Shown here one piece after another: positions 1-64,000 of a stretch of 64,000 nt of DNA. The position numbers and the translations under genes are program-made. The notes under the pieces were generated by a model. It saw only the letters and a list, made by a program, of their open reading frames with translations, was not told the DNA's origin and made no database searches. Positions within the stretch are counted from its first letter, which is position 1, and the number at the start of each line of letters is the position of its first letter. Source of the DNA: Armatimonadota bacterium (GTDB lineage: Bacteria; Sysuimicrobiota; Sysuimicrobiia; Sysuimicrobiales; Sysuimicrobiaceae); the NCBI GenBank assembly GCA_031460175.1, contig JAVKGW010000002.1, positions 1-64,000 on the forward strand, in the 5' to 3' direction.

Positions 1-174
1 ACCTTCCTCCGCCCACCGGCGGATCCGGTCGGTCACCTCCGGGCTCACCACGACCACCTCTGCACCGACCTCCAGAAGCTGAACCACCTTCCCCTCAGCA
101 AGGGCACCCCCACCCACCACCACGCACCGCCTCCCCCGCACATCCAGCATCACCGGGTAGTACACCGCCTTCAT
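1..174 (-). CDS. Siroheme synthase N-terminal domain (precorrin-2 dehydrogenase), partial
   Basis: Only the first 58 residues lie in the window; the gene continues past position 1. The start ATG is at 174-172 and overlaps the stop of the upstream channel gene (ATGA). The visible part begins with a short strand leading into a glycine-rich nucleotide-binding turn (VVVGGGALAEGKV), then a second strand ending VVVVSPEV. This is the NAD-binding Rossmann start of the CysG-N/Met8 family, which oxidises precorrin-2 to sirohydrochlorin for siroheme. Siroheme is the cofactor of the nitrite/sulfite reductase two genes upstream, so the context agrees. Whether the gene also carries the SUMT methyltransferase domain (full CysG) cannot be seen. 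It was identified by reading the edge sequence directly. Confidence 0.8.
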   Translation of the reverse strand, partial: MKAVYYPVMLDVRGRRCVVVGGGALAEGKVVQLLEVGAEVVVVSPEVTDRIRRWAEEG

Positions 175-995
175 CCCTCCGCCTCGCGCAGGACCGGTTC
201 GGGAACCGGCGGGGAGACCTCGCCGGGGGTCCGCCCATGCGTGGCATACAGGGCCAGTCCCGTGAAGAGCATCCCGCCCACCACGTTCCCCAAGGTGACC
301 GGGATCTGGTTCCATCCCCACCACTCCCCCACCGAAACCGGCGCTCCGGTGAGGATCCCCGCGGGGATCACGAACATGTTCACCACGGAGTGCTCGAAGC
401 CCTGACCGAAAAAGGTCATTATGGGCAGCCACATAGCCGCGATCTTGCCTCCCGTGCTCTGAGAGGTGAACGAGAGGACCACTCCCAGGGTCACCATCCA
501 GTTGCAGAGGACGGCCTTTGTGAAGGCCATCCGCAGGCCCACAAAACCCAGCCGCGCGTATCCCAGAGTCTTCGCTTCCGCCACCGTCGCGAGCATCCTG
601 GCCATCTCGGATCCCGGCGCCACGGTGGCCACGAACAGCGCCGCGTAGGCCATCCCGCCCAGGAGGTTCCCCAGGAACACCCAGCCCCAATTCCGCAGGA
701 GATCTGGGAACCCCGCGCGCCTCTCCAGGACCGCGAGCGGCACGAGCGCGAAGTTTCCCGTCACGAGCTCCAACCCCAGGAGGACGATCATGACGAACCC
801 CACGGGAAAGACAAGGGCTCCCGCCAAGGGGATCCGTGTCTGGAGCTGCGCGGTGAGGGCGAGGGTGGTGGCGAAGCCCAGAAGCGCCCCGGAGAGGAAT
901 CCCCGGATCAGCAGGTCCCAGACCCGCAACCGGGCCTTCGTCGCCCCCGCCTGCACCATATTCTGGACGACGCGATCGGGCATCACGTAGGTCAT
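171..995 (-). CDS. Formate/nitrite transporter (FNT) family channel
   Basis: A 274-residue polytopic membrane protein of the FocA/NirC family, the usual length for that family. It has about six hydrophobic segments with the FNT repeat features, including the conserved membrane stretch KAVLCNWMV near residues 160-168 and a GFEHSVVNMF segment near residues 200-210. FNT channels carry formate, nitrite or hydrosulfide across the inner membrane. Its position directly after the nitrite/sulfite reductase gene (1 nt between the two) and its overlap with the siroheme gene favour nitrite as substrate (NirC-like), though sequence alone does not decide this. The ATG at 995 follows a purine-rich GGAGAGGAGGGG ribosome site. 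It is the middle gene of a three-gene minus-strand operon. Confidence 0.88.
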   Translation of the reverse strand: MTYVMPDRVVQNMVQAGATKARLRVWDLLIRGFLSGALLGFATTLALTAQLQTRIPLAGALVFPVGFVMIVLLGLELVTGNFALVPLAVLERRAGFPDLLRNWGWVFLGNLLGGMAYAALFVATVAPGSEMARMLATVAEAKTLGYARLGFVGLRMAFTKAVLCNWMVTLGVVLSFTSQSTGGKIAAMWLPIMTFFGQGFEHSVVNMFVIPAGILTGAPVSVGEWWGWNQIPVTLGNVVGGMLFTGLALYATHGRTPGEVSPPVPEPVLREAEG

Positions 996-996
996 C

Positions 997-2556
997 TCAC
1001 CCCTCCTCTCCTTCCACCACGACGGGAACCCTCAGTCGTGCCCGGATCTCCTCGAAGCTCCCATAGCGCATGAGGGCCTCCAGGACCGGCTCCAGGGCAT
1101 CGCACGGGACGTCCTCCAGGAGCTTCAGGGCGGGCGTGGGCCGAGGGCCGCTGCTTCCCCCCACGTATACGTCCACGGCTTCCACCACCTCCTCCCCGAT
1201 TCGAACCTTCTTGCCCACGAGCCCGATGTCCGCGACCTCGTGGTTCCCGCAGCCCGCGGGGCACCCGGACCAGTGCACGGTCACCGGCCGGCTCACGCGC
1301 TCCTGTAGCGAGCGGGCAAGGGCGAGGGCCCGGCGCTTGGTGTCCACGAGGGCGAGGTTGCAGTAGTCCGTGCCCGTGCAGCTCACGAGACCCCGGAGAA
1401 CAGGGGGAGGGTCTGGAGGGAGTTCCCGCAGGAGGGGTTCCTCGAGGAGGGCGCCAAGCCGGGATTCTGGCACGTGCGGGAGGATGACGTTCTGGCTTGG
1501 CGTGAACCGCACCTCTCCTGCTCCGTACCTCTCACTCAACCGCGCAAGCTCCAGCAGCTGCTCGGCCCGCAACCGCCCCACGGGCACGCAGAGCCCCACC
1601 GCGTACAGACCGTCCTGTTTTTGCGGGATGATCCCCAGGTGATCGCGGTGGTCGAGCCGGCGGGCATCCCGCCCTGCACGCGGAAGGCGGTACCCCAGGT
1701 ACTCCTCCACCGCGGCCCGGAAACGTCCCACGCCCCAGGCGTCCAGCAAAAAACTCAGGCGGGCCTTGCCACGGGATTCCCGTGGCCCGTGGTCCCGGAA
1801 GACGGCCACGACGGCCGCACACACCTCGGGGGCCTGCTCCCGTGTGACGAACGCGTCCAGCGGCGAAGCGATCCGGTACCCACCGGACCCCATCTTCCCG
1901 CCCACCAGCACGTTGAATCCGAGCTGCACGAGTTCACCCTTCTCCCGGACAGCGGGAACCAGGGCCAGATCCTGGGTCTCCGCGTGGGTACAGTTCTCCA
2001 CACACCCCGTGATGGTCACATTGAACTTCCTCGGCAGGTTCGTGTAGGCGCGGTTCCCCACCACGCGCTCCGTAAACGCGCGCACCACGGGGGAAGCGTC
2101 GAAGAGCTCCGTGCGCACCACGCCGGCGAGAGGACACCCCACCACGTTGCGCACGTTGTCCATGCCCGTCTGCAGGGTCGTAAGCCCCACCCGCCGCAGC
2201 CGTTCCAGGATCTCGGGCACATCCTCGATCCGGATCCACCGCAGCTGCACCTGTTGGCGGGTGGTGATGTCCGCGATCCCACGTCCCAACTTCTGGCTGA
2301 TGGTGCCGAGTTCCTGTACCTGCGCGGCGGTGGCCATCCCGTTGGGGATGCGGATGCGCATCATGAAGTACCCGGGTTCACCTTCACTCTGCCGGCGCAG
2401 AAAAATGCCGTACCACTTCAGCCGCTCCACGTCGTCCTTGGGGATCCGTTCCCAGCCGAGCGCGGCGAACCGGGGAATGTCCGGGCCCACCTCCAGGCCG
2501 TCCTTTTCCGCCTTCAGGCGCTCGATGGCGTTCGTCGGCCGCGTGCGCAGCTCCAT
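997..2556 (-). CDS. nirA: Ferredoxin-dependent nitrite/sulfite reductase
   Basis: A 519-residue siroheme/[4Fe-4S] reductase. It has the two-repeat nitrite/sulfite reductase layout, and the four cluster-binding cysteines are present as Cys393, Cys399, Cys432 and Cys436 (SCTGTDYC and SGCPAGCG). The N-terminal half holds the ferredoxin-like substrate repeat (ITTRQQVQLRW near residue 97). It reduces nitrite to ammonia (or sulfite to sulfide) in the cytoplasm with ferredoxin electrons. The adjacent FNT channel and the structured, nitrogen-operon-like leader favour nitrite. The start is the ATG at 2556 behind GAGGAGGGAGG. A longer frame opening at 2616 would place the start inside the terminator hairpin and is rejected. 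First gene of the operon nirA-FNT-siroheme synthase. Confidence 0.88.
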   Translation of the reverse strand: MELRTRPTNAIERLKAEKDGLEVGPDIPRFAALGWERIPKDDVERLKWYGIFLRRQSEGEPGYFMMRIRIPNGMATAAQVQELGTISQKLGRGIADITTRQQVQLRWIRIEDVPEILERLRRVGLTTLQTGMDNVRNVVGCPLAGVVRTELFDASPVVRAFTERVVGNRAYTNLPRKFNVTITGCVENCTHAETQDLALVPAVREKGELVQLGFNVLVGGKMGSGGYRIASPLDAFVTREQAPEVCAAVVAVFRDHGPRESRGKARLSFLLDAWGVGRFRAAVEEYLGYRLPRAGRDARRLDHRDHLGIIPQKQDGLYAVGLCVPVGRLRAEQLLELARLSERYGAGEVRFTPSQNVILPHVPESRLGALLEEPLLRELPPDPPPVLRGLVSCTGTDYCNLALVDTKRRALALARSLQERVSRPVTVHWSGCPAGCGNHEVADIGLVGKKVRIGEEVVEAVDVYVGGSSGPRPTPALKLLEDVPCDALEPVLEALMRYGSFEEIRARLRVPVVVEGEEG

Positions 2557-2574
2557 AAGGCCTCCCTCCTCGGC

Positions 2575-2613
2575 AAAAATAGAAGGCCCCAAGCGGAATT
2601 CCGCTTGGGGCCT
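2575..2613 (-). terminator. Intrinsic terminator/attenuator in the nirA leader
   Basis: A perfect 30-bp palindrome (2584-2613; 13-bp stem with an AATT loop) is followed on the minus strand by TCTATTTTT (2583-2575). It ends only 18 nt before the nirA start codon and lies downstream of the predicted promoter, so it would stop transcription before the gene is reached. In this position it is an attenuator rather than the end of an operon. Confidence 0.75.
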
Positions 2614-2627
2614 CACGGCCGGCTTTT

Positions 2628-2662
2628 CAGGCTACAGGGCCTGCGCCCGCAACCGGGCGGGC
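2628..2662 (-). promoter_or_regulatory. Tandem hexaloop hairpins in the nirA leader (candidate ANTAR-type antitermination element)
   Basis: Read on the minus strand, the leader forms two adjacent hairpins. The first (2662-2645) has a 6-bp GCCCGC/GCGGGC stem and the six-base loop CCGGTT. The second (2643-2628) has a 5-bp CAGGC/GCCTG stem and the six-base loop CCTGTA. One base separates them. Both loops fit CCNGTW, with G at position 4. An intrinsic terminator begins 14 nt downstream. Paired hexaloop hairpins before a terminator are the known target architecture of ANTAR antiterminators such as NasR on nitrate/nitrite operons. The known loops prefer A at position 1, while these have C, so the assignment is inference. 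Confidence 0.5.
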
Positions 2663-2677
2663 AAGCCTTTACCCGTG

Positions 2678-2707
2678 CTTATAGGGCAAACGCCAGGGGG
2701 TTGTCAA
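2678..2707 (-). promoter_or_regulatory. Sigma70-type promoter of the nirA operon
   Basis: On the minus strand, TTGACA (2707-2702) and TATAAG (2683-2678) are separated by 18 bp. This is a near-consensus housekeeping promoter. Transcription would start near 2671, giving a leader of about 115 nt that contains both hexaloop hairpins and the terminator. Confidence 0.7.
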
Positions 2708-2722
2708 TCCCCTCTGTCGTTT

Positions 2723-3478
2723 TCATATCGCCGTCCATCCTCCGTCCACCACGAGAACCGCTCCGTTCACGTAGCTGGCCTCCTCGCTCGCCAGGAACAG
2801 GGCGACCCGGGCGACCTCCTCCGGCTGGCCCGGACGTGGCAGGTAGGACATCAACCCCATGACCCGCTGCATGGCTTCCGCGTGTGGCTCACCGCCCAAC
2901 GGAATCCCTGTCTGGATGGCGCCGGGGCAGATGACGTTGCACCGGATGTTCCGAGCCCCGTAGTGCTGGGCGATGTGACGGGTGAGGCCGATGAGGGCGT
3001 GCTTGGAGACCGTGTAGGCCACGCCTGCCCGGCCTCCCAGGAACCCCGCCACGGAGGAGATGTTCACGATCACCCCGCCCCCCTGATCCAGCATGTGTCC
3101 GAGGGCCCGCCGGCAAAGGAAGAACGGCCCTTCCAGGTTCACGCCCATCACCCGCCTCCACAGGTCCGTGGGCGTCTCCGCCGCCGGCAGGAACCGGTCC
3201 ATGATCCCCGCGTTGTTGACCAGAACGTCCAGACGGCCGAATTCCCGGATGGCGCTTTCCACCATCCGATCCGCATCCGCCTCCGAAGAGACGTCCCCCA
3301 CCACCCCCGCTGCCTTCCGCCCCTGCTCCCGGAGGGCTCCCACCGTGGTCTCCACCCGCTCGGCCACGAGGTCCGAGACCACCACCGCGGCTCCTTCTTC
3401 GGCGAACAGGACGGCGATGGCCCTTCCGATCCCTGCCCCCGCCCCCGTGATGAGCGCTACCTTTCCCGCAAGCTTCAT
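2723..3478 (-). CDS. SDR-family oxidoreductase (FabG-like)
   Basis: A 251-residue classical short-chain dehydrogenase/reductase. The cofactor motif is TGAGAGIG near residues 11-18, followed by the NNAG strand (VLVNNAGIMD) and the active-site YTVSKHA (Tyr-x3-Lys). The C-terminus DGGWTAI is typical of the family. It uses NAD(P)H to interconvert an alcohol and a ketone, and the substrate cannot be inferred. ATG at 3478 follows GGGGAGG; an upstream in-frame ATG at 3589 would add 37 unlikely residues and is rejected. It is divergent from the flavoprotein at 3624 and tail-to-head with the nirA promoter, so it is probably monocistronic. Confidence 0.85.
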   Translation of the reverse strand: MKLAGKVALITGAGAGIGRAIAVLFAEEGAAVVVSDLVAERVETTVGALREQGRKAAGVVGDVSSEADADRMVESAIREFGRLDVLVNNAGIMDRFLPAAETPTDLWRRVMGVNLEGPFFLCRRALGHMLDQGGGVIVNISSVAGFLGGRAGVAYTVSKHALIGLTRHIAQHYGARNIRCNVICPGAIQTGIPLGGEPHAEAMQRVMGLMSYLPRPGQPEEVARVALFLASEEASYVNGAVLVVDGGWTAI

Positions 3479-3623
3479 GGGGCATCCTCCCCACACCGGT
3501 TTCCACCTCCAGTGTACCGAAGCCTCCGACGTAGGACACCTTCTTGCCCCACGCTCCCGTTCCGTCTCACCATCAAGGCGTGGATGCATGTTTGGAACCA
3601 GATCCCATCCGGAGGCCGGGGCC

Positions 3624-5348
3624 GTGTCGGATTTCGATTACCAGACCGATGTGCTGATCGTGGGCAGCGGTGCGGCGGGGCTCGTCGGAGCCCTCGTCGT
3701 TAAGGAGCACGGCTTCGAACCCCTCATCGTGGAGAAAACCGCGTTCGTGGGGGGAACCACCGCGTGGTCCGGAGGCGGGCTGTGGATTCCCAACAACCCC
3801 GTAAGCCGTGCCGCGGGGGTCCAGGATTCTCTAGAAGCTGCTCTCACCTACCTCGACCACGTGGTAGGTGAGGTGGGCCCGGCCTCCTCGCCGGAGCGTC
3901 GCAGGGCCTTTCTCGAGTACGGGCCGCGGATGGTGGAATTCCTGCAGCGGCTGGGGTTCCGATGGCGCGCGGCGCGGGGATACCCCGATTATTACCCGGA
4001 CCGGCCCGGAGCCTCCATCGCGGGTCGCGCCATTGAGGGGGCCATCTTCGATGGTCGGCTGCTGGGGCCCTGGCTCCCCCGTCTCCACCGTCATCCCAGC
4101 CTGCCTGCCCTTCCCCTGCACACCAACGAGGCCGCCGCCTTCGCCTTGATGCGGCGGACGCCCCGCGGGATGCTCGCGGCCCTGCGGGTCCTAGGGCGGT
4201 GGGCCGCCCATCGCCTCCGCGGTCGCATCCCACTCACCATGGGGCTGTCGCTCGTGGGACAGCTCCTGTGGCTCGTGCTGCAGCGCGGCGTCCCCATCTG
4301 GGTGGAGAGCCCTCTCCTGGAGCTCGTGGTGGAGGACGGGCGCGTAGTGGGGGCCGAGGTGCGGCACCACCACCGGTCCGTACGGATCCGGGCCCGTGGG
4401 GGTGTGCTCCTCGCGGCCGGCGGCTTCGCGCACAACCAGGAGATGCGGGAACGGTACCACCCGCACCCCATCTCCACCGCATGGACCTCCGCGGCCCCGG
4501 CGGATACGGGGGACGCCATCCGGGCGGCCCAGGCCATCGGCGCTGCGGTGGCCCTCATGGACGATGCCTGGTGGGGACCCACCGCCCTCACCCCGCAGGG
4601 CCGGCCTCTCTTTCTGTTGTGGGAGCGCTCGCTTCCCTTCTCCCTCATCGTGGACGCAAGCGGACAGCGGTTCATGAACGAGTCCGCTTCCTATGTGGAC
4701 TGCGGCCACCGGCAGTACGAGCGCCACCGGGAGGTTCCCGCCATCCCCGCCTGGCTCATCATCGATGCGAAGCACCGTCGCTTCTATCCGTTCGGCCTGC
4801 TCCCCCCTGGCTTCACCCCTGCCTCCGCCACCGGCCCAGGGTTCCTCGTGCGAGCCTCCGGTCTACACGAGCTGGCACGCCGGTGTGGGATTGATCCCGA
4901 GGGTCTCGTGCGCACCGTGGAACGTTTCAACCGAATGGCCCGGACGGGGCGGGACGAGGATTTCCATCGAGGGGAGAGCGCCTACGACAACTACTACGGG
5001 GATCCCCGGGTCCGTCCCAATCCCAACCTGGGCCCTCTGGATCGACCCCCGTTCTACGCCACCGCGGTGTATCCCGGGGATCTCGGGACCAAGGGAGGGC
5101 TGCTCACGGACGCCTGGGGCCGCGTGCTGCGGGAGGACGGGACTCCCATCGCGGGGCTCTACGCAGCGGGGAACACCAGCGCCTCCGTGATGGGTCGTAC
5201 CTATCCAGGGCCAGGAGCCACCCTGGGCCCAGCCTGTGTCTTCGCCTACATCTCCATGCTCCACGCCGTCCAGCGTTTGCGATCGAGCGCAGGTCATCTG
5301 GATGCCGTTCCGTCTGAGACGATCCCCGGGATGGAATCCTTACCATGA
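3624..5348 (+). CDS. FAD-binding dehydrogenase, 3-ketosteroid-delta1-dehydrogenase / fumarate-reductase flavoprotein family
   Basis: A 574-residue flavoprotein. The FAD-binding GSGAAGL motif is near residue 12, then EKTAFVGGTTAWSGG, the hallmark of the FRD/KstD family. The C-terminal FAD motif reads GLYAAGNTSASVMG with PGPGATLGPA close to the end. Members desaturate ketosteroids or related enone acids, or act as unspecific urocanate/fumarate reductases, and the substrate here is unknown. The GTG at 3624 is chosen because GGAGG lies 8 nt upstream. An in-frame ATG at 3588 has no ribosome site, and the open frame further upstream is antisense to the SDR gene. It converges on the tRNA pair. Confidence 0.75.
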   Translation: MSDFDYQTDVLIVGSGAAGLVGALVVKEHGFEPLIVEKTAFVGGTTAWSGGGLWIPNNPVSRAAGVQDSLEAALTYLDHVVGEVGPASSPERRRAFLEYGPRMVEFLQRLGFRWRAARGYPDYYPDRPGASIAGRAIEGAIFDGRLLGPWLPRLHRHPSLPALPLHTNEAAAFALMRRTPRGMLAALRVLGRWAAHRLRGRIPLTMGLSLVGQLLWLVLQRGVPIWVESPLLELVVEDGRVVGAEVRHHHRSVRIRARGGVLLAAGGFAHNQEMRERYHPHPISTAWTSAAPADTGDAIRAAQAIGAAVALMDDAWWGPTALTPQGRPLFLLWERSLPFSLIVDASGQRFMNESASYVDCGHRQYERHREVPAIPAWLIIDAKHRRFYPFGLLPPGFTPASATGPGFLVRASGLHELARRCGIDPEGLVRTVERFNRMARTGRDEDFHRGESAYDNYYGDPRVRPNPNLGPLDRPPFYATAVYPGDLGTKGGLLTDAWGRVLREDGTPIAGLYAAGNTSASVMGRTYPGPGATLGPACVFAYISMLHAVQRLRSSAGHLDAVPSETIPGMESLP

Positions 5349-5360
5349 GCGGGCTTTAGG

Positions 5361-5435
5361 TGGTGGGCGGAGCAGGACTCGAACCTGCGACCCCGTCCTT
5401 GTAAGGGACGTGCTCTCCCACTGAGCTATCCGCCC
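5361..5435 (-). tRNA. tRNA-Val (anticodon TAC)
   Basis: A cloverleaf can be drawn by hand. The acceptor pairs GGGCGGA with TCCGCCC, and the anticodon stem CGTCC/GGACG encloses the loop CTTACAA (anticodon TAC). The T arm has GTTCGAGTC. The discriminator A is followed by an encoded CCA (5363-5361). It lies immediately after tRNA-Leu in the same direction, so the two are probably processed from one transcript. Confidence 0.95.
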
Positions 5436-6577
5436 TGGTGCCGGGGGCGGGAGTCGAACCCACACGGCCGTTGGAGGCCAGCGGAGTTTGAGTCCGCCGC
5501 GTCTGCCAGTTCCGCCACCCCGGCTCCGCCCTCCAGTATACCGGAGGGCAGGCTTGGCCCGAAGGTGGTGAAGTATTCTTTCAGGAACCTTCGGCGGAGG
5601 GGAGGCCAAGTGAAGGCACGCACCGCGAGCTCCACGGCCCCGGCGGGAAGGTGTAGGACGGCCCAGGTCGCCAGCGTCAGAAAGCCCACCCTCCTTCGCT
5701 GGGCGGCCACATAGGCTCGATACCGGTCGCGAGCCCACTCCACGGTGCACCGTCCCTCCAGGATCCGCTGGAAGAGCCGCCCGACCAGCCACCCCGCATG
5801 CACCGCGGACCGGATCCCCTCGCCCGTGAGGGGGAGACACTGCCCGGCCGCGTCCCCCACACCGAACACGGATCCCACCACGGGATCGCGCACCCCGAAC
5901 CCGAGGTAGCCGCCGTGACAGCCCTGGGGCTTGAGGCCGAACCGGTGGACGAACCGCTCCAGGTCCTCCCGCACCCGGGTCCGCCCAAGATAGGAGAGCA
6001 CGCCCAGGCGGACGCGCTCCCCGCAGGGGAACGCCCAGGCGTACCCGTCCGGGAGGATTTCCGGCAAGAAGAAGTGCAGACCCTCCGGGAAAGTGCCCGG
6101 GACCTCCGTCTCCAGCCCGAACCCCAGCCAGCGCCGTCGTTGAAAGCCGCCGCCCACAGCTCGGAGAAGGGCGGCCCGCCACCCCGTGCAATCCGCCAAC
6201 AGCCGCGCCCGGAAGGAGCCGGCCGAGGTGTGCACGGTCGTTCCCTCCACGCCCTGCACGGAAGCCTGCACGAACTCCGCCTCTGTACGGCGCAGGGCCA
6301 GCTGGCAGAAGAGGCGGTAATCGAAGGTACAGAAGGGCTCTCCGTGGAGCGGCCAGACGCAGGTGTTCCGGGGCGTGTGCACCACGATCCGGCGGTGAAC
6401 CTGCAGGATGGCCTCCTCCGCCCCCAGGGCCCGGAGGAGGGAGACAGGGGCGCCGCACGCGGAGGTTTGATGCGCGCCCACGGGGGATCGATCCACCAAC
6501 AGCACGCGCCCCCGGACCTGTTGCGCCACCGCGAGCCCCGCGAAGGAAGCGCCCGCCACGAGCACGTCGTAGGTCAC
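5426..6577 (-). CDS. Geranylgeranyl reductase-like FAD oxidoreductase; reading frame runs through tRNA-Leu
   Basis: A 383-residue open frame with an N-terminal FAD fold (GASFAGLAVAQQV, residues 9-21), a central conserved cysteine-glycine region, and the second FAD motif GVGDAAGQCLPLTGEGI near residues 263-279. This is the geranylgeranyl/digeranylgeranyl reductase (GGR) family, which saturates isoprenoid chains such as menaquinone or lipid precursors. The recognisable protein ends near residue 347. The last ~35 residues are translated tRNA-Leu and the start of tRNA-Val, because no stop occurs until TAG at 5426. A lost stop or frameshift, or a tail removed by tRNA processing, is possible. The ATG at 6577 overlaps the DUF881 stop (ATGA). 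Confidence 0.75.
   Translation of the reverse strand: MTYDVLVAGASFAGLAVAQQVRGRVLLVDRSPVGAHQTSACGAPVSLLRALGAEEAILQVHRRIVVHTPRNTCVWPLHGEPFCTFDYRLFCQLALRRTEAEFVQASVQGVEGTTVHTSAGSFRARLLADCTGWRAALLRAVGGGFQRRRWLGFGLETEVPGTFPEGLHFFLPEILPDGYAWAFPCGERVRLGVLSYLGRTRVREDLERFVHRFGLKPQGCHGGYLGFGVRDPVVGSVFGVGDAAGQCLPLTGEGIRSAVHAGWLVGRLFQRILEGRCTVEWARDRYRAYVAAQRRRVGFLTLATWAVLHLPAGAVELAVRAFTWPPLRRRFLKEYFTTFGPSLPSGILEGGAGVAELADAADSNSAGLQRPCGFDSRPRHQGG
5436..5524 (-). tRNA. tRNA-Leu (anticodon CAA)
   Basis: The acceptor pairs GCCGGGG with CCCCGGC. The anticodon stem GCGGA/TCCGC encloses CTCAAAC (anticodon CAA). There is a long class II variable arm (TGGCCTCCAACGGCCG) and a T arm with GTTCGACTC. CCA is encoded at 5438-5436. 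The gene lies wholly inside the 3' end of the GGR-like reading frame. Confidence 0.95.
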
Positions 6578-7305
6578 TTCCCGGGCCTCGCGTACCGGAA
6601 CTCGAAGGCGCCTCTGTACGGAGGGAGCTCCAGGTGCTCTCGCCGTTCGATCCGGATCTCCAGGCCCAGCCCCCGCAGCCCTTCCACGAGTCCCCCTCGG
6701 ATGGTCAGGGCGCCCTCCAGGGTGGCCGGATCTCCGATGGCCGCGATCTCATAGGGCGGGGTCAGACGCTGTAGGTTCACCAGGATGGTCCCTCCCACCT
6801 GGGAGAAACCGCTGGTGGCGGTGATCCGCTGGCCGTTCACCGCCATGGCCTCCGCCCCCGCGGCCCACAGCTCATTGGCGATCGCCACCAGGTCCTGATA
6901 CTGGACGAGAACGGGGCCCTGCGGGGGGAGGTTCTTCGGCGCGGAGACCCGCACCACCACACCGGGCCCCGTCACCCGCACGAGTCCCAGTGCCAGACGG
7001 AGCTGCTCCACCTGGGCCCGCAGGGAGGCGGCGATGCTCTGACCTTCCGCCTGTGCCCGCTCGTACTGCTCCAATTGGGTCCGGAGCTGCGCCACTTCCG
7101 CCTCCAGCCGCCCCCGGACCTCCCGCTCCCGCCGCAGCATGGTGGCCAGGGCGTAGAGGTTTCGGGTGCGGACCTCCGGCGCTTCGGAGACCTTCCGGCC
7201 CGCCCGCAGCTGGGCCACCGCGAGGAACCCCATGAGCAGCAGGCTCAGGAAGGCCATGCCCTGGGCCACCTGCGCACGCCCACGTTCTCCCGCTTCCCCA
7301 CGCAC
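6574..7305 (-). CDS. DUF881 family membrane-anchored protein
   Basis: A 243-residue protein with one N-terminal hydrophobic segment (MAFLSLLLMGFLAVAQL, residues 17-33) and a coiled-coil stretch from about 45 to 105 (RREREVRGRLEAEVAQLR). The extracytoplasmic domain carries the DUF881 features, including a LWAAGAEAMAVNGQRI strand. DUF881 proteins occur in Actinobacteria and Firmicutes, often near cell-division or sporulation genes; their function is not established. The start is GTG at 7305, preceded by GGAGGAG at 7-nt spacing; a possible internal ATG lies at 7257. It is translationally coupled to the downstream GGR-like gene and lies 93 nt after sufU in the same direction. Confidence 0.78.
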   Translation of the reverse strand: MRGEAGERGRAQVAQGMAFLSLLLMGFLAVAQLRAGRKVSEAPEVRTRNLYALATMLRREREVRGRLEAEVAQLRTQLEQYERAQAEGQSIAASLRAQVEQLRLALGLVRVTGPGVVVRVSAPKNLPPQGPVLVQYQDLVAIANELWAAGAEAMAVNGQRITATSGFSQVGGTILVNLQRLTPPYEIAAIGDPATLEGALTIRGGLVEGLRGLGLEIRIERREHLELPPYRGAFEFRYARPGK

Positions 7306-7398
7306 GCTGGCTCCTCCGGGAGGGGTCGGTCTTGCGTTTCGGACGTCTCCCTCACGTGCTCTTAGTGTACCGGGAACCGGGCGCGGAAAGGGAAAGGG

Positions 7399-7863
7399 CT
7401 ACAGCTCATCCTCCGTGGACGCGGTGACCACCGTGTGCCTTCCGGACTCATACTCCCGCACGCCCTGCAGCAGGGCCATCCAGGCCAGGGTGGCGCACTT
7501 CACCCGCACGGGAAACCTCCGAACCCCCTGCAACGCCACGAGATCCCCCAGACGGCCTTCCTCCGCGGGCCGGCCCTGCATCATCCCCTTGAACTCCTCG
7601 ATGAGGGCCTTCACCTCCTGCAGGGACTTGCCCCGGACCTGCTCCGTCATCATGGAGGCGGAGGCCTGGCTGATGGAACACCCCCGGCCCTCAAACCGGA
7701 TGTCCTGGATCACCCCGTCCTCCACCCGGGCGTAGACGCTGATCTCATCCCCGCAGGAGGGGTTGGCTCCCTCGACGACGATGTCTGCGGGCTCCAGCCG
7801 CCCCCGATTCCGGGGATGGGTGTAGTGCTCGAGGATGATCTCCCGGTAAAGCTCGTCCAGCAT
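7399..7863 (-). CDS. sufU: SufU, zinc-dependent sulfur acceptor / Fe-S assembly protein
   Basis: A 154-residue IscU-like protein of the SufU type. The metal/sulfur ligands are Cys37, Asp39, Cys62 and Cys123 (NPSCGD, GRGCSIS, VKCATLA). The extra segment between the second and third cysteines (GKSLQEVKALIEEFKGMMQG) separates SufU from IscU. SufU accepts persulfide from SufS through a zinc site and passes it to the SufBCD scaffold. It is the last gene of the suf operon, 3 nt after sufS. Confidence 0.92.
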   Translation of the reverse strand: MLDELYREIILEHYTHPRNRGRLEPADIVVEGANPSCGDEISVYARVEDGVIQDIRFEGRGCSISQASASMMTEQVRGKSLQEVKALIEEFKGMMQGRPAEEGRLGDLVALQGVRRFPVRVKCATLAWMALLQGVREYESGRHTVVTASTEDEL

Positions 7864-7866
7864 GGG

Positions 7867-9099
7867 CTACGTCCGCCGCAGGCCGAAGAAGGCCTTGACT
7901 TTCTCCAGCCCCCGCACCAGGGCGTCCACGTCCTCCGGCGTGTTGTACAGGTAGACGCTGGCCCGGGTGGTGCTCTGAACGCCCAGCTTCCGGTGCAGGG
8001 GCTGGGCACAGTGATGCCCTGCCCGCACACAGATGGCCTCGCTGTCGAGCACCTGGGCCACGTCGTGGGGGTGTACCCCCTCCAGGGTGAAGGCCACCGC
8101 TCCCCCTCGGACCTCCGGATCCCGGGGGCCGTAGACGCGTACGCCCTCCACCTCCCCCAGCTGGGCGAGGGCATACCGCACCAGCTGCTTCTCGTGGGCC
8201 CGGATGGCCTCCATGCCGATCCCCCGGAGGTAGTCCACGGCCACCCCCAGGGCGATGGCGTCCGCGATGTTCGGAGTCCCCGCCTCGAAACGGTGCGGGG
8301 GAGGCTTGTAGGTGGACCGCTCCAGCTCCACCCGCTCGATCATCTCCCCCCCGCCGTGGAAGGGGGGCATGGCCTCCAGGAGCTCCAGGCGGCCCCACAG
8401 CACGCCGATCCCCGTGGGACCGCACATCTTGTGCCCGCTGAAGGCCAGGAAGTCGCAGCCGAGTTCCCGCACGTCGACGGGCATGTGCGGCACACTCTGG
8501 GCTCCGTCCACCACCACCACGGCGCCCGCCGCGTGGGCCCGATCCGCGATGGCGCGGATGGGATTGATGGTGCCGAGCACGTTGGACTGGTGGGTGACGG
8601 CCACGATCCGAGTGCGCTCCGTGAGCAGGCGATCCAGCTGCTCTAGATCCAGGGTCCCATCCTCCCGGAGGGGGAGGATCCTCAGACGCGCGCCCCGTTC
8701 CTGGGCCAGCATCTGCCAGGGGACGAGGTTGCTGTGGTGCTCCATCTCCGTCGTCAGGATCTCGTCTCCCTCCCGCACGTGGGCCCGACCGTAGGCATAC
8801 GCCACCAGGTTGATCCCCTCCGTGGTCCCCCGTACGAAGATGACCTCTTCAGGACGCGCGCCCACGAAGGCCGCCACCTTGGCGCGGGCTTCCTCGTATG
8901 CGCAAGTGGCCTGCTCCGCGATGCGGTACAGGCCCCGGTGCACGTTGGCGTTGTAGGTCCGGTAATACTCCGCCAGGGCCTCCAGGACAACCCTGGGTTT
9001 CTGCGAGGTGGCGGCGCTGTCCAGGTAAACTAGGGGCTTCCCATCCAGCTCCCGCTGGAGCAAGGGGAAATCCTTTCGGACGTCTGTGGGCAGGGGCAT
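7867..9099 (-). CDS. sufS: Cysteine desulfurase SufS
   Basis: A 410-residue PLP enzyme of the SufS (group II) type. Lys224 in AFSGHKMCGPTG binds PLP, and Cys364 in RAGHHCAQP is the persulfide cysteine. The N-terminal YLDSAATSQKP and central TEMEHHSNLVPWQ are family signatures. It removes sulfur from cysteine and hands it to SufU. The ATG at 9099 is separated from the Rieske gene by 8 nt. Confidence 0.95.
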   Translation of the reverse strand: MPLPTDVRKDFPLLQRELDGKPLVYLDSAATSQKPRVVLEALAEYYRTYNANVHRGLYRIAEQATCAYEEARAKVAAFVGARPEEVIFVRGTTEGINLVAYAYGRAHVREGDEILTTEMEHHSNLVPWQMLAQERGARLRILPLREDGTLDLEQLDRLLTERTRIVAVTHQSNVLGTINPIRAIADRAHAAGAVVVVDGAQSVPHMPVDVRELGCDFLAFSGHKMCGPTGIGVLWGRLELLEAMPPFHGGGEMIERVELERSTYKPPPHRFEAGTPNIADAIALGVAVDYLRGIGMEAIRAHEKQLVRYALAQLGEVEGVRVYGPRDPEVRGGAVAFTLEGVHPHDVAQVLDSEAICVRAGHHCAQPLHRKLGVQSTTRASVYLYNTPEDVDALVRGLEKVKAFFGLRRT

Positions 9100-9107
9100 G
9101 CCCCCTC

Positions 9108-9461
9108 CTATTCGTGGATCCGACCGGCGCGCACCCGTGGGGTGGGGTTCACGTACACCTCTTCCCCCTCCACCCGGACCTCATAGGTGGCCACATTGCG
9201 GACCGCGGGCAGGGACTTCACCTGCCCCGTGGGGATGTGGAAGCGGGAGCCGTGGCGGGGACACACCGCCATCTCTCCCATCACGGGTCCCTCCGAGAGC
9301 CATGCTTCTTCGTGCGTGCACCGGTCGTCAATGGCATAGAACCGGCCCCCGAGATTATAGACCGCAATCCGCCTTCCCGCCACCTCGAAGGCCCGACCCC
9401 GACCCGGGGGGATCTCGCTCGTCTTCGCCACCCGCACGAAGGCCTCCCGCTCCCGGCTCAT
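9108..9461 (-). CDS. Rieske-type [2Fe-2S] ferredoxin of the suf operon
   Basis: A 117-residue single-domain Rieske protein. The ligands are Cys48/His50 (RCTHEEA) and Cys67/His70 (VCPRHGSRF). It has no membrane segment and resembles soluble ferredoxin subunits of non-heme oxygenases (NirD/BphA3-like). Rieske genes placed inside suf operons are known from Actinobacteria and relatives, where an electron-donor role in cluster assembly is suspected but unproven. Its ATG at 9461 overlaps the sufD stop (ATGA). A much longer frame extending upstream to 10310 is antisense-like shadow and is rejected. Confidence 0.9.
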   Translation of the reverse strand: MSREREAFVRVAKTSEIPPGRGRAFEVAGRRIAVYNLGGRFYAIDDRCTHEEAWLSEGPVMGEMAVCPRHGSRFHIPTGQVKSLPAVRNVATYEVRVEGEEVYVNPTPRVRAGRIHE

Positions 9462-10804
9462 CGTCGGGTCGCCTCCTCCAGCAACGCCCGCAGGGCCGTC
9501 ACCCGGCCAAGGGGTGCTTCCGCCCCCATCTTCCGCGCCACAAGCTGCTCCAGATGCAGCCGGAGGTCCTCCAGGGGCAGGCGGTCCAGTACCTCGCTGA
9601 AGAACCCTTCCACCATCATGTGCACCGCCTGCTGCCGGGTGAGGCCCCGGGTCTGCAGGTAGAACACGTGCTGCTCGTCCAGACGGCTCACCGCGGAGCC
9701 GTGCGTGCACCGGAGGTCGTTGGCCATGATCTCCAGCTCCGGCTTGCTGTCCGCCCGGGCCTCCGGGGAGAGAAGGAGGTTGCGGTTTGACTGAAAGGCG
9801 TTGGTACGCTGGGCCCCCGGGTGCACCCGGATGAGCCCCGCGAAGATGGACCGGGCCGCGTCCAGCACCGCGTTCTTGTACAGGAGGTCGCTGGTGGTGT
9901 GCGGGGCGAAGTGCTCCTGCAGGGTGTGGTAGTCGTAGTGCTGGCGATCCGCGGCAAAGAAGGCGCCCAACATCTCGCTGGACCCACCCGGTCCCCGGAG
10001 GTGCACCTGCACGAAGTCCTTCACCACGTTCCCCCCGAAGGCACCCACAAGACTGGCCAGGCTCGCATCCCGGCCCACCTCCGTCCGGATCACCCCGAAC
10101 TCCCGGACCTCGGGGCCCCACTCCTGGACGCTGGCGTGCCGCAGTCGGCTCGCGTTGCCCAGCACCACCTCCGCGGCGAGGTTGACGATCCCCCCGGCGT
10201 CGGAACGGGATCGCCAGAACTGTACGAGGGTGGCCTGCGCACCCTCTTCCAGGATCACCAGCACGTGGGGGAACAGCGCGATCCCCGCTCCTTCCAGCCA
10301 CTCCACGCACACGAAAGGCTTGGACACCTCCACGTTCCGCGGCACGTACAACACCATCCCGCCGCTCAAGTAGGCCGCGTGCTGGGCGGTGAACTTGCTC
10401 TCCTCCGGGGGGACCACGGAGCCCAGGAACCGCTCGAGGAGCTCCGGGTGCTCCCGGACCGCGGTGCGCAGGTCCGCGAAGATCACGCCCTTCCTCCGCA
10501 GGTCAGGATCCAACGCCACGAGGAGGGGGGCACCGTTCCGGTTGACCACGGTCCCGGACCGATCCCCCACCACCGCCAGGGTGTCGGCGACCTCCGGCGG
10601 AAGGGGTGCGTGGGTGGCCTCCTCCACCGCGGGCCGGAGCTCCTCCCGGAACAGCCATTCCGGGGGCGTGCGTCGCCACGCCTCCTCCGTGGGACCGGGG
10701 AGGGACAAGGTTTCGAATGCGCGCAGGGCCCGGGCGCGAAGCCTCCACAACCACCCGGGATCTGCCCAGACCTCGGAGAGCGCCTGAACCACCGTCTCGC
10801 TCAT
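9458..10804 (-). CDS. sufD: Fe-S cluster assembly protein SufD
   Basis: A 448-residue SufB/SufD-family protein with the right-handed beta-helix core in its C-terminal half (VHPGAQRTNAFQSNRNLLLS) and the closing RKMGAEAPLG segment. SufD pairs with SufB in the SufBC2D scaffold that builds [4Fe-4S] clusters. The MSETVVQ start at 10804 overlaps the sufB stop (ATGA), and the stop overlaps the Rieske start. The conserved helix histidine appears as HYDYHTLQEH near residue 290. Confidence 0.93.
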   Translation of the reverse strand: MSETVVQALSEVWADPGWLWRLRARALRAFETLSLPGPTEEAWRRTPPEWLFREELRPAVEEATHAPLPPEVADTLAVVGDRSGTVVNRNGAPLLVALDPDLRRKGVIFADLRTAVREHPELLERFLGSVVPPEESKFTAQHAAYLSGGMVLYVPRNVEVSKPFVCVEWLEGAGIALFPHVLVILEEGAQATLVQFWRSRSDAGGIVNLAAEVVLGNASRLRHASVQEWGPEVREFGVIRTEVGRDASLASLVGAFGGNVVKDFVQVHLRGPGGSSEMLGAFFAADRQHYDYHTLQEHFAPHTTSDLLYKNAVLDAARSIFAGLIRVHPGAQRTNAFQSNRNLLLSPEARADSKPELEIMANDLRCTHGSAVSRLDEQHVFYLQTRGLTRQQAVHMMVEGFFSEVLDRLPLEDLRLHLEQLVARKMGAEAPLGRVTALRALLEEATRR

Positions 10805-13221
10805 CCCACGGAGCCCTCCATCTCCAGGGCGATGAGCCGGTTCAGCTCCACCGCGTACTCCAGGGGCAGCTCCTTGGCGATGGGCTCGATGAAGCCCCGC
10901 ACGATCATGTTCATCGCCTCGTCCTCCCGGATCCCGCGGCTCATGAGGTAGAACAGCTGCTCGTCGCTCACCTTGGACACCGTGGCCTCGTGGGTGATCT
11001 GGACGTCCTCCTCGTCGATCTCCATGGTGGGGTAGGTGTCCGAGCGGGAGCGGTCGTCCAGGATGAGGGCGTCGCACCGGACCGCGCACTTGCTGCCCTT
11101 GGCGCCCTTGTACACTTTCACCAGGCCCCGGTAGCCGGCGCGCCCACCGTCCTTGCTGATGGACTTGCTCACGATGGACGACTGGGTGTAGGGGGCTGCA
11201 TGGATGACCTTGCCGCCCGGATCCTGGTGCTGGCCCGCACCCGCGAAGGCCACGGACAGGATCTCCCCCTTCGCCCCCGGCTCCACCAGGTACACGGAGG
11301 GGTACTTCATGGTGATCTTGCTGTTGTGCACCACGAAGCCGTTGGCCACGAAGTTGTGGGTGCCGTCGATCTCGAGGTCCCAGGTGTCCTCCACGCCCGC
11401 GGGTTCGATCTCCGCCACCGGCGAGAAGTGCACGGGGTGGGTGAAGGGCTGGTCGCCGAAGTAAAGGAAGTAGTGCACGTACTCGCGGGCATCCCTGCCC
11501 AGAGGCTTGCGCTCCACCCGACTCCACCGGGAGATCTTCCGGGCGTCCAGCCCGCAGGAGATCGCCAGCGCCTTCACGTCTTCCAGGAGGGCACGGCTCA
11601 CACTGGTGACGGACAGGTTCTTGTGTCCCTTCCGCCGGTAGCCGTCACCTGCGAGGTAGCCCTCCAGGAAGGCCAGCCGCTGGGCCTTGGGGAGGCGGTA
11701 GACCCACTGGGGGACCCGCTTCTCCGCGGCGCGTCCCGCCAGCCCGCGGGCCCGGAACCACTCCACCAGGTCCACGGAGTTCACCCGGACCGCGTTGCCG
11801 TGGGGCCGCGCCTCGACGCCGAACAGGGACCGCAACAGCTCCACGAGCCGCCCGTACGCCCGATCGCCCTCGGGCACCGCGAAGCACACCCGGGAGCCGT
11901 CCAGGTACCCGTCTGCCAGGTACAGGCCCAGAACCCACAGGAGATCCTCGGTGCTCTCGGTCGGCAGCCGGACTTCCTTCATGCCCCGACGTGCCAAGGG
12001 CTCAAACACCGCCGGCCGCCCGCTGTCCGGCACGTCACCGGCGATGGCCACCCAGTCCCCGGGCTGGAGCTGGTCCAGCCGGGCCCAGGTCAGGAAGGCG
12101 TGGCGGCCCTCTCGACGCAGGGTCAGGAACGGGTGGTTTGCGGTGGCCCGGATCTCCCGGTGGTTCGCCGTGCGCAGCCGGAACACCGGCTGCCGACCGC
12201 TGTACCGCTTGGCGAGCACCTTCCGCCGCACCAGGTTCAGCTCCGCGTCCACGGTGTACACCGTGTCTCCTGGCTCCACCTGCGCGATGGGCTTCACGTC
12301 GTTGTTCAGGAGCACCCGGGCGTCGGAGGTCAGGCAGCCCAGATTCCCGTCGACCCACTCCATGGTGGCGTCCCGGTAGGCCACGGCGCGCTTGGTGACC
12401 AGGTTGTAGACGTTCTTGGACCAGTTCTGGATGGTGGTGTACCGGCAGCGGGCTCCCTCCTTCACGATGATCTCCACCACCGCGCTGTGCAGGGAGTCGG
12501 TGGTGTAGATGGGGGCCGTACAGCCCTCCACGTAGTGGACGTAGGCCCCCCGCTCCACGATGATGAGGGTCCGCTCGAACTGTCCCACGTTCTCCGCGTT
12601 GATCCGGAAGTAGGCCTGCAGGGGGATGTCCACCTTCACCCCTTCCGGCACGTAGATGAAGGATCCTCCAGACCACACCGCGGAGTTCAGGGCCGCGAAC
12701 TTGTTGTCCTCCGGAGGTACCACGGTGCCGAAGTACTCCCGCACGAGGTCCGGGTACTTCTTCACCGCGGTGTCCGTGTCCACGAAGATGACCCCGAGCT
12801 TCTCCCATTCCTCCTTCAGGCGGTGGTAGACCACCTCGGACTCGTACTGGGCGCCTACCCCCGCCAGGAACTTCCGCTCCGCCTCCGGGATGCCCAACCG
12901 CTCGTAGGTGTCCTTGATCTCCGGCGGGAGGTCGTCCCAGCTGCGGGCCTGCCGGTCTGTGGGCTTGATGTAGTAGTAGATGTTGTCGAAGTCGATGCCC
13001 GAGAGGTCCGGGCCCCAGGTGGGCATGGGCTTCTTGAGGAAGACCTCCAGGCTGTGCAGCCGGAAGGCCCGCATCCAGTCCGGCTCGCCCTTGAGGTAGG
13101 AGATCTCCTCCACCACCTCCCGGCTCAAGCCCTTGCGGGACTTGAACACGTAGTTCTCGGGCATCCGGAAGCCCCACTTGTACTGGTCCAGGTCGATGCC
13201 GAGCGGGTTCGCAGCCGCCAT
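10801..13221 (-). CDS. sufB: Fe-S cluster scaffold SufB, interrupted by an in-frame intein
   Basis: An 806-codon frame. Residues 1-295 and 634-806 form a standard SufB of 468 residues: N-terminal YKWGFRMPENYVFKSRKGLS, beta-helix core, and the C-terminal YLMSRGIREDEAMNMIVRGF. Between them is a 338-residue intein inserted in the conserved stretch MEWVDGNLG/SKITMKYP. SufB with SufC and SufD forms the ATP-driven scaffold for nascent Fe-S clusters, so protein splicing is needed for this essential function. The ATG at 13221 follows AGGAGGT. An open frame extending upstream to 13395 lies inside sufC and is rejected. The gene is 13 nt after sufC. Confidence 0.95.
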   Translation of the reverse strand: MAAANPLGIDLDQYKWGFRMPENYVFKSRKGLSREVVEEISYLKGEPDWMRAFRLHSLEVFLKKPMPTWGPDLSGIDFDNIYYYIKPTDRQARSWDDLPPEIKDTYERLGIPEAERKFLAGVGAQYESEVVYHRLKEEWEKLGVIFVDTDTAVKKYPDLVREYFGTVVPPEDNKFAALNSAVWSGGSFIYVPEGVKVDIPLQAYFRINAENVGQFERTLIIVERGAYVHYVEGCTAPIYTTDSLHSAVVEIIVKEGARCRYTTIQNWSKNVYNLVTKRAVAYRDATMEWVDGNLGCLTSDARVLLNNDVKPIAQVEPGDTVYTVDAELNLVRRKVLAKRYSGRQPVFRLRTANHREIRATANHPFLTLRREGRHAFLTWARLDQLQPGDWVAIAGDVPDSGRPAVFEPLARRGMKEVRLPTESTEDLLWVLGLYLADGYLDGSRVCFAVPEGDRAYGRLVELLRSLFGVEARPHGNAVRVNSVDLVEWFRARGLAGRAAEKRVPQWVYRLPKAQRLAFLEGYLAGDGYRRKGHKNLSVTSVSRALLEDVKALAISCGLDARKISRWSRVERKPLGRDAREYVHYFLYFGDQPFTHPVHFSPVAEIEPAGVEDTWDLEIDGTHNFVANGFVVHNSKITMKYPSVYLVEPGAKGEILSVAFAGAGQHQDPGGKVIHAAPYTQSSIVSKSISKDGGRAGYRGLVKVYKGAKGSKCAVRCDALILDDRSRSDTYPTMEIDEEDVQITHEATVSKVSDEQLFYLMSRGIREDEAMNMIVRGFIEPIAKELPLEYAVELNRLIALEMEGSVG
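11323..12336 (-). mobile_element. SufB intein with LAGLIDADG homing endonuclease
   Basis: A 338-residue intein in frame within sufB. The N-splice residue is Cys1 (CLTSDARVLL). The block B motif TANH lies near residues 65-68. The C-terminus ends VVHN, followed by Ser as the first C-extein residue, so Cys1, the penultimate His, the final Asn and Ser+1 are all present. Two dodecapeptide endonuclease motifs, GLYLADGYL (about residue 137) and LEGYLAGDGY (about residue 224), each keep an acidic residue. Both splicing and homing therefore look intact. The boundaries were set by aligning the extein halves to the uninterrupted SufB pattern. Confidence 0.93.
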
Positions 13222-13234
13222 GGTCCACCTCCTC

Positions 13235-14083
13235 TCAGTGCGCCACCCAGAACACCTTACCTGCGCGGCGGACCGGCTGGTCGCCGGGGGTCGCCGCGGC
13301 CACCTCCGCGAACTGCGCCTGCAGCCCCTCGTAGCCCGTCTGCTCCAGCTCGTCCGCCAGCTCCGGACCTCCGGAGATGACGATGCGCCCGTCAAGCATC
13401 ACGTGCACGTGATGGGGGCGGACGTACTGGAGAATCCGGGAGTAGTGGGTGATGAGCACGATCCCCATGTTGCCCTGGGCCTGCTCGAACAGCCGGTTGA
13501 TGTTCTCCGCCACCACCCGGACCGCGTCGATGTCGAGTCCAGAGTCCGTCTCGTCCAGGATGGCCATCTCCGGTTCCAGCACGGCCATCTGCAGGATCTC
13601 CGCCCGCTTCTTCTCGCCCCCGCTGAAGCCCTCGTTCACGTAGCGGGTGATGATGCTGGGATCCAGCTTCAACAGCTCCAGCTTCTCGCGCAGGATCTTC
13701 TGAAACTCCGCCACGGGGATGAGCTCGTTCTCGTAGCCCCGGCGGGCCGACAGGGCGGTGCGCAAGAACGAGGCGAAGTTCACGCCGGGGATGGCCACGG
13801 GGTACTGGAAGGCGATGAACAGGCCCTCCCGGGCCCGCTCGTCCGGGGTCATCTCCAGGAGGTCCCGGCCCTTGTACAGGACTTCCCCTCCCGTGATTAC
13901 GTAGAAGGGGTTCCCCATGAGCACGTTGGCCAGGGTGGACTTCCCCGACCCGTTGGGCCCCATGATGGCATGGATCTCGCCCTTGCGGACCTCCAGGTTG
14001 ACCCCCCGAAGGATCTCCCGGTCCAGGTCCTCCACCTTCGCCCTCAGGTTACGAATCACGAGATCCGGCGCCCGATCCGACAT
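13235..14083 (-). CDS. sufC: Fe-S assembly ATPase SufC
   Basis: A 282-residue ABC-type ATPase. It has Walker A GPNGSGKST, the signature FSGGEKKRAE, Walker B MAILDETDSGLD and the switch histidine in LITHYSR. SufC drives the SufBCD scaffold. The ATG at 14083 is preferred because GGAGAGG lies at proper spacing. The ATG at 14089 abuts that site, and one at 14134 lies inside the operator region. First gene of the operon sufC-sufB-sufD-Rieske-sufS-sufU; no sufR-type regulator precedes it. Confidence 0.95.
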   Translation of the reverse strand: MSDRAPDLVIRNLRAKVEDLDREILRGVNLEVRKGEIHAIMGPNGSGKSTLANVLMGNPFYVITGGEVLYKGRDLLEMTPDERAREGLFIAFQYPVAIPGVNFASFLRTALSARRGYENELIPVAEFQKILREKLELLKLDPSIITRYVNEGFSGGEKKRAEILQMAVLEPEMAILDETDSGLDIDAVRVVAENINRLFEQAQGNMGIVLITHYSRILQYVRPHHVHVMLDGRIVISGGPELADELEQTGYEGLQAQFAEVAAATPGDQPVRRAGKVFWVAH

Positions 14084-14108
14084 CTCCATCCTCTCCGGGA
14101 CTCCAAGA

Positions 14109-14131
14109 TTCTTGAGTGTTTTACTCAAGAA
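14109..14131 (-). promoter_or_regulatory. Inverted repeat in the suf leader, candidate operator
   Basis: The 9-bp arms TTCTTGAGT and ACTCAAGAA match perfectly around a 5-bp centre, just downstream of the predicted suf promoter. A third, imperfect half-site (ACTCCAAGA, 14100-14108) follows. The placement suits a repressor sensing Fe-S status, but the arms match no consensus I can name with certainty. An RNA hairpin role is the alternative. Confidence 0.5.
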
Positions 14132-14142
14132 CACCCCGTTCC

Positions 14143-14171
14143 ATTCTAGGGGTGCCGATCGGAGGGGTCAA
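14143..14171 (-). promoter_or_regulatory. Sigma70-type promoter of the suf operon
   Basis: On the minus strand, TTGACC (14171-14166) and TAGAAT (14148-14143) are 17 bp apart. The predicted start lies near 14136, a few bases before the inverted repeat and about 55 nt before sufC. Confidence 0.65.
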
Positions 14172-14181
14172 GGAAAACCGT

Positions 14182-14625
14182 CTAGGGCAACAACCGGGCA
14201 TCCAGGGTGAGGGCCTGGAGTCCAGGCTTGAGCAGGGCGGAAACGGGACAACCCTCCTTCGCCTCCTCCGCCGCCTGCCGGAAGGTGGCCTCGTCCGCGC
14301 CCGGGACCCTTGCCTCGGTCTCGAGGTGGATCCTGGTGATCCTGGGGCCTCCTTCCCCGGTCTGGAGGGTGAGGGTGGCTCTCGTACGGATCTCCTGCGG
14401 GGGGATGCCCCGCTGGGTGAGCCGGCCGGAGAGGGCCATGCTGAAGCAAGCGGCGTGCGCGGCCGCGATGAGCTCCTCGGGGTTGCTGCCCTCCCCCTGC
14501 TCGAACCGGGAGGGGAAGGTAACGAGGACTTCCCGCAGGGCCCCGCTCTGGGTGCTGGCCTTGCCGACGCCGCCGCGCAGGTCCCCCGTCCACGTGGCCG
14601 TGGCCGTCCGGATGATTTCCGGCAT
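14182..14625 (-). CDS. OsmC-family peroxiredoxin
   Basis: A 147-residue OsmC/Ohr-superfamily protein, the usual length. The two redox cysteines occur in the family contexts AAHAACFSMAL (near residue 60) and EGCPVSALL (near residue 128). Such proteins reduce organic or inorganic hydroperoxides with thiol reductants. The LAGHAACF-like spacing and the LTQRG segment fit the OsmC branch rather than Ohr. ATG at 14625 follows CGAGGAGGTG. It is a single gene between menE and the suf promoter, all on the minus strand. Confidence 0.87.
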   Translation of the reverse strand: MPEIIRTATATWTGDLRGGVGKASTQSGALREVLVTFPSRFEQGEGSNPEELIAAAHAACFSMALSGRLTQRGIPPQEIRTRATLTLQTGEGGPRITRIHLETEARVPGADEATFRQAAEEAKEGCPVSALLKPGLQALTLDARLLP

Positions 14626-14672
14626 GTTCGCACCTCCTCGGTGTACTCATGTCCAACATAGCACACCCGTCC

Positions 14673-16148
14673 TTACCCACCCCCGTCCGTCTCCCGGAAA
14701 GCCTCCTGCGCCCACACCCGGAGGGCAGCCCGGCTCACCTTTTCCGGACCGGTACGCGGCAGCTCCGGCAGGAACCCGATGCGCTTGGGAACCTTGTACG
14801 GGGCGAGGAGACGCGCGCAGTGGGCCCTCAGCTCCTCCTCCGTGGCGGTGGTACCGGGCACCAGTTCCACCGCCGCCACCACCCGCTGGCCCCACTCCGG
14901 ATCGGGGATCCCGACCACCCCCGCGTCCCGCACCGCGGGATGCATGCGCAGCACCGCCTCCACCTCCCCGCTCGACACGTTCTCCCCGCCCGTCACGATG
15001 AGATCCTCCCGACGGTCCAGGACGTACAGGTAACCCTCCTCGTCCAAACGGCCCAGGTCCCCGGTGTGAAGCCAGCCATCCCGCAGGCCCATCGCGGTCT
15101 CCTCCGGACGTTCCCAGTACCCCACCATCACCGTGGGTCCCCGGACCAGGATCTCACCCTCCCCTCCCTCCACCCGCACCTCCACCACTGGCAGGGCCCG
15201 GCCGCACGAGCCGGGTTTTCTCCGGACCTCCGAGGGGTGCAGGGTGGTCACCTGACTTGCGGCCTCCGTGAGGCCGTAAGTGGGGGCCACGGGGATTCCC
15301 GCCTCCACGCACTGCGTCACCAAGTCCTGGGGGATCGGGCCACCGCCCAGGAGCACGGCCCGTACCCCGGGGAACGGCCGAGGGCCCCACTCCCGCAGCA
15401 CCCTCCGCAACATGGTGGGGACCAGGGAGAGCAAGGTCACCCGCGCCCGTTCCAGCTCCGCGCACACCGCGCCCGCGTCGAACGCCTCGTGGATCACCAC
15501 CGTGGCGCCGAAGAGGGCAGCCCTCCAGAGAATGGCAAGCCCCCCGATGTGGCAGAGGGGCATGACCACCAGCCACGTGTCGTGCTCGGCCACGCCCAGC
15601 CGCTGCGCCCAGCCCACCGCATTCCAGTAGTGGTTGCCGTAGGTGAGCAGGACACCCTTGGGCCGATGGGAGGTTCCGGAGGTGTACAGGATGCCCTGAA
15701 CGGCTTCCAGGTGGATCCGGGGGGAGGGCAAAGGCGCATCCGGAGGGACCTCCGGAAGGAGGTCCGGATGTTCGGGATCCAGGAAGGTCACGGGCTCCCA
15801 GCCCGCTTCCCCCACCAGACCCGCGAGGGCGGGGTGGGCGAGCAGGAGGCGGGGCCGGAGGTCCTGAAGACGCTCCCGCAGTTCCCGCGCGGTCAGCCGG
15901 GGATGGAGGGGGACCAGCACGGCTCTGAGGCGGGCCAAGGCGAAAGCGAGCACGGCGAATGGGATCCCGTTGGGGCTGAGGAGAGCCACCCGGTCCTGTC
16001 CACGTACCCCGAGCCCGGAAAGCCGTCGGGCCACCCGGTTCACCCGCTCGTCCAGCTCCCCGAAGGAGAGGACCTCGGAGCCGCAGACGACGGCCATCCG
16101 GGTGGGGTGAACCCGGGCCTGTTCGGTAAGCCAGTCCGCGGTGGTCAT
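14673..16148 (-). CDS. menE: o-Succinylbenzoate-CoA ligase (MenE)
   Basis: A 491-residue acyl-adenylate-forming ligase. It carries the AMP motif YTSGTSHRPKGV, the A5 region PTYGLTEAAS, the GWLHTGDLGRLDEEG motif, and a C-terminal catalytic lysine segment (APYKVPKRIGFLPELPRT). MenE activates o-succinylbenzoate with CoA in menaquinone synthesis. The assignment among AMP ligases rests on context: it is the last gene of the men operon and overlaps menA by ATGA. The start is ATG at 16148; the longer frame upstream is antisense-like sequence over menA. Confidence 0.87.
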   Translation of the reverse strand: MTTADWLTEQARVHPTRMAVVCGSEVLSFGELDERVNRVARRLSGLGVRGQDRVALLSPNGIPFAVLAFALARLRAVLVPLHPRLTARELRERLQDLRPRLLLAHPALAGLVGEAGWEPVTFLDPEHPDLLPEVPPDAPLPSPRIHLEAVQGILYTSGTSHRPKGVLLTYGNHYWNAVGWAQRLGVAEHDTWLVVMPLCHIGGLAILWRAALFGATVVIHEAFDAGAVCAELERARVTLLSLVPTMLRRVLREWGPRPFPGVRAVLLGGGPIPQDLVTQCVEAGIPVAPTYGLTEAASQVTTLHPSEVRRKPGSCGRALPVVEVRVEGGEGEILVRGPTVMVGYWERPEETAMGLRDGWLHTGDLGRLDEEGYLYVLDRREDLIVTGGENVSSGEVEAVLRMHPAVRDAGVVGIPDPEWGQRVVAAVELVPGTTATEEELRAHCARLLAPYKVPKRIGFLPELPRTGPEKVSRAALRVWAQEAFRETDGGG

Positions 16149-17044
16149 GCCAGGAGCGCGGCCCCCAACAGCGCCGCGTGCGCGAGATGCAGCCGGGCGG
16201 TCCCGCGCAGGGCGTGGTTTAAGGCCACCCCCTCCTGGGTCCACACAAAGTGGACGAGGGACGCGGCCCACGGGAGGGCGAGCCAGGGAAGCCAGTAGAA
16301 CTCCCCCAGCCAGCCGAAGGCGCGCATCCACGCGGGTGCCGCAAAGGTCCCCAGCAGGCACAGGAGGTACTCCATGCGGGTGCCCGTGCGTCCGAAGCGC
16401 ACGGCCAGGGTACGCTTCCCCGAGGCCCGGTCCGTCTCCAGATCCCGGAGGTTGTTGACCACGAGGATGGCGGTGCACAGGAGTCCCACGGGCACCGCGG
16501 CGGCTGCGGGCCGGGCCCGCAGGATTCCCGTCTGCACGTAGTCCGTCCCCACCACGGCCACGAGCCCGAAGAAGACGAAGACCAGCAGGTCCCCCAGCCC
16601 CCGGTATCCGAGAGGGGCGGGGCCCCCGGTGTACAACAGGCCCGCGAGGACGCAGGCAAGACCCACCGGGACCAGGATCCACCCCCGCAGGGTCACGAGG
16701 TACAGGCCACCCAGCGCGGCCAGGGTGAACGCCGTGTACGCGCCCAGGAGCACCTGGCGCGGGGTTAAAAGCCCTGCGGCCGTGACCCGGGGAGGCCCCA
16801 GGCGGTGAGGTGGGTCGGAGCCGTGGAGGAAGTCGTAGACGTCGTTGGCGAGGTTGGTGCCGATCTGGATCCACAGGGCCACCCACAGGGAGGCCAGGGC
16901 CGCGGGAAGGTGAAAGGCACCCAGGTGCGCCGCGGTGGCGCTCCCCACGAGGACCGGGGCGACAGCCGCGGGCAAGGTGGCGGGCCGGGCCGCCAGCACC
17001 CAGGGACGGAGGGCGTTCCGCATCTCGAAGGAGGTTTCCAACAT
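16145..17044 (-). CDS. menA: 1,4-Dihydroxy-2-naphthoate polyprenyltransferase (MenA)
   Basis: A 299-residue UbiA-family membrane enzyme with about eight hydrophobic helices. The two aspartate-rich, prenyl-diphosphate-binding motifs are visible as NLANDVYDF (near residue 70) and NNLRDLETD (near residue 194). It attaches a polyprenyl chain to 1,4-dihydroxy-2-naphthoate in the inner membrane. The ATG at 17044 is 4 nt past the menB stop; an internal ATG at 17023 is an alternative. Neither has a strong ribosome site, which suggests translational coupling to menB. Confidence 0.9.
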
Positions 17045-17048
17045 GGGC

Positions 17049-17879
17049 TCACGGGAACCGGGGGAATCTGGAGAAGTCGGGCTTGCGCTTCTGCAAGAAG
17101 GCATCCCGACCCTCTTTCGCCTCCTCCGTGAGGTAGTACAGGAGGGTGGCGTCCCCGCCCAGCTGCTGCAACCCCGCAAGCCCGTCCGTGTCCGCGTTGA
17201 AGGCAGCTTTCAGCAGTCGGATCGCCAGGGGGCTTTTCTCCAGGATCTCCCGTGCCCACCGTACCCCTTCCTCCTCGAGCAGTTCCAGGGGCACCACCGC
17301 GTTCACGAGACCCATCTCCAGAGCCTGCCAGGCGGTGTACTGGCGGCACAGGTACCAGATCTCCCGCGCCTTCTTGTGCCCCACGATCCGGGCCAGGTAC
17401 GTGGAGCCGTAGCCCGCGTCGAAACTCCCCACCCGGGGCCCCGCCTGGCCCAGGATGGCGTTATCCGCGGCGATGGTGAGGTCGCACACGGTGGCCAGCA
17501 CGTTGCCGCCGCCGATGGCGTAGCCCGCCACCAGGGCGATCACGGGCTTCGGGATGATGCGGATGAGCCGCTGGAGGTCCAGGACGTTGAGGCGGGGGAT
17601 GCGGTCCGCGCCCACGTAGCCTCCGTGCCCCCGCACCCGCTGGTCCCCGCCGCTGCAGAAGGCCTCATCCCCTGCTCCCCGCAGCAGGATCACACCGATG
17701 GAGCCGTCGTCGCGGGCACGGCTGAAGGCATCGATCATCTCCACCACCGTCTCCGGGCGGAAGGCGTTGCGGACCTCCGGCCGGTTGATGGTGATCTTCG
17801 CGATCCCCGTTGCATCCTCTAACCCGTGCTCGTAGAGGACGTCCGTGTACTCCCGGACCATCTTCCATGCGATGCGCAT
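17049..17879 (-). CDS. menB: 1,4-Dihydroxy-2-naphthoyl-CoA synthase (MenB)
   Basis: A 276-residue crotonase-fold enzyme with the MenB-specific segments [15 protein letters not shown] (the oxyanion/active-site loop) and [17 protein letters not shown]. The C-terminus with [20 protein letters not shown]-type ending is also typical of MenB. It closes the second ring from o-succinylbenzoyl-CoA. The start is ATG at 17879, after GAGGTGAGGGGG. It is 10 nt after menD. Confidence 0.94.
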
Positions 17880-17889
17880 CCCCCTCACC

Positions 17890-19665
17890 TCACGTGGCGA
17901 GAAGTTGGGCGAAACGCGGAACAAGGGCGGAACGCACCTCCGCCCACACCCGCCGATGGAGTTCCGCGTTGCGCGTCCGATCCGTGCGGACTTCCACCAC
18001 CCGGAGGCCTCCCTGCCGGAGGCCCTCCCGAATCGCGCGGCGGAAGGAGTCCCATCCGTCTGGGCGCACGTACACGCCCCCGTACATCTCCACCACGGGC
18101 CGGAAGTCCAGGCCGTGCGGGGTCCCGAAGAGGAGCTCGAACTCGGACCGCTCGAGCGTGGCGTGCGGGAGGAGGGAGAAGATCCCTCCCCCATCGTTGT
18201 GCACCAGCACCACGAGGGCGGCAAGCCCGTACCGATACGCGGCGAACAGGCCGTTCAGGTCGTGGTAGAAGGAGAGATCCCCGAGGACAAGCACCACTGG
18301 GCCGGGATGGACCGCGGCAGCCCCGAGGGCACTGCTCAAGACCCCGTCGATGCCGCTCGCACCCCGATTCCCGAGGAACCGGATCCGGCGGCGCAGGGCA
18401 GGGAAGAACCCGTCGAGGTCCCGCACGGGCATGCTGTTCCCCGTATACAGGAGCGTGCCGTCCGGAAGCAGCTGGGCCAGCTCTTGGAACACCCGGGCCT
18501 CGCAGGCCTCCTCCAGGGACCCGAGGGCCCGGTCCAGGGTTTCCCGGCTCAAGCGGTTGATCCCCTGCCAACACCGGAGCCAGCCGTCCGCCCGCCTCCC
18601 GGGTGGGAGCACCTGGCGGAGGGCTTCACAGAAGGCCGTGGGGTCGGCCCGCACGAAATCCGACACCACCCGATCCGGATCCAGGGGACCTTCCAGCCCC
18701 ACGAAGATCTGCCGGGCCTCCGCGTGGTGGGCGAGAAAGCCCAGGAGCGGCTTGGAGGTCGGGGCCGCCCCGAACCGGAGGATCACCTCCGGTCGCAAGG
18801 CGTCCCACAGTTCCTCCACCCGGAGGAAGGCGTCATAGGTGTCCACCACGAGCCCCGACGCGTGCTCCCCGCACCGCACCTGAGAGAGGGAATCCGCTAG
18901 GAGAGGGAATTGGAGCGCGCACGCCAGCTCCGTCACCGCCTGGGGAAAGCGAGGATGATCCAGGGGGCCGCAAACCACCAGGCCTCGCTCCTGCTCTCCG
19001 ACCGCGCGCGCCACCTCCGCGACGGCATCCGGGTCGGGGAGAAGACGGGAGGGCAACGGGCGCGTGGAGGGTCCACGGGCCCGTCCGGGAGGAGATCCCT
19101 CGCCCCTCCCCTCCGCCGGGGCAGGCACAAGCGGTTCCCGCAGGGGGACGTTCACGTGGACGGGGCCGGGAGGCGGTGCGGTGGCCTGTTCCACGCAGCG
19201 GGCCGCCACGGACCGGGCGTACCGGAGGGCGGCAGGCGTCGCCTCCGGGATCGGCAATTCCACGAACCATTTCGCGTGGCGCCCGTACAGGTGCACCTGA
19301 TCGATGGTCTGATTGGCCCCGCAGTCCCGCAGCTCGTGGGGTCGGTCCGCGGTGAGGACCACGAGGGGCACGTACCCATACCGGGCCTCCACCACCGCGG
19401 GGAGGAAGTTGGCAGCCGCGGTCCCGGAGGTGGAGAGCAACGCCACGGGGGAGCGCAGGGCTTTCGCCATGCCCAGGGCGAAGAAGGCGCAGCTGCGCTC
19501 GTCCAGGTGAACCCACACCCGCAGCAGGGGATGCCGCGCTGCTTCCAGGGCGAGGGGGGTGGAGCGGGAGCCTGGACACAGGCACAGGTGCCGAACCCCT
19601 CCCTGCACCAGCTCGTCGAGGAACGCCCGGACGAAGGCGTAGGTGCCGTCTCCCGCGGCCATCAT
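17890..19665 (-). CDS. menD: SEPHCHC synthase (MenD)
   Basis: A 591-residue ThDP enzyme. The N-terminal domain has [10 protein letters not shown] and the catalytic glutamate segment [15 protein letters not shown]. The C-terminal ThDP-binding region has [12 protein letters not shown] and [15 protein letters not shown]. It adds the succinyl semialdehyde unit from 2-oxoglutarate to isochorismate. Two consecutive ATG codons (19665 and 19662) overlap the menF stop; GGGAGGGG lies upstream. Confidence 0.94.
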
Positions 19666-21029
19666 CCCTGCACCCCTCCCAGGATCGCGCCCGGAGAAAC
19701 CATCGCCAGGGCTTCCAGCATCGGCCCCATCTTCAGCTCGGACTCCGCGTACTCCGTCGCGGGATCAGAGTCCCCGAGGATCCCGCAGCCCGCGTACACC
19801 CATGCCTCAGTCCCGGCCACCAGGGCCGATCGGATGCCCACCACCATCTCCCCCTCCCCTCGCACATCCATCCAGCCAAGAATGCCCGCGTACCACCCGC
19901 GATCCACCCCCTCCCGCTCGATCCACCGGAGGGCCCGGTCCAGGGGGAGTCCCGCCACCGCGGGGGTGGGGTGGAGGGCGCCCGCGAGCTCCAGTGCCGG
20001 CAGGGGCCCCCGGAGGGTTCCCCGGATGCGGGTGCAGAGGTGCTGGACGGCACCGGTACGCAGCAGGGCCGGGCCCGTTACCCGGAGAGTCTCACAAAAC
20101 GGCTGGAGCCGCTCCCGGATGTACTCCGCCACGATCCGGTGCTCCTCCCGATCCTTCTGGCTCCCGACGAGCCCCCTCCCCAAGATCCGGTCCTCCTCCT
20201 CCGAGCGGCCCCTCGGGGCGGAGCCCGCCAGGGCCATGGCTTCCACGACCCCTTCCTGCACCCGGAGGAGCCGCTCCGGGGTGGCTCCCAGAAACCACCG
20301 ACCCTCCCTTTTCACGCCGAATACCGTACACTCCGGATAGCGCGTGCAAAGCGTGGACAGGACCCGCAGGACTTGAACCCTCTCTGCCCGGAGACGAAGG
20401 GCCCGCGCCAGCACCACCTTTCGCAGCTCCCCCCCGCGAACCGCCTCCGCCGCGGCCCGGACCAGGTCCTTCCACCGTCCGGGCTCCGGAACCGGGCGGG
20501 CCTCCACCGCGGGTGGGGAGTCGTCCGAGCTTGAGGGCCCGGCAAGCCACCGCTCCGCATCGCGGAGCAGCCCGTCCGCGTCCTCGGAGCCGTCGAGGGT
20601 CAGGAGGAGGGTAGCCTCCGCTCCCGAGCCCACGAGGAGCAGGCGCGGCAGGAAGAGAACCCCGGCAGGGTAAGGGCGCCACGCTTCAGAGCGCGGACCG
20701 TCGGGATGGAAGGAGAACCCGCACAGGGCGAGGGGAGAAGAAGGACGTCCCTCACGCCAGACATGGGTGAGCTCGTAGAAGCGGCCTGGCCCCGCACGGA
20801 GGGTCTCCCCCACACGTCCCAGGGCCGCGAACACGGGTCCGTCCGGCGACCGCCAGAACCACGCGTCGCACGCCTCCGAGGCGCGCGCCAGAAGATCCAG
20901 GGGATCCACGCCCGGAGCCGGGGCGCGGACCGTGAGGCCTCCGCGCGCCCGGACCCCGTGGGCTGCCGCGCGGAGTTGTTCCAAGGCCGCCTCCAACGCC
21001 CGATCCAGAGCAGACCCTTGCCCCCTCAT
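19662..21029 (-). CDS. menF: Isochorismate synthase (MenF)
   Basis: A 455-residue chorismate-binding enzyme. The conserved C-terminal core is clear: LRKVVLARAL, FLGATPERLL, EALAGSAPRG-like AMALAGSAPRG, LHPTPAVAGLP and GWYAGILGWMD. The N-terminal domain is divergent, as usual. It converts chorismate to isochorismate. Context with menD makes MenF more likely than a siderophore or salicylate enzyme. The ATG at 21029 overlaps the stop of the tetR-family gene (ATGA). Confidence 0.9.
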   Translation of the reverse strand: MRGQGSALDRALEAALEQLRAAAHGVRARGGLTVRAPAPGVDPLDLLARASEACDAWFWRSPDGPVFAALGRVGETLRAGPGRFYELTHVWREGRPSSPLALCGFSFHPDGPRSEAWRPYPAGVLFLPRLLLVGSGAEATLLLTLDGSEDADGLLRDAERWLAGPSSSDDSPPAVEARPVPEPGRWKDLVRAAAEAVRGGELRKVVLARALRLRAERVQVLRVLSTLCTRYPECTVFGVKREGRWFLGATPERLLRVQEGVVEAMALAGSAPRGRSEEEDRILGRGLVGSQKDREEHRIVAEYIRERLQPFCETLRVTGPALLRTGAVQHLCTRIRGTLRGPLPALELAGALHPTPAVAGLPLDRALRWIEREGVDRGWYAGILGWMDVRGEGEMVVGIRSALVAGTEAWVYAGCGILGDSDPATEYAESELKMGPMLEALAMVSPGAILGGVQG

Positions 21030-21625
21030 GCGTTCGCTTCCGTCCGGAAACCCACGGAGCGCAGCAGGAGTTCGGAGAGGGCCGGTACGAGGTCGACCAA
21101 CCGCTCGGGGTGGTGGGTGTGGAGCCACCGGACCACGAGGGCGCGGATCGCACCCAGCCAGGCGAAGGCGACGAGGGACGTGTCCTGCGGGGGGATCCTC
21201 CCCTCCGCCACCGCCTCATCGAGATGGGCCTGAATCAGGCGGGCGAGGGCTGCCTCCAGGGCGAACCGTTTCTGTTCGAACGCCGGGCTAAGTCCGACCC
21301 ACTCCACCAGCACAAGACGCGTCAGATCCTCGTTCTCCGCGAAGGCCTCCACGGCCGCGCTCAGGGCCGCGCGCACCTTCGCCTCTCCCCCTCGGGCGAC
21401 GGCGATGGCGGTGGTGACGCGCTCCGCGAGGTGCGCACTCGCCTCCTCCACGAGACTCAAGAAGAGTTCTTCCTTACCGGGGAAGTGGAAGTACAGGGCT
21501 CCTTTGGAGAGCCCGGCCTCCCGGGCCACGTCCTCCATGAGGGTCCCATGATAGCCCTTCCGGGCAAATACCCGCCGCGCGGCCTCGAGGATCCGGGCCC
21601 GGGTCCGATCCTTCTGGAGCGCCAA
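21026..21625 (-). CDS. TetR-family transcriptional regulator, first gene of the men operon
   Basis: About 199 residues. The N-terminal helix-turn-helix is typical (ILEAARRVFARKGYHGTLMEDVAREAGLSKGALYFHFPGKEEL); the recognition part is GLSKGALYFHF. The C-terminal ligand-binding domain is unremarkable, with TetR_C-type helices. No ATG precedes the domain in frame. TTG at 21625 (after GCGGG) is my choice, and TTG at 21640 is the alternative. The stop overlaps menF. A palindromic site directly upstream suggests autoregulation and control of menaquinone synthesis; the effector is unknown. Confidence 0.82.
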   Translation of the reverse strand: MALQKDRTRARILEAARRVFARKGYHGTLMEDVAREAGLSKGALYFHFPGKEELFLSLVEEASAHLAERVTTAIAVARGGEAKVRAALSAAVEAFAENEDLTRLVLVEWVGLSPAFEQKRFALEAALARLIQAHLDEAVAEGRIPPQDTSLVAFAWLGAIRALVVRWLHTHHPERLVDLVPALSELLLRSVGFRTEANA

Positions 21626-21649
21626 CCCAACCCGCCGCAAGGTTAATTT

Positions 21650-21667
21650 CGACTGACCAGTCGGTCG
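21650..21667 (-). promoter_or_regulatory. Candidate TetR-family operator upstream of the men operon
   Basis: The minus strand carries GACCGACTGGTCAGTC (21666-21651), which contains the overlapping inverted repeats GACC-N4-GGTC and GACT-N4-AGTC. ACCGACTGGTC-like palindromes are common TetR-family operators. It lies 10-25 bp before the candidate start codons. Confidence 0.55.
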
Positions 21668-21714
21668 CTCAACATCCCCAGGATACCATAAATCGGGATG
21701 GGAAAGGGCCCGTG

Positions 21715-22722
21715 CTAGCGGGCCGCGGCCCCGAAGGCTTCGAGGGCTGTCCTCCGGTCGAAGGCCGCCTCCGCGGCGAACCGCATGAGGCGGCGCAGGT
21801 CCTCCAGGGTGAACCCCAGCTCCCGGCTCACCTTGCGCAGCTCCAGGGTGAGGGAAGTACCCAGGAGCATGGGATCGTCGGTGTTGATGGTTACCGGTAC
21901 CCCCGCGTCGTACAGCCGCCGGAGGGGATGGTCCCGGAGGCTTTGCACCACGCCCAGCCGGAGGTTGCTGGTGGGGCACACCTCCAGGGTGATCCGGTGA
22001 TCCCGGAGGTATGCGACGAGATGGGGGTCCTCCGCGGCCCGGAAGCCATGGCCGATCCGGGTGGCCCCCAGCTGGTAGATGGCGGTCCAGATGGAGGCCG
22101 GCCCCGAGAACTCCCCCGCGTGCACCGTGATGCCGAGCCCCGCCTCGCGGGCGATCTCGCAGGTGCGCTTGAAGAGGATAGGCGGGAAGTTCTCCTCATC
22201 GCCCGCGATGTCGATCCCCACCACCCCGCAGCTCCGGGCGCACTCCGCCGCCACCTCCGCCACCTCCGCAGCGGCTTCCGGACCCCGCTCCCGCACGATG
22301 GTCACCACGGTGCGGGCATGAATGCCGAACTCCCGGTGAGCCCGCCGCTGCCCCTCCGCCACCGCCTCCAGCATCCCTCGCACGCCCAGCAGCACGAATC
22401 CGCGGCGGCCGCCGACCCGGATCTCCACGTATCGCACGTTCTGCCGGGCAGACTCCTGCAGGAGCTCGTACGTGATGCTGGCGATGTTCTCCCGGGTGTA
22501 CAGGTAATCAGGAACCTTCCCCGTCCGGCTCACGTAGCGCAGCCGACGGAGCCGATCGTACCCATGGTGTCGGTTGGGGTCGCTCACCAGGTAGGGCTCG
22601 GAGATGGGATCCAGACGGGCGCGCTCCGCAAGGGCTCTGAGACGCAAGGAGGTCTCCAGGTGTACGTGGAGCTCGATCTTCGGGAGATCCGCGATGGCCC
22701 GTTCCGGAACGCCCTCCGCCAT
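21715..22722 (-). CDS. add: Adenosine deaminase family amidohydrolase
   Basis: A 335-residue metal-dependent hydrolase. It has the N-terminal HVH metal pair (KIELHVHLE), the VHAGE motif (Zn ligand His and catalytic Glu), RIGHG, and a closing NTDDP. It would deaminate adenosine or a close analogue. The usual HxHLDG reads HVHLET here, so substrate specificity should be treated as open. The start ATG at 22722 follows GGGAGG. The gene is upstream of tetR-men in the same direction, 89 nt away, but that gap carries the men operator, so it is probably separate. Confidence 0.82.
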   Translation of the reverse strand: MAEGVPERAIADLPKIELHVHLETSLRLRALAERARLDPISEPYLVSDPNRHHGYDRLRRLRYVSRTGKVPDYLYTRENIASITYELLQESARQNVRYVEIRVGGRRGFVLLGVRGMLEAVAEGQRRAHREFGIHARTVVTIVRERGPEAAAEVAEVAAECARSCGVVGIDIAGDEENFPPILFKRTCEIAREAGLGITVHAGEFSGPASIWTAIYQLGATRIGHGFRAAEDPHLVAYLRDHRITLEVCPTSNLRLGVVQSLRDHPLRRLYDAGVPVTINTDDPMLLGTSLTLELRKVSRELGFTLEDLRRLMRFAAEAAFDRRTALEAFGAAAR

Positions 22723-22750
22723 AGGGCTGCCTCCCACCGGTGCTGGCTGC

Positions 22751-22756
22751 ATTATA
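22751..22756 (-). promoter_or_regulatory. Promoter -10 element of the adenosine deaminase gene
   Basis: A perfect TATAAT on the minus strand, 28 nt before the start codon. No good -35 is present at 17 bp. On the plus strand the same bases give TATACT (22753-22758), which could serve the divergent glycosyltransferase gene. Confidence 0.45.
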
Positions 22757-22802
22757 CTCATGGGGACCCGGACAATCCAGCCGAACCGCACCCAGGGAAT
22801 GG

Positions 22803-24200
22803 ATGAGGAATCTCCCCGCCGCCTGTCCGTGGGTCCTCCGGGCCACCGCCAGCGTCGCGGTCGCCACCCTGGCCCGCTTCCTCCTCGCCGCGTCCCTCCC
22901 CCTCCTGGATGACGAGGCGTACTACTGGGTGTGGTCCAAGCACCTCGCGTGGGGATATCTGGATCACCCGCCCGGCATCGCCGTCGCCATCGCCGCATCC
23001 ACCGCGCGATTCGGGGATCTCCCGTGGGCCATCCGCCTCCCCGCCCTCCTGTGCGGCCTGGGCACCGCGTTCCTCACGTGGCGGATGACCCTGGAGTCCA
23101 CCCGGGATCCCCGCAGCGCATACCTCGCCGTCCTGCTCCTCCAGACCGTTCCCCTCTTCTCCCTGGGAGCGGCCCTCGCGGCTCCGGACGGGTTGCTGGC
23201 CTTTTTCTGGATGCTCTCCAGCTGGGCGCTCTGGCGGGCCGTTCACGGAGCGCCCGGATACTGGCTGGTGGTGGGGCTCGGAGTCGGGCTGGGAATGCAG
23301 AGCAAGTACACCATGGCCCTCTTCCTCCCCGCGGCCCTGGCCGCATTCCTCCGCTCCCCGAACTCCCCGCGCTCCCCTTTCCCCTACGCGGCCGCGGCCC
23401 TGGCTCTCCTCCTCATCGGCCCGAACCTCGCATGGAACGTGAAGAACGGGTGGGCCGCGGTCCTGTACGCCTTCGGCCGGGATCCGTGGCTCCCGCCCCG
23501 GAACCCCGCGGTGAACCTCACCGTGTACGCGGCGGCCGTGCTCCTCTATCTCTCCCCGGTGCTCGGCGTCCTCCTCCTCTCCGCTCCCCTGCGGCTCCGC
23601 GCCGCCGGCGCGGATTTCCTGCGCTGGCTAGCCGTGCCGACGCTCCTCGCCCTCCTCGTGGCCTCCCTCCTGGGAAAGGCAAAGCCGCACTACATCCTCC
23701 CCGCGGCCCTGGTGGGTGTCCTTGCCCTGGCGCAGGATCACCGGTTCCACACCGCCCGGACCGCGGGCATCTGGCTCGGCGGGGCCATGGGTGCCGTGGC
23801 GGTCGGGATGGCTCTCTTCCGGGCGATCCCGGCTCCCGATCTGTACGGGTGGCCGCAGGTGACGGAGCGGATTCGGGTGCTTGCGCGGGGACGTCCCCTC
23901 CTCCTCATCGCCACCACGTACCAGGAAGGCGCGCAGCTCGCGTACGCAACCCATCGCCGGTATCCGGTGGTCGTCCTTCCCGGCAAGCACGCCTTTGCCC
24001 AGTGGAGTCCCCTACAGCGGTGGCAAGGGTGGGACGGCCTCTTCGTGCACGACCGCCGCAATCCCCCCGCGGATCCCTACGGGAATTGGTGTCGGGAAAC
24101 GGAGGTTCTCCCTCCCTCCACCCTCCCGGTGCCGGGCGGCATCCGGGAATTCACCTTCGTGCGGTGCCTGGGGTTTCACCCCCGGACAATGGCCCCCTAG
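22803..24200 (+). CDS. GT39-like membrane glycosyltransferase (ArnT/PMT family)
   Basis: A 465-residue polytopic membrane protein. The N-terminal loop carries [22 protein letters not shown], with the acidic pair that is the signature of undecaprenyl-phosphate-dependent GT-C transferases. About ten hydrophobic helices follow, then a small extracytoplasmic C-terminal domain. Such enzymes move a sugar from a lipid carrier to lipid or protein acceptors outside the membrane. Acceptor and sugar are unknown. The ATG at 22803 is preferred to an in-frame ATG at 22740 that lies in the promoter region; its ribosome site is weak (AGGGAATGG). The 3' end overlaps the convergent ABC gene by 4 nt. Confidence 0.78.
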
Positions 24201-25267
24201 GACGGCGGAGCCGTGGCGTTCGCCCCGGAAGGATTCCCGGTGACGGTGCCCACCTGCTTGGGCACCACCGCGGCCCGGCTGCGCTGGTGCCGGAAGGGCC
24301 GCACCGGACAGGCCACCCAGTGTCCCGGTGCCACCTCCTCCAGGCGCGGCTCCTCCACCGAGCACCGCTCCACCGCGTACATGCACCGGGTGTGGAAGCG
24401 ACACCCGCTCGGCGGGTTCACGGGGCTTGGCACGTCTCCGGGGAGGAGGATGCGCTCCCGCCGGATCTCCGGATCCGGGATGGGGACCGCGGACAGCAGA
24501 GCCTCCGTGTACGGGTGCTGGGGGTTCTCAAACAATTCATCCGCGGGGGCCAGCTCCACGATCTTCCCCAGGTACATCACCGCGATGCGATCCGAGATGT
24601 GCTTCACCACGGAGAGGTCGTGGGCGATGAAGAGGTAGGTGAGTCGGAACTCCCGCTGCAGCTCCTGCAGGAGGTTGATGATCTGGGCCTGGATGGAGAC
24701 GTCCAGGGCGGAGACGGGCTCGTCGCAGATGATGAACTTGGGGTTCACCGCGAGCGCCCGGGCAATCCCGATGCGCTGCCGCTGCCCGCCGCTGAACTCG
24801 TGGGGGTACCGGTTGATGTGGTAGGGGGACAGCCCCACGATCTCCAGCAGTTCCTGGACCCGGCGGACCTTCTCCCGGCCCCGGGCCAGTCGGTGGATCT
24901 CCAGAGGTTCTCCCACGATGTCCCCCACCGTCATCCGGGGGTTCAGGGAGGAGTACGGGTCCTGGAAGATGATCTGCATGTCCCGCCGCAGCCGCCGCAG
25001 TTCCTCCCGGTTCAGCTGGAAGACGTTGCGGCCCTGGAAGATGACCTCTCCGCCCGTGGGTTCCAGAAGCCGCAGGATCACCCGACCCAGGGTGGTCTTC
25101 CCGCACCCGCTCTCCCCCACGAGCCCCAGGGTCTCTCCCTCCCGGACGGTGAAGGACACCCCGTCCACCGCCCGCACCACCCCCGTCTGCCGTTGGAAGA
25201 GGAACCCTTTGGTGACGGGGAAGTGCTTCACGAGGTTTCGGACTTCCAGAATGGTGTTCCCGACCAT
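24197..25267 (-). CDS. Dipeptide/oligopeptide ABC transporter ATP-binding protein (DppF/OppF-like)
   Basis: A 356-residue ABC ATPase of the peptide/nickel importer family. It has Walker [13 protein letters not shown], signature [13 protein letters not shown] and Walker [13 protein letters not shown]. The C-terminal oligopeptide-transporter extension has the four-cysteine Fe-S-type pattern (CRFHTRC and RCSVEEP...WVAC). It pairs with the neighbouring DppD-like ATPase to power import. Last gene of the five-gene importer operon. Confidence 0.9.
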
Positions 25268-25279
25268 GGGCCCTCCCTC

Positions 25280-26317
25280 CTAAACGCCCCGGGTGCTCGC
25301 CAACAGCCCCGCCTGGGCCGCCGCCCGGCGGTTCTCCTCCGTGGCATGCTCGCTGTAGAGGTAGCACTTCGCCGTGTGGTCCGGCCCCACCGCGTAATCC
25401 GGCGGGTCCACCTGCGTGCAAGTCTCCATCACGAAGGGGCAGCGGGGGGCAAAGGCGCACCCCGGAGGCAGGTCGATGAGGCTCGGGGGCTGTCCCTCGA
25501 TGGGGACCAGGCGTTCCGTCCGCTCCGAGAGCTTCGGAATGGATTGCAACAGCCCCCACGTGTAGGGGTGCTTGGGCTCCTTGAAGGTCCGGTACACGTC
25601 CGTGTGCTCCACCGCCTTGCCCGCGTACATCACCACCACGTCGTCGCACATCTCCGCCACCACCCCCAGGTTGTGGGTGATGAGGATGATGGCCATCCCG
25701 AACTCCTTCTGCAGCTCCCGCATGAGGTCCAGGATCTGCGCCTGGATGGTGACGTCCAGGGCGGTGGTGGGCTCGTCCGCGATGAGGATGTCCGGGTTGC
25801 ACGAGAGGGCCATGGCGATCATCACCCGCTGGCGCATCCCCCCGCTGAACTGGTGAGGATAGTCCCGGACCCGATCCCGGGCGGAGGGGATCTTCACCTT
25901 CTCCAGCATCTCGATGGCCCGTTCCCAGGCGGCCCGGCGGTCCAGCTTCTGATGCAGCATCACCGCTTCCGCGATCTGTTCACCCACGGTGAGCACGGGG
26001 TTGAGGGAGGTCATGGGCTCCTGGAAGATCATGGCGATGCGGTTGCCGCGGATCTGCCGCATCTGCTCCTCCGGTAGCCGCAGGAGGTCCTGCCCCCGGA
26101 AGAGGATCTGGCCGTCCACGATCTTGCCCGGAGGGCTGGGGATCAACCGCATGATGGAGAGGGCGTGCACGCTCTTGCCGCTCCCGCTCTCGCCCACGAT
26201 CCCCAGGGTCTCCCCCGGGTAGAGGTCGTAGCTGAGGCCGTCCACCGCCTTCACGACCCCCTCATCGGTGTAGAAGTATGTTTTGAGATTTCGCACGGAC
26301 AGAAGCGGTTCCCCCAT
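25280..26317 (-). CDS. Dipeptide/oligopeptide ABC transporter ATP-binding protein (DppD/OppD-like)
   Basis: A 345-residue ABC ATPase. Walker A is [12 protein letters not shown], the signature is [13 protein letters not shown] (the M variant typical of DppD) and Walker B is [12 protein letters not shown]. The C-terminal cysteine pattern is present ([14 protein letters not shown]). The start is ATG at 26317 after GAGGTGAG; a GTG at 26389 overlapping the permease stop is the alternative. Confidence 0.9.
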
Positions 26318-26385
26318 CTGCTCACCTCGCCCGGCTCGCTGCACCACGCTCTGCCCCGATTTCGGCACGGGACCCGGAAAGTCCT

Positions 26386-27288
26386 TCACGGCCGCATCCT
26401 CGGGTCCAGGGCATCCCGGAGTCCATCCCCGAAGAAGTTAAAGCACAGGACCGTCACGAAGATCATAAGGCCCGGCCACAGGGCCAGCAGCGGTGTGCGC
26501 CAGATGAAGTCCTGGGCGTTCTGCAGCATGTTCCCCCAGGAGGGGGTGGGCGGCTGGATCCCGATCCCCAGGAACGACAGGGCCGCCTCCGTGAGGATGG
26601 CCCCCCCCACGCTCAGGGTGGCGGAGACGATTACAGGCCCCAGGGCGTTGGGCACCAGGTGCCGCCACATGATCCGGGCGGAGGAGGCACCCAAGGCCCG
26701 GGCGGCCTCCACGAACTCCAGATTCCTGAGTCTCAGGACCTCCCCCCGCACCAGCCGCGCGGTCCCCATCCACCCGAAGGCCACCAGCACCAGGATGATG
26801 CCCCAAAGACTCCCCCCGAAGTACCGGGAGAGGACGATGAGGATGGGAAGATCGGGGATGGACAGCAGCACGTCCACCACCCGCATGAGCACCTGATCCA
26901 CCCATCCCCCGTAGAACCCGCTGACCAGTCCCACCGCCGTCCCCGCCAGGGCGGAGGCGATCGCGGCGCTCAGGCCCACGGTGAGGGAGACCCGGCCCGC
27001 GTACAGCAGCCGGGTGAGCACATCGTGCCCCAGCTCGTCCGTCCCCAGAGGATGGCGCCAGCTGGGCGGGCTCAGGCGGTTGGTGAGGTCAATCTCATCG
27101 AAGCGGTACGGGGTGAGGTAGGGCGCAAGCGCGGAGGCCACCACGAGCAGGAGGATCACCCCCCCGGACACCTGGGCGAGCCGATGGCGGCGGAGGCGCC
27201 GGAAGGCCAGTTGCCCATAGCTCCGGCCGGCCGGAGGGGCCTCCGGTCGGGGCAGGGGCCTTGGAACCGCGGTGACGGGGCGGGACAC
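26386..27288 (-). CDS. Peptide ABC transporter permease (DppC-like)
   Basis: A 300-residue inner-membrane permease with the N-terminal OppC_N segment ([13 protein letters not shown]), the [21 protein letters not shown] motif typical of DppC/NikC, and the EAA-type loop [21 protein letters not shown]. It forms the channel with DppB. GTG start at 27288, after GAGGGAG. Confidence 0.9.
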
Positions 27289-27297
27289 CCTTCTCCC

Positions 27298-28263
27298 TCA
27301 CCCGTAGCGGATGCGGGGATCTAAAAGGGCGTACGCCACATCCGCCAGCAGGTTGGCCAGGAGGACCAGGACGGACAGGAAAAGGAGGGCCGCCTGGGCC
27401 ACCGCGTAATCCCCCCCGAGCACCGCCTCCACCAGCAACCGCCCCACCCCGGGCCAGCCGAACACCGTCTCCGTAAGCGGAGCACCGGCAAACAGGCCCG
27501 GGATCAGGAGGGCGAGCACGGTCACGATGGGGATGAGGGCGTTGCGGAGGGCATGCTTGGTGATGACCACGGGCTCCGCCAGCCCCTTGGCCCGGGCGGT
27601 CCGGATGTAGTCCTGCCGGATGACCTCCAGCATGCTGGCCCGGGTGTACCGGGTGAGGGCGGCCATGGAGAGAAAGGAAAGGACCAGGACGGGGAGCACC
27701 ATGTACCGGAGGCGGTCCACCAGCATCGGCCACCCTTCCGGTACCCCCGGGGTGCTGAAACCGCCGGGAGGCAGCCACCGAAGCTGCACCGCGAAGAGGT
27801 AGATGAGCAGGATGCCGAACCAGAAGGCGGGGACGGAGACTCCGAAGAACGCGAAGAAGGTGGCCGCGTAGTCCACCTTGGAGTACTGGTGGAGGGCCGA
27901 GTAGATCCCTACGGGCACCGCCACCGCGACGGCCAGCAGGAAGGAGGGGAGGGTGAGCCACAAGGAGTTCACGAGGCGCTCCCCGATCAGGTCCATCACG
28001 GGCACCTTGTAGATGCGGGAGTATCCGAAATCCCCCCGCACCGCGGCCCGCAGCCACTTCAGGTACCGGACGTGGAGGGGGTCATCGAGGCCGTAGATCT
28101 TACGCAAAAGCCGGATGTCCTCCGCCCGCACCTTGGGGTTGCCCGCGAGCAAGAGATCCGTGGGGTCGCCCGGCGCCATCACGAGCACGAGGAAGAGGAT
28201 CACGGAGATCCCGAACACCAGGGGGACCATCTGAATCAGCCGCCGTGCGAGATACCGGCTCAT
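27298..28263 (-). CDS. Peptide ABC transporter permease (DppB-like)
   Basis: A 321-residue permease with six predicted membrane helices. The N-terminus is RYLARRLIQMVPLVFGIS, and an EAA-like loop RTARAKGLAEPVVITKHALRN precedes the last helices. The C-terminal DPRIRYG is typical of DppB. It is separated from dppC by 9 nt and from the binding-protein gene by 71 nt. Confidence 0.9.
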   Translation of the reverse strand: MSRYLARRLIQMVPLVFGISVILFLVLVMAPGDPTDLLLAGNPKVRAEDIRLLRKIYGLDDPLHVRYLKWLRAAVRGDFGYSRIYKVPVMDLIGERLVNSLWLTLPSFLLAVAVAVPVGIYSALHQYSKVDYAATFFAFFGVSVPAFWFGILLIYLFAVQLRWLPPGGFSTPGVPEGWPMLVDRLRYMVLPVLVLSFLSMAALTRYTRASMLEVIRQDYIRTARAKGLAEPVVITKHALRNALIPIVTVLALLIPGLFAGAPLTETVFGWPGVGRLLVEAVLGGDYAVAQAALLFLSVLVLLANLLADVAYALLDPRIRYG

Positions 28264-28334
28264 GCTCCCACGGCCCCCCCAAGAGCTCCCCGGTGGGGTT
28301 CACGGAGCGATCCGTCCCTTCCTCTCCCCGCGGG

Positions 28335-30029
28335 TCACCGGGCCCATGCCCAGTTCGTCACGTTCCACGTGATGGGCGAATCCGCCCCCGTGGGCCGGAG
28401 GTTCCGCAGGAGCGCCTTCCACCCCACGTAGTCCGCCCGGAAGTAGAGGGGGATCACGGGCATCTCCTCCGCGTAGATCTCCTGGAACCGGCGCAGCATC
28501 CGGGCCCGCTGCGCCTCATCCAACTCCTCCGGAACCGCATGGCAGAGGCGGGTGGCCTCCTCGTTCTTCCAGCCCGTGTAATTCTGGCCCCGCGGCGGGA
28601 GGGTGTCCCCCGTGAAGATCCCCTCGCAGTCCGAGATGGGGTTGAACACCCAGGCGTACATGGCCATGTCGAACTTGCGGCTCGGCAAGGTCTCCCCGAA
28701 GTACACCCGGGCGGGCTGGTTCTGGATGCGGATCTCCACTCCGATCTCCCGGAGCTGCTGCTGGACGATCTGCTGCACCGCCTCCCGGGTGCGGTTGCCC
28801 GCGGTGGTCATGAAGGTGAGGGAGAGCCGCTGGCCGTCCTTCACCAGGATCCCATCCGGGCCTGGGCGATACCCCGCCTCCGCCAGGAGCTGCCGGGCCC
28901 GGGCGGGGTCGTACGGGTACTTCTTGAGGTTCGGGTTGTAGCCGTAGTGCTTGGGTGGGAAGGGACCGTGCGAGACGGGCTGCTTGCCCTCAAAGAGCTG
29001 CTGCACCATCAGCTCGCGGTTGATCCCGTACACCAGGGCCTGCCGAACCCGTTTGTCCCGCAGGTGAACGTTGTCCACGTTCAGATCGATGTGCTCCCAG
29101 ACGAGGCCCGGCTCCGCCCGCAGCGCCCACTCCCGGCCGAGCCGTCCCTCCCGCTGGAGCCGCTTTTCGAGCTCCAGGCCCTGCACGAAGGGGATGGCGG
29201 TCTCGTCGAAGACGTCCACGGTGCCCGCGAGCACGTTCGCCACCTGGGTGTTCGTGTCCGGCACGAACCGGAACACGAGGCGCCGGATCTGGGCCCGGGC
29301 CCGCCAGGATCCGCCGACCGCCTCGTACGGGAACCGATCCCACCGCTCCAGGGTGATGGAGGAGCCCTTCCGCCACTCCACGATCCGGTAGGGCCCGGTC
29401 CCCACCGTCTGCTCGGAGGTCCCCCACACGTTCTGGGGGAGCTTGCTAGGATCCCGCTGGTAGGCGGAGGCGAGGAGGTGGCGCGGGAGGTAGCCTACCC
29501 CGTTCACCGTGAGGTTCGCAAACGCGTACTTCTTCTTCCACTGGACCACCAGGGTGTATGGGTCCGGGGCCCGGATGTTCTCCACCCGCTCGGAGACGTC
29601 CCGGCCCGCGGAGGGAAAGCGCGGGTGGAGGTTCACCCGCCAGGCGAAGATGAAGTCCTCCGCCGTGAGAGGGCGCCCGTCCTGCCACCGCAGGCCCCGG
29701 CGCAGCTTCCAGGTGACCTGCATCTTCCCTCCGGGCAAGAGCTTCCAGTCCCCGTCCTTGAGGCTGGGAAGCTTCTGTACGGCCACGGGTTGCCACTTCC
29801 ACTCGTCCGTGAGCTCCACCACGGGCACGAAGAGCGGTGTCGCGATCATGGTCCCCACGAACATGGTGCAGCCATCGCAGAAGAGAATCCCGACGTTCGC
29901 GGGTTCCTGCTGGGTGCCCACCACCACCGTATCCGGGCCCACCGCGGGCCCCACCGCAGGGGCCGCCAGGGCCAGGCCCGGCAGGACAAGCAGCATGCCC
30001 ACCGTCAGGATCGCCCTCCGGTTTCGCAT
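28335..30029 (-). CDS. ABC transporter substrate-binding protein, family 5 (peptide/nickel)
   Basis: A 564-residue extracytoplasmic binding protein. It has an N-terminal signal peptide (MRNRRAILTVGMLLVLPG then ALA/AP) without a lipobox cysteine. The family-5 solute-binding core is visible, for example RRGLRWQDGRPLTAEDFIFAW and FPPKHYGYNPNLKKYPYDP with ARQLLAEAGYRPGPDG. It delivers a peptide-like or other ligand to the DppBC channel. The start ATG at 30029 follows GGAGG and is only 14 nt after rho, so the importer operon may be read from the rho promoter. Confidence 0.88.
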   Translation of the reverse strand: MRNRRAILTVGMLLVLPGLALAAPAVGPAVGPDTVVVGTQQEPANVGILFCDGCTMFVGTMIATPLFVPVVELTDEWKWQPVAVQKLPSLKDGDWKLLPGGKMQVTWKLRRGLRWQDGRPLTAEDFIFAWRVNLHPRFPSAGRDVSERVENIRAPDPYTLVVQWKKKYAFANLTVNGVGYLPRHLLASAYQRDPSKLPQNVWGTSEQTVGTGPYRIVEWRKGSSITLERWDRFPYEAVGGSWRARAQIRRLVFRFVPDTNTQVANVLAGTVDVFDETAIPFVQGLELEKRLQREGRLGREWALRAEPGLVWEHIDLNVDNVHLRDKRVRQALVYGINRELMVQQLFEGKQPVSHGPFPPKHYGYNPNLKKYPYDPARARQLLAEAGYRPGPDGILVKDGQRLSLTFMTTAGNRTREAVQQIVQQQLREIGVEIRIQNQPARVYFGETLPSRKFDMAMYAWVFNPISDCEGIFTGDTLPPRGQNYTGWKNEEATRLCHAVPEELDEAQRARMLRRFQEIYAEEMPVIPLYFRADYVGWKALLRNLRPTGADSPITWNVTNWAWAR

Positions 30030-30043
30030 GGGGATCCCTCCTC

Positions 30044-31309
30044 TCAGCTCACGTCCTCCTCGGAGGACTTCACGATGGACCGCAGGAAGGCCGCGTTGTT
30101 GGGGGTCCGGCGCATCCGGTCCAGGATGAGCTCCGTCATGGCCACGGTGTCCAGCTGCTCCAGCGACTTCCGCAGCACCCACACCTTCCGCAGCTCCTCC
30201 TCCGTGAGCAGGAGCTCCTCCCGCCGGGTGCCGGAGGCCTTGATGTCGATGGCGGGGAAGGTGCGGCGCTCCTGGAGCTTGCGGCTGAGGTGGAGTTCCA
30301 TGTTGCCGGTTCCCTTGAACTCCTCGTAGATGACGTCGTCCATGCGGCTGCCGGTGTCCACCAGGGCCGTGGCCACGATGGTGAGGCTTCCGCCCTCCTC
30401 GATCTTCCGGGCGGCCCCGAAGAACCGCTTGGGTCGGTGCAGGGCCGCGGGATCAAGGCCTCCTGTGAGGGTCCGGCCGGAGGGCGGGATCACCAGGTTG
30501 TTGGCCCGGGCGAAACGGGTGAGGCTGTCGAGAAGGATCACCACGTCCCGCTTCCCCTCCACCAGCCGCTTGGCCCGCTCCAGCACCAGGTCCGCCACCT
30601 GGATGTGCTCCTCCGGCGGCCGGTCGAAGGTGCTGGCGATCACCTCCGCCTCCACGGACCGCCGCATGTCCGTGACCTCCTCCGGCCGCTCATCCAGGAG
30701 GAGGACCATGAGGTAGACCTCGGGGTGGTTCGCGACGATGGCCTGCCCGATCTTCTTGAGGAAGGTGGTCTTCCCGGCCTTGGGCGGGGAGACGATCATG
30801 GCCCGCTGCCCCTTCCCGATGGGCGCGAACAGATCCACCACCCGGGTGGTGAGATCGCCCTGGTACTCCAGCTTGAAGCGCTCGTAGGGGAAGACGGGCG
30901 TGAGCTGATCGAAGGAGGGCCGGTTGCGGGCCTGCTCGGGATCCATGCCGTTCACGGCCTCGACCCGAAGCAGCGCGTAGTACTTCTCGTTGTCCTTCGG
31001 GGGCCGGACCTGCCCCAACACCTCATCCCCTACCCGCAGCCCGAACCGCTTGATCTGGGAGGGGGAGACGTAGATGTCCTCCGGGCTGGGGAGATATCCG
31101 TGGGTCCGCAAGAAGCCGTACCCTTCCGCCATCACCTCCAGGATCCCGGACCGGAACATCAGGCCCTGCTGCTCCGTCTGGACTTGGAGGATGCGCATGA
31201 TGAGCTCCTGCTTCCGGTACCGCCGGTAGTTGGGGATGTTGAGCTCCCGGGCGATCTCCTGAAGCTCGCTCAGATTCTTCTGTCCGAGTTCCGCAAGGGA
31301 GAGTGCCAA
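30044..31309 (-). CDS. rho: Transcription termination factor Rho
   Basis: A Rho of 421 residues if TTG at 31309 is used. The Rho N-terminal helical domain ([21 protein letters not shown]), the RNA-binding cold-shock-like domain ([20 protein letters not shown]), Walker [13 protein letters not shown] and the Q/R-loop region are all present. TTG is chosen because GGAGGTGG precedes it at 7-nt spacing and the length then matches typical Rho. An upstream in-frame ATG at 31411 has no ribosome site and would add 34 atypical residues. Rho terminates transcripts as a hexameric RNA translocase. Confidence 0.92.
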
Positions 31310-31476
31310 GTGTGCTCCACCTCCGTTTCGCGGACGCACGTCAGCCACCGCGTCCTGGCCCGACGGGACGTCCTCTACCTTTGGGTTCTCTGGATCCTGA
31401 AGGTTCCCCATCGCAGGAACCGCGCTCCCAACCCAAACCGGGTCTGCCTTCGAACTCCCCTCGCCCCGCGAGGCGG

Positions 31477-32733
31477 TCAGGGCCCTTTCGCTTCGATGTA
31501 CGTGACGTCGCCCACCTCCCCGAAGAGCAACAGCATCACCTCGTCCCCGGACCTGAGATCCCGCAGCCCGGCGGGACGGTCGTTCCGGTAGACGGCCACG
31601 AGGGGGGCGACCCGGAAGCTGCGGATCAGCGAGCCGTCGGCGATCTGCAGGATCATGGGGCTGCCGCCCTGGATCGCGTGCAGCTTCCCCCGGATGAAAT
31701 TATACCGTCCCAGGAGGTTCATGACAGCGTCCAGGGCCACCGCGGCGTCCAGACGGGTGGCAGGGTCATTGGGCCGCACCCGTCCCTCCACGGGGCGCAG
31801 GATCTTCCGCTCCAAGGCCAGGGCCACGTACCCCCGATGCTCCGGCCGGATCTCCCCCGCGTCCTGTGCCTCGATGGGGCTCCCCCGCTTGCTCAATGCC
31901 TCCTGGTCCAATCCCGCGGCCCGCGCCACCAGTTCCGCCACTTCCGCCCGGCTGAGGGGGGCCCGGGGCCGGAAGGTGTTGTCCGGGTAGGCGGTGATGA
32001 ACCCCTTGCTGAAGAAGAGGGTGACGGACATGGGGTTGGTGCGGGTGGTCACGAGCCCGATGAGCTCGTACCGCCCTGGAGGGACCGGCCGGTCGTTCTG
32101 GTCCACCTGGTTCCAGCCCGGGGTCTCCCCCAGGGTGATCTGCTGGTTAGGTTCCACCTTCATCCGGAGGCCCTGGGCGGAGAAGGACCGACCGAGGGAC
32201 CACCGGGCCACCTCCGCCCCGTCCTGGCGGCGCACCACGAAGTCATAGGTCTGAGCGGTGGGAAACTCCAACTCCACCGCGCGGCCGCCCACGTTCCGGA
32301 CGAGGAGCTTCATGGGAATGGGCTCCCCAGGCCCGTAAGTGCCTTTTGGGGTCTCCAGGATGACCTCCAGGGTCTGGTACCGCCGGACGGCCCGCAACCG
32401 ATCCACGGTCCCGGAGTTCGCCAGGGCGGCCAGCAGCCCCCGCGCTTCCCGGGGGATCTCTCCGAGATCCCGGTAGTCCGGGAGGAGCCGCTCGTCCACC
32501 TCCTTGAGACCCACGGCCCGCGCCAAGGCGAGGGCGAACTCCAGCCGGGTGATGCGGTCCGCGGGCCGGAACTGGCGGTCCTGGGGGACCTCGAAAACCC
32601 CCTTCGCTGTCAGCTTCTCGAGCATCCGGAGCTCCGGGCTTCCGGCCATGTCCGTGTACAGCTGGGCCGAAGCCCCGGCGGCGAGCATCCCCACCAGGAC
32701 AAGGCTCACCCACCAAGACACGCCGCGGTGCAC
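31477..32733 (-). CDS. Secreted SLH-domain protein with a BsuPI-like domain
   Basis: 418 residues. A signal peptide ends ASA/QLYTD. An SLH repeat spans about 30-110 (FRPADRITRLEFALALARAVGL). A BsuPI-type beta domain spans about 120-240 (TYDFVVRRQDGAEVARWS). A second, clear SLH repeat follows at about 245-330 (GFITAYPDNTFRPRAPLSRAEVAELV), and a small C-terminal beta domain closes the protein. SLH repeats usually hold proteins to the cell wall or outer-membrane-linked polymers, so this is an envelope protein; BsuPI is named for a protease inhibitor, but its role here is unknown. GTG start at 32733, after GGAGGT. A 6-bp stem hairpin (31459-31473) lies just past the stop, without a T tract. Confidence 0.8.
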   Translation of the reverse strand: MHRGVSWWVSLVLVGMLAAGASAQLYTDMAGSPELRMLEKLTAKGVFEVPQDRQFRPADRITRLEFALALARAVGLKEVDERLLPDYRDLGEIPREARGLLAALANSGTVDRLRAVRRYQTLEVILETPKGTYGPGEPIPMKLLVRNVGGRAVELEFPTAQTYDFVVRRQDGAEVARWSLGRSFSAQGLRMKVEPNQQITLGETPGWNQVDQNDRPVPPGRYELIGLVTTRTNPMSVTLFFSKGFITAYPDNTFRPRAPLSRAEVAELVARAAGLDQEALSKRGSPIEAQDAGEIRPEHRGYVALALERKILRPVEGRVRPNDPATRLDAAVALDAVMNLLGRYNFIRGKLHAIQGGSPMILQIADGSLIRSFRVAPLVAVYRNDRPAGLRDLRSGDEVMLLLFGEVGDVTYIEAKGP

Positions 32734-32773
32734 GGGGACCTCCTCATCGTGCGCTCAGGGATCGCTACGGGAT

Positions 32774-33097
32774 CTACCCTTCCCGGGTCTGCGCGGGCTC
32801 TCGCTGTGCCCGCAGGGCTTCCAGCTCCTGCTCCAGCCGCCGGATCCGCCCCTCCAGTTCCTCCACCTGCCCGCAGAGGAGTACGAGCTCGGGATCCGCA
32901 AGGGTTCCCGCCCGATGCCGCAGGAGGACCTGCCGTCCGATGGCTTTCAATTGATCTCCCAGCTGAGCCCGGAGGGCTCCCAGCTCCAGCTGCATCCGGG
33001 CGAGACGAGCCCACCGCTCCGACTCTCGTACCACCGTGGTGGCGCTCTCCCGGGCGGATCGGACCAGGCGCTCGAGGAGATCCCGAGCCATCACCAT
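32774..33097 (-). CDS. Hypothetical small coiled-coil protein
   Basis: 107 residues, soluble, with no family I can name. The C-terminal half is a predicted coiled coil (heptads in QVEELEGRIRRLEQELEALR). The N-terminal half is an amphipathic arginine-rich helix. A strong TATAAT promoter lies directly upstream, and the start codon is 9 nt past it, so the message is leaderless or nearly so. ATG at 33097 or 33091 are both possible. It is divergent from argS. Confidence 0.6.
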   Translation of the reverse strand: MVMARDLLERLVRSARESATTVVRESERWARLARMQLELGALRAQLGDQLKAIGRQVLLRHRAGTLADPELVLLCGQVEELEGRIRRLEQELEALRAQREPAQTREG

Positions 33098-33106
33098 TTC
33101 GGTGGG

Positions 33107-33136
33107 ATTATACCACCCTTCCGGGGGATTTGTCGG
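33107..33136 (-). promoter_or_regulatory. Promoter of the coiled-coil gene
   Basis: On the minus strand, CCGACA (33136-33131) and a perfect TATAAT (33112-33107) are 18 bp apart. The predicted transcript starts about 3-9 nt before the candidate start codons. Confidence 0.6.
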
Positions 33137-33158
33137 GGGTCCCGGGGTTTGCTACCAT
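33130..33158 (+). promoter_or_regulatory. Candidate promoter of argS
   Basis: TTGTCG (33130-33135) and TACCAT (33153-33158) are 17 bp apart. The start codon at 33167 has no Shine-Dalgarno sequence and sits where transcription should begin. The -35 box overlaps that of the divergent promoter. Confidence 0.4.
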
Positions 33159-33166
33159 GGCGGCCG

Positions 33167-34993
33167 ATGGTGGATCTGAAGGCGCAATTGGCCCGGGCCA
33201 TCCGGGACGCGGTGGTCTCCCTTGGGGTGGAGCCGCCGGAGATCTCCGTACAGCCTGCCCCCCCGGAAGTGCCGGGAGACTACGGGACACCCGTGGCCTT
33301 CCAGCTGGCGCGTCTCCTCCGCAAGCCTCCCCCGGCCATCGCCCAAGACCTCGCGGGCCGCATCGTGCCCCCGGAGGGCGTACGTGGGGTGGTGGCCGTG
33401 GGCGGATACGTGAACTTCGAGTGTGACCCCGCCTTCCTCGTGCGAGCCGCGGCAGCTCCGCTCTCCCCCTTTCCTCCACGGCCCGGGAAGGTGCTGGTGG
33501 AACACACCGCGGTGAACCCCAACAAGGAACTGCACGTGGGGCATCTGCGCAACATCTGCCTGGGGGACGCCCTGAGCCGCATCCTGGCGTACGTGGGCCA
33601 CGAGGTGGAGGTGGTGAACTACATCGACGACACGGGCCGGCAAGTGGCGGAGACCCTCTTCGCCCTCCAGCACTACGGGCTGCGCTACGACGGATCCCGC
33701 AAGTACGACCACTGGGTCGGCGAGGCGTACGTGCGACTCCACCGAGACCTGGAGGACCCCGCGCGCCAGCCGGCGCTGGAGCCTGGAATCCGGGCCCAGA
33801 TCCACCGGCTGGAGGCCGGGGAACTCCGGGAGGAGGTGGAGCGCATCCTCCGGGCGCAGCTGCGGACCATGTGGCGGCTGGGCGCGGAGTACGACGTGCT
33901 GGTGTGGGAGTCGGACCTCGTGCGGGCGGGGCTGCTCCAGCAGGCTTTGGCGCTCCTGAGCCGGAGCCCGCACGTGTTCCGACCCGCGGAGGGGAAATAC
34001 GCGGGGGCCCTGGTGATGGACACCTCCGCCTTCGTGGAGGGTCTGGAGGATCCTTATCTCGTGCTGGTGCGGTCGGACGGAACCGCCACCTACATCGCCA
34101 AGGACATCGCCCTCCAGTTCTGGAAGGTGGGGCTGCTGCGGGGGCTCCGGTTTAAGCCCTTTGACCGTCAGCCCTCCGGCAAAATCCTCTTCACCTCCCA
34201 TCCGGAGGGGGAGGAGGATTCGTCCTTCGGCGGAGCGCAGGAGACCATCAACGTGATCGACGTGCGGCAGAGCTACCCCCAACTGGTGGTCCGGACCGCC
34301 CTGGCGGTGGTCGGGCACCCGGAGCTCGCGGAGCGGTGCCACCACCTCGCCTACGAGACCGTGCTCCTGGAGGGGCGTCCCATCTCGGGCCGCAAGGGGC
34401 ACACGGTCTCCGTGGACGAGGTCCTGGAGGAGGCGGTGGCCCGGGCCCGGGGGATCATCGCGGAGAAGAACCCCGACCACCCGGACCCGGAGTCCGCGGC
34501 GGAGATGGTGGGCGTCGGGGCCGTGCGATTCGCCATGGCGAAGACGGAGCCGCGGAAGCAGATCGACTTCCGGTGGGAACAGGTCCTCTCCTTTGAGGGG
34601 GACTCCGGCCCTTACGTGCAGTACGCCCACGCCCGGGCCTGCGCCATCCTCCGCAGGGCCCAGGAAGCTGGCGTCGCCGGGGAAGTGGCGGACTTCGACC
34701 AGGTCACAATCCATGAGCGGGGACTGGCGAAGGCCCTGCTGAACTTCCCGGAAGCGGTGCGCACCGCGGCCTCGGACCGCACCCCGCATCCCCTCGCCCA
34801 GTACCTGCTGGACCTCGCGGCCGCATGGAACGCCTACTACAACGCCCGCAATCCCGACGGAACCCCCGCCACCCCCGTGCTCCAGGCGCCTCCGGGCCTG
34901 CGGGGGGCGCGTCTGGAGCTCGTGCGGCAGGTCCGGGACGTCCTCCGGACGGGCCTCAATCTGCTGGGCGTCCCTGCTCCCGAGGAGATGTAG
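33167..34993 (+). CDS. argS: Arginyl-tRNA synthetase
   Basis: A 608-residue class I synthetase. It has an N-terminal Arg-tRNA additional domain, and the HIGH motif as ELHVGHLRN (near residue 125), next to VEHTAVNPNK, which is specific for ArgRS. KGHTVS stands where KMSKS would be, as in several ArgRS branches. The C-terminal DALR anticodon-binding domain ends the protein (HPLAQYLLDLAAAWNAYYN). The ATG at 33167 lacks a ribosome site and probably starts a leaderless message. It faces the HtrA gene with a 5-nt gap. Confidence 0.95.
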   Translation: MVDLKAQLARAIRDAVVSLGVEPPEISVQPAPPEVPGDYGTPVAFQLARLLRKPPPAIAQDLAGRIVPPEGVRGVVAVGGYVNFECDPAFLVRAAAAPLSPFPPRPGKVLVEHTAVNPNKELHVGHLRNICLGDALSRILAYVGHEVEVVNYIDDTGRQVAETLFALQHYGLRYDGSRKYDHWVGEAYVRLHRDLEDPARQPALEPGIRAQIHRLEAGELREEVERILRAQLRTMWRLGAEYDVLVWESDLVRAGLLQQALALLSRSPHVFRPAEGKYAGALVMDTSAFVEGLEDPYLVLVRSDGTATYIAKDIALQFWKVGLLRGLRFKPFDRQPSGKILFTSHPEGEEDSSFGGAQETINVIDVRQSYPQLVVRTALAVVGHPELAERCHHLAYETVLLEGRPISGRKGHTVSVDEVLEEAVARARGIIAEKNPDHPDPESAAEMVGVGAVRFAMAKTEPRKQIDFRWEQVLSFEGDSGPYVQYAHARACAILRRAQEAGVAGEVADFDQVTIHERGLAKALLNFPEAVRTAASDRTPHPLAQYLLDLAAAWNAYYNARNPDGTPATPVLQAPPGLRGARLELVRQVRDVLRTGLNLLGVPAPEEM

Positions 34994-34998
34994 CCGCC

Positions 34999-36183
34999 TC
35001 AACGGGGGGGACGTTGCCCGAGCCGGGCCCGCAGCTGGAGGCGCTGGCCTCCCCGGACCACGGTGACCGTAATCACGTCGCCGACCTTGTGCCGGAGGAT
35101 CTCCGCCTGCAGGTCCGCTCCATTCTCGATGCGCCGGCCGTTGATCTCCACGATGATGTCCAGGGGACGGATCCCCGCCGCCTCCGCACCGCTGCTGGGC
35201 ACCACCTCCACCACCAGGGCTCCGTAGTTCACGGGGAGCCCGTACTGGGAGGCGATCTCCGGGGTGATGTCCTGGGTGGCCACGCCCAGGAACGGCCGCT
35301 GGACGGAGCCCGTGCGGATGAGCTGCTCCATAACGGTGCGGGCCACGGAGGAGGGGATGGCAAAGCCGATGCCCTGGGCCTGGGGGATGATGGCGGTGTT
35401 GATCCCGATCACCTGGCCCGCGCTGTTCACCAGCGCCCCGCCGCTGTTCCCTGGGTTGATGGCCGCGTCCGTCTGGATCATGTTGTCCAGGCGCACGCCG
35501 CTGGTGGGGTCGCTGATCTGGCGGTTGAGGGCACTGATAACCCCCACGGTCACCGTGCTCCCCAACCCGAAGGGGTTCCCGATGGCGATGGCGAGCTGCC
35601 CCACCCGGAGCCGGCTCGAATCCCCCAGCTCCGCCGCGGGCAGCCGCCGGTTTCGGGGGTCTACCTTAATCACCGCCAGATCCGAGAGGGGGTCGGTTCC
35701 CACCACCCGTCCCTCCAGCTCCGTGCCGTCCAGGAGCTTCACCCGGATCTGGGTCGCGTTCTCGATCACGTGGTTGTTGGTGAGGATGTAGCCGTCCGGG
35801 CTCACGATGACTCCCGACCCTGCTCCCCGCTGGGGGAACAGCTGCCCGAAAAATCCCTGGGCGAAGCCCAGGGTGTTGATGTTCACCACGCTGGGCTGGA
35901 CCTTCTCCACCACCTGGATGATGACGGACTCCTCCCGCACCACCCGGAGGGTGGTGCTCACGGGAGGCGTGGGCAGGGCAGGGGCGGGGGATGCGGCTCG
36001 GCCCTCCACCACCCGCGGGACCACGTATCCGCCCGCGGCTCCGCTCAAAAAGGCCAGCAGAACGACCAGGATGACCGTCCCGGCACCCGGTCCCCGCCGG
36101 GGGGGGAGGGAGGGCTCCACCGGTGGGGTTCCGTAGATCCGATCGGTGGGTGTAGACATGGCACACCATCCGGCCTGCGGCAT
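34999..36183 (-). CDS. HtrA/DegP-like serine protease with PDZ domain
   Basis: 394 residues. A short cytoplasmic tail rich in proline, one membrane anchor (about 36-58), a trypsin-like domain, and one C-terminal PDZ domain (about 300-390). The catalytic triad counts to His138 (TNNHVI), Asp168 (SDLAV) and Ser247 (GNSGG). This is a DegS/HtrA-type quality-control protease facing the outside of the cytoplasmic membrane. Start at ATG 36183 or 36159 (MSTPTDR) is undecided; neither has a strong ribosome site. A possible promoter (ATGACA at 36229-36224, 17 bp, CATTAT at 36206-36201) would favour a short leader. Confidence 0.9.
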   Translation of the reverse strand: MPQAGWCAMSTPTDRIYGTPPVEPSLPPRRGPGAGTVILVVLLAFLSGAAGGYVVPRVVEGRAASPAPALPTPPVSTTLRVVREESVIIQVVEKVQPSVVNINTLGFAQGFFGQLFPQRGAGSGVIVSPDGYILTNNHVIENATQIRVKLLDGTELEGRVVGTDPLSDLAVIKVDPRNRRLPAAELGDSSRLRVGQLAIAIGNPFGLGSTVTVGVISALNRQISDPTSGVRLDNMIQTDAAINPGNSGGALVNSAGQVIGINTAIIPQAQGIGFAIPSSVARTVMEQLIRTGSVQRPFLGVATQDITPEIASQYGLPVNYGALVVEVVPSSGAEAAGIRPLDIIVEINGRRIENGADLQAEILRHKVGDVITVTVVRGGQRLQLRARLGQRPPR

Positions 36184-36279
36184 GCTGATCGCGCTCTTTC
36201 ATAATGTCACGCGGGCCTCGCCCTGTCATGTTCCCCGGTCGACCCGACCCCCCGAAGGGATAGTCGTGCTGTCGTGCTA

Positions 36280-36285
36280 TATAAT
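36280..36285 (+). promoter_or_regulatory. -10 element before the metal ATPase gene
   Basis: A perfect TATAAT within TATATAATG. The -35 region at 17 bp (GGGATA) is poor, so activation by a regulator is possible. It gives a leader of about 100 nt to the TTG start of the ATPase. Confidence 0.4.
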
Positions 36286-36392
36286 GAACGGACCCACTTG
36301 CTCCTGGGCCTCGCCGAGGAGATCCTGGCGGACGTGGCCCGGGGCATATACGGGGGCACCCGGTACGGAGAGCCAGGGAGGGGTGAGCGGGG

Positions 36393-38453
36393 TTGAGCCG
36401 GTCCGTGGAGCTGCACGTACGGGGGATGGATTGCGCGGAGTGCGCGCACACCGTGGAGCAAGTCCTCGTGCGGCTCCCCGGAGTCCAGAAAGTAGAGGTC
36501 CTGCTCGCCACGGAGAGGGTGGTGGTCCGCTTCGACCCCACCCGGTTGAACGAAGCCGCCATCCGCAGGGCCTTGGAGGGCGCCGGATACGGGTGTGCGG
36601 TACCGGAGGGAGAGGTGCGGGGCGGTGGATCTCCCCCGATCCTCGCGGTGTTTGGAGTCCTGGTGGGCCTCGTGATCGCCATCGTGGTGGGCGAGCTCAC
36701 GGGGGTCTTCCACGCGGTCGAACGGAGAATCCCCTGGCCCCTCTGGACCCTGGGTACCCTTGCCGCGGGCTTTCCCGCGTTCCGGGCGGTCGTCCGGGCC
36801 GCCCTGCGGCGCCGGATCACCGCCCACACCCTCATGACCGCGGGGGTCCTGGCGGCGGCCGCGGTGGGGGAGTGGGCCGCGAGTTTCGTCCTCGCCCTCT
36901 TCATGCGCATCGGGGAGGCCGTGGAGCGGCTCACCGTGGAGCACTCCCGCACCGCCCTCCGGGCCCTCGTCCAACTCCGGCCCCAGATGGGCCGCGTGCT
37001 CCGCGCGGGGCAGGAGGCAGAGGTCCCCGTAGAGGAGGTCTTGCCCGGAGACCTCGTGGTGGTGCGGCCGGGGGAGCGGATCCCCGTGGACGGGGTTGTG
37101 GTGGAGGGGCACGCCACCGTGGACCAAAGCCCCCTCACGGGGGAGTCCGTGCCCGTGGAAGTGGGACCCGGGGACCGGGTGCTCGCGGCCACCATCGCCT
37201 TGCTGGGGAGCCTCCGGATCCAGGCCATCCGGGTAGGCTCGGACACCACGTTTGGACGCATCCTCCACCTGGTGGAGGAAGCCGAGACCCACCGGCCGGA
37301 GATCCAGCGGATCGCGGACCGCTTCAGCGCCTACTACCTGCCCGTGGTGGCCGTGGTGGGCCTGGGAGCGCTCCTCGTGCGGCGGGATCCCCTCGCCATG
37401 GCCGCGGTGTTCGCCGTGGCCTGCTCCTGTGCCTTCGCCCTCGCCACCCCCGTGGCCATCCTGGCCAGCATCGGGGCCGCCGCCCGTCGGGGTGTCCTCG
37501 TGAAGGGCGGACGGGTTCTGGAAGCTCTGGCCCGGGCGGACGTCCTCCTCATGGACAAGACGGGAACCCTTACCCGGGGACGCCCACGGGTCACAGAGGT
37601 GGTGGCCCTGGACGGCTGCTCCGAGGAGGAGGTCCTCGCCCTCGCGGCCAGCGCGGAGCGGAACTCCGAGCACCCCCTGGCCCACGCCATCCGGCGGCTC
37701 GCCCGGGAGCGGGGCTTAGCGGTTCGGGAGGCGCATGCCTTCCAGGCGCTCCCGGGGATCGGGGTGCGGGCCCGGGTTGATGGGCACGAGGTCTCCGTGT
37801 GCAATCCCCGGTTCGTCCGCGACCCGGAGATCCACGACCGGGTCCAGCGCCTCGCGGAAGAGGGCAAGACCGTCCTCTGCGTACTGCGCGACGGGGAACC
37901 CGTGGGGCTTCTGGCCACCACGGATGAACTCCGGCCGGAGGTTCCCGAAGCCCTGGCGGCCCTCCGGGCTCTGGGGTTTTCCACCATCGAGCTGCTGACC
38001 GGTGATCGGCCCGAGGCCGCCCGCGCGGTGGCCCGGAGCCTGGGCGTTCCTTATCGGGCCGGCCTTCTTCCGGAGGACAAGATCGAGGTGGTCCGCGGCT
38101 ACCAGGCGGAGGGGCATGGGGTGGTGATGGTGGGGGACGGGGTGAACGACGCTCCGGCCCTCGCCCAGGCGGATGCGGGGATCGCCATGGGCGGGGGTAC
38201 GGACGTGGCCCTGGAGGCCGGGCACGTAGCCCTGCTGCGGGACGACTGGCGGCTCGTGCCGGAGGCCGTGCGGATCGCCCGCCGCACCGTCCGGGTGATC
38301 CGGGCGAACATCGCCTTCACCGTCGTCTACAACCTCCTGGGCGTCTCCCTGGCCGCCCTGGGCCACCTTCCGCCCATCCTGGCCGCCGCGGCCCAGGTCC
38401 TGCCGGACGTGGGCATCCTCCTCAACAGCGCCCGCCTGCTGCGGTCCCGCTAG
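36393..38453 (+). CDS. Heavy-metal P1B-type ATPase with one HMA domain
   Basis: 686 residues. An N-terminal HMA metal-binding domain (GMDCAECA, Cys14/Cys17), actuator TGES (250-252 region), phosphorylation site Asp388 (DKTGTLT), and hinge [10 protein letters not shown]. The membrane metal site usually reads CPC, but here residues 344-346 are Cys-Ser-Cys ([11 protein letters not shown]). The late helices carry YN (VVYNLLG) as in copper pumps, but also PDVG as in zinc/cadmium/cobalt pumps. Metal specificity is therefore unclear; efflux of a soft transition metal is the safe call. TTG start at 36393 follows GGGAGGGG. No metal regulator or chaperone gene lies next to it. Confidence 0.88.
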
Positions 38454-38480
38454 TCCCTGCTCCCGGATCCCGCGGATGTC

Positions 38481-38507
38481 AGGCTGGCCGCGGCAGACCG
38501 CCAGCCT
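38481..38507 (+). terminator. Hairpin after the metal ATPase gene
   Basis: The 8-bp arms AGGCTGGC and GCCAGCCT enclose an 11-nt loop, 28 nt past the ATPase stop. There is no T tract, so termination here would need Rho or be inefficient. It separates the ATPase from the acc operon. Confidence 0.35.
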
Positions 38508-38548
38508 AGGGGAGCGGGCCCTGTTTGAGGTATAAAGGGGAAGGCAGC

Positions 38549-39415
38549 ATGTGGGAGTGGATCCGACGTCCGAAGTACGAGGCGAGCCCCCGCCGGGACA
38601 TCCCCGCGGGGCTGTGGGTGAAATGCCCCGGGTGCAACCGGCCCATCTACCGCAAGGAACTGGAGCGCAACCTGAAGGTCTGTCCGCGCTGCGGCCACCA
38701 CCACCGCATGAGCGCGCCGGAACGCCTCCGGCTGCTGGTGGACGAAGGATCCTTCGTGGAGTGGGACGAGAACCTGGGGTCCACGGATCCCCTGGGATTC
38801 CCCGGGTACGCGGACCGCTACGGGGAGGCGGTACGCCGCACGGGTCGGAGGGAGGCGGTGATCTGCGGGGAGGGGACCATCCAGGGGGTACGGTCCGCCC
38901 TGGCGTTGATGGACTTCGAGTTTCTGGGCGGCAGCATGGGGTCCGCGGTGGGGGAGAAGATCTCTCGCACCTTCGAGCGGGCCACAGAGCGGAAACTCCC
39001 CGTGGTCACCTGCAGCGCGAGCGGCGGAGCCCGCATGCAGGAGGGAACCCTTTCCCTGGTGCAGATGGCGAAGACGTGCGCCGCGGTCGCCCGCCTGCAC
39101 GAGGCGGGCCTTCCCTTCATCTCCATCCTCTGCGATCCCACCACGGGCGGGGTGGCGGCCTCCTTCGCCCTGCTGGGGGATGTCCACGTGGCCGAGCCCG
39201 GGGCCCTCATCGGGTTTGCCGGCCAGCGGGTCATCGAGCAGACCATACGCCAGAAGCTCCCGGAGGGGTTCCAGACCGCGGAGTTCCTGCTACAGCACGG
39301 GATGGTGGACCTCATCGTGCCCCGGCACCAGCTGAAGGAGACCGTGGCCCGGATCCTGCGGCTGCTGGGGTGCGGGGTGGAGGCACCGGTGGATGAGCAC
39401 GCCCCCATCGGCTGA
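38549..39415 (+). CDS. accD: Acetyl-CoA carboxylase carboxyltransferase subunit beta
   Basis: 288 residues. An N-terminal four-cysteine zinc finger (CPGCNRP and CPRCGHHHRM), then the crotonase-like carboxyltransferase core with CSASGGARMQEG and PTTGGVAASFA. It forms an alpha2beta2 enzyme with AccA that makes malonyl-CoA. ATG at 38549 follows GGGGAAGG. TATAAA (38531-38536) just upstream may be its -10 box. First gene of a seven-gene operon. Confidence 0.95.
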   Translation: MWEWIRRPKYEASPRRDIPAGLWVKCPGCNRPIYRKELERNLKVCPRCGHHHRMSAPERLRLLVDEGSFVEWDENLGSTDPLGFPGYADRYGEAVRRTGRREAVICGEGTIQGVRSALALMDFEFLGGSMGSAVGEKISRTFERATERKLPVVTCSASGGARMQEGTLSLVQMAKTCAAVARLHEAGLPFISILCDPTTGGVAASFALLGDVHVAEPGALIGFAGQRVIEQTIRQKLPEGFQTAEFLLQHGMVDLIVPRHQLKETVARILRLLGCGVEAPVDEHAPIG

Positions 39416-40232
39416 GCCCCGCCCCTCTCCCTGGGAGATCGTGCAGCTGGCCCGGCACCCCCAGCGGCCCAAGCTGGACGACTACCTGGAGGCCCTCTTC
39501 ACGGAGGTCACGGAGCTCCACGGGGATCGGCTCTTCGGGGATGACCCAGCCCTGTTCTGCGGCCTGGCCCGATTCGAGGGGGACCCCGTGGCCGTGATCG
39601 GCCACCGGAAGGGTCGGCAGACCAAGGAGAACCTGGAACGGCGCTGGGGGATGCCGAACCCCGAGGGCTTCCGCAAGGCGGTGCGGGTCATGCGCCTGGC
39701 AGAGAAGCGGAGCCTCCCGGTGGTCTCCTTCGTGGACACCCCCGCCGCCTACCCCGGCATCGAGGCCGAAGAGCGGGGTCAGGCGGAGGCCATCGCCCGC
39801 GCCATCCTCACCATGACCCGGCTGCGCACGCCCATCGCGGTGGTGATCACGGGCGAGGGCGGGAGCGGAGGGGCCCTGGGCATCGGGGTGGGGGATCGGA
39901 TCCTGATGATGGCCTATGCCATCTACTCCGTGATCCCACCGGAAGGATGCGCGGCCATCCTCTGGCGGGATGCGGCGCGGAAGGAGGAGGCCGCGGATGC
40001 CTTGAAGATCACCGCGTGGGATCTGCAGCAGCTCGGCGTGGTGGACGAGGTGATTCCGGAACCTCCCGGCGGCGCACACGAGGATCCCCCCCAGGCCTTC
40101 GCCGCGGTCCGGGAGGCCCTGCGCCGCACCCTGCGGACCCTGCGGGCCGTCCCCATTGACGAGCTGCTGGCGAGAAGGTACGCGAAGTACCGGAGCCTGG
40201 GCCGATTCGCGGAGGGAACGGATGAACCGTGA
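39393..40232 (+). CDS. accA: Acetyl-CoA carboxylase carboxyltransferase subunit alpha
   Basis: 279 residues, slightly shorter than the ~315 of E. coli AccA because the N-terminal helical part is reduced. The core has the features FVDTPAAYPG, GEGGSGGALGI and SVIPPEGCAAILW. It pairs with AccD. The ATG at 39393 lies inside the last codons of accD (23-nt overlap), and accB starts inside its end. Confidence 0.95.
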   Translation: MSTPPSAEPRPSPWEIVQLARHPQRPKLDDYLEALFTEVTELHGDRLFGDDPALFCGLARFEGDPVAVIGHRKGRQTKENLERRWGMPNPEGFRKAVRVMRLAEKRSLPVVSFVDTPAAYPGIEAEERGQAEAIARAILTMTRLRTPIAVVITGEGGSGGALGIGVGDRILMMAYAIYSVIPPEGCAAILWRDAARKEEAADALKITAWDLQQLGVVDEVIPEPPGGAHEDPPQAFAAVREALRRTLRTLRAVPIDELLARRYAKYRSLGRFAEGTDEP

Positions 40233-40674
40233 GGGTGCGCTGAACGTGGAGGAGATCCGGGAGCTGGTGCGCATCGTGAGCGAAGCGGACATCGCGGAGC
40301 TGGAGGTCGAGACCGGGACTCTCCGGGTGGCCATCCGCAAGGGCCGCGGGAACTCCGGGTTCCCTGCCCCCTCCGTCCCGGCCCAGCCCCCCGCGGAGAC
40401 CGCCCCCGAACCCTCCCCCCCGAAGTGGATCCCCATCACGGCCCCCATGGTGGGCACCTTCTACCGGGCTCCTGCCCCGGACGCCCCCCCATTCGTGAAC
40501 GAGGGCGATCGGGTGACCGCGGGCCAGACGGTGTGCCTCATCGAGGCCATGAAGATGTTCAACGAGATTCCCGCGGAGATGTCGGGCCGGGTGGTCCGCA
40601 TCCTCGTGGAGAACGGCACCCCGGTGGAGTACGGGCAGCCCCTCATGCTCATCGAGCCCGACACCGAGACCTGA
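40222..40674 (+). CDS. accB: Biotin carboxyl carrier protein of acetyl-CoA carboxylase
   Basis: 150 residues. A short N-terminal helix, a proline/alanine-rich linker (about 48-70) and a biotinyl domain with the acceptor lysine in IEAMKMFNEI. The characteristic thumb segment (PDAPPFVNEGDRV) places it in the AccB group. ATG at 40222 overlaps the accA stop and follows GGAGGG. Confidence 0.95.
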   Translation: MNREGALNVEEIRELVRIVSEADIAELEVETGTLRVAIRKGRGNSGFPAPSVPAQPPAETAPEPSPPKWIPITAPMVGTFYRAPAPDAPPFVNEGDRVTAGQTVCLIEAMKMFNEIPAEMSGRVVRILVENGTPVEYGQPLMLIEPDTET

Positions 40675-40700
40675 CCGACGCCGCGGACGGAGGCGTTTCC

Positions 40701-42059
40701 GTGTTCCGAAAGGTCCTCGTGGCGAACCGGGGAGAGATCGCGGTGCGCGTCATCCGCGCGTGTCGGGAGCTGGGGATCCGGACCGTGGCCGTGTACTCCG
40801 AGGCGGATCGGGACTGCCTTCACGTGCGGCTCGCAGACGAGGCCTTCTGCATCGGGCCCCCGCCCGCGGGGGAGAGCTACCTCAACATCCCCAACATCCT
40901 CAGCACCGCGGAGGTGACGGGCGCGGAGGCCATCCACCCGGGGTACGGGTTCCTGGCGGAGAACCCGCACTTCGCGGAGATCTGCCGGGACGCGGGAATC
41001 GCCTTCATCGGGCCCACGCCGGAGGCCATGGAGGCCATGGGGAACAAGGCCCGGGCCCGGGAGATCGCCCAAAAGGCAGGAATCCCCGTGGTTCCCGGGA
41101 GTCCGGGCCCCGTACGGACTCTGGAGGAGGCCCTGGGGGTGGCGGATCGCATCGGATACCCCCTCCTCATCAAGGCCTCCGCGGGCGGGGGAGGACGGGG
41201 CATGCGGGTGGTGCACTCCCGGGAGGAGCTGGGACGGGCCATGGCCATGGCCCAGAGCGAGGCGGAGGCCGCCTTCGGCTCCGGCGAGGTGTACCTCGAG
41301 AAGTACCTGGAGGAGCCCCGGCACATCGAGGTGCAGATCCTCGCGGACACCCGGGGCAACGTGGTGCACCTGGGAGAACGGGAGTGCAGCATCCAGCGCC
41401 GACACCAGAAACTGCTGGAGGAGGCGCCGGCGCCCGGTCTCTCCCCGCGTCTGCGGGCGAATCTCCACCGGGCCGCCATCCGGCTGGCACAGGCCATCCG
41501 GTACACCAGCGCGGGGACCGTGGAGTTCCTGGTGGACCGCGAAGAGAACTTCTACTTCATGGAGATGAACACCCGGATCCAGGTGGAGCATCCCGTCACG
41601 GAGATGATCACGGGTCTGGATCTCGTCCGGGAACAGATCCGGATCGCCGCGGGGGAGCGGCTGGGTTTCTCGCAGCGGGACGTGGAGTTCCGCGGACACG
41701 CCATGGAGTGCCGCGTCAACGCGGAGGACCCCGCGCACGACTTCCGGCCCTCTCCCGGCACCATACGCGGGCTCGTTCTCCCCGGAGGCCCCGGCATCCG
41801 GGTGGACACCCACGTCTATGCGGGGTACACCATCCCGCCGTATTATGATTCCCTGGTGGCAAAGGTGATCGCATGGGGACGCGACCGGGCGGAGGCCATG
41901 GCCCGGATGGACCGGGCCCTGCGGGAGTTCGAGATCGCGGGCATCCGGACCACCATCCCCTTCCACCGGCTGCTCCTGGAGAACGCCTTCTTCCGCCGGG
42001 GCGAGGTGTACACGAACTTCGTCCAGCGCCGGATGGATCTCAGCGTTCTCTCCCGGTAG
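40701..42059 (+). CDS. accC: Biotin carboxylase subunit of acetyl-CoA carboxylase
   Basis: 452 residues with the full BC_N, ATP-grasp and BC_C layout. Motifs seen are ANRGEIAVRVIRA, KASAGGGGRGMR (ATP-binding glycine loop), MEMNTRIQVEHPVTE and FRPSPGTI. It carboxylates the biotin on AccB. GTG start at 40701, 7 nt after GGAGG, giving the usual FRKVLVANRG beginning. Confidence 0.96.
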   Translation: MFRKVLVANRGEIAVRVIRACRELGIRTVAVYSEADRDCLHVRLADEAFCIGPPPAGESYLNIPNILSTAEVTGAEAIHPGYGFLAENPHFAEICRDAGIAFIGPTPEAMEAMGNKARAREIAQKAGIPVVPGSPGPVRTLEEALGVADRIGYPLLIKASAGGGGRGMRVVHSREELGRAMAMAQSEAEAAFGSGEVYLEKYLEEPRHIEVQILADTRGNVVHLGERECSIQRRHQKLLEEAPAPGLSPRLRANLHRAAIRLAQAIRYTSAGTVEFLVDREENFYFMEMNTRIQVEHPVTEMITGLDLVREQIRIAAGERLGFSQRDVEFRGHAMECRVNAEDPAHDFRPSPGTIRGLVLPGGPGIRVDTHVYAGYTIPPYYDSLVAKVIAWGRDRAEAMARMDRALREFEIAGIRTTIPFHRLLLENAFFRRGEVYTNFVQRRMDLSVLSR

Positions 42060-42088
42060 GCCGGTGGGCCGCGGAGGAGGCGGGGGAC

Positions 42089-43087
42089 ATGGAGCGGGTC
42101 GAGGAACGGGTGGCGGTTGAGCGGATGCTGGACTGGTACCGCCGCATGGTGCTCGTGCGGCGGTTCGAGGAGCAGACGGAGCGCAGCTTCCGGCGTGGGA
42201 AGATCGGCGGCTACCTTCATGTGTACATCGGTCAGGAGGCGGTGGCCACGGGGTTCCTGGACGCCATCCGGGAGGACGACATCTTCTTCGCCAGCTACCG
42301 CGACCACGCGCATGCCCTGCTCCGGGGAACGGATCCCAGGGCCGTGATGGCGGAGCTGTACGGCAAGGCCACGGGGGTGGCCAAGGGGAAGGGCGGCAGC
42401 ATGCACCTCGTGGACGTGGCGCGGGGATTTTACGGGGGGTACGGGATCGTGGGAGGGCATCTGCCCCTCGCCGTGGGCGCCGCCTACGCCCTGCGCTACC
42501 AGGGAACGGACCGCATCTGCCTGTGTTTCTTCGGGGACGGGGCCGTGAACTCCGGCGCGTTCCACGAGGCCGCGAACCTGGCAGGCCTGTGGGGCAAGGA
42601 GGGGATGTGCCCCGTGGTGTTCGTGATCGAGAACAACCAGTACGGCATGGGCACCTCCGTGGAGCGGGCCAGCGCGGTCCCGAACCTTGCCCGGCGCTTC
42701 GATGCCTACGCCATCCCCAACGAGCGGTGTGACGGAATGGACGTGCTGGCGGTGTACGAGGTGGCCCGCCGGGTGGTGGAGGAGGTACGGCGCACGGGAC
42801 GCCCGTACGGGGTGGAGGCCGTGACCTACCGGTTCAGCGGCCACGGCGCCGCGGACCTCTTCCAGAGCTACCGCACCAAGGAGGAGGTGGAGCGGTGGCG
42901 GCAGCGGGATCCCATCCTCCTGCTGGAGCGGCGGCTGCGGGAACGGGGTGCCCTGGACGACGCCCGGAAGGCGGAGATCCACGCATGGGCGGAGGGGCTG
43001 GTGGAAGAGGCGGTGGCCTTCGCGGAGCAGAGCCCGGACCCTCCGCCCGAGGAGCTCTACACCGACGTGTACGGAGCGGACCCGTGA
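42089..43087 (+). CDS. pdhA: Thiamine-diphosphate-dependent 2-oxoacid dehydrogenase E1 alpha (pyruvate dehydrogenase type)
   Basis: 332 residues. The ThDP motif is GDGAVNSGAFHEAANLAG, and the preceding KGKGGSMHLVD and YGIVGGHLPLAVGAA are typical of the pyruvate/acetoin dehydrogenase alpha group. With the beta subunit it decarboxylates a 2-oxoacid and passes the acyl group to E2. Pyruvate is the likely substrate because the operon begins with the acc genes, which use acetyl-CoA, but acetoin or branched-chain acids are not excluded. ATG at 42089 after GGAGGAGG, 29 nt from accC. Confidence 0.85.
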   Translation: MERVEERVAVERMLDWYRRMVLVRRFEEQTERSFRRGKIGGYLHVYIGQEAVATGFLDAIREDDIFFASYRDHAHALLRGTDPRAVMAELYGKATGVAKGKGGSMHLVDVARGFYGGYGIVGGHLPLAVGAAYALRYQGTDRICLCFFGDGAVNSGAFHEAANLAGLWGKEGMCPVVFVIENNQYGMGTSVERASAVPNLARRFDAYAIPNERCDGMDVLAVYEVARRVVEEVRRTGRPYGVEAVTYRFSGHGAADLFQSYRTKEEVERWRQRDPILLLERRLRERGALDDARKAEIHAWAEGLVEEAVAFAEQSPDPPPEELYTDVYGADP

Positions 43088-44058
43088 CGGAGATGACCTA
43101 CCGGGAGGCCATCCGATCCACCCTGGTGGAGGAGATGGACCGGGATCCCACGGTGCTCCTGCTGGGGGAGGATATCGGGGTCTACGGCGGGACCTTCCGG
43201 ATCACGGAGGGCCTCCTGAGCCGCTACGGCCCCCGGCGGGTGGTGGATACGCCCATCAGCGAACTGGGGTTCATCGGCGCCGCCATCGGGATGGCCATGC
43301 TGGGCCTGCGCCCCGTGGTGGAGGTGATGACGTGGAACTTCAGCCTACCGGCCGCGGACCAGATCCTGCAGAATGCGGCAAAGGTCCGGTACTTCACCGG
43401 CGGGCAGGTACGGGCGCCCCTGGTGATCCGGGGGCCCAACGGAGCCGGGGTACAGCTTTCCGCCCAGCATTCCCAGTCCTTCGAGTCCTTCTACGGCCAC
43501 TTCCCCGGCCTGAAGGTGGTGGCGCCCGCCACCCCCGCGGACGCCAAGGGGCTCTTGCGGGCCGCCATCCGGGGGGAGGACCCCGTGATCTTCCTCGAGC
43601 ACGCGGCCCTCTACGGCATCAAGGGGGAAGTCCCCGACGGGGATTACACGGTGCCCTTCGGGAAGGCCGCGGTGGTGCGGTCCGGGCACCACGTGACCGT
43701 GGTGAGCTACAGCCGCATGCTGCACCTGGCACTCTCCGCCGCCCATCGGTTGAGCGGGGAGGGGATCGAGTGCGAGGTGATTGACCTCCGTTCCCTCCGG
43801 CCCCTGGACATGGAGACGGTAGCGGCCTCCGTGCGCAGGACGCACCGTGCGGTGGTGGTACAGGAGCAGTGGCGGCTCTACGGAGCCGCGGCGGAGATCT
43901 CCGCGCAGATCTACGAACGGTGCTTTGACGACCTCGATGCTCCCGTGGAGCGGGTTACGGGAGAAGACGTCCCCGCCCCGTACGCCCGGAACCTGGAGCT
44001 CCTGGCCTTTCCCGGCGAGGAGAAGATCATCGAGGCGGTGCGGCGGGTCATCGCCTGA
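43084..44058 (+). CDS. pdhB: 2-Oxoacid dehydrogenase E1 beta (pyruvate dehydrogenase type)
   Basis: 324 residues. It has the transketolase-like fold with LLGEDIGVYGG, DTPISELGFIGAAIG and the C-terminal VVVQEQWRLYGAAAEI segment. It is the partner of the preceding alpha subunit. GTG at 43084 overlaps the alpha stop (GTGA); an ATG at 43093 is the alternative start. Confidence 0.87.
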   Translation: MTEMTYREAIRSTLVEEMDRDPTVLLLGEDIGVYGGTFRITEGLLSRYGPRRVVDTPISELGFIGAAIGMAMLGLRPVVEVMTWNFSLPAADQILQNAAKVRYFTGGQVRAPLVIRGPNGAGVQLSAQHSQSFESFYGHFPGLKVVAPATPADAKGLLRAAIRGEDPVIFLEHAALYGIKGEVPDGDYTVPFGKAAVVRSGHHVTVVSYSRMLHLALSAAHRLSGEGIECEVIDLRSLRPLDMETVAASVRRTHRAVVVQEQWRLYGAAAEISAQIYERCFDDLDAPVERVTGEDVPAPYARNLELLAFPGEEKIIEAVRRVIA

Positions 44059-44067
44059 GGAGCGGAG

Positions 44068-45240
44068 ATGGCGGAAGTCATCATGCCGAAGATGGGCGAC
44101 GCCATGGTCACGGGCAAGATCCTGGCCTGGCGCAAGAAGCACGGCGAGCGGGTGACGAAGGGAGAACCTCTGCTGGAGATCGAGACGGACAAGGTGAACG
44201 TGGAGGTGGAGGCGGAACACAGCGGAGTGCTCCACATCCTGGCCCAGGAAGGGGAAGTGGTCCCCGTGGGTCAGGTGATCGCCTACATCGACGGCCCCGA
44301 AACCGCAGCGCCTCCGCGGCCCACGGAAACAAAGCCCGTGGAGGCACCGCCCGCCCCTCCTCCTGGAGAGCCCGCGGCCCTCCCGGAGGAGGGGGAGCGG
44401 ATCAAGGCTTCCCCGCTGGCCCGGAGGCTCGCGGCCCAGCACGGCATTGACCTCACGAAGATCCGCGGGACGGGCCCCGGGGGCCGGATCGTGGAGCGGG
44501 ATATCGAGGCCTACCTGGCCCAGCTCCAGCCCGCCCCCCCGCCTGGGGCGGAGTACGAGGATCTGGCACTGCCGCGGATGCGGCAGGCCATCGCCCGCAC
44601 CGTGGTCCAGAGCAAGCAGACCATCCCCCACTTTTACGTGACCGCGGAGGCAGACCTCTCCCGAGCCCTGGAGCTGCGCAAGCAGCTGGAGGAGGCGCTG
44701 GGGGAGGAGGGCCGGATCACGATCAACGACCTCGTCCTCAAGGCCACGGCCCTCGCCCTCCGCCAGCATCCCGATCTCCGCAGTTCGATCCTGGACGACC
44801 GCACCCTCCGGCGGTTCAACCGCATCCACCTGGGCATCATGGTGGCCACCCCGGACGGGCTCGTCGCCCCCGTGTTGCGGGACGCGGATCGGTTGCCGCT
44901 CCTGCAGTTGGCCCGGGAGGCCCGGCGGCTCATCGAGGGTGCCCGCGACAAGCACCTCCGGCAGGAGGAGTACACGGGCGCGGTGTTCTCCGTCAGCAAC
45001 CTCGGCATGTACGACGTCGCGAGCTTCGTGGCCATCATCCCGCCCCAGCAGGCCGGGATCCTCGCGGTGGGAAGGGCCCAGGAGCGGCCCGTGGTCCGCG
45101 AGGGGCGGGTGGAGGTGCGGCCCCTGGTCTCCCTCACGGTCTCCGCGGACCACCGGATCACGGACGGCGCGGGGGCCGCGGAGTTCCTGATGGAAGTCAA
45201 GCGCCTGCTGGAGAACCCGATCCTGCTCCTGACGACGTAG
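44068..45240 (+). CDS. pdhC: Dihydrolipoamide acyltransferase E2
   Basis: 390 residues. One lipoyl domain with the acceptor lysine in EIETDKVNVEV, a proline-rich linker (about 78-105), a peripheral-subunit-binding domain (SPLARRLAAQHGIDLTKIRGTG), and a catalytic core ending with the active-site SADHRITDGAGAAEF. It transfers the acyl group to CoA. No E3 (dihydrolipoamide dehydrogenase) lies in the window. Its 3' end overlaps the convergent macrodomain gene by 44 nt. Confidence 0.9.
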   Translation: MAEVIMPKMGDAMVTGKILAWRKKHGERVTKGEPLLEIETDKVNVEVEAEHSGVLHILAQEGEVVPVGQVIAYIDGPETAAPPRPTETKPVEAPPAPPPGEPAALPEEGERIKASPLARRLAAQHGIDLTKIRGTGPGGRIVERDIEAYLAQLQPAPPPGAEYEDLALPRMRQAIARTVVQSKQTIPHFYVTAEADLSRALELRKQLEEALGEEGRITINDLVLKATALALRQHPDLRSSILDDRTLRRFNRIHLGIMVATPDGLVAPVLRDADRLPLLQLAREARRLIEGARDKHLRQEEYTGAVFSVSNLGMYDVASFVAIIPPQQAGILAVGRAQERPVVREGRVEVRPLVSLTVSADHRITDGAGAAEFLMEVKRLLENPILLLTT

Positions 45241-45790
45241 GCCAGATCTCCCGGAGGGCCTCCTCGTACACCCGCAGGTCCCGCTCGCTCCACAGGACCA
45301 TGCGCACGAGCTCAAACGCCCCTGGGGTTTGCTCCAAAAACCCCAGGATGGCCCGCAGGGCCACCCGGGCTGCCCGCTCCACCGGAAACCCGTACGCGCC
45401 CGTGCTGATGGAGGGGAAGGCGACGGTGCGCAACCCCCGTTCCTTGGCCAGCTGCAGGCTGTTGCGATACGCCCGGGCAAGGATTTCGTCCTCCCCGGCT
45501 CCTCCCCCCTGCCAGACCGGGCCCACCGTGTGGATCACGAACCGGGCGGGGAGGTTTCCGCCCGTGGTGATCACCGCCTCTCCGGGCGGGAGCCTGCGGC
45601 CGGGCAGGGTTTCCGCGATGCGCCTGCACTCCTCCAGGATGACAGGACCTCCCGCCCGGTGGATGGCGCCGTCCACCCCACCCCCGCCCATGAGGGTGGG
45701 GTTCGCGGCATTCACGATGGCATCCACCGCCTGCTGGGTGATGTCCCCCCGCACGAGTTCCAGTCTCGTTCCGCCCACCACCACCTCCAT
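45197..45790 (-). CDS. Macrodomain protein (ADP-ribose / O-acetyl-ADP-ribose hydrolase type)
   Basis: 197 residues, a single MacroD-type domain. The conserved features are VDAIVNAANPTLMGGGGVDGAIHRAGG and the loop SISTGAYGFP. Such proteins remove acetyl from O-acetyl-ADP-ribose or ADP-ribose from glutamate. ATG at 45790 after GGGAGGT. It is 16 nt after the ROK kinase gene in the same direction, and its last 44 nt are antisense to the E2 gene. Confidence 0.88.
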   Translation of the reverse strand: MEVVVGGTRLELVRGDITQQAVDAIVNAANPTLMGGGGVDGAIHRAGGPVILEECRRIAETLPGRRLPPGEAVITTGGNLPARFVIHTVGPVWQGGGAGEDEILARAYRNSLQLAKERGLRTVAFPSISTGAYGFPVERAARVALRAILGFLEQTPGAFELVRMVLWSERDLRVYEEALREIWPTSSGAGSGSPAGA

Positions 45791-45806
45791 ACCGACCTCC
45801 CTCCGT

Positions 45807-46745
45807 TCACCTCCGGGCCTGAAGCGCGACGTACGCGGCTCCCACCAAGCCCGCATCGTCCCCCAGGGCTCCGGGCAGGATGCGGGCGGCCTGGAAGGGT
45901 GCGGCAAACGCACTCCGCCGGGCGGCCTCCACGAGCGGTCCTTCTACGAGATCCCAGGACCGCGCCACCCCGCCGCCGATGACCACCACCTCCGGGTTGA
46001 GCAGGTTCAGGATACTCCCCACCGCAAGTCCCATCATCCGAGCCGCCCGCCCCAGCACCCGCCTCGCCAGGGCATCCCCATCTCGAGCCGCCTCCGCCAC
46101 CGACCTGGCCGTGATCTCGGGCTGGCCCGCGAGCACGCTGGGCTCTCCCCGACCCAGGGCCTCCCGGGCCGCCCGGGCGATGGCCCGTCCTGCCGCGATC
46201 CCCTCCAGGTGCCCGCGCTGGCCGCAGGGGCAGAGGGGGCCGAGGGGATCCACGGTGATGTGCCCGATCTCGCCCGCGGTGTCCGAAGCCCCCCGGTAGA
46301 GACGGCCGTCCACGATCAGCCCCCCACCGATCCCCGTGCTCCAGGTAATGTACAGCACGTGCCGGGCTCCTCGGGCCGCTCCCCGCCACCACTCGCCCAC
46401 CGCCGCGGCGTTCGCGTCGTTCTCGAGGATCACCGCGATCCCCAGACGCTCCTCCAAAAGCGCCCGGAGGGGGACCTCCCGCCAGCCCGGGAGGTTCGGC
46501 GGGGTGTGCACGATTCCCTCCGCCACGCTCAAAGGGCCCGGCACGCCCACCCCTACCCGCTCCGGCACCCGGCGCGCCCGCGGGCGGACTTCCTCCACGA
46601 GCTCCGCGATGGCCTCCACCACCGCCTCCGGGCCCTCCTGGGGGGTGCGGGCCCGGGCGGTCGCCACCACCTCTCCCTGGGCGTCCACGAGGCCCACCCG
46701 GAGGTTGGTGGCCCCCAGATCTACGGCCAGGACCCACTCCTCCAT
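45807..46745 (-). CDS. ROK-family sugar kinase (glucokinase-like)
   Basis: 312 residues. The ATP motif DLGATNLRVGLVD is at the N-terminus. The ROK signature follows with the zinc motif CPCGQRGHLEG, and the catalytic Asp is in LENDANAAAVGEW. It phosphorylates glucose or a related hexose. The E-x-G-H motif (GEIGHITVD) fits glucokinases. ATG at 46745 after GGAGG. It is divergent from the slipin gene. Confidence 0.86.
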   Translation of the reverse strand: MEEWVLAVDLGATNLRVGLVDAQGEVVATARARTPQEGPEAVVEAIAELVEEVRPRARRVPERVGVGVPGPLSVAEGIVHTPPNLPGWREVPLRALLEERLGIAVILENDANAAAVGEWWRGAARGARHVLYITWSTGIGGGLIVDGRLYRGASDTAGEIGHITVDPLGPLCPCGQRGHLEGIAAGRAIARAAREALGRGEPSVLAGQPEITARSVAEAARDGDALARRVLGRAARMMGLAVGSILNLLNPEVVVIGGGVARSWDLVEGPLVEAARRSAFAAPFQAARILPGALGDDAGLVGAAYVALQARR

Positions 46746-46806
46746 CGAGGTCCTCCAGGCCAAGCCTACCGCAATCCGGCTCCGGGGTGCGGCAGGAGTT
46801 TTCGAG

Positions 46807-46845
46807 CCCCGCATGCAATCCTCTTCCGCAAGACCCCATGCGGGG
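46807..46845 (+). promoter_or_regulatory. Leader hairpin that overlaps the slipin ribosome-binding site
   Basis: The 9-bp arms CCCCGCATG (46807-46815) and CATGCGGGG (46837-46845) match perfectly. The right arm runs into the GGGGAGGGAGG ribosome site, so folding could reduce translation. Whether the hairpin is transcribed depends on a promoter I could not find. Confidence 0.35.
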
Positions 46846-46853
46846 AGGGAGGC

Positions 46854-47735
46854 ATGGCGACCGTGGGCGTGTACGGGATCGCGATCCTCATCGTCGCCAT
46901 CTGGCTGCTGTGGAGCTCCGTGAAGATCGTGCGGGAGTACCAGCGGCTGGTGGTGTTCCGGTTGGGCCGCAGCATCGGCCGCCGGGGCCCGGGCGTGGTG
47001 TTCCTCATCCCCTTCGTGGACCGGGCGGTGTGGGTGGACCTCCGGGAGGCGTTCCTGGAGATCCCCTCCCAGACCTGCATCACCAAGGACAACGCACCCA
47101 TCAACATCGACTTCCTGATCTACTGGAAGGTGGTGGATCCCGAGTCCTCCGTGATCCAGGTGCAGGACTTCGCGGGCGCGGCCCGGGGGATCGCCACCAC
47201 CACCCTGCGGGCCGTGATCGGCGACATCCTCCTGGACGACGTGTTGGCCCGGCGGGAGCAGATCAACCAGGTGCTGCGGGCCAAGCTGGACGAGGTGACG
47301 GAGCGGTGGGGGGTGAAGGTCACCGCGGTGGAGATCCGGGAGATCCTCCCGCCCCGGGAGGTCCAGGAGGCCATGACCCGGCAGATGAGTGCGGAGCGCA
47401 ACCGGCGGGCCGTGGTCACGGAGGCGGACGGGAAGCGGGAGGCCGCCGTTCTGGTGGCGGAAGGCGAGAAACAGGCCGCGATCCTGCGGGCGGAGGGAGA
47501 CCGCCAGGCCGCCATCCTGCGGGCGGAGGGGTTCGCGCTGGCCCTGGACAAGATCTTCAGCGTGGCCCGAAACGTGGACGCCAACACCATGGCCCTCCAG
47601 TACCTGGAGGCCTTAAAGGCGTTGGGCGCGAGCCCCGCCACCAAGTTCGTCTTCCCCATGGAGTTCACGCGCCTGGTGGCGCCGTTCGCGGATCTGGCGC
47701 GGGGACCGGATACGGGCCGGTCGGAACAGTCCTGA
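46854..47735 (+). CDS. Slipin / stomatin-like SPFH (band 7) protein
   Basis: 293 residues. One N-terminal membrane segment (GIAILIVAIWLLW), an SPFH domain (REYQRLVVFRLGR to about residue 170), then an alanine/glutamate-rich coiled coil with the repeat KQAAILRAEGDRQAAILRAE. Slipins form membrane-bound oligomers often linked to membrane-domain organisation or proteolysis; the usual NfeD-type protease partner is not beside it. ATG at 46854 follows GGGGAGGGAGG. The ribosome site can pair in a leader hairpin. Confidence 0.87.
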   Translation: MATVGVYGIAILIVAIWLLWSSVKIVREYQRLVVFRLGRSIGRRGPGVVFLIPFVDRAVWVDLREAFLEIPSQTCITKDNAPINIDFLIYWKVVDPESSVIQVQDFAGAARGIATTTLRAVIGDILLDDVLARREQINQVLRAKLDEVTERWGVKVTAVEIREILPPREVQEAMTRQMSAERNRRAVVTEADGKREAAVLVAEGEKQAAILRAEGDRQAAILRAEGFALALDKIFSVARNVDANTMALQYLEALKALGASPATKFVFPMEFTRLVAPFADLARGPDTGRSEQS

Positions 47736-47737
47736 CC

Positions 47738-48844
47738 CTACACGATGGCCTGGTGGGTCCTGGGATCGAAGAGGTGCAGCCGGCTGAGATCCAGGGCCAC
47801 GGTCACCTCGTCCCCCATCTTCGCGGAGCTGTTCGCATCCACCCGGGCCACGAGAGGGTGCCCGCCCGCCTCCAGGTAGAGGATCACGTCCGATCCCAGG
47901 GGCTCGTGTACCTCCACCTTCGCCCGCAACGTCGCGAAGTGTGGGGGCAGGGCCCCGTTGCGCAGCGCGGCGTCCTCCACGTGCTCCGGCCGGATCCCCA
48001 AGATGACCTCCCTGCCCTCCCACGGCTCCACGTAGGCGGTGAGGTCCTGAGGGATCGTCACCCGCCAGCTGCCCGCGTCGAAGAGGAGCGCGGAATCCTG
48101 GCGCACCAGCCGGCCCGGGATGAAGTTCATGGAGGGGCTGCCGATGAATCCCGCCACGAACATGTTCGCGGGCTTGTGGTACAGGTTCAGCGGGGTATCC
48201 ACCTGCTGCACCACCCCCTCCCGGAGCACCACGATCCGGTCCCCCATGGTCATGGCCTCTACCTGATCATGGGTCACGTAGACGGTGGTGATCTGCAGCC
48301 GGGCGTGCAGCTTCTTCAGCTCCGCCCGGGTCTGGACCCGCAGGGCCGCGTCCAGGTTACTGAGGGGCTCGTCCATGAGGAACACCTGGGGCTCCCGCAC
48401 GATGGCCCGCCCCAGGGCCACCCGTTGCCGCTGCCCGCCGGAGAGCTGCTTGGGCTTGCGGTCCAGGAGGTGCTCGATCCCCAGCATGTGGGCCGCCTCC
48501 CGCACCCGCCGGTCGATCTCGTGCCTGGGATACCGGCGCAGCCGCAGGCCGAAGGCCATGTTCTCGTACACGGTCATGTGGGGGTAGAGGGCGTAGTTCT
48601 GGAAGACCATGGCGATGTCCCGGTCCTTGGGCGGGACGTCGTTCACCCGGCGGTCGCCGATGTAGATGTCCCCCTCCGTGGGATCCTCCAGCCCCGCGAT
48701 GAGCCGCAGGGCCGTGGTCTTCCCGCACCCGCTGGGCCCCACCAGGACCGTGAACTGCCGGTCCGGGATCTCCAGGGTGACGTTGTTGAGGGCCACCACG
48801 TTTCCGAATCGTTTCGTCACCCGGTCCAGGAACACCCGCGCCAT
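47738..48844 (-). CDS. Carbohydrate ABC transporter ATP-binding protein (UgpC/MsmK/MalK-like)
   Basis: 368 residues. Walker A GPSGCGKTTALR, signature QLSGGQRQRVALG, Walker B VFLMDEPLSNLD, and a C-terminal TOBE/MalK regulatory region from about 235. It is the shared-ATPase type that can serve several sugar importers, and no permease or binding-protein gene is adjacent, which fits that use. ATG at 48844, 19 nt after the isomerase gene. Confidence 0.88.
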   Translation of the reverse strand: MARVFLDRVTKRFGNVVALNNVTLEIPDRQFTVLVGPSGCGKTTALRLIAGLEDPTEGDIYIGDRRVNDVPPKDRDIAMVFQNYALYPHMTVYENMAFGLRLRRYPRHEIDRRVREAAHMLGIEHLLDRKPKQLSGGQRQRVALGRAIVREPQVFLMDEPLSNLDAALRVQTRAELKKLHARLQITTVYVTHDQVEAMTMGDRIVVLREGVVQQVDTPLNLYHKPANMFVAGFIGSPSMNFIPGRLVRQDSALLFDAGSWRVTIPQDLTAYVEPWEGREVILGIRPEHVEDAALRNGALPPHFATLRAKVEVHEPLGSDVILYLEAGGHPLVARVDANSSAKMGDEVTVALDLSRLHLFDPRTHQAIV

Positions 48845-48863
48845 GTTGCCCTTCTCCCTCCCG

Positions 48864-49937
48864 CTACCGCGGCCGCGCTTCAAGCCGCCGCTTCAGCTCG
48901 TCAATGACCACCACGGGATAGGGATCCACGCCGTTCAGGTACGCGAGGTACACGCTCACGAGGTCGGCGAAGAACACCAGGGAAATCAGGCGGCTTAGGG
49001 CCCCGTCGCCCCGACTCCACACCTCGTGGTAACCCGCGGCCTTGTGGAAGGCAATCTCCCGGGTGATCTCCAGGCGTTGCACCACACGGGACGGATCCTC
49101 CCGGTCCCGCAACACCACTACGGTCAGCATCCCGTCCGGCTGACCCGCGAGTGCCCACCCCACCGTCTCGTTGTGGTTGAGCTCCGGGAAAACGTTGTGG
49201 ACCGCGAACACCTTGCCGTTCTCGTTGAGCTGGGTCTTCCACCGTAAAGCGGCGGGCTCGGTGAGATGGCTGAGGGCATAGACCACGGGGATGCGTCCGG
49301 CCAGGGCACGGGCCAGCCGTTTGGCGGGGTTTTCCGCCTCCGGCCGATCCGGCCCCCACTCCCGGATTCGGGCCGCGAGTCCAAAGGCCGTCTCCCGCAC
49401 CGCTTCCTCCTGTGGCGGGAGGATCCCCCACCGCTCCAGGACCGCCAGCATGGGGGCGAAAAGGTACCCGATGGCCGCCCTGGGCGGAAACCCGGCCGGT
49501 AGCGGGACGGTGGGGACGCCCTCGGATCGGGCCCGCTCTCCCAGAATTCCCCCGGAGGTGATGGCCACCCGCACCGCCCCCGCCTGAGCCGCGGCCTCGT
49601 AGGCGGCGAGGGTCTCTTCCGTGTTGCCGGAGTAGGAGCAGGCGAAAACCAGGGTCTTCGGGCCCACCCACCGGGGAACGGCGTAGTTTTTGACGACAAC
49701 CACCGGAATGTCCGCTTGGTCGTGCAGGAGGCCCCGAAGCAGGTCCCCCCCGATGCCGGAGCCACCCATCCCCAGCACCAGGACCTGCTCAACCTCCGGG
49801 GAAGGCGGGAGCGGGATCTCCCTCCCCAGCCGGTAGCCTTCCAGGAGGGTCTCGCCCAGCCGCAGCACGAGGCCCAGCATCCCCCTGGGATCGAGGGCCC
49901 GGCACCGATCCGGATCGTCGAGCAACCCCTGCGCCAT
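48864..49937 (-). CDS. Bifunctional phosphoglucose/phosphomannose isomerase (SIS-domain family)
   Basis: 357 residues. Two SIS domains, with the sugar-binding loops VLGMGGSGIGGDLL and FACSYSGNTEETLAAYE, and the C-terminal family segment VFPELNHNETVGW containing the catalytic residues. This is the archaeal/thermophile-type PGI/PMI that interconverts fructose-6-P with glucose-6-P and mannose-6-P. ATG at 49937 has only a weak ribosome site. It is divergent from the USP-GpgS gene. Confidence 0.85.
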   Translation of the reverse strand: MAQGLLDDPDRCRALDPRGMLGLVLRLGETLLEGYRLGREIPLPPSPEVEQVLVLGMGGSGIGGDLLRGLLHDQADIPVVVVKNYAVPRWVGPKTLVFACSYSGNTEETLAAYEAAAQAGAVRVAITSGGILGERARSEGVPTVPLPAGFPPRAAIGYLFAPMLAVLERWGILPPQEEAVRETAFGLAARIREWGPDRPEAENPAKRLARALAGRIPVVYALSHLTEPAALRWKTQLNENGKVFAVHNVFPELNHNETVGWALAGQPDGMLTVVVLRDREDPSRVVQRLEITREIAFHKAAGYHEVWSRGDGALSRLISLVFFADLVSVYLAYLNGVDPYPVVVIDELKRRLEARPR

Positions 49938-49960
49938 TCCGGGTAAGGATTTCGCGTTCC

Positions 49961-49989
49961 GTGACGTCTTTCCCTCCGGCGGATACACT
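49961..49989 (+). promoter_or_regulatory. Candidate promoter of the osmolyte operon
   Basis: GTGACG (49961-49966) and TACACT (49984-49989) are 17 bp apart. The predicted start falls within a few bases of the GTG start codon at 49999, so the first message would be nearly leaderless. Confidence 0.4.
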
Positions 49990-49998
49990 ACTAGGGAA

Positions 49999-51816
49999 GT
50001 GGTGCGCCACCCGGTAGTGATGCCCGTTTCGGAGGGCACGGGAGAGGCCCTGCCCCTTGCCGCGACCCTGGCCCGGGCCTGGAACGCTCCCCTCCTGCTT
50101 TTGGGGACCGTTCTGGTCCCCCCCTCCGAGCCCCTGAGCCGGGGGACCACCGAGGCCCAGATCGTGCGGGAGCGGCTGGAAGAGCTGGCCACGGGCTTCC
50201 GGCGGGCGCTGGAGGTGCGCTGCGTCGTGCGGGTGGGGTACGAGGCCTGGGGGGAGATCGCGGCCACGTGCCTGGAAGAGCAGGCGTCGCTATTGGTCCT
50301 GGTGCGGGAGCCGGGACGCGAGCACCTCTTCGGTCGCAGCCTGGACTTCCTCCTCCAACACCCCCCCTGTGACCTCGTGGTCCTGCCTCGGGCCCCCCTT
50401 GAGGTCTTCCGCACCCCCCTGGTGGGCGTGCGGGGAGGACCCAATGCGGAGCTCGCGCTTCGGGTGGCCCAGGCCTTAGCCCTCCCGCAGGGAGGGGAGG
50501 TCACGGCCCTCCACGTCTTCCGAGAGGACATCCCGGAGTCCCAGCGGTGGCGGGAGGAGCGCCCTTACCTCACGGTGATGCAGCAGGAGGTGGCCGCGGG
50601 GGTGCGGCGGAAGTTCGCCACGGGCCGGGCCGCGGAGGCGATCGTGCGGGAAGCCCCCAACCACTCCGTGGTGGTGGTGGGGGCCACCGCGGACCCACAC
50701 CGGCCCGCCATCCAGCCTCCCCTCCGAACCCTGCCCATGCTGGTGGTGGTGCGCAGCTCCCTTCCCGTGGCGGACTGGGTCGCCCTCCGCACCACCCGGG
50801 CTTCCTGGTCACGGGCGGAGGTGGAGAAGTGGTTCGCGGAGAACACCTTCCACGCCCGGGAGTTCGCAGACCTGGAGCGGCTCGTGGCCCTCAAGGAGGA
50901 GAAGGATCTCACCATCAGCTTGGGCCTACCTGCCCTCAACGAGGAGGAAACCATCGGGGAGGTCATCCGGGTCCTCAAGGACGCCCTCATGGACCGATAC
51001 CCCCTTCTGGACGAGATGGTGCTCGTGGACAGCGACTCCACGGACCGGACTCGGGAGATCGCGGCCTCCCTGGGGATCCCCGTGGTGCGCCACCCGGAGG
51101 TTCTGCCCCAGTACGGCAGCTACCGCGGAAAGGGCGAGGCCCTGTGGAAGAGCCTGTACGTGCTGCGGGGGGACATCGTGGTGTGGGTGGACACGGACAT
51201 CAAGAACATGCACCCGAAATTCGTGTACGGGCTTGTCGGGCCGCTTTTGCGGGAGGACCGGATCGCCTTCGTGAAAGGCTACTACCGCCGCCCCCTCCAG
51301 GTGGGGGACCGACTGTACGAGACCGGAGGCGGACGGGTGACGGAGCTGGTGGCCCGGCCTCTCCTCAACCTCTTCTTCCCGGAGCTCTCGGGTCTCATCC
51401 AGCCTCTCGCGGGGGAGTACGCGGGCCGGCGGGAGGTCCTGGAGCAGATCCCCTTCTTCACGGGGTACGGGGTGGAGATGGGGATGCTCATCGACCTCCT
51501 GAACCGGTTCGGGCTGCGCACCATCGGACAGGTGGACCTGGAGCAGCGCATCCACCGCAATCAGTCCCTCGTCTCCCTCTCCCTCATGGCCTACCAGATC
51601 GTGCAGGTGGTGCTGCGGCGGATGGAGGACCGCATCCAGGTGCCTCTCCTCCCCGAGGCTTCCCGCACCATGAAGCTCATCCGATGGGAGGAAGGGACCC
51701 TTGGGCTGGAAGAGCGGGAGATCACGGAGTTCGAACGGCCGCCCATCATCACCATCCCTGAGTACCGGGCCCGCCGGGCGGAACTGTCCCGCGCCAAGCG
51801 GGCCCTCCTCACCTAG
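49999..51816 (+). CDS. Universal-stress-protein domains fused to glucosyl-3-phosphoglycerate synthase (GT81)
   Basis: 605 residues. Residues 1-135 and about 140-255 look like two USP-type alpha/beta domains (PVVMPVSEGTGEALPLA; HSVVVVGATADPHRP). From about 275 the sequence is a full GpgS: WFAENTFHAREF, GLPALNEEETIGEVI, DSDSTDRT, GKGEALWKSL and the DxD-type VDTDIKNMHP. GpgS joins glucose from an NDP-glucose to 3-phosphoglycerate, the precursor of glucosylglycerate, a compatible solute. The matching phosphatase (GpgP) is not next to it. GTG at 49999 is used, with a second GTG at once after it. The N-terminal USP assignment is from fold-like pattern and is less certain. Confidence 0.83.
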   Translation: MVRHPVVMPVSEGTGEALPLAATLARAWNAPLLLLGTVLVPPSEPLSRGTTEAQIVRERLEELATGFRRALEVRCVVRVGYEAWGEIAATCLEEQASLLVLVREPGREHLFGRSLDFLLQHPPCDLVVLPRAPLEVFRTPLVGVRGGPNAELALRVAQALALPQGGEVTALHVFREDIPESQRWREERPYLTVMQQEVAAGVRRKFATGRAAEAIVREAPNHSVVVVGATADPHRPAIQPPLRTLPMLVVVRSSLPVADWVALRTTRASWSRAEVEKWFAENTFHAREFADLERLVALKEEKDLTISLGLPALNEEETIGEVIRVLKDALMDRYPLLDEMVLVDSDSTDRTREIAASLGIPVVRHPEVLPQYGSYRGKGEALWKSLYVLRGDIVVWVDTDIKNMHPKFVYGLVGPLLREDRIAFVKGYYRRPLQVGDRLYETGGGRVTELVARPLLNLFFPELSGLIQPLAGEYAGRREVLEQIPFFTGYGVEMGMLIDLLNRFGLRTIGQVDLEQRIHRNQSLVSLSLMAYQIVQVVLRRMEDRIQVPLLPEASRTMKLIRWEEGTLGLEEREITEFERPPIITIPEYRARRAELSRAKRALLT

Positions 51817-51827
51817 CGCCGTCCGCG

Positions 51828-53600
51828 ATGCGCACCGCGGTACCGGATCCCCTGGAGCGGTTACGCAACCGCCTGGACATCACCGCGGTGCCCTTTACGG
51901 ATCGCGGAAGCCGCCTCCTCGTCCTCCGGGAACCCCACGCGTACCGTTTACAGATCCGGGTGTGCGAGCGGTGGCCGAAGTTGGTGCAGGTGGAGGGCCA
52001 CTACCGGGTACGGCCGCCGCTGGTGGAGGGACTGGCGTTCCTGGATGGGGAGGGGAATCCCCTTCGGTGGGAGCTCGTCACCTATCCGCATGTGCTGCTC
52101 TTCCACACCCCCCTGGGTCTGTTCGAGATGGCCTTCGATGGACCGGAGCTGCTGGTGCTGCGCCCCCCGGCTCAGCGGTGCGGGTTACGGTTCTCGGTGC
52201 GGGCGGAGTGGGCCGCTCCGGACCGACGGGGCGGCCGCACCCGGGGGGTGCGTCACCTCGCCTACACCACCAATGCCCGCATCCTCCGCAACGAGGTCCA
52301 GCAGGAGGGTCCGAACCTGTGGCGCGTGGAACTCGGGGTAGAGGCCACCCCGCAGACCCAGATCACCCTCAACATCACCCCGCGGCTGGGGTTTGACCGG
52401 CGCATCCGACCCTACGATCCCGTGGCGGAGGCGGAGCGACGGTGGCGGGCATGGTTTGAGGCGGTACCGGAAGTGGATTCGCGCCTGCGGCCCACTTACG
52501 ACTACGCGTGGTACCTCCTGCGGGCAGGCCTCCTCAGCACCCGCTACTACCTGACGCGGGAGGCCCTGGTCCCCTCGAAGATGCACTACGTGGGGCTCTG
52601 GCAGTGGGACGCCTTCTTCCATGCCCTCGCCTACCGGTACGTGGACCCCATGCTGGCCACGGACCAGTTCCGGGTCCTCTTCGACCACCAGCGGCCCGAC
52701 GGCCGGCTGCCGGATTGCGTCTTCGATGAAGGGATCGTGGAGTACCTGGAAGAGCCCGTCCCGGGACTCGTCACCAAGCCCCCCGTGGCGGGGTGGGCCC
52801 TCTGGAAGGTGTACGAGGAGATCCAGGATGCGGACTTCGTCGCCGAGCTGTACGAGCCCCTCTCCCGCTGGCAGCGGTGGTGGCTGGAGCACTGCGACAC
52901 GGACGGGGATGGACTCCCCGAGTACCACCATCCCTTCTCCTCCGGCTTGGACGATAGCCCCCTGTGGGATTTCGGGATGCCCGTGGTCTCGCCCGACCTC
53001 CCCACCTACCTGTGCCTGCAGGCGGAAGCCTTGAGCCGCATGGCCCGGGTCCTGGGAGAGGAGGAGGAGGCGGAGCGGTGGGAGGCGGAGGCGGAGGGAC
53101 TCGTACGCCGGATGGTGGAAAGGCTCTACGACCCGGAAACCGGGATCTTCTGGGCCCATCGGGTTGCCGACCGGAGAGTGGAGCGCATCCCTGTCCTTAC
53201 GCCCCTGAGCCTCCTCCCCCTGTGGACGGGGCGCCTCCCGCGGTCGATGGTCGAGCGACTCGTGGCGTATCTCGTGGACCCGCAGCACTTCTGGACCCGT
53301 TATCCCGTCCCCAGCGTCGCCCGATCCGATCCTCACCATCGGCCGGATCGCATGTGGCGCGGACCCACCTGGGTGAATCTGAACTACATGCTCATCGAGG
53401 GCCTGCTCCGGTGCGGGGTGCGGGACGTGGCCCGAGCCCTGTGCGACCGGACGCTGGAGATGGTGGCGTTGCACCCGGACATCAAGGAGTACTACCACCC
53501 CGAGACCGGCGCGATCCCGCCCGGGGCAGCCTCCGGATTCGGGTGGTCCGCGGCGCTGTATGTGGACCTCGCCATTCGCCGGTCCCGGGGGGAGATCTAG
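51828..53600 (+). CDS. GH63-like glycoside hydrolase, probable glucosyl-/mannosylglycerate hydrolase
   Basis: 590 residues. The (alpha/alpha)6 catalytic part has WQWDAFFHALAYRYVDP, GLDDSPLWDFGM (the likely acid Asp), MWRGPTWVNLNYMLIEGL, and EYYHPETGAIPPGAASGFGWSA, which holds the likely base Glu. This is the pattern of the bacterial GH63 mannosyl-/glucosylglycerate hydrolases. Its place 11 nt after a glucosyl-3-phosphoglycerate synthase supports glucosylglycerate as substrate, so the pair would build and recycle the solute. Trehalase- or alpha-glucosidase-like activity is the main alternative. Confidence 0.78.
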   Translation: MRTAVPDPLERLRNRLDITAVPFTDRGSRLLVLREPHAYRLQIRVCERWPKLVQVEGHYRVRPPLVEGLAFLDGEGNPLRWELVTYPHVLLFHTPLGLFEMAFDGPELLVLRPPAQRCGLRFSVRAEWAAPDRRGGRTRGVRHLAYTTNARILRNEVQQEGPNLWRVELGVEATPQTQITLNITPRLGFDRRIRPYDPVAEAERRWRAWFEAVPEVDSRLRPTYDYAWYLLRAGLLSTRYYLTREALVPSKMHYVGLWQWDAFFHALAYRYVDPMLATDQFRVLFDHQRPDGRLPDCVFDEGIVEYLEEPVPGLVTKPPVAGWALWKVYEEIQDADFVAELYEPLSRWQRWWLEHCDTDGDGLPEYHHPFSSGLDDSPLWDFGMPVVSPDLPTYLCLQAEALSRMARVLGEEEEAERWEAEAEGLVRRMVERLYDPETGIFWAHRVADRRVERIPVLTPLSLLPLWTGRLPRSMVERLVAYLVDPQHFWTRYPVPSVARSDPHHRPDRMWRGPTWVNLNYMLIEGLLRCGVRDVARALCDRTLEMVALHPDIKEYYHPETGAIPPGAASGFGWSAALYVDLAIRRSRGEI

Positions 53601-53610
53601 GAGGGGAAAA

Positions 53611-54459
53611 ATCGAGACCGTCCGCCAGGTGCTCCAGGAGCTCATCCATCCCGCGGCCGTGGCCTCTGCGGTGCGCGCGGTGACCGCCATCGTCTTCCTC
53701 CTCCTGGGGGCGTACGCGGTGAACGGGATCGGTCAGCGGGTGGTGGAACGGGTCCTCCGTCCCCCGGAGGGCGCCCCCAACTACGTGGCCAGACTGCAGC
53801 GGGCCCGCACCCTCCTTCCCCTCGCCTACGGCGCCATCCGCTACACGGTGTACTTCGTGGCGGGGCTCATGGTCCTGCGGCAGCTGGGCGTGGATCCGGC
53901 GCCGCTGTTGGCGAGCGCGGGTGTTGCGGGCCTCGCCATCGGGTTCGGGGCTCAGGCCCTGATCCGGGACAGCATCAGCGGGTTCTTCCTCCTGCTGGAC
54001 GGGCTCATCCAGGTAGGGGATGTCGTCACCGTGGGACCGGATACGGGGGTGGTGGAGCAGATTGGGCTGCGCACCACCCAGATCCGGCGGTTCACGGGCG
54101 AGGTGGTCACCATCCCCAACGGCGAGCTCACCCGGTTCCGGAACTACACCCGGGGTCCCCTCCGGGCGGTGCTCACCATCGGGGTGGGCCGTAAGGAAGA
54201 TCTGCGACGGGTGGGGGAACTCCTGCACGAGGCGGTGGCGGCCTGGCGGCAGGACCACCCGGAGGCCGAGGCCGGAGAACCGGAGGTCCAGGCCCTGCTG
54301 GAACTCGGTCCCCAGGTCCAGGTCCTGCGCCTGGTGATCCCCGTGCAGCCCATGAGCCTGTGGCGGGCGGAGCGGGAGCTGCGCCTGCGGATCAAGGAGA
54401 GGTTGGAGGCGGCAGGCGTCGAACTGGTCTCCATCGGCCCTTCGGAGACGGCGGCATGA
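53611..54459 (+). CDS. MscS-family mechanosensitive channel, probable ATC start
   Basis: 282 residues from 53611. Two or three N-terminal membrane helices, the pore-lining helix with glycine/alanine packing (LLASAGVAGLAIGFGAQALI), and the MscS beta domain (GDVVTVGPDTGVVEQIGLRTTQIR, VVTIPNGELTRF). It releases solutes on hypo-osmotic shock, which fits its osmolyte neighbours. The only strong ribosome site (AGGAGGGG, 53600-53607) is followed after 3 nt by ATC, not by ATG, GTG or TTG. In-frame alternatives are GTG at 53629 (too far from the site) and ATG at 53560 inside the hydrolase gene. Its stop overlaps the glgC start. Confidence 0.85.
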   Translation: METVRQVLQELIHPAAVASAVRAVTAIVFLLLGAYAVNGIGQRVVERVLRPPEGAPNYVARLQRARTLLPLAYGAIRYTVYFVAGLMVLRQLGVDPAPLLASAGVAGLAIGFGAQALIRDSISGFFLLLDGLIQVGDVVTVGPDTGVVEQIGLRTTQIRRFTGEVVTIPNGELTRFRNYTRGPLRAVLTIGVGRKEDLRRVGELLHEAVAAWRQDHPEAEAGEPEVQALLELGPQVQVLRLVIPVQPMSLWRAERELRLRIKERLEAAGVELVSIGPSETAA

Positions 54460-55694
54460 AGGGATCCCATCCGGGCGGAAGGCCACGGACGCTAGGCATC
54501 ATCCTCGCGGGGGGACGCGGGGAGCGGCTGCATCCCCTCACCCGGGATCGCAGCAAACCCGCGGTTCCCTTCGGCGGCCGGTACCGGATCGTGGACTTCG
54601 TGCTCACGAACTTCATCCACTCCGGCATCTTCTCCCTCTACATCCTCGTGCAGTACAAGTCCCAGTCCCTCATCGACCACCTCCGGCACGGCTGGCGGGC
54701 CACGGGGCTCCACGAGGATCACTTCCTCCTGGTGGTCCCTCCCCAGATGCGGTGGGGGGAGACGTGGTATCGGGGGACCGCGGACGCGGTCTACCAGAAC
54801 CTCAACCTGGTTCGGGACTACGAGCCGGAGCTGGTGGCCATCTTCGGCGCGGATCACGTGTACCGCATGGACATCTCCCAGATGATCGCCTTTCACCAGG
54901 AGGTGGGGGCCGACGCCACCGTGGCCGCCCTCCCGGTGCCCCTCGATCGAGCGAGGGCCTTTGGCGTCCTGGAGGTGGATCCGGATGGGCGGCTTTTGGG
55001 ATTCGAGGAAAAGCCCGTGGAACCGCGGCCCATCCCCGGCCGCCCCGAGGATGCCCTGTGCTCCATGGGGAACTACGTGTTCTCCGCGGACGTGCTGGTG
55101 GAAGTCCTCGTGGAGGACGCCGGACGGGAAACCGACCACGACTTCGGCCGCACCATCCTCCCCGCCATGCTCGGCCGCTACCGGGTCTACGCGTACGACT
55201 TCCACACCAACCACATCCCGGGCCTCAAGCCCTACGAGGAACCCGCGTACTGGCGGGACATCGGCACGCTTTCCGCCTACTGGGAGGCGCACATGGACCT
55301 TTTGGGTCCACAGCCCCGGTTCGACTTGCAGAACCCGCAGTGGCCCATCCTGGGCGCGGCCTATCCCGGGCCGCCCGCCCGCATCCTGCAGGGGGAGGTG
55401 TACGACACCCTCCTCGCGGAGGGCACCGTGGTGGAGGGCGGCCGCGTTCGAAGATCCGTGCTCGGGCGGGGTGTGCACATCGAGCCGGACGTGGAGATCG
55501 AGGAGTCGGTCATCATGGACTTCACCGTGGTGCGCCGGGGTTGCAGACTGCGACGGGTCATCGTGGATCGGTACAACGTCCTCGAGCGCAACACCGTCAT
55601 CGGGGAGGATCCGGAGGAGGACGCGCGCCGCTACCACCGGGACCGCTCCGGCCTCGTGGTCCTCCCCCGGGGCCCCACCCGTGCCCGGTTTTAG
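54456..55694 (+). CDS. glgC: Glucose-1-phosphate adenylyltransferase
   Basis: 412 residues. An N-terminal nucleotidyltransferase domain with AGGRGERLHPLT and SKPAVPFGG, the substrate segment EEKPVEPRP, and YWRDIGTLSAYWEAH. A C-terminal left-handed beta-helix follows (VVRRGCRLRRVIVDRYNVLE). It makes ADP-glucose for glycogen. In this operon the ADP-glucose could also feed the upstream GpgS, although the donor of that enzyme is unknown. ATG at 54456 overlaps the mscS stop (ATGA). Confidence 0.93.
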   Translation: MKGSHPGGRPRTLGIILAGGRGERLHPLTRDRSKPAVPFGGRYRIVDFVLTNFIHSGIFSLYILVQYKSQSLIDHLRHGWRATGLHEDHFLLVVPPQMRWGETWYRGTADAVYQNLNLVRDYEPELVAIFGADHVYRMDISQMIAFHQEVGADATVAALPVPLDRARAFGVLEVDPDGRLLGFEEKPVEPRPIPGRPEDALCSMGNYVFSADVLVEVLVEDAGRETDHDFGRTILPAMLGRYRVYAYDFHTNHIPGLKPYEEPAYWRDIGTLSAYWEAHMDLLGPQPRFDLQNPQWPILGAAYPGPPARILQGEVYDTLLAEGTVVEGGRVRRSVLGRGVHIEPDVEIEESVIMDFTVVRRGCRLRRVIVDRYNVLERNTVIGEDPEEDARRYHRDRSGLVVLPRGPTRARF

Positions 55695-55725
55695 GGAGTG
55701 TAGGAGGGGGCGGCCTTGAGGGATC

Positions 55726-57180
55726 TCACTCCCCGGGAACGGGGGCCAGCCCCTCCGGGGCGGTGGGCCGACCTGAAGGGAGCCAGTGCACGGAGATCAG
55801 GGCCAGCAGGGCGAACCCGAGGGAGACGGCGAACACGAAGCTCAAGGAACCCGCCAGGGCATCTCGGGCCTCCGCCAGAACCCTCCCGGAGAAGACCTGC
55901 ACCCCTACGGGGGTCAAGATCTCCTGAATCCGCTGGGGGGAGACCCCCTGCGTGGCAAGGCGCAAAAGCAATAGGTTCCCCAGCAGGCTCACCCCTACGG
56001 ATCCCCCGATGTTCCGGGAGAACAGCACCAGGGAAGTGGCAAGTCCCCGCTGTTCATAGCGCACGGAGGTCTGCACCGCGAGGATGAAGGTCAATGCCGC
56101 GCAGCCGATCCCGATCCCCAACAGCGCGGTGGCCCCCTGCACCCACGTCCCGGGCACGGAGGGATGAAGGCGGGTGAGGAAGGCAAGTCCGCCGCTGAAG
56201 AGGGCGAGACCCAGGGTGACCACGGGCCGGAACCCGAACCGCAGGATGAGCCGGCTACCTACCAAGCTCGCGGTGGTCCATCCCAGCATCAGGGGGGTGA
56301 GGGCGAGCCCCGCGTCCGTGGCGCTCCTCCCCTGGACGCCCTGCACGAACAAGGGGATGTAGTAAATGCCTCCGCTGAACGCCGCTCCCACCAGCACATT
56401 GCTGACGGTACTCACCGCCACCACCCGGTTCCGGAACAGTTCCAGGGGGAGCACGGGATCCTCCGCACGGCGCTCCCACAGGAGGAGGGCGGTTCCCAGG
56501 ATCACCCCCGTAAACACAAACCCGGGGCGAATCCTCCCGCCCTCGACCCCCAGCAGGAGGGTGACCACGGCGGCCACCATCAGGAGGGCACCGGCCACGT
56601 CCAGGGAACCCGGTTGATGTCTTGGACGCTCCGGGTACGCGCGGGCCACGATCCACAGGGCCAGGAGCCCGACCGGCAGGTTCGCGTAGAAGATCCACCG
56701 CCACGACCAGACGCTCACGATGAAGCCTCCCAGCAGCGGTCCCAGGATGCTGGCGAGCCCCCACATCCCGCTGAAGAGCCCCTGGATCCGGGCACGTTCC
56801 TCCAGGGTGTACAGATCCCCCACGATGGTGATGGCGATGGGGAGGAGCGCCCCCGCGCCGATCCCCTGGACCGCCCGAAACGCCACGAGTTGGTGCATGG
56901 AGCCGGCCGCGCCGCACAGCACGGAACCCGCAAGGAAGGCCGCGATCCCGAACAGGTACACGCGGCGGCGACCGTACCGGTCCGCGAGCCGACCGAACAC
57001 CGGAGTCCCCGCGGTCATGGTGAGGGCGTAGCTGGCCGCCACCCACGGGTAGAGCTCGAAGCCATGCAGGAGGCGCGTGATGGTGGGTAGGGCGGTCGCG
57101 ACGATGGTGGTGTCCAGGGCCGCCAGGAACATTCCCAGCATCACCGCCAGGGTCACCACCCGCCGTTGCCGTGGATCCAC
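55726..57180 (-). CDS. MFS transporter, DHA2 (EmrB/QacA-like) 14-helix family
   Basis: About 484 residues, strongly hydrophobic. The N-terminal motif ALDTTIVATALPTI and the loop motif GRLADRYGRRRVYL mark DHA2 drug:proton antiporters, and about 14 helices fit. The substrate is unknown. GTG at 57180 is chosen (GGAGGCGG upstream); the open frame extends further but over sequence antisense-like to glcF. It is the last gene of the glycolate cluster, 43 nt after glcF, so a role in carboxylate or toxic-product export can be considered but is not shown. Confidence 0.82.
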   Translation of the reverse strand: MDPRQRRVVTLAVMLGMFLAALDTTIVATALPTITRLLHGFELYPWVAASYALTMTAGTPVFGRLADRYGRRRVYLFGIAAFLAGSVLCGAAGSMHQLVAFRAVQGIGAGALLPIAITIVGDLYTLEERARIQGLFSGMWGLASILGPLLGGFIVSVWSWRWIFYANLPVGLLALWIVARAYPERPRHQPGSLDVAGALLMVAAVVTLLLGVEGGRIRPGFVFTGVILGTALLLWERRAEDPVLPLELFRNRVVAVSTVSNVLVGAAFSGGIYYIPLFVQGVQGRSATDAGLALTPLMLGWTTASLVGSRLILRFGFRPVVTLGLALFSGGLAFLTRLHPSVPGTWVQGATALLGIGIGCAALTFILAVQTSVRYEQRGLATSLVLFSRNIGGSVGVSLLGNLLLLRLATQGVSPQRIQEILTPVGVQVFSGRVLAEARDALAGSLSFVFAVSLGFALLALISVHWLPSGRPTAPEGLAPVPGE

Positions 57181-57223
57181 CGTCTTCGATCCGCCTCCGG
57201 GCGTTTGGGGGCCGTCTACCCCC

Positions 57224-58519
57224 CTACGCCATTGTCCCAGAGGAGAGCAAGCCCGAAAGAGGTTCGCCCGTGTATGCCCGATCCAGGAGCTCGAAGGTGT
57301 GCAGGACCGGGAGAGGTCTGCGCAGAGCCCGGAGGTGTGCCCGAAGCTGGACCATGCACCCGATGTTCCCCGTGACCACCGCCTCTGCGCCGGTGTCGAG
57401 AAGACTCCGTGCCTTCCGCCGGCCCAGCTCCGCGGCGAGGGCGGGGTGTTCCAGGTTGTAGATGCCCGCGGACCCACAGCAGACCTCCGCGTCCGCGGGC
57501 TCCAGGATCTCCAAGTTGCCCACGCGGGCCAGCAGGCGTCGGGGCTCTTCCCGAACCCCCTGCGCGTGGAGCAGGTGGCAGGCGTCGTGGTAGGCCACCC
57601 GCACGGGCCGTGGAAGCGGGGGGGGCGGGCTGAATCCGATCTCCCACAGAAACGCGCTGACGTCCCGTACCCGGGCGGCGAGCGCCGTCGCCCGTTCCGC
57701 CTCGGGATCCCCGGCGAACAGCAGTCCGTACTCCCGCATGGCGGATCCGCACCCCGCGGCGTTCGTAACCACCGCGTCCACGTCTTCCGGGAAGGCCCGG
57801 AGGTTGCGCCGCGCGAGGCGGCGGGCGAGCGCTCCGAAGCCCGTGTGCAGGGCCAAGGCGCCGCAGCATCCCTGCCCTCTCGGAACCACCACCTCCACCC
57901 CGTTGCGGCTCAGCACGCGAACCGTGGCTTGGTTGATCTGCGGAGCCAGCACCTGCTGGACGCAGCCCGCGAGGAGCGCCACCCGCGCCCGGGGCTTCCC
58001 CTGCGCCGGGATCACGGCGGCAAGGGGGTCTGCCCGCGGAAGGCGCCGGGGAAGGAGCTCCAGCATGGCCCGGGGTCGGTCTGGAAGGACCTTCCGGAAG
58101 GGCCGCGCCAGGGCTCCGATCCGCACCGCCATCCGGAACCGTCCCGGAAAGGGCAGGATGCCCATCACGAGTCCCCGCAGGAGACGCTCCACAAGCGGGC
58201 GGCGATGCCTGCGCTCCGTGAGCTCCCGGAACGGCGTAATGAGCTCCGCGTACCGTACGCCCGACGGACAGGCGGTCTCGCAGCCCAGACACCCCAAACA
58301 CCGATCCACATACGGCAGAACCTCCCCCCACCGAAGCCGGCCTTCCAGCGCCTCCTTCATCAGGAAGATCCGGCCCCTGGGCGAGTCCATCTCCTCGCCG
58401 AGGACCCGGTAGGTGGGGCAGGCGGGGAGACAGAACCCGCAGTGCACGCACGCTTCCACCGCGCGCGCCATTCTCGCGCCCACGGCACCGTACCGCTCCA
58501 CGGGGATGGTGTGCTGCAC
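57224..58519 (-). CDS. glcF: Glycolate oxidase iron-sulfur subunit GlcF
   Basis: 431 residues. Two [4Fe-4S] ferredoxin motifs ([14 protein letters not shown] and [14 protein letters not shown]), followed by two cysteine-rich CCG domains ([24 protein letters not shown]). This is the electron-transfer subunit that passes electrons from GlcDE towards the quinone pool. GTG at 58519 overlaps the glcE stop by one base (TAGTG). Confidence 0.92.
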
Positions 58520-59607
58520 TAGCGAACCCCGAACTTCCCCTGAGGGTCCAGGGCCTGCCTCACCCGCCGGGCGAAGGCCTCGCCCCCCCACTCCCCGAGC
58601 ACCGGCCGCCCGGGCGGACCCAGCACACAGAGGCCCGCAAGGCCCAGCTCCACGAGCGTCCGATGGAGGAGGGCCAGGTCCAGGGGCCAGGCGACCCACG
58701 CACAGTTCCCGCCCACGCTGTAGCGTCGGAGGGCGCCCGCGCGGGCCAGCCGCTCCTCGAGGCCTGCAAGGCGCCGGGGAGTGACCGGCACCTTCACCAA
58801 CGCATGCCCGGCCGGGACCCACGAGAACTCCCGTACTCCCTCCCACAGGGCTCGCTCTTCCTCTCCCCGCAGCACCTCCACCGGTCCTCCCAGAAACGCC
58901 ACAAGTCGCCTCGTCCTCGCCTCCAGGGATTCCTCCCGTCCTCCCAGGCGTACCCAGAGGATCCCCGGAGGCTCCAGGTCCACCGCCTCCAGGTCGAACC
59001 CGCTCGTGTTCAACCGCAGGAGGCCCCGCAGCGCTTCTTCAACCCGCGCGTACGTCACCCGGAGCGTGGCGTGGGCCCGGGGCGCGGGGAAGACCTTGAA
59101 GGTAAGTTCCACCAGCACGCCCAGCTGGCCGAGGCTTCCCACCATGAGTTTGGGAAGATCAAACCCCGCGGCGTTCTTCACCACCTTCCCCCCGCCCCGC
59201 ACCACGGCTCCGGTGCCGTCTACGAACCGTACGCCCAGCACGAAGTCCCGCACCCCGCCGTACCGGTAGCGCCGTGGACCGCTGAGGCCGCTCGCCACCG
59301 TACCTCCTAGCGTCGCACCGGCATCCCGGAAGGGGGGATCGAAGGGGAGGAATTGCCCGTGACGGGTGAGGAGATCCTCCACCTCCCGCACGGGAGTACC
59401 CGCCCATGCGGTGAAGGTGAACTCCGCGGGGTCGTACTCCAACACGCCGGAGAGCCGGGAGAGGTCGAGCACGGTCGTCTCGGAGGCAGGCGTGGAGAGG
59501 GCAGGCTTCGTCCCGCCGCCGCGGGGGAGGACGAAGCGCCGCTCCCGGACGATCTCCTGAACCTCTGTCACCGTGCTCGGCCGTACCAGTTCCCCGACCG
59601 GGCTCAT
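58519..59607 (-). CDS. glcE: Glycolate oxidase FAD-binding subunit GlcE
   Basis: 362 residues, a truncated FAD-linked oxidase as usual for GlcE. It has the FAD-binding PCMH segment [33 protein letters not shown] and [25 protein letters not shown], a GlcE hallmark. It pairs with GlcD. ATG at 59607 overlaps the glcD stop (ATGA). Confidence 0.92.
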
Positions 59608-61013
59608 GCCCCCACTGTAGCAGCCACGGGCTCCGGCGGGAACATCTTGCCCGGGTTTGCGAGCCCCCGTGGATCCATGACACGCCGCAGCCGGCGCATG
59701 ACGGCGAGATCCGCCTCCGCGAACATCTCCGGCAGGAACTTCCGCTTCTCCACCCCCACCCCGTGCTCGCCCGTGATGGACCCCCCGAGGCGCACGCACA
59801 TCCGCAGGATCTCCCCGGCCAGCGCCTCCGCCCGCTCCAGTTCCCCGGGCTTTCGTCCGTCGTACAGGATGAGAGGGTGGAGGTTGCCGTCCCCCGCATG
59901 GAAGACGTTGGCCACCCGCAGGCCGTAGGCGGCGCTCAGGCGCTCGATCTCCCGCAGGGCCTGCCCGAGCCTCGTCCGCGGCACCACCCCATCCTGCACC
60001 AGGTAGTCCGGACTGAGCCGCCCCACCGCGGAGAAGGCGCCCTTGCGTCCCTTCCAGATCCTCTGCCGCTCCCCCTCGTCCTTCGCGATCCGCACCTCCG
60101 TGGGCCCCGAGCTCCGGATCACCTCGAGCAGGTGCGTTAGCTCCGCCTCCACCTCCGGCTCCTCCCCCTCCACCTCCACGATGAGCACGGCCGCGGCATC
60201 CCGGGGATAGCCCGCGCCCACCGCGGCCTCCGCGGCCTCCAGGCTGAGCCGGTCCATGATCTCCATGGCCCCGGGCAATACCCCCGAGGCCACCACCCGG
60301 GCCACGGCCTCCCCCGCCTGCTCCAGGCTCCGATAGGCCGCGAGCACGGTGCGGTAGGCCTCCGGGCGGGGGAGCAGGCGCAGGGTGATCTCCAGGGCGA
60401 TCCCAAAGAGTCCCTCTGAGCCCACGAAGATCCCCACGAGATCTGGCCCTACCCCCTCCAGGCTCTCGCCGCCGAACCGCACCACCTCCCCGTCCGCCAG
60501 CACCGCCTTGATGCCGAGTACGTGGTTCGCGGTCATCCCGTACTTGAGGCAGTGGGCCCCTCCGGAGTTGAAGGCCACGTTCCCCCCAATGGTGCACACC
60601 GCTTGACTGCTGGGATCCGGGGCATAGTACAGGCCGTAGGGGGCCGCGGCCCGGGAGACCTCGAGGTTCGGCACCCCCGGTTCCACCACCGCGATGCGCT
60701 CCTCCGGGTCCAGACGCAGGATCCGGTTCAGCCGGTTGAGGGCGATGACGATTCCCCCCTCCACGGGGAGGCTGCCCCCGGATAGGCTCGTGCCGCTCCC
60801 CCGGGCCACGAACGGGACGCCCTCCCGGAAACACCACCGCACGGTGGCGATCACCTCATCCTGCGTCTCGGGCAGCACCACCGCGCGCGGCCGGACCCGA
60901 AAGCCCGTGAGGGCGTCGGACTCGTACGGTGCCAGTTCCGCAGGTGCGGTAAGGATCCGCTCCCGCGGATAGATGCTCCGCAGGCCCTCCAGGAGATCCT
61001 GAGCCCGTCTCAT
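59604..61013 (-). CDS. glcD: Glycolate oxidase subunit GlcD (FAD-linked oxidase)
   Basis: 469 residues. The FAD-binding PCMH domain has [17 protein letters not shown] and [19 protein letters not shown]. The C-terminal oxidase domain has [17 protein letters not shown] and [15 protein letters not shown], the GlcD signature. It oxidises glycolate (or D-lactate-like hydroxyacids) to glyoxylate. Context with malate synthase favours glycolate. ATG at 61013 overlaps the malate synthase stop (ATGA). Confidence 0.93.
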
Positions 61014-62596
61014 TCCAGGCGGTCGTAGGCCAGGAGCGTCAGGAATTCCGTGAACTCCTCCGCCAGCACCAGACGATCCAATAGCTCCGCGGCCTCATGG
61101 AGGACAGAAGGATCCGCCCGCTCCGAGCCCAGCCGGGCCACCTCCTTCTCCCGCTCGGACCGGTACCGCTCCGGGGTCACCGGTTTCCCGTCCTCCATCT
61201 TGGCACGGTGGTGGATCCATTGCCACAGTTGTGCCCGGCAGATCTCCGCGGTGGCGGTGTCCTCCATGAGGTTGTAGATGGCCACCGCCCCCGTACCCTG
61301 GAGCCAGGCCTCCAGGTACTGCAACGCCACGCTCACATTGTTCCACAATCCCTGTTCCGTGATGCGGCCCCCCGGCACCCGAAAGTCCAGGAGATCCTGC
61401 GCGGTGACCCGCACATCCTCCCGCAGCACGTGCTTCTGGTGCGGGCGGTCCCCCAGTACCCGGTCGAAGGGCTCCCGGGCGATGGGCACGAGGTCCGGAT
61501 GGGCCACCCAGGTGCCGTCAAAGCCCTGCCCCGATTCCCGCTCCTTGTCCTCCCGGACCTTCGCGAAGGCGGTCTCGTTGACCCGGGGATCCTTGCGGCT
61601 GGGCACGAAGGCCGCCATCCCGCCGATGGCGTGCGCGCCCCGACGGTGGCAGGTACGCACCAGCAGCTCCGTGTACGCGTGCATGAAGGGCACGGTCATG
61701 GTCACCTGGGCCCGATCCGGAAGCACGAACTCCGGGCGGTGCCGGAACTTCTTGATCACGCTGAAGATGTAGTCCCAGCGACCCGCGTTGAGGCCCGAGG
61801 CATGGTCCCGAAGCTCCCACAGGATCTCGTCCATCTCGAAGGCTGCAAGGATGGTCTCGATGAGCACGGTGGCCCGGATGGTGCCCCGGGGGATCCCCAA
61901 GCGGTCCTGCGCGAAGTTGAAGACCTCGTTCCACAGCCGGGCTTCGAGGTGACTTTCCAGCTTGGGGAGGTAGAAGTAGGGGCCTGTACCGCGCTCCAGG
62001 AGCTCCCGGGCGTTGTGGAAGAAGTAGAGACCGAAGTCGAAGAGGCTGGCGGAGATGGGCTCCCCGTCTACCCGCACGTGCCGCTCCACCAAGTGCCATC
62101 CCCGCGGGCGCACCAGCAGGGTCGCGGTCCGGTCCGCCAGCCGGTAGGTCTTGCCTTCCGGGCTTACGTACTCGATGGTGCGCCGTACCGCGTCCATAAG
62201 GTTCTTCTGCCCCGAGATCACGTTGGCCCAGGTGGGGGAGAGGGCATCCTCGAAATCCGCCATGAACACCTGGGCACCGGAGTTGAGGGCGTTGATCATC
62301 ATCTTCCGGTCCACGGGGCCCGTGATCTCCACCCGCCGGTCCTGGAGGTCCGGGGGCGCGGGGGCCACCGTCCACTCCGACTCCCGGATGTGCCGGGTCT
62401 CGGGGAGGAAATCGGGCAGGACCCCGGCCGCGAGTTCCCGCTGGCGCTCCTTTCGCCGATCCAGCAGGGCCTTGCGGGTCCCGTTGAACTCCCGGTGCAG
62501 GGTCGCCACGAACTCCAGGGCCTGCGGGGTCAGAACCACAGCCTGGTCCGGTCCCGCGTCCTTGAGCACTTCCACGCCGCGCGCCGCGATGGCCAT
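61010..62596 (-). CDS. aceB: Malate synthase A
   Basis: 528 residues, the length of class A malate synthases. The motifs [37 protein letters not shown] and [13 protein letters not shown] are all characteristic. It condenses glyoxylate with acetyl-CoA to malate, here probably consuming glyoxylate from GlcDEF; no isocitrate lyase lies in the window. The ATG at 62596 is preferred because GGAGGTG stands 6 nt upstream; ATG 62602 and GTG 62605 are too close to that site. First gene of the operon. Confidence 0.95.
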
Positions 62597-62619
62597 CTCC
62601 ATCACCTCCGTTCTCGGGC

Positions 62620-62649
62620 AGGGTAGCCCCGGGCTTCAGGGATTGTCAA
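62620..62649 (-). promoter_or_regulatory. Promoter of the aceB-glcDEF operon
   Basis: On the minus strand, a perfect TTGACA (62649-62644) and TACCCT (62625-62620) are 18 bp apart. The poor -10 suggests weak basal activity. Its -35 box overlaps the -35 of the divergent iclR promoter. Confidence 0.55.
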
Positions 62650-62672
62650 TATACGGAAGTTTTTTCTACAAT
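62643..62672 (+). promoter_or_regulatory. Promoter of the IclR-family regulator gene
   Basis: TTGTCA (62643-62648) and TACAAT (62667-62672) are 18 bp apart. Transcription would begin near 62679-62683, at the second ATG of the gene. GTTTTTTC/GTGGAAAAC around 62659-62681 is an imperfect inverted repeat that could be the regulator's own site. Confidence 0.6.
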
Positions 62673-62682
62673 GTGGAAAACC

Positions 62683-63570
62683 ATGAGCAGCCCGGAGCGC
62701 ACCGTCCGTTCCCTCCTGCGAGGCCTACAGGTGCTGGAGATCCTGGCCCGGGACCCGGAGCTCAGCCTCACGGAGATCGCCCGCCGGGCGCACCTCCCCT
62801 TCAGCACCACGCACCGGCTCCTGGAGACCCTCTGCCGTCGCGGATTCGTGACCCAGCCGGAGGCGTCGGGTCGCTACCGCCTGGGCCTAAAGGCCTTCGA
62901 GGTGGGGATCGCATTCCTCGCGTCTCACCGGCTTCCCGAGGTGGCCCGCCCCGTGATGGTGGACCTGGTGAAGCACTTGAACGAGACCGCCAACCTGGCG
63001 GTGCGGGATGGCCGGGAGGCCGTCTACGTGCTGCAGGTGGAAAGCCCCCGGATGCTCAGGCTGTTCGCGCACCCGGGTGCCCGGCATCCCCTGTACTGCA
63101 CGGGGGTGGGCAAAGTGCTGCTGGCATGGGAACCGGAGCCGGAAGTGCGGTCCCTGCTCGGTTCCGGTCCCCTTCCCCGCTACACGCCCAGGACCCTCAC
63201 GGATCCGGAGGCGGTTTTGCAGGAGCTGCGGGCCGTGCGGGCACGGGGCTACGCGGTGGATCGGGAGGAGCGGGAGACGGGGGTGCGGTGCGTGGCGGCC
63301 CCGGTGCGGGATGCCACGGGAAGGGTGGTGGCGGCCCTCTCCGTCTCCGCACCCGCAACCCGCCTCCCGTACCGTCGGATCCCGGAGGTGGCCGGGGCCA
63401 CTTTGGCGGCGGCTTCTCGGATCAGCAGGCTCCTGGGGTTTTCCGAAACACCGAAGGGGGATGGGAGGGGGCTCCAGGTATTTCAAGAAGACGGAGCGGT
63501 TAGGCCCGCTCCTTCAGATAGGCGGAGCGCAGGACGAGGGCGGAGACGCCGCCGAGAAGAGCCGGAATGA
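62683..63570 (+). CDS. IclR-family transcriptional regulator
   Basis: 295 residues from ATG 62683. An N-terminal winged helix-turn-helix (LSLTEIARRAHLPFSTTHRLLETL) and the IclR effector domain with HPLYCTGVGKVLLAW and GVRCVAAPVRDATGRVVAALSVSAP. Being divergent from aceB-glcDEF, it probably controls that operon, with glyoxylate or a related acid as possible ligand. ATG 62671 is rejected because it lies in the -10 box. The family normally ends near residue 250 (ISRLLGF); the last ~45 residues are arginine-rich and antisense to the next gene, so a stop may have been lost. Confidence 0.87.
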   Translation: MSSPERTVRSLLRGLQVLEILARDPELSLTEIARRAHLPFSTTHRLLETLCRRGFVTQPEASGRYRLGLKAFEVGIAFLASHRLPEVARPVMVDLVKHLNETANLAVRDGREAVYVLQVESPRMLRLFAHPGARHPLYCTGVGKVLLAWEPEPEVRSLLGSGPLPRYTPRTLTDPEAVLQELRAVRARGYAVDREERETGVRCVAAPVRDATGRVVAALSVSAPATRLPYRRIPEVAGATLAAASRISRLLGFSETPKGDGRGLQVFQEDGAVRPAPSDRRSAGRGRRRRREEPE

Positions 63571-63772
63571 TGGCCACCTGCTGGTATCCGATCCCGGAGA
63601 ACCAACTCCCGAAAACTGGCGAGCCCACCCAGGCGCCGAGGTAAGCGACTACCAGATCGAGGGCCAGTTCAAAGGGCGCCGGCTTCTGCTTGCTGATGAC
63701 CACCTTCGCCGCAGTCACCACGACGGCAATTGCAAGAAGAATGAGAAATGCAAAGAAGTCCTGGTAGACCAT
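63500..63772 (-). CDS. Small membrane protein, function unknown
   Basis: 90 residues with three hydrophobic stretches (FAFLILLAIAVVVTAAKVVI, LVVAYLGAWVGSPVFG, VAIIPALLGGVSALVL) and glycine-rich spacing between the second and third. I cannot name the family. The ribosome site GGGGGGATGA before ATG 63772 and the membrane-protein composition argue that it is real. Its last 71 nt are antisense to the 3' end of the IclR gene. Confidence 0.65.
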   Translation of the reverse strand: MVYQDFFAFLILLAIAVVVTAAKVVISKQKPAPFELALDLVVAYLGAWVGSPVFGSWFSGIGYQQVAIIPALLGGVSALVLRSAYLKERA

Positions 63773-63836
63773 CGCTCATCCCCCCTTTTCACAGAGCCCC
63801 CTCCAGTTTCTAGTTTAGTTCGGCAGCGCTCAGGCT

Positions 63837-64000
63837 TTACCGGGGAGATTTCCGCTCGGTCTCCGATTTCTCCAGGACCTCCAGGGCGGCCTCCACGCCC
63901 GCTCCCGGAGGCATGCGAAAGCCCTCTTCCCGGAGGACGGCCTCCAGGGCCGACAGGAGCAGCAGGACGGTTCGGGGTTGGGCGTTGTAGCCCATGGTTC
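63837..64000 (-). CDS. Alanine-glyoxylate / serine-glyoxylate aminotransferase family, C-terminal fragment
   Basis: Only the last 54 codons are in the window, with TAA at 63839-63837. The visible end reads MGYNAQPRTVLLLLSALEAV and then LREEGF, which matches the C-terminal segment of PLP-dependent alanine-glyoxylate/serine-pyruvate aminotransferases. Such an enzyme would turn glyoxylate into glycine, which fits the neighbouring glycolate genes. The gene starts beyond position 64000. It was found by reading the edge sequence directly. Confidence 0.7.
   Translation of the reverse strand, partial: TMGYNAQPRTVLLLLSALEAVLREEGFRMPPGAGVEAALEVLEKSETERKSPR

Follow-up and report, generated by a model that had tools for sequence, protein, structure and literature searches.

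The leader of the nirA gene described here raises the question of whether an RNA built like the target of an ANTAR antitermination protein, with six-base loops beginning with C instead of A, is a genuine target of such a protein. The window, i.e. the whole 64,000-nucleotide stretch of DNA that was analysed, carries nirA on the minus strand (997-2556, ATG at 2556). Its product of 519 amino acids resembles ferredoxin-nitrite reductases (NCBIfam NF007125, E 6e-172), with a score of 572.6 bits, just below the curated cut-off of 594 bits. The next gene on the same strand, a member of the formate/nitrite transporter family (171-995; TIGR00790, E 9.5e-50, under the curated cut-off), is probably the second gene of the nirA operon. 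Two neighbouring tRNA genes occur on the minus strand at 5364-5435 and 5439-5524. From sequence comparisons, we propose with good support that the nirA leader is an ANTAR-type antitermination attenuator. As the canonical A at the first loop position was looked for and not found, we file it as a lineage variant of the ANTAR target, with C1 instead of A1.

All the parts of the leader lie on the minus strand of the window, whose source genome is G000. The promoter consists of a -35 element (TTGACA, 2702-2707), read from the sequence and kept in a sister species (G001), followed after an 18-nt spacer by a -10 element (TATAAG, 2678-2683). Transcription would start at about position 2670 (AAAGG); in the alignment of both species, conservation restarts at AAAGG, 6-7 nt past the -10 element. 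The transcript then comprises the 5' strand of a helix, P0 (GGCUU, 2663-2667; invariant in G001), the hexaloop hairpin HpA (GCCCGC[CCGGTT]GCGGGC, 2645-2662), a linker of a single G, the hexaloop hairpin HpB (CAGGC[CCTGTA]GCCTG, 2628-2643) and a 7-nt linker including the 3' strand of P0 (AAGCC, 2621-2625). HpA and HpB, read from the sequence, are both predicted by RNAfold as well, inside the GGCUU/AAGCC helix, with which they make a compact three-way junction. A third hexaloop hairpin, HpC (GGC[CGTGAG]GCC, 2609-2620), overlaps the intrinsic terminator (2583-2614), a stem of 14 bp followed by CTATTTTT. In both species the three loops have C at position 1 and G at position 4, and the three hairpins of G000, as read directly from its sequence, are closed by a C:G pair. 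RNAfold also drew an outer helix (CACGG/CCGUG), which we dropped from the switch because most of it would lie outside a transcript that begins at the presumed start. The initial annotation had reported the promoter, the adjacent HpA and HpB and a "perfect" terminator with a T tract in front of nirA. All were found, with RNAfold agreeing on the two hexaloops, and the 14-bp terminator stands, but "perfect" was slightly generous because the T tract is interrupted (the tail reads TTCTATTTTT).

The same annotation had taken HpA and HpB alone for the hexaloop motif and had missed HpC, which is the hexaloop that excludes the terminator. The 3' arm of HpC is the base of the 5' arm of the terminator (they have the GCC at 2611-2609 in common), and therefore the two structures are mutually exclusive. 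When the G000 transcript was folded before the 3' arm of the terminator emerges, P0, HpA, HpB and HpC formed together; once this arm was present the terminator, which is far more stable than HpC, won by far. At the earlier stage the upstream part of the G001 leader preferred another fold, and the HpC stem still formed. Two features of HpC count against the ANTAR reading, namely the weakness of its stem (only three GC pairs) compared with the stable terminator, and the possible pairing of C1 with G6, which would turn its loop into a GUGA tetraloop. This pairing alone does not exclude HpC, because many Rokubacterial loops (GACGGC, AAGGGT) could pair their positions 1 and 6 in a similar way. Hexaloops arise by chance at the base of other terminators of the genome (26 are listed), and HpC is the sole C1/G4/A5 hexaloop so placed among 149 terminators (2.04 of 2.49 Mb). 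We regard HpC as the likely antiterminator arm (P2) that excludes the terminator, HpB as its probable partner (P1) and HpA as an extra site.

The following observations count for the ANTAR reading. First, HpC matches, in sequence and position, the P2 hexaloop of the glnA leaders of the same order. These leaders consist of a promoter, then a hexaloop, then a terminator. Of the 15 that were read, 14 (in 14 genomes) have GGC[CNNGAY]GCC as this hexaloop, placed exactly at the foot of the terminator. The fourth pair of this P2 helix is G-C, A-U or G-U; both of its sides have changed four times, and the helix stands out above shuffled controls. Six leaders of family f7 also have an upstream P1 (GGTAC[YNRGAN]GTACC), with about 2-3 nt between the hexaloops. 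In the loci that were looked at, glnA has an ANTAR gene nearby, an adjacency due in part to the choice of region because the loci were fetched around ANTAR genes. The glnA leaders differ from the nirA leader in their target gene, in their P1, which is either of the f7 kind or unrecognisable, and in the absence of the three-way P0 junction; they have no match in Rfam. In L192, L194, L199, L264, L267, L271, L273 and L278, the P2 hexaloop stands at the terminator and the first hexaloop is unrecognisable; leaders with P2 alone would fit a single-hexaloop ANTAR target. The glnA gene of G001 (L197) does not have a promoter-hexaloop-terminator leader; close to it, G001 has a third ANTAR gene, which G000 does not have.

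This P2 signature bears on a variant of the ANTAR explanation, rather than an alternative to it, according to which HpA and HpB alone are the motif and HpC is incidental. In favour of this variant, both hairpins have stems of 5-6 bp, G4 hexaloops and closing C:G pairs, but neither overlaps the terminator, so that on their own they offer no mechanism of exclusion, and HpC has both the sequence and the position of the order-wide P2. Moreover, they are separated by 1 nt, while a 3-nt linker already failed for EutV (PMC3369931), an argument tempered by the linkers of about 2-3 nt in the f7 glnA leaders. We therefore consider it unlikely that HpA and HpB suffice. That one dimer reads both of their loops at once, as had been assumed, is not the current view either; it has been proposed that one hexaloop is bound at a time (PMC8934654).

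Second, the nirA leader is conserved. It is identical in G000 and G001 at 59 of 64 nt (92%), versus 55% of the 256 sites in nirA that are fourfold degenerate (Fisher p 3e-9). Two of the five changes lie in the HpA stem, where each makes a pair a G-U wobble. The other three are loop changes: the loops of HpA and HpB each differ at position 3 and that of HpC at position 2, and no loop differs at C1 or G4. The G001 hairpins read GTCCGC[CCCGTT]GCGGGT for HpA, in which the stem changes preserve pairing as wobbles, and GGC[CCTGAG]GCC for HpC, and HpB has the loop CCCGTA on a stem identical to that of G000. A covariance search, suggested by the initial annotation, was carried out with a model of the exact leader on 43 genomes of the order; it recovered G000 and G001, both of genus g1, and no strong match in the other genomes. 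The nirA leader of genus g2 is arranged differently, with several C1/G4 hexaloops, and adds little because its stems are weak and it has no clear U-tract terminator. The restriction of the exact leader to two genomes of one genus and the different arrangement in g2 count against the ANTAR reading.

Third, G000 encodes two ANTAR/HisKA_2 systems. The statement that the window has no ANTAR gene is correct, and a search of the genome, also suggested at the outset, found two elsewhere, so that the absence of ANTAR-domain proteins is ruled out. Both are REC-ANTAR response regulators (E 2e-22 and 4e-21; REC and ANTAR are their only Pfam domains), and each is preceded by a HisKA_2 kinase, one of which has a GAF domain. 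One kinase/regulator pair is located directly upstream of gltB. Neither kinase has a recognisable nitrogen sensor domain, which is a further point against the ANTAR reading. The nearest solved structures are those of Rv1626 (1s8n) and EutV (6wsh). In EutV, the G4 base is contacted by R142, K149, E160 and the aromatic residue 164 (PMC8934654), and the alignments with 6wsh indicate that these residues are kept in the ANTAR domains of the order, which by analogy counts for the ANTAR reading. Neither G000 protein has a NIT domain fused to ANTAR. The NasR-type regulator initially envisaged must consequently be replaced by EutV-like two-component ANTAR response regulators, and because of this the direct signal need not be nitrate or nitrite.

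In another reading, the leader is an RNA-only attenuator or ligand riboswitch, in which the P0/HpA/HpB junction serves as an aptamer and no protein reads the loops. The compact junction predicted by RNAfold suits it, as does the conservation of paired and unpaired bases between the two species, which goes beyond what an ANTAR target needs. It is nonetheless improbable, as the Rfam search of the leader returned no family above the gathering threshold (up to E 10, all hits were fortuitous and due to the terminator hairpin), the loop changes are confined to positions 2 and 3 with C1 and G4 fixed in the three loops, the glnA leaders of the order have a C1/G4 hexaloop at the terminator without any such junction, and the genome does have ANTAR genes.

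As regards chance, two strong G4 hexaloops appeared in 16 of 20,000 dinucleotide shuffles of the 58-nt leader, and among the 149 terminators in the 82% of the genome that was read, only that of nirA has a strong G4 hexaloop pair upstream, so a chance origin of the pair is unlikely. With these counts, the strong conservation of the leader relative to the fourfold sites and the location of the terminator between promoter and gene, it is very improbable that the leader is a simple attenuator acting constitutively, or an insulating terminator, with hexaloops that are by-products of GC-rich sequence, even in a GC-rich genome with frequent hairpins and the chance hexaloops listed above.

Fourth, for the ANTAR reading that we prefer, classical ANTAR leaders directly precede nirA in other bacteria. 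The NirA orthologues of Rokubacteria and Deltaproteobacteria are about 58-64% identical, and the leaders of their genes combine a P1 hexaloop with a P2 hexaloop that overlaps the terminator. Their P2 loops are A1/G4 (AAGGGT, AAAGGC) or sometimes G1 (GATGGC); in their P1 loops, position 1 is A, G or once C, and position 4 is always G. An ANTAR gene is present in 11/11 genomes with such a nirA leader versus 4/23 without it (Fisher p 5e-6, a value that is optimistic because the counts include related genomes). These leaders thus resemble ours in their downstream gene, in the dual hexaloop and terminator and in the presence of an ANTAR response regulator in the genome, and differ in the first base of P2. 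Together, the ANTAR genes, the C1/G4 glnA leaders of the order and these nirA leaders support the initial suggestion of a divergent ANTAR target that keeps G4 and has its own code at position 1.

It is worth comparing the nirA leader with two known systems that are close to it. Like EutV/EutW acting on the eut leaders of E. faecalis (PMC3369931, PMC8934654), it would depend on a two-component ANTAR regulator with its own sensor kinase, its hexaloops have G4, its terminator has bases in common with a hexaloop hairpin (the second one in eut), and its 7-nt HpB-HpC linker falls within the 5-12 nt of the eut leaders. Unlike them, it has C1 instead of A1, three hexaloops instead of two and an overlap between HpC and the terminator of just three bases. 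As for the NasR-controlled nasF leader of Klebsiella oxytoca (PMC7496416), it is likewise an attenuator in front of a nitrate/nitrite assimilation operon, with G4 hexaloops closed by C:G, a pair preferred by NasR in SELEX (PMC7496416), so that the closing pairs of HpA, HpB and HpC also count, by analogy, for the ANTAR reading. The nasF loops, however, start with A and not with C, and NasR joins its ANTAR domain to a NIT domain that senses nitrate, whereas the present proteins are REC-ANTAR regulators with kinases whose sensor regions are GAF or unassigned.

The C1 loops, which count against the ANTAR reading, go along with a change in the proteins. The EutV residue Met172 is located within the loop, binding is lost in the M172A mutant, and the crystal structure shows no contact with A1 (PMC8934654); A1 is conserved in the known targets, and A1U mutations lower EutV binding and induction (PMC3369931). 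The residue at position 172 is Met in 11/11 ANTAR domains of Rokubacteria and Deltaproteobacteria. In contrast with EutV, the ANTAR domains of our order, those of G000 included, do not have this Met172 plug of the hexaloop: among 39 distinct domains, 34 have Arg at this position, 5 have Gln and none has Met (one more domain, with an indel, was left unscored). The ANTAR domains near the glnA leaders have Arg. Tentatively, the ANTAR code of this order may have been rewritten: C (or T) would have replaced A at the first loop position and Arg or Gln would have replaced Met172, with the contact between G4 and Tyr/Phe kept. This code would govern the regulons of glnA and nirA at the least, and on nirA it would involve an array of three hexaloops. 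C1 loops and Arg/Gln172 are correlated across very few independent lineages, which may be coincidence; a true link between them is possible, though somewhat less likely than not. If true, it would offer a natural variant pair for testing the role of loop position 1. A lineage with C1 loops would also escape the current searches for ANTAR targets, because their models are built on A1 and G4, and ANTAR control of nitrogen assimilation would be extended to an uncultured, poorly studied group.

We propose that the attenuator works as follows. With no signal, the nascent RNA would fold into the terminator, leaving nirA untranscribed. Upon a signal, presumably nitrogen status or nitrate/nitrite, a HisKA_2 kinase would phosphorylate its own ANTAR response regulator, the presumed acting protein, which would then bind the hexaloops of the leader, all of the form C-N-N-G-N-N. 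HpC and HpB, perhaps along with HpA, would be held by the regulator, and HpC would capture the GCC in the basal part of the terminator's 5' arm. Because this GCC is taken, the base of the terminator beside the U tract could not form, and transcription would enter nirA and the nitrite transporter gene, the presumed direction of control being antitermination.

Other leaders of the order were also considered. The gltB leader beside one of the ANTAR genes is no ANTAR target, and in genus g1 it has a terminator only. In two genomes of g2, gltB leaders match the Guanidine-I (ykkC) model RF00442 just above the gathering threshold (L192:15951-16057, minus strand; L194:12109-12215, plus strand), and a similar ykkC-like sequence is found below threshold upstream of gltB in L191 and L195. 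Such a ykkC-like gltB leader occurs in genera g2 and g3, and that of g2 is possibly a ppGpp-type ykkC riboswitch; the gltB leaders of g1 (G000 and G001) have lost the aptamer and kept the terminator. Finally, a conserved pair of C1/G4 hexaloops stands upstream of sat, near where the sat-nirA2 (sulfate assimilation) operon of genus g2 begins (L005:3467 region, L006:4006 region and L014). The pair reads CGTTC[CGAGAC]GAACG T CGCGC[CGTGTT]GCGCG, with variants, has no terminator, and is a possible translational ANTAR target.
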